From the NCBI GenBank assembly GCA_025453925.1, contig JALOPK010000366.1:1-6893 (forward strand): a stretch of 6,893 bases of DNA. The letters run 5' to 3'. The notes under the pieces are model-generated. The model was not told the origin of the DNA and ran no database searches. It saw only the letters and a list, made by a program, of their open reading frames with translations. The stretch comes from Candidatus Eiseniibacteriota bacterium. Lineage in GTDB: Bacteria > JAFGKV01. The position numbers and the translations under genes were made by a program. Positions 1 to 6,893 of the stretch are shown piece by piece (within the stretch, counting starts at the first letter, position 1; each line of letters starts with the position of its first letter).

Positions 1-11
1 ATGAACGGCCG

Positions 12-18
12 ATAGGAC
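12..18 (+). promoter_or_regulatory. Isolated operator-like half-site ATAGGAC
   Basis: The heptamer ATAGGAC occurs here and again at 58-64 and 74-80, with its inverse GTCCTAT at 83-89. No inverted partner follows this copy, so it is at best an accessory half-site for whatever binds at 56-91, and it may be chance. Confidence 0.25.
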
Positions 19-48
19 CTCGACAGCGACGACCTGCGTCAATCACGG

Positions 49-76
49 TTGACTCATATAGGACATGTCATATATA
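49..76 (+). promoter_or_regulatory. Candidate sigma70-type promoter, reading rightward
   Basis: A -35 element TTGACT (49-54) is followed after 16 bp by TATATA (71-76); TATAGG (73-78) at 18 bp is an alternative -10. This is the most AT-rich stretch of the first 2 kb. Predicted transcription would start near 83. The palindromes at 56-91 cover the spacer, the -10 and the likely start site, the usual arrangement for a repressor. No convincing plus-strand gene follows: transcripts would run into the 3' end of the minus-strand gene at 270-1481. The promoter could therefore make an antisense or small RNA, or could be misassigned. Confidence 0.4.
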
Positions 77-91
77 GGACTTGTCCTATAT
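56..91. promoter_or_regulatory. Two overlapping palindromes, probable tandem operator
   Basis: Box 1 (56-75) is ATATAGGAC-AT-GTCATATAT, with one mismatch between arms. Box 2 (72-91) is ATATAGGAC-TT-GTCCTATAT, a perfect 9-bp inverted repeat with a 2-bp centre. They share four bases (72-75), and their left arms are an exact 9-bp direct repeat offset by 16 bp. A 16-bp offset is about one and a half helical turns, so two dimers would sit on roughly opposite faces. Overlap with the promoter at 49-76 points to repression by a dimeric regulator. I do not recognise the consensus, and no regulator gene is visible in the window. Confidence 0.6.
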
Positions 92-269
92 CAGCCTTCC
101 AATCCGCGCTGGCAGCCCTTCCGGCCCCACGTCGGTTTCTCCCGTCGTAATGCGGAGGGACCTTGGCGACGGCGTGGGCGAACGGGAGCGGCGGTCCACG
201 CTTTCACGGCGGGCCCCCCGTTCCGGGGGAGAGGCCGATCGTGCGGATCGTATCGTTCAGGGGAATCGA
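92..269. other. Non-coding stretch, no gene recognised
   Basis: No reading frame on either strand gives a recognisable protein or has a ribosome-binding site. The only structure seen is a short GC hairpin (215-229: CCCCCG, loop TTC, CGGGGG) about 40 bases past the stop of the minus-strand gene. It has no T-run on either side, so it is not a convincing intrinsic terminator. Confidence 0.5.
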
Positions 270-1481
270 TCAAGACGGCATGTCACCCGAGACGAGGATC
301 ACCCTGGCGGGCGCGCCATCAGCTCCGGGTAGCCGTAGCGGCAGGCAGACAACCTGGTACGCGCCCGGTGCGACATGCGCAAGCACCAGTCCTTCCACTA
401 CCACTATCCCCGCCTGAAGCAGCATCCTGTGCGTTTCCTCCCCGCCCTCGTGCGGCCCGATGGAGAGGTAGTCGATGCCGACGAGGCGGATGCCACGGCC
501 GATGAGCCATCCGGCACCATCGGGAGACACACCGACGAAATCATCGTGGAATGTGGTCGCTTCGAGCAGCCCACGGATTGAGTTGTTCGTGCGAAGCAGG
601 ATCCTGCTGGCCTCGTGTGGGATTCCCGCCCGTTCCAGCCTCGCGGCATCCACAAGGGGACATCCGGCCATGTCAACGACAAACGCCCGGCCAACCAGCA
701 CGTCCAACCGCACGTCGGAGGCATCGGCACCGCTCGCGATGAAATGGAGGGGAGCGTCAATGTGGGTGCCCGCATGGGCGCACATCTCCAGCGCGGTGAG
801 ATTGACGCCGTCACCCTTGCCGAGCTGAAGTGCCCGGCGAAGTCGCACGGGTGGGTCACCCGGCCACTGCGGCATGCCTTCACGTATCGGCAAGGAGACG
901 TCTATCAAGCCCATGACCACGCTCCACCGGCGGACATCCGGGGCTTCCCCGTCCAGGGGCGGGTTTGCGAGTCCACCATCTGGCCGCACCGGCCGGGAGG
1001 CGAAGCCCAGCCAGTCAATGACGGTGGCAACGATGGCCGGCGGCGCCTGACCGGCGTCAACAGCCAGCGCATCAACAGGTTCTTCCAGGGCCTCCATCTG
1101 GCTCGTCAGTAAGCTGGCCGGCATGAAGTGCCCCGAACGATCCTTCAGACGCCGCCGGAGCACGGGGGCGTCGGCCTTCAGGTAGACTACTCGAGTGTCG
1201 CCTGCGGCCCGCAGACGGTCGCGGTGCGTCGTCCGGAGCGCTGAACACGCGAGCACCGCATCGACACTCTCCGCATCAACCCCGCGGATGACGTCCGCCA
1301 ACCTGCTGATCCACGGCTCGCGGTCGTGATCATCAAGTGGAATACCGTTTTGCATCTTGGCGACACAGCCCGGGTCATGCAAGTCATCGCCCTCGATGAA
1401 CTGCCACCCCAACCGCGCGGCCAGCATGCTGCCCACGGTGGTCTTGCCGGAGCCGGACACACCCATGACAATGACCACCAT
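270..1481 (-). CDS. Gluconate kinase - cyclase/kynurenine formamidase-like fusion protein
   Basis: This 403-residue protein has two complete domains. Residues 1-160 match gluconate kinases (ATP + gluconate to 6-phosphogluconate): Walker A GVSGSGKTT (7-15), FIEGDDLHD (29-36), the KMQNGIPLDDHDREPW segment (42-57), CSALR (79-83), and GHFMPASLLTSQMEALEEP (117-135). After a 30-residue linker, residues 191-400 match the metal-dependent cyclase family (kynurenine formamidase, isatin hydrolase): the metal-binding signature HAGTHIDAPLH (236-246), GIDYLSIGP (335-343) and the VVEGLVLAHV segment (361-370). Such enzymes usually hydrolyse cyclic amides or related substrates; the substrate here is unknown. 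The start is ATG 1481, because the kinase normally begins right before its P-loop and an in-frame stop lies about ten codons upstream; no clear Shine-Dalgarno precedes it. The protein is predicted to be cytosolic, with no signal peptide. Family calls are secure. The joint function is inference. Confidence 0.9.
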   Translation of the reverse strand: MVVIVMGVSGSGKTTVGSMLAARLGWQFIEGDDLHDPGCVAKMQNGIPLDDHDREPWISRLADVIRGVDAESVDAVLACSALRTTHRDRLRAAGDTRVVYLKADAPVLRRRLKDRSGHFMPASLLTSQMEALEEPVDALAVDAGQAPPAIVATVIDWLGFASRPVRPDGGLANPPLDGEAPDVRRWSVVMGLIDVSLPIREGMPQWPGDPPVRLRRALQLGKGDGVNLTALEMCAHAGTHIDAPLHFIASGADASDVRLDVLVGRAFVVDMAGCPLVDAARLERAGIPHEASRILLRTNNSIRGLLEATTFHDDFVGVSPDGAGWLIGRGIRLVGIDYLSIGPHEGGEETHRMLLQAGIVVVEGLVLAHVAPGAYQVVCLPLRLPGADGAPARVILVSGDMPS

Positions 1482-1751
1482 GCGCGCGACGCTACGGGTT
1501 CCACGGCCGGATTACGGCGGCACGAAGGCATCCGTGCCCGATCGACCTTGCCACGGATCGCATCATGAGCCGGTCAGGCCGGTGGCGAAGGACGGGCATC
1601 GGCCACCAGCATCTCGCTGCGGGGGGATGCACCGGAGATCCCTCTCGATGGGTCCCTCGCCATCGCGTCTGTGTTGGACGGCGTGCCGGCCCGGCCTCGG
1701 GACGTGTGTGCGCGTCCATGGTCGCGCTGACCGACCACCCGGAAGCGTCAC

Positions 1752-1781
1752 CATATAGTCTCTTTGGGTAGTGCCGTGCAA
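1752..1781 (-). promoter_or_regulatory. Candidate leftward promoter for the fusion gene
   Basis: Read on the minus strand, a -35-like TTGCAC (1776-1781) is followed after 18 bp by TATATG (1752-1757). Transcription would start near 1745 and leave a leader of about 260 bases before ATG 1481. The match is moderate, and a closer promoter without AT-rich boxes cannot be excluded. Confidence 0.3.
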
Positions 1782-1915
1782 CGCCACCGCTCGGCCAGCA
1801 CCGCGGTCCGCTTGTGGGCGGGCCGGTCGTACGGGTGAACGGACTGAGTCCGAAGGCCGGGCAGCGTCAGGATCACTCCAGGTATCAGGCACGGGATCTC
1901 CACGTGATGCGGGAC

Positions 1916-1955
1916 CATGGCTTGGGGTTCGCCCACAGCCGTAGAACATGGCTTG
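1916..1955. repeat. Direct repeat of CATGGCTTG
   Basis: The 9-mer CATGGCTTG is at 1916-1924 and again at 1947-1955, offset by 31 bp, close to three helical turns. It lies upstream of the inverted repeat and the operon promoter. It could be a tandem activator site or chance; the flanks do not extend the match. Confidence 0.3.
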
Positions 1956-1978
1956 TTTCCACGAGAGGGTCAAGCGCC

Positions 1979-2014
1979 CGTCCTGGTGCGCGGCGGTGAC
2001 CGCGCACCAGGACG
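1979..2014. repeat. Perfect 15-bp inverted repeat with 6-base loop
   Basis: The arms CGTCCTGGTGCGCGG (1979-1993) and CCGCGCACCAGGACG (2000-2014) are exact reverse complements around CGGTGA. As RNA this is a very stable hairpin on either strand. Neither side has a T-run, so it is not a classical intrinsic terminator. It lies about 90 bp upstream of the candidate operon promoter (2106-2133), so it would not be in that transcript's leader. The half-sites are centred 21 bp apart, two helical turns, which also fits an operator for a dimeric protein. A U-less terminator that insulates the operon is the other reading. Confidence 0.65.
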
Positions 2015-2105
2015 CTCAGTGCAGTACAAGGAACGGTCTCACTCCGCCGTATCGCCCCTTGGTTGCTCCGCTCGTATAGTCATATCCTACTACTTGATTT
2101 TTCCC

Positions 2106-2133
2106 TTGACGCTCTCCGGACCCAGTGTATCTA
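2106..2133 (+). promoter_or_regulatory. Candidate promoter of the redox operon
   Basis: TTGACG (2106-2111) is followed after 16 bp by TATCTA (2128-2133); TCTAAT (2130-2135) at 18 bp is an alternative. It sits in a locally AT-rich patch. Transcription would start near 2141, giving a leader of about 50 bases before ATG 2193. No FNR-like or sigma54-type box was seen. Confidence 0.45.
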
Positions 2134-2192
2134 ATGCCGCTATCTGTCACTGGGACGCCTTGTCTGCCTGCACTCGCCCCATCGGAGGCTGC

Positions 2193-3227
2193 ATGCACCG
2201 GACGCCGAGGTTCCTGCGCGAAGACGATCTCTCCGCTCTGATCTCCGCACTGCCCGGCACGCGATGCTACCAGCCCATAGAGAAACCCACCGGAACTGAC
2301 TACGGCACGCCGTCATCCTCTCCTCCATCGCTCCGTGGAAAGCGCCCGACGTCCCCGACAAAGCCGTTCTTTCTCCCCTCTCGCGAGCGTGTTGCCGCGT
2401 TTTGGGGCTCCCGCGATCTGCCCGAGATCGAGCCGTTCAGCCTCGTTGGCCTCCGAAACTGCGATCTCCTGAGCATCCGGTATCTCGACCACGTGTTCCT
2501 CGGCGGTGTGTGCGAGGATCCATTCTACAAAGCCCACCGTGCTGCGGCGTTCCTCGTCAGCGTGGATTGCAGCCCCCCGCAGGAGAGCTGCTTCTGCACC
2601 GCCGTTGGCGGCGTTCCGTATGCTGACGGAGGGTACGATCTCAACCTCACGCCGGTGGCCGAGGGGTATCTCGTCGTAGCGGGAACGGGTGCGGGCGAAT
2701 CCGTGCTCCTCGCCACGGCCGCTTTGCTGACTGAAGCGAAGGCTGAGCTTCTGGCGGAAGGGGAGGAACTCCGTGCCCGCATGGTCGAATCGCTGAGCAC
2801 GGCGGCCCGGTCCACACCGGATCCCCAGGTGGTGGCTGAGCGCCTGGGGGGAAGCGAGGCCCACGCCTCGTGGGAGCCCTGGGCAGGCAAGTGCGTCGAA
2901 TGCGGCGCTTGCACGGCAGTGTGCCCGACGTGTCACTGCTACTACATCATCGATTCCAACGATGCCGCTCCCGGCTCGTACACGAAGATTCGAACATGGG
3001 ATAGCTGTCTGCTCGCCGAGTACGCGAGAATGGCCGGTATGGGCGCAAAGCTGACGCCACGGCCTCGCCTCAGGAGCAGACTGGCGAATCGGGTCCTACA
3101 CAAGTACGTGTACTCCTTCGCGCAGTACGGGATGTGCGGCTGCCTCGGGTGCGGGCGATGCGATGAAGCATGCCTCGGGGCCATCGCCATTCGTGACGTG
3201 GTGAACGCCGTGGGAGCATCGCGATGA
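2193..3227 (+). CDS. HydB/AsrA-like 4Fe-4S subunit (sulfhydrogenase beta / anaerobic sulfite reductase A family)
   Basis: This 344-residue iron-sulfur protein resembles HydB of sulfhydrogenases and AsrA of anaerobic sulfite reductase. Those partner an FAD-NAD(P) subunit and carry electrons between NAD(P)H and a catalytic module. The N-terminal half has the family pattern SLVGLRNCDLLSI, then YLDHVFLGG and CFC. The C-terminal half has two cluster motifs: C234, C237, C240 and C244 followed by PTCHC (C247, C249), and the GCLGCGRCDEAC motif (C315, C317, C320, C323, C327). I chose ATG 2193 over an in-frame ATG at 1917: GGAGG (2184-2188) precedes it, the family N-terminus begins here, and the promoter at 2106-2133 would fall inside the longer version. 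There is no signal peptide or membrane segment, so it is cytoplasmic. Its stop overlaps the next start (ATGA), suggesting translational coupling with its HydG-like partner. Confidence 0.92.
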   Translation: MHRTPRFLREDDLSALISALPGTRCYQPIEKPTGTDYGTPSSSPPSLRGKRPTSPTKPFFLPSRERVAAFWGSRDLPEIEPFSLVGLRNCDLLSIRYLDHVFLGGVCEDPFYKAHRAAAFLVSVDCSPPQESCFCTAVGGVPYADGGYDLNLTPVAEGYLVVAGTGAGESVLLATAALLTEAKAELLAEGEELRARMVESLSTAARSTPDPQVVAERLGGSEAHASWEPWAGKCVECGACTAVCPTCHCYYIIDSNDAAPGSYTKIRTWDSCLLAEYARMAGMGAKLTPRPRLRSRLANRVLHKYVYSFAQYGMCGCLGCGRCDEACLGAIAIRDVVNAVGASR

Positions 3228-4023
3228 CTCTCAGGGCCAATCCCTACGAACCCATCGCCGCGCGGCTGGCGGATGTCGTTGACGAAACCCCCACGATCCG
3301 AACGTTCGTGTTCACGCCGGAGGAGCCGATCCCGTTCGTGTCGGGCCAGTTCGTGCAGCTTTGCCTGCCCGGGATCGGCGAAGCCCCGTTCACTCCCTCG
3401 AGCTCGCCGCTCGAACCGAACCGACTCGAGATCACCATCCTGCGAACGGGTGCGGTCACCGAGGCGCTTCATCGCCTCGAGCCCGGCGCCGAGTTGGGAA
3501 TCCGTGGCCCGCTGGGCAAGGGCTACCCTGTGGAGAAACTGCAGGGCAAAGACATTCTCGTCGTGGGTGGAGGGGTCGGACTCGCGCCGTTGCGAGCCTT
3601 GCTGTATCACGTATTTCACGTGCGGGACCAGCTCGGTCGAATCGAGATCAAGTACGGTTCCCGGTCGCCTGACGAGTTGCTCTTTCGGCGCCAGTACGAT
3701 CAGTGGTCCGCGCTCCCGGGGGTACGGTTCTCGGCGACGGTTGACGTGCCCCATCCGCAGTGGACGGGGCGGACGGGCGTGGTCACGGTGACCTCGCGAA
3801 CTGTCTGGTCTTCTCCTGCGGCCCCAGCATCATGTTCAAGTTCGTAGTGCAGAAACTGCTGGAGATGGGGGTAAAGCCGGAGCAGATCTACCTGTCCATG
3901 AACAGGAGGATGAGCTGCGGGATCGGAAAATGCGGCCGGTGCAACATAGGTCCGTTCTACCTCTGCAAAGACGGACCAGACATGAACTACGCAAAGATCA
4001 TGGGGTATCCCGATGTCTTCTGA
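3224..4023 (+). pseudogene. HydG/AsrB-like FAD/NAD(P)-binding [2Fe-2S] reductase, frameshifted
   Basis: The gene is read in two frames: 3224 to about 3790, then about 3790 to 4023. Residues 1-189 give the FAD-binding half (GEAPFTPSSSP at 52-62, RGPLGKGYPV at 94-103) and the NAD(P)-binding GGGVGLAPLRALL (115-127). The second frame supplies the missing C-terminus: SCGPSIMFKFVVQ, then the [2Fe-2S] motif CGIGKCGRC and the CKDGPD segment. Unrepaired, the first frame ends at 3847 after 18 foreign residues and loses the cluster domain. Relative to the family pattern I recall, about seven residues between GVVTV and DLANCLVF are also absent, so a deletion of about 19-22 bases fits better than one lost base. 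GGGAG (3212-3216) precedes ATG 3224. In related enzymes this subunit exchanges electrons with NAD(P)H. It could be a true mutation or a sequence error. The family is near certain; whether it is inactive is not. Confidence 0.88.
3781..3793. repeat. Short perfect palindrome at the frameshift junction
   Basis: GGTCAC (3781-3786) and GTGACC (3788-3793) are exact reverse complements around G3787. The reading-frame change of the HydG-like gene falls inside this palindrome. Small dyads favour replication slippage and assembly collapse, so its position may explain the lesion. Confidence 0.7.
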
Positions 4024-5668
4024 CACAAGGGCCCCGCGCGACGGGTGGAGCCGCTGCCTGTTCTGTTCGTTGCAGTGCCCCTTGGGGATCCGCGACGCCG
4101 GCGGAGGGTGGCTCGAAACCGTGTTTCCGATGGACGGGGGCCTGTGTGCCCGGGGCTTGTGCGTCGGGGAGCTGGCCGCCCGCGTGCGTCGCGGCACGGC
4201 ACATGACGGCCCTACCGGACGGAATCTGATCCTGGACGAAGGAATCGCGGAGGCGGGGAGCCGCCTCCGCGGGGCGTCGGGTGTTGACATCATCGTGGAC
4301 GGCAACCATCGCGGGGAGGTGCTGTCGCTCGCCGCGGGCCTTGCCGCAGCCCATCCCGCGCGGATCAGAAGCTTCGTCGCGCTCCCCGCTGAGGATTTGC
4401 TGGTGCTGGCCCACGCGTGGGCCAGTGGAGCCACGACCGCCGGCATCGAGGTCCTCGACGACGTGGATGGTCTCCTGGTGGTCGGCGACCCGTTTTCGAG
4501 CAACCCCCGCAGCGCGAAACCGATTCTGGCCTTCAAGCGACGGAATCGCCGAGCACCCCTGGCTGTGATCGACAGCACCCCTCGGCGTACCGCGGTTTTT
4601 GCCACTCACCCGGTAATCGTCGAACCCGGCAGGGTGCCGGCCGCCGTCGCCTGCGCGGTCCCGGCTGCCGCCGCGGCCGTGATCCGGCAATCGCCTCGTG
4701 AGGTCGATCCCACCGGCGCTCTGGAACGGGCGCTCGTCGCTCTGGGAAAGTGCGGCCGAGTAGGCGTGATCATTGCTTCGCAGCCCGGCCGCGGTTGTTC
4801 GTGGCCGTCCGCCGCCTACTACGCCGGTCTCTTGGCGCGTTCACAGGGAACGAAGCTCGGGGTGCTGACGCAGTACGGCAATGCGCGAGGGGCCGCGCGG
4901 TTCATCGCCTCCGGGATGTTGCAGCCCGTGGGACATCTCACCTCGATCGCCCCCGAGGGCCGCGCAGCCGTGGTCATCGGCGAACGGGATTCATGTCTGC
5001 CGACCGGGGACATCGCCGACTGGGCGGCCCGGGCGTCAGTCGTGATCCGCGGGGGGTTCAGCGCGGAGTCCGACGCCGGGACCCTCAGCTTTCCGGGGGT
5101 GGGGTTCTTTGAGGACGAGGGTTCGATCCTCACGCCGGAAGAACAGTGGGAGTGGGTTCCTGCGGCATTATCGCCCCCCGTGGGAATCCCTACGACTCCC
5201 GTCTTGCTGCGCGCGATTCTGGAGGCCGGGGGGTACGGCGTTGACAGCGAGCGGCCGGTGCTCCCGGAGTATCCGGAGCTGGTGACGCCTCCGGCACTTG
5301 AGGAGCGCCAGGCCGTGGAAGGGGCGGGTCCGCTCCGGGGCATCCTTGCCGCCGACCCTGAACAATTCGTCGATGGTCAGCTCACCGGCCTCACCAGCCT
5401 GCTCGGCTCCCGGATCCCCAGCGTGCTCATGGCCACGGCCGACTGCGCCCGCTACGGAGTCGCTGATGACTCGATTGTGACGCTCACCACGGACTTCGGA
5501 GTGTCATCCGCCACCGTGCGTTCGTGCGGCTACCAGCCGTCCGGTGTCGTGGCCATTTCGAACACCAATGGCGAGACCAAGACGCTCTTTGGGTGGGAGC
5601 TGTGCGGCGGGCTCCCCGTAGCCATGCCGTCCAGGGTTACGATCGGGCCCGCAGGGAGCGCGACATGA
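4013..5668 (+). CDS. NuoG-like / molybdopterin-oxidoreductase-like iron-sulfur subunit, probably non-catalytic
   Basis: This 551-residue protein has the fold signature of bis-MGD oxidoreductases. It has an N-terminal [4Fe-4S] motif C15-x2-C18-x3-C22 with C45 in GGLCARG, a nucleotide-fold segment (LLVVGDPFSSNP at 154-165, AVIDSTPRRTAVFA at 184-197, IVEPG at 202-206), a domain-III-like stretch (SVVIRGGFSAESDAGTLSF at 342-360, EDEGSI), and a C-terminal dinucleotide-binding-like end (ADCARYGVADDSIVTLTTDFG, 476-496). It is much shorter than formate dehydrogenase alpha subunits, and I see no catalytic Cys/Sec loop between C45 and residue 154. It may thus work as a structural or electron-relay subunit like NuoG; a distant FwdB-like protein is the alternative. 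The start ATG 4013 has GGGGT at 4002-4006 and overlaps the previous gene by 11 bases. It is cytoplasmic and co-translated with its neighbours. Whether it binds molybdopterin cannot be told. Confidence 0.8.
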   Translation: MSSDTRAPRDGWSRCLFCSLQCPLGIRDAGGGWLETVFPMDGGLCARGLCVGELAARVRRGTAHDGPTGRNLILDEGIAEAGSRLRGASGVDIIVDGNHRGEVLSLAAGLAAAHPARIRSFVALPAEDLLVLAHAWASGATTAGIEVLDDVDGLLVVGDPFSSNPRSAKPILAFKRRNRRAPLAVIDSTPRRTAVFATHPVIVEPGRVPAAVACAVPAAAAAVIRQSPREVDPTGALERALVALGKCGRVGVIIASQPGRGCSWPSAAYYAGLLARSQGTKLGVLTQYGNARGAARFIASGMLQPVGHLTSIAPEGRAAVVIGERDSCLPTGDIADWAARASVVIRGGFSAESDAGTLSFPGVGFFEDEGSILTPEEQWEWVPAALSPPVGIPTTPVLLRAILEAGGYGVDSERPVLPEYPELVTPPALEERQAVEGAGPLRGILAADPEQFVDGQLTGLTSLLGSRIPSVLMATADCARYGVADDSIVTLTTDFGVSSATVRSCGYQPSGVVAISNTNGETKTLFGWELCGGLPVAMPSRVTIGPAGSAT

Positions 5669-6165
5669 CCCACGACCCCGCGGGCCTGACCACACGACGG
5701 GTCGTGCTGGATATCGACCTGTGCATCGACTGTAAGAGCTGCGCGGCGGCATGCTACTTCCATCACCACAACATGCCCATCGTCGGCTTCGGATCGACGC
5801 CAGCTGCAACGCTCCCCGTCATCTGCCGCCAATGCGAGTCGCCCGGCTGTGTGGACGCGTGCCCCAATGAGGCCATGGCCCGGGATGAGAACGGCGTGGT
5901 CTCGCGCTCACTTTTCCGATGCACGGGGTGCATGAGCTGTGTGATGGGGTGCCCGTTCGGCATCATCACCGAACGGCTTCAGGGGAATCATATCCCCAAA
6001 TGCGATCTCTGTGAGCACCGGCTCCTCGCAGGTGTTGAGCCCTGGTGCGTCGCCAGTTGCTCCAGCGGCGCGCTCAGACTTCTGGAGCCGGACAAGGCTG
6101 AAGCCGCCGGATTGGTTCTCCTCGGAGGACGCATCGCCGGCTCACGGCCCTGGGGTCGGAGGTAG
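5665..6165 (+). CDS. 16-cysteine ferredoxin-like electron-transfer subunit (HycB/DmsB type)
   Basis: This 166-residue protein has four cysteine quartets, enough for four [4Fe-4S] clusters: C20, 23, 26, 30; C54, 57, 62, 66; C86, 89, 92, 96; and C113, 116, 128, 132. The second (CRQCESPGCVDAC) and third (CTGCMSCVMGC) are typical of HycB, HyfA, DmsB, PhsB and FdhB. Those subunits wire a molybdopterin-type or other large subunit to a membrane partner. Here it sits exactly between the NuoG-like gene and the NuoH-like gene, consistent with that bridging role. The start ATG 5665 overlaps the upstream stop as ATGA and has AGGGAG at 5653-5658; a longer in-frame version starting at 5524 lies inside the previous gene and is rejected. 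There is no Tat or Sec signal, so it faces the cytoplasm. Family assignment is secure; the partner is inferred. Confidence 0.93.
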   Translation: MTHDPAGLTTRRVVLDIDLCIDCKSCAAACYFHHHNMPIVGFGSTPAATLPVICRQCESPGCVDACPNEAMARDENGVVSRSLFRCTGCMSCVMGCPFGIITERLQGNHIPKCDLCEHRLLAGVEPWCVASCSSGALRLLEPDKAEAAGLVLLGGRIAGSRPWGRR

Positions 6166-6170
6166 TGACC

Positions 6171-6893
6171 GTGCAGGATGTGCTTCTCTCGTTGGCGCTG
6201 CTGGTGGGCGCCACCATCATGAGCGCCGTCCTCGGGCTCCTGACGCGGTACATAGACCGCAAAGTAACGGCGAGAGTGCAGTGGCGTGTGGGCCCCCCGT
6301 GGTATCAGCCCTTCGTTGACATCCTGAAGCTCCTGGGCAAGGAAACCGTGCTCCCCCGCCTGGCAAAGGGCACTCTCTTCCTCGCCGCTCCGGTGATCGG
6401 GTTCGCCGCGGTCTCGGTCGGGGGGGCCATGGTGTGGAGCCACGCGATAGGTTTCGGGCCGGAGTTCGTCGGCGACCTCATCGTTCTGGTGTACATCCTG
6501 ACCATACCCTCCCTCATGCTGGTTCTCGGTCCCGGCGGAAGCGGCAATCCGTACGGCGCCGTGGGCGCGAGTCGGGAGATGAAACTCCTGCTCGCCTATG
6601 AGCTGCCCTTCGTCTTGGCATTGGTGGTTGCCCTCGTCCATACCGGCGGCAGCCTCCGCATTGAGGACATAGTCGCGGGCCAGGCGCAACACGGCGTCGT
6701 GCTCGCCAGCATAAGCGGAGTGCTCGCCGCACTGGTGGCGCTGGTGTGTGTTCAGGCCAAGATGGGCCTGGTTCCTTTTGATATGGCCGAAGCCGAAACG
6801 GAACTCATGGGGGGCATCCTCGTGGAATACTCCGGCCCCCCCCTGGCCATGATCCTTCTGACCAGGACCATGCTCTACGCGATCCTCCCGATG
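6171..6893 (+). CDS. NuoH/HycD/EchB-like membrane subunit, 3' end beyond window
   Basis: Open to the window edge, this gives 241 residues without a stop, of perhaps 300-330. It is the membrane anchor that joins the peripheral arm to the ion-pumping arm in complex I, formate hydrogenlyase and energy-converting hydrogenases. Signatures: RVQWRVGPPWYQPFVDILKL (35-54) followed by KE (57-58), GASREMKLLLAYELPF (132-147), and VPFDMAEAETELMGGILVEY with SG (201-222). The FDMAEAETE wording is closer to HycD/EchB-type subunits than to NuoH of complex I. Hydrophobic helices fall near 4-24, 68-90, 102-120, 145-158, 175-194 and 223-240. I chose GTG 6171 because GGAGG (6158-6162) sits 8 bases upstream; GTG 6165, two codons earlier, is too close to it. 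The previous stop ends at 6165, so the genes are nearly contiguous. No gene symbol is given, since hydrogenase and dehydrogenase versions cannot be separated here. Confidence 0.93.
   Translation, partial: MQDVLLSLALLVGATIMSAVLGLLTRYIDRKVTARVQWRVGPPWYQPFVDILKLLGKETVLPRLAKGTLFLAAPVIGFAAVSVGGAMVWSHAIGFGPEFVGDLIVLVYILTIPSLMLVLGPGGSGNPYGAVGASREMKLLLAYELPFVLALVVALVHTGGSLRIEDIVAGQAQHGVVLASISGVLAALVALVCVQAKMGLVPFDMAEAETELMGGILVEYSGPPLAMILLTRTMLYAILPM

What the first reader, a model, noticed from the sequence alone, without database searches (positions are those of the whole stretch)
2193..6893. Mixed-module redox operon: HydB/HydG pair + NuoG-like + 16-Cys ferredoxin + NuoH/HycD
The sequence shows five contiguous, overlapping or nearly abutting genes that join a sulfhydrogenase/sulfite-reductase-type NAD(P)H module to a complex I / group 4 hydrogenase membrane subunit through a molybdopterin-fold protein and a polyferredoxin. 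Formate hydrogenlyase has the ferredoxin and HycD but not HydBG; soluble sulfhydrogenase has HydBG but no membrane arm. The inference is a membrane-bound, NAD(P)H-linked complex that could pump ions, possibly in the neighbourhood of Ehr (energy-converting hydrogenase-related) complexes.
Basis: partly seen in the sequence, partly recalled or inferred. Interest (0 to 1): 0.7.

Follow-up and report, generated by a model that had tools for sequence, protein, structure and literature searches.

The report
Membrane hydrogenase with NADH-linked module
The window holds the front half of an operon for a membrane-bound, probably ion-pumping nickel-iron hydrogenase whose electrons most likely come from or go to NADH; one earlier paper listed the same gene set as enigmatic, and here it proves to be a conserved family of about 17 genes found in many uncultured bacteria.

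Summary
The contig ends inside nuoH. A sister genome, and two more contigs of the window's own genome, show what follows: NuoB, NuoC, NuoD and NuoL, Mrp antiporter subunits and a HycF-like ferredoxin. The NuoD homologue keeps both CxxC nickel-ligand pairs, so this is a true group 4 [NiFe] hydrogenase and not an Ehr complex. HydB-HydG sits upstream in 27 of 27 testable loci of one well-supported large-subunit clade, against 5 of 17 loci outside it. The NuoG-like subunit, found only in some members, lacks the catalytic residues of formate dehydrogenase in all ten sequences, so it is probably an electron relay or scaffold. An independent clue to NADH: a gene for the NADH sensor Rex and/or Rex operators precede the operon in 13 of 25 loci, though not in the window's genus. 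Best reading: a Mrp-linked, NADH-coupled, membrane-bound [NiFe] hydrogenase; the direction of electron flow is unproven. The gene set was reported in 2019 in Saganbacteria as enigmatic (PMC6349859), so this is a new member of a known but uncharacterised kind.

The parts
2193..3227 (+). hydB/asrA-like gene: [4Fe-4S] subunit of the sulfhydrogenase/anaerobic sulfite reductase NAD(P)H module
   Evidence: ShyB 1e-41, HydB 1e-40, AsrA 4e-32; closest solved chain 9nez_B, sulfhydrogenase 1 beta, 3e-68 with the family profile; cluster cysteines conserved in nine homologues
3224..4024 (+). hydG/asrB-like gene (FAD, NAD(P)-binding, [2Fe-2S]), frameshifted: first frame to about 3793, then another frame from about 3790 to 4024
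   Evidence: 22-nt deletion against L002:7584-8405; the two halves hit HydG-type models separately; intact in relatives; closest solved chain 9nez_C, 4e-53 for the L002 homologue
4013..5668 (+). mopB: NuoG/FdhA-like MopB-fold subunit with an N-terminal [4Fe-4S] site (C15, C18, C22, C45) and no catalytic Cys/Sec, His or Arg
   Evidence: Family profile matches FdhA chains at 8e-51 and NuoG; fold search matches FdhH and NuoG; active-site columns
5665..6165 (+). HycB/CooF/DmsB-type polyferredoxin, 16 Cys in four groups (four [4Fe-4S] clusters expected)
   Evidence: TIGR02951 4e-23; Fer4_11 4e-18; translation
6165..6893 (+). nuoH/hycD/mbhM-like membrane subunit, cut by the contig end; the C-terminus is on G000:C421
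   Evidence: PF00146 3e-48; C-terminal piece followed by nuoB-nuoC-nuoD-nuoL on C421

Best explanation
[quoted passage not shown] HydG (FAD, [2Fe-2S]) and HydB ([4Fe-4S] clusters) exchange electrons with NAD(P)H, most likely NADH. The electrons pass, directly or by way of the single [4Fe-4S] site of the non-catalytic MopB subunit, to the 16-Cys HycB-like ferredoxin, then through the HycF/NuoI-like and NuoB-like subunits to the NiFe site in the NuoD-like large subunit, where protons are reduced to H2 (or H2 is oxidised). NuoH, the NuoL-like subunit and the Mrp subunits couple the reaction to Na+/H+ movement. Shown from sequence: gene content, gene order, NiFe ligands, cluster ligands, loss of the Mo-enzyme active-site residues, Mrp subunits, and Rex genes and operators in many family members. 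Inferred: assembly into one complex, electron route, NADH over NADPH, ion specificity, and direction. Direction is the weakest step. I favour disposal of fermentative NADH as H2, either at low H2 pressure or driven by the ion gradient; the reverse (H2 oxidation to NADH with ion export) is possible.
For: Conserved 17-gene order hydB-hydG-mopB-fd-nuoH-B-C-D-L-mbhD/E-mrpB-C-D-E-F-G-nuoI across families wherever the contig is long enough. The rest of the operon exists in the window's own genome: nuoH-B-C-D-L on C421 and mrpD on C471, plus a full-length hypE. Both nickel-ligand motifs are present in all intact large subunits of the clade; the closest solved chain is the P. furiosus MBH large subunit 6cfw_L, 8e-108, then HycE. 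HydB/HydG are closest to sulfhydrogenase 1 beta/gamma. hydB-hydG lies upstream of nuoD on the same strand in 27 of 27 testable loci of one clade (support 100/99), against 5 of 17 outside it. A Rex gene stands upstream of hydB in 8 of 25 loci. All six exact TTGTG-N8-CACAA sites in 845,972 bases lie 11-130 bp upstream of the rex or hydB homology, with 0.8 expected. HycI, HypA and HypB genes follow the operon in L041. MBH-type and antiporter domains MbhD, MbhE, MnhB, MNHE and Proton_antipo_M are present.
Against: No biochemistry exists; one paper states that no subgroup 4g enzyme has been characterised (PMC7886697). The window's own hydG is frameshifted, which is either an assembly error or a broken copy. 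No Rex gene or operator lies near the window or its sister locus, so the NADH clue comes from relatives only. NADH (about -320 mV) to H2 (-414 mV) is uphill at standard conditions, so the reaction needs low H2, ion influx, or co-oxidation of ferredoxin.
Confidence: 0.68

Rival explanations
1. A ferredoxin-coupled Mrp-Mbh hydrogenase in which HydBG is a side port: it either couples NAD(P)H and ferredoxin together (confurcation), or works as a separate ferredoxin:NAD(P)H oxidoreductase made from the same operon.
For: HydDB tentatively lists 4g as ferredoxin-coupled. The operon holds two ferredoxin-type subunits that could take electrons from free ferredoxin. Confurcation would solve the energetics.
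Against: HydBG is present in every testable locus of the clade and is homologous to the NAD(P)H-binding beta/gamma subunits of a hydrogenase. No second flavin subunit of a known bifurcating type was seen among the operon genes.
Confidence: 0.27
2. The complex runs in uptake mode: H2 oxidation reduces NAD+ and the downhill electron flow exports Na+/H+, a hydrogen-driven respiration without quinone.
For: H2 to NAD+ is downhill at high H2. Group 4 enzymes can be reversible. The gene set is direction-neutral.
Against: Rex generally lifts repression when NADH is high (established knowledge), which fits NADH disposal better. Published genome studies of related phyla describe fermenters.
Confidence: 0.22
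3. A formate hydrogenlyase or another oxo-acid:H2 lyase, with the MopB subunit as an active Mo/W dehydrogenase.
For: The profile's nearest solved relatives are formate dehydrogenase alpha subunits, and a HycB-like ferredoxin follows it, as FdhF partners HycB in FHL.
Against: The catalytic Cys/Sec, His and Arg positions are lost in all ten sequences, one [4Fe-4S] Cys is Asp in four, one member lacks the C-terminal domain, and 19 related operons lack the subunit.
Confidence: 0.04
4. An energy-converting hydrogenase-related (Ehr) complex with no NiFe site.
For: Mixed complex I and Mrp gene content; the window itself does not reach the NuoD gene.
Against: Both CxxC ligand pairs are present in the window's own genome (C421) and in all intact relatives; maturation genes HycI, HypA and HypB are adjacent in L041.
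Confidence: 0.02
5. The copy in this window is decaying and not functional, because hydG is frameshifted.
For: 22-nt deletion breaking the reading frame.
Against: All other frames are open and well conserved, including nuoD at 89% identity to the sister genome. The assembly edges of this draft genome are imperfect, so an assembly error is as likely.
Confidence: 0.2

Closest known systems
Enigmatic group 4 [NiFe] hydrogenase locus of Saganbacteria RX5A (Matheus Carnevali et al. 2019, PMC6349859)
   Same: Same parts list: group 4 hydrogenase, Mrp subunits, an unclassifiable molybdopterin oxidoreductase, cooF, asrA, asrB
   Different: Gene order and residues are not given in the main text (supplement not readable here); no tested function. 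The active-site loss, conserved linkage and Rex control are added here.
P. furiosus MBH (group 4d, 6cfw)
   Same: Closest solved large subunit (8e-108); Mrp-type antiporter arm; NiFe ligands
   Different: MBH takes electrons from ferredoxin directly and has no HydBG, MopB or HycB-like subunits; the large subunits fall in different clades
E. coli formate hydrogenlyase (FdhF-HycBCDEFG, 7z0s/7z0t)
   Same: MopB-fold subunit + HycB + HycF-type + HycD arrangement; the NuoI-like subunit ends in a Cys quartet like HycF
   Different: The MopB subunit lacks the Mo active-site residues; a HydBG module is present; full Mrp arm; no formate dehydrogenase activity expected
P. furiosus sulfhydrogenase 1 (group 3b, 9nez)
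   Same: HydB and HydG subunits are homologous
   Different: Soluble, with a group 3 large subunit; no membrane arm
Respiratory complex I
   Same: NADH module, NuoG-like subunit and NuoBCDHIL core joined to an antiporter arm
   Different: NADH module is HydBG rather than NuoEF; NiFe site retained; Mrp subunits instead of NuoAJKMN
Mrp-linked group 4g hydrogenases of Cloacimonadota and Omnitrophota (PMC8542988)
   Same: Group 4 [NiFe] hydrogenase with Mrp
   Different: HydBG linkage not mentioned in the passages read; 4g is a heterogeneous bin (PMC7886697); assignment of this clade to 4g was not run here

Membership tests
Group 4 [NiFe] hydrogenase | L1 and L2 Ni-ligand motifs (CxxC pairs) in the large subunit | tested here: met
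   RVCGICSASH and DPCYSC in G000:C421; equivalent motifs in all intact relatives of the clade
Group 4 [NiFe] hydrogenase | NuoB-type small subunit, NuoC-like and NuoH-like partners in one operon | tested here: met
Group 4 [NiFe] hydrogenase | NiFe maturation genes in the genome | tested here: met
   HypE above its cut-off in G000, G001 and G002; HycI, HypA and HypB next to the operon in L041
Mrp-linked membrane-bound hydrogenase | MrpB/C/D/E/F/G and MbhD/E-type subunits in the operon | tested here: met
   complete in the sister genome and relatives; in the window's own genome MrpD was found on a separate contig, C471
HydDB subgroup 4g | Classification of the large subunit by HydDB | not testable with these tools
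   HydDB is not available; the literature places Mrp-linked Omnitrophota and Cloacimonadota enzymes in 4g
Ehr complex | Loss of the NiFe ligands | tested here: not met
   ligands present
Formate hydrogenlyase | Catalytic Cys/Sec, His and Arg in the MopB subunit | tested here: not met
   A/G/T or gap, E/N/S or gap, and T/P/F/L at these positions
Respiratory complex I | NuoE/NuoF FMN module and loss of the NiFe ligands | tested here: not met
   no NuoEF in the operon; ligands retained
Group 3b sulfhydrogenase | HydBG together with a soluble group 3 large subunit (HydA) | tested here: not met
   HydBG homology met, but the linked large subunit is group 4
Anaerobic sulfite reductase AsrABC | AsrC siroheme subunit beside AsrAB | tested here: not met
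   no AsrC-type gene between hydG and nuoI in the completed operon
NADH-coupled enzyme | Demonstrated NAD(P)H oxidation or reduction | not testable with these tools
   only homology of HydBG and Rex linkage in relatives

The most novel reading that the evidence does not exclude
A whole clade of Mrp-linked group 4 [NiFe] hydrogenases in uncultured bacteria is not ferredoxin-coupled, as usually assumed, but is an NADH:H+ oxidoreductase that pumps or consumes Na+/H+. It is built from HydBG plus an MBH-type core, is under Rex (NADH/NAD+) control, and in one subset carries a non-catalytic NuoG-like subunit, making it a parallel route to the complex I layout.
Probability: 0.45. Interest if true: 0.72.

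Novelty: new member of a known kind. Interest (0 to 1): 0.5.

Why it matters
Group 4g-type hydrogenases occur in many anaerobic dark-matter lineages and their electron donor is listed as undetermined or putatively ferredoxin. A conserved HydBG module plus Rex control turns this into a testable claim: NADH-linked, ion-coupled H2 turnover. If true, it changes energy budgets for many fermenters and gives a living example of a NiFe hydrogenase with an NADH module, a non-catalytic MopB subunit and an Mrp arm, close to the layout proposed for the ancestor of complex I.

Tried and rejected
Ehr and formate hydrogenlyase readings were tested and rejected on residues. L003 (a Flavobacteriaceae contig) was a weak hit with no hydrogenase genes among its open frames, rejected as chance. 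Many weak MopB-profile hits, several of about 540 aa, turned out to be pieces of FdhA split at a likely selenocysteine codon, NuoG-type genes or unrelated genes. Rex operators in the window and sister locus: none found. No exact overlap joins the end of C435 to the start of C421. The AlphaFold model of MopB is moderate (mean pLDDT 64, N-terminal cluster domain poor), so only its overall fold is used. The large-subunit tree does not settle whether the MopB-bearing operons are one clade.

Full report
Observation. The window is the whole of contig C435 of a draft genome (3.9 Mb, 502 contigs, 82% complete). Open-frame listing and translation confirm five + strand genes from 2193 to the contig end. 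Families: HydB/ShyB/AsrA; HydG/ShyC/AsrB (FAD- and NAD-binding domains and a DHODB-type [2Fe-2S] domain); a protein without its own Pfam or NCBIfam hit at 1e-3; a DmsB/HycB-type ferredoxin with 16 cysteines; and NuoH. One correction: the HydG gene changes frame at about 3793. Aligned with the sister genome (L002) the window lacks 22 nt there, and the HydG profile matches the two halves in different frames. Whether this is an assembly error or a real lesion cannot be told from the sequence.

What follows downstream. The nearest relative, a MAG labelled Candidatus Fermentibacteria (JAFGKV010000193.1, L002; by length and position the same contig as G001:C240), carries the whole operon: hydB, hydG, mopB, ferredoxin, nuoH, nuoB, nuoC, nuoD, nuoL, an MbhD/MbhE fusion, mrpB, mrpC, mrpD, mrpE, mrpF, mrpG and a NuoI/HycF-like ferredoxin. 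The window's own genome has the continuation on other contigs: the end of nuoH, then nuoB, nuoC, nuoD and most of nuoL on C421, and mrpD on C471. It also has hypE. The NuoD homologue on C421 reads RVCGICSASH and DPCYSC, the two nickel-ligand motifs. All nine large subunits aligned keep them, and so does every intact member of the wider clade. The closest solved large subunit is that of P. furiosus MBH, then HycE of E. coli formate hydrogenlyase. The Ehr placement is therefore wrong: this is a [NiFe] hydrogenase by sequence.

How widespread it is. A profile of the MopB protein was run over 386 genomes sampled mostly from the same domain. It found full or clear matches in ten, the window's genome included; the other nine carry the same gene order as far as their contigs reach. 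A profile of the large subunit over the same genomes found about 40 strong matches. Neighbourhoods of this strong set and of 17 weaker matches with a usable nuoD were fetched. In the strong set, hydB-hydG lies upstream of nuoD on the same strand in 27 of 27 loci where the contig reaches far enough: 8 with mopB between hydG and the ferredoxin, and 19 without it. Among the 17 weaker, outside loci, 5 have HydBG nearby. Two of these group with HycE, two have a nuoD match too short to place, and one sits beside a soluble hydrogenase. In the tree the strong set is one branch with support 100/99, apart from MbhL and HycE (the bootstrap had not fully settled). HydBG is thus a core part of this hydrogenase clade, and the NuoG-like subunit is an optional addition whose number of origins the tree leaves open.

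The NuoG-like subunit. Its profile matches formate dehydrogenase alpha subunits best, then NuoG. A moderate AlphaFold model (mean pLDDT 64) matches FdhH, other formate dehydrogenases and complex I NuoG. Aligned with a canonical FdhA found upstream of a related operon, all ten family members lack the catalytic Cys/Sec, the His beside it and the Arg of the FdhA motif; they hold Ala/Gly/Thr or a gap, Glu/Asn/Ser or a gap, and Thr/Pro/Phe/Leu. Three of the four [4Fe-4S] cysteines are invariant; the other is Asp in four members. One member (G147) lacks the C-terminal domain. I read it as an electron relay or scaffold without a working molybdenum site, as in NuoG. That no cofactor is bound is an inference.

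Evidence on the electron donor. HydB and HydG are closest to the beta and gamma subunits of sulfhydrogenase 1, an NADP-coupled type of enzyme (established knowledge; HydDB table). An independent clue is regulatory. A Rex gene, whose product senses NADH/NAD+, stands upstream of hydB in 8 of 25 loci with upstream DNA. All six exact TTGTG-N8-CACAA Rex operators in 845,972 bases of fetched DNA lie 11-130 bp upstream of rex or hydB homology, where about 0.8 would be expected anywhere. Three more loci have one-mismatch sites. Gene or site together cover 13 of 25 loci. Against this, the window and its sister locus show neither, and the Rex-like gene elsewhere in the window's genome is only 28% identical to the query. 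The NADH inference therefore holds for the family and reaches the window by homology. The operator consensus follows published work (for example TTGTGAAW4TTCACAA, PMC2883068, abstract).

Mechanism. The most economical scheme is NAD(P)H to FAD and [2Fe-2S] in HydG, to HydB clusters, to the HycB-like ferredoxin (through or beside MopB), to the HycF-like subunit, to the NuoB-like subunit, to NiFe, with ion movement through NuoH, NuoL and the Mrp subunits. The NuoI-like subunit ends in two CxxC pairs, like the Cys quartet reported at the C-terminus of HycF (PMC9474812). NADH-to-H2 is uphill at standard conditions, so the direction and the sign of ion coupling are open, and co-oxidation of ferredoxin is a serious rival.

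Comparison with the literature. Matheus Carnevali et al. [quoted passage not shown] That is the same parts list. HydDB lists 4g as undetermined, possibly ferredoxin-coupled (PMC5037454), and a later paper splits 4g into several lineages and says none has been characterised (PMC7886697). The searches made here found no paper that states the conserved HydBG linkage, the missing Mo active site or the Rex control, but only open-licence papers could be searched and only a few were read.

Verdict. The finding is a new member of an already noticed but uncharacterised kind; the family-wide HydBG linkage, the lost MopB active-site residues and the Rex control are the useful additions.

Noticed in passing
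window 270-1481 (-): One 403-aa frame joins a gluconokinase-type N-terminus (TIGR01313, 1e-44) to a cyclase/arylformamidase-type C-terminus (PF04199 5e-23; TIGR03035 2e-45, below its cut-off): an unusual fusion, or two genes run together.
   Followed up: no
L011 5080-5734 (G005:C11): A nucleotidyltransferase-like frame and a HepT/HEPN-like gene (weak type VII toxin-antitoxin match) sit inside the hydrogenase operon between nuoC and nuoD.
   Followed up: partly
L108 (G057), L109 (G132), L110 (G322), L112 (G047): HydB-HydG also occur beside other group 4 large-subunit operons; in G057 and G132 the large subunit groups with HycE, and G322 and G047 also have a MopB gene nearby: possibly another HydBG-[NiFe] combination.
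   Followed up: partly
L096 and L100 (G340, G210), upstream of hydB: FdhA-like genes and an FdhD-like gene lie just before rex-hydB-hydG, suggesting formate metabolism beside the hydrogenase in these genomes.
   Followed up: no
L056 (G032) 4214-8136: A soluble-looking FdhA split at a likely selenocysteine codon is followed by HydB and HydG, an NAD(P)-linked formate dehydrogenase layout.
   Followed up: no
G000:C421 (L010) 1-53: The first ~50 bases do not match nuoH of the sister genome and carry a stop, a sign of an imperfect contig end in this draft assembly.
   Followed up: partly
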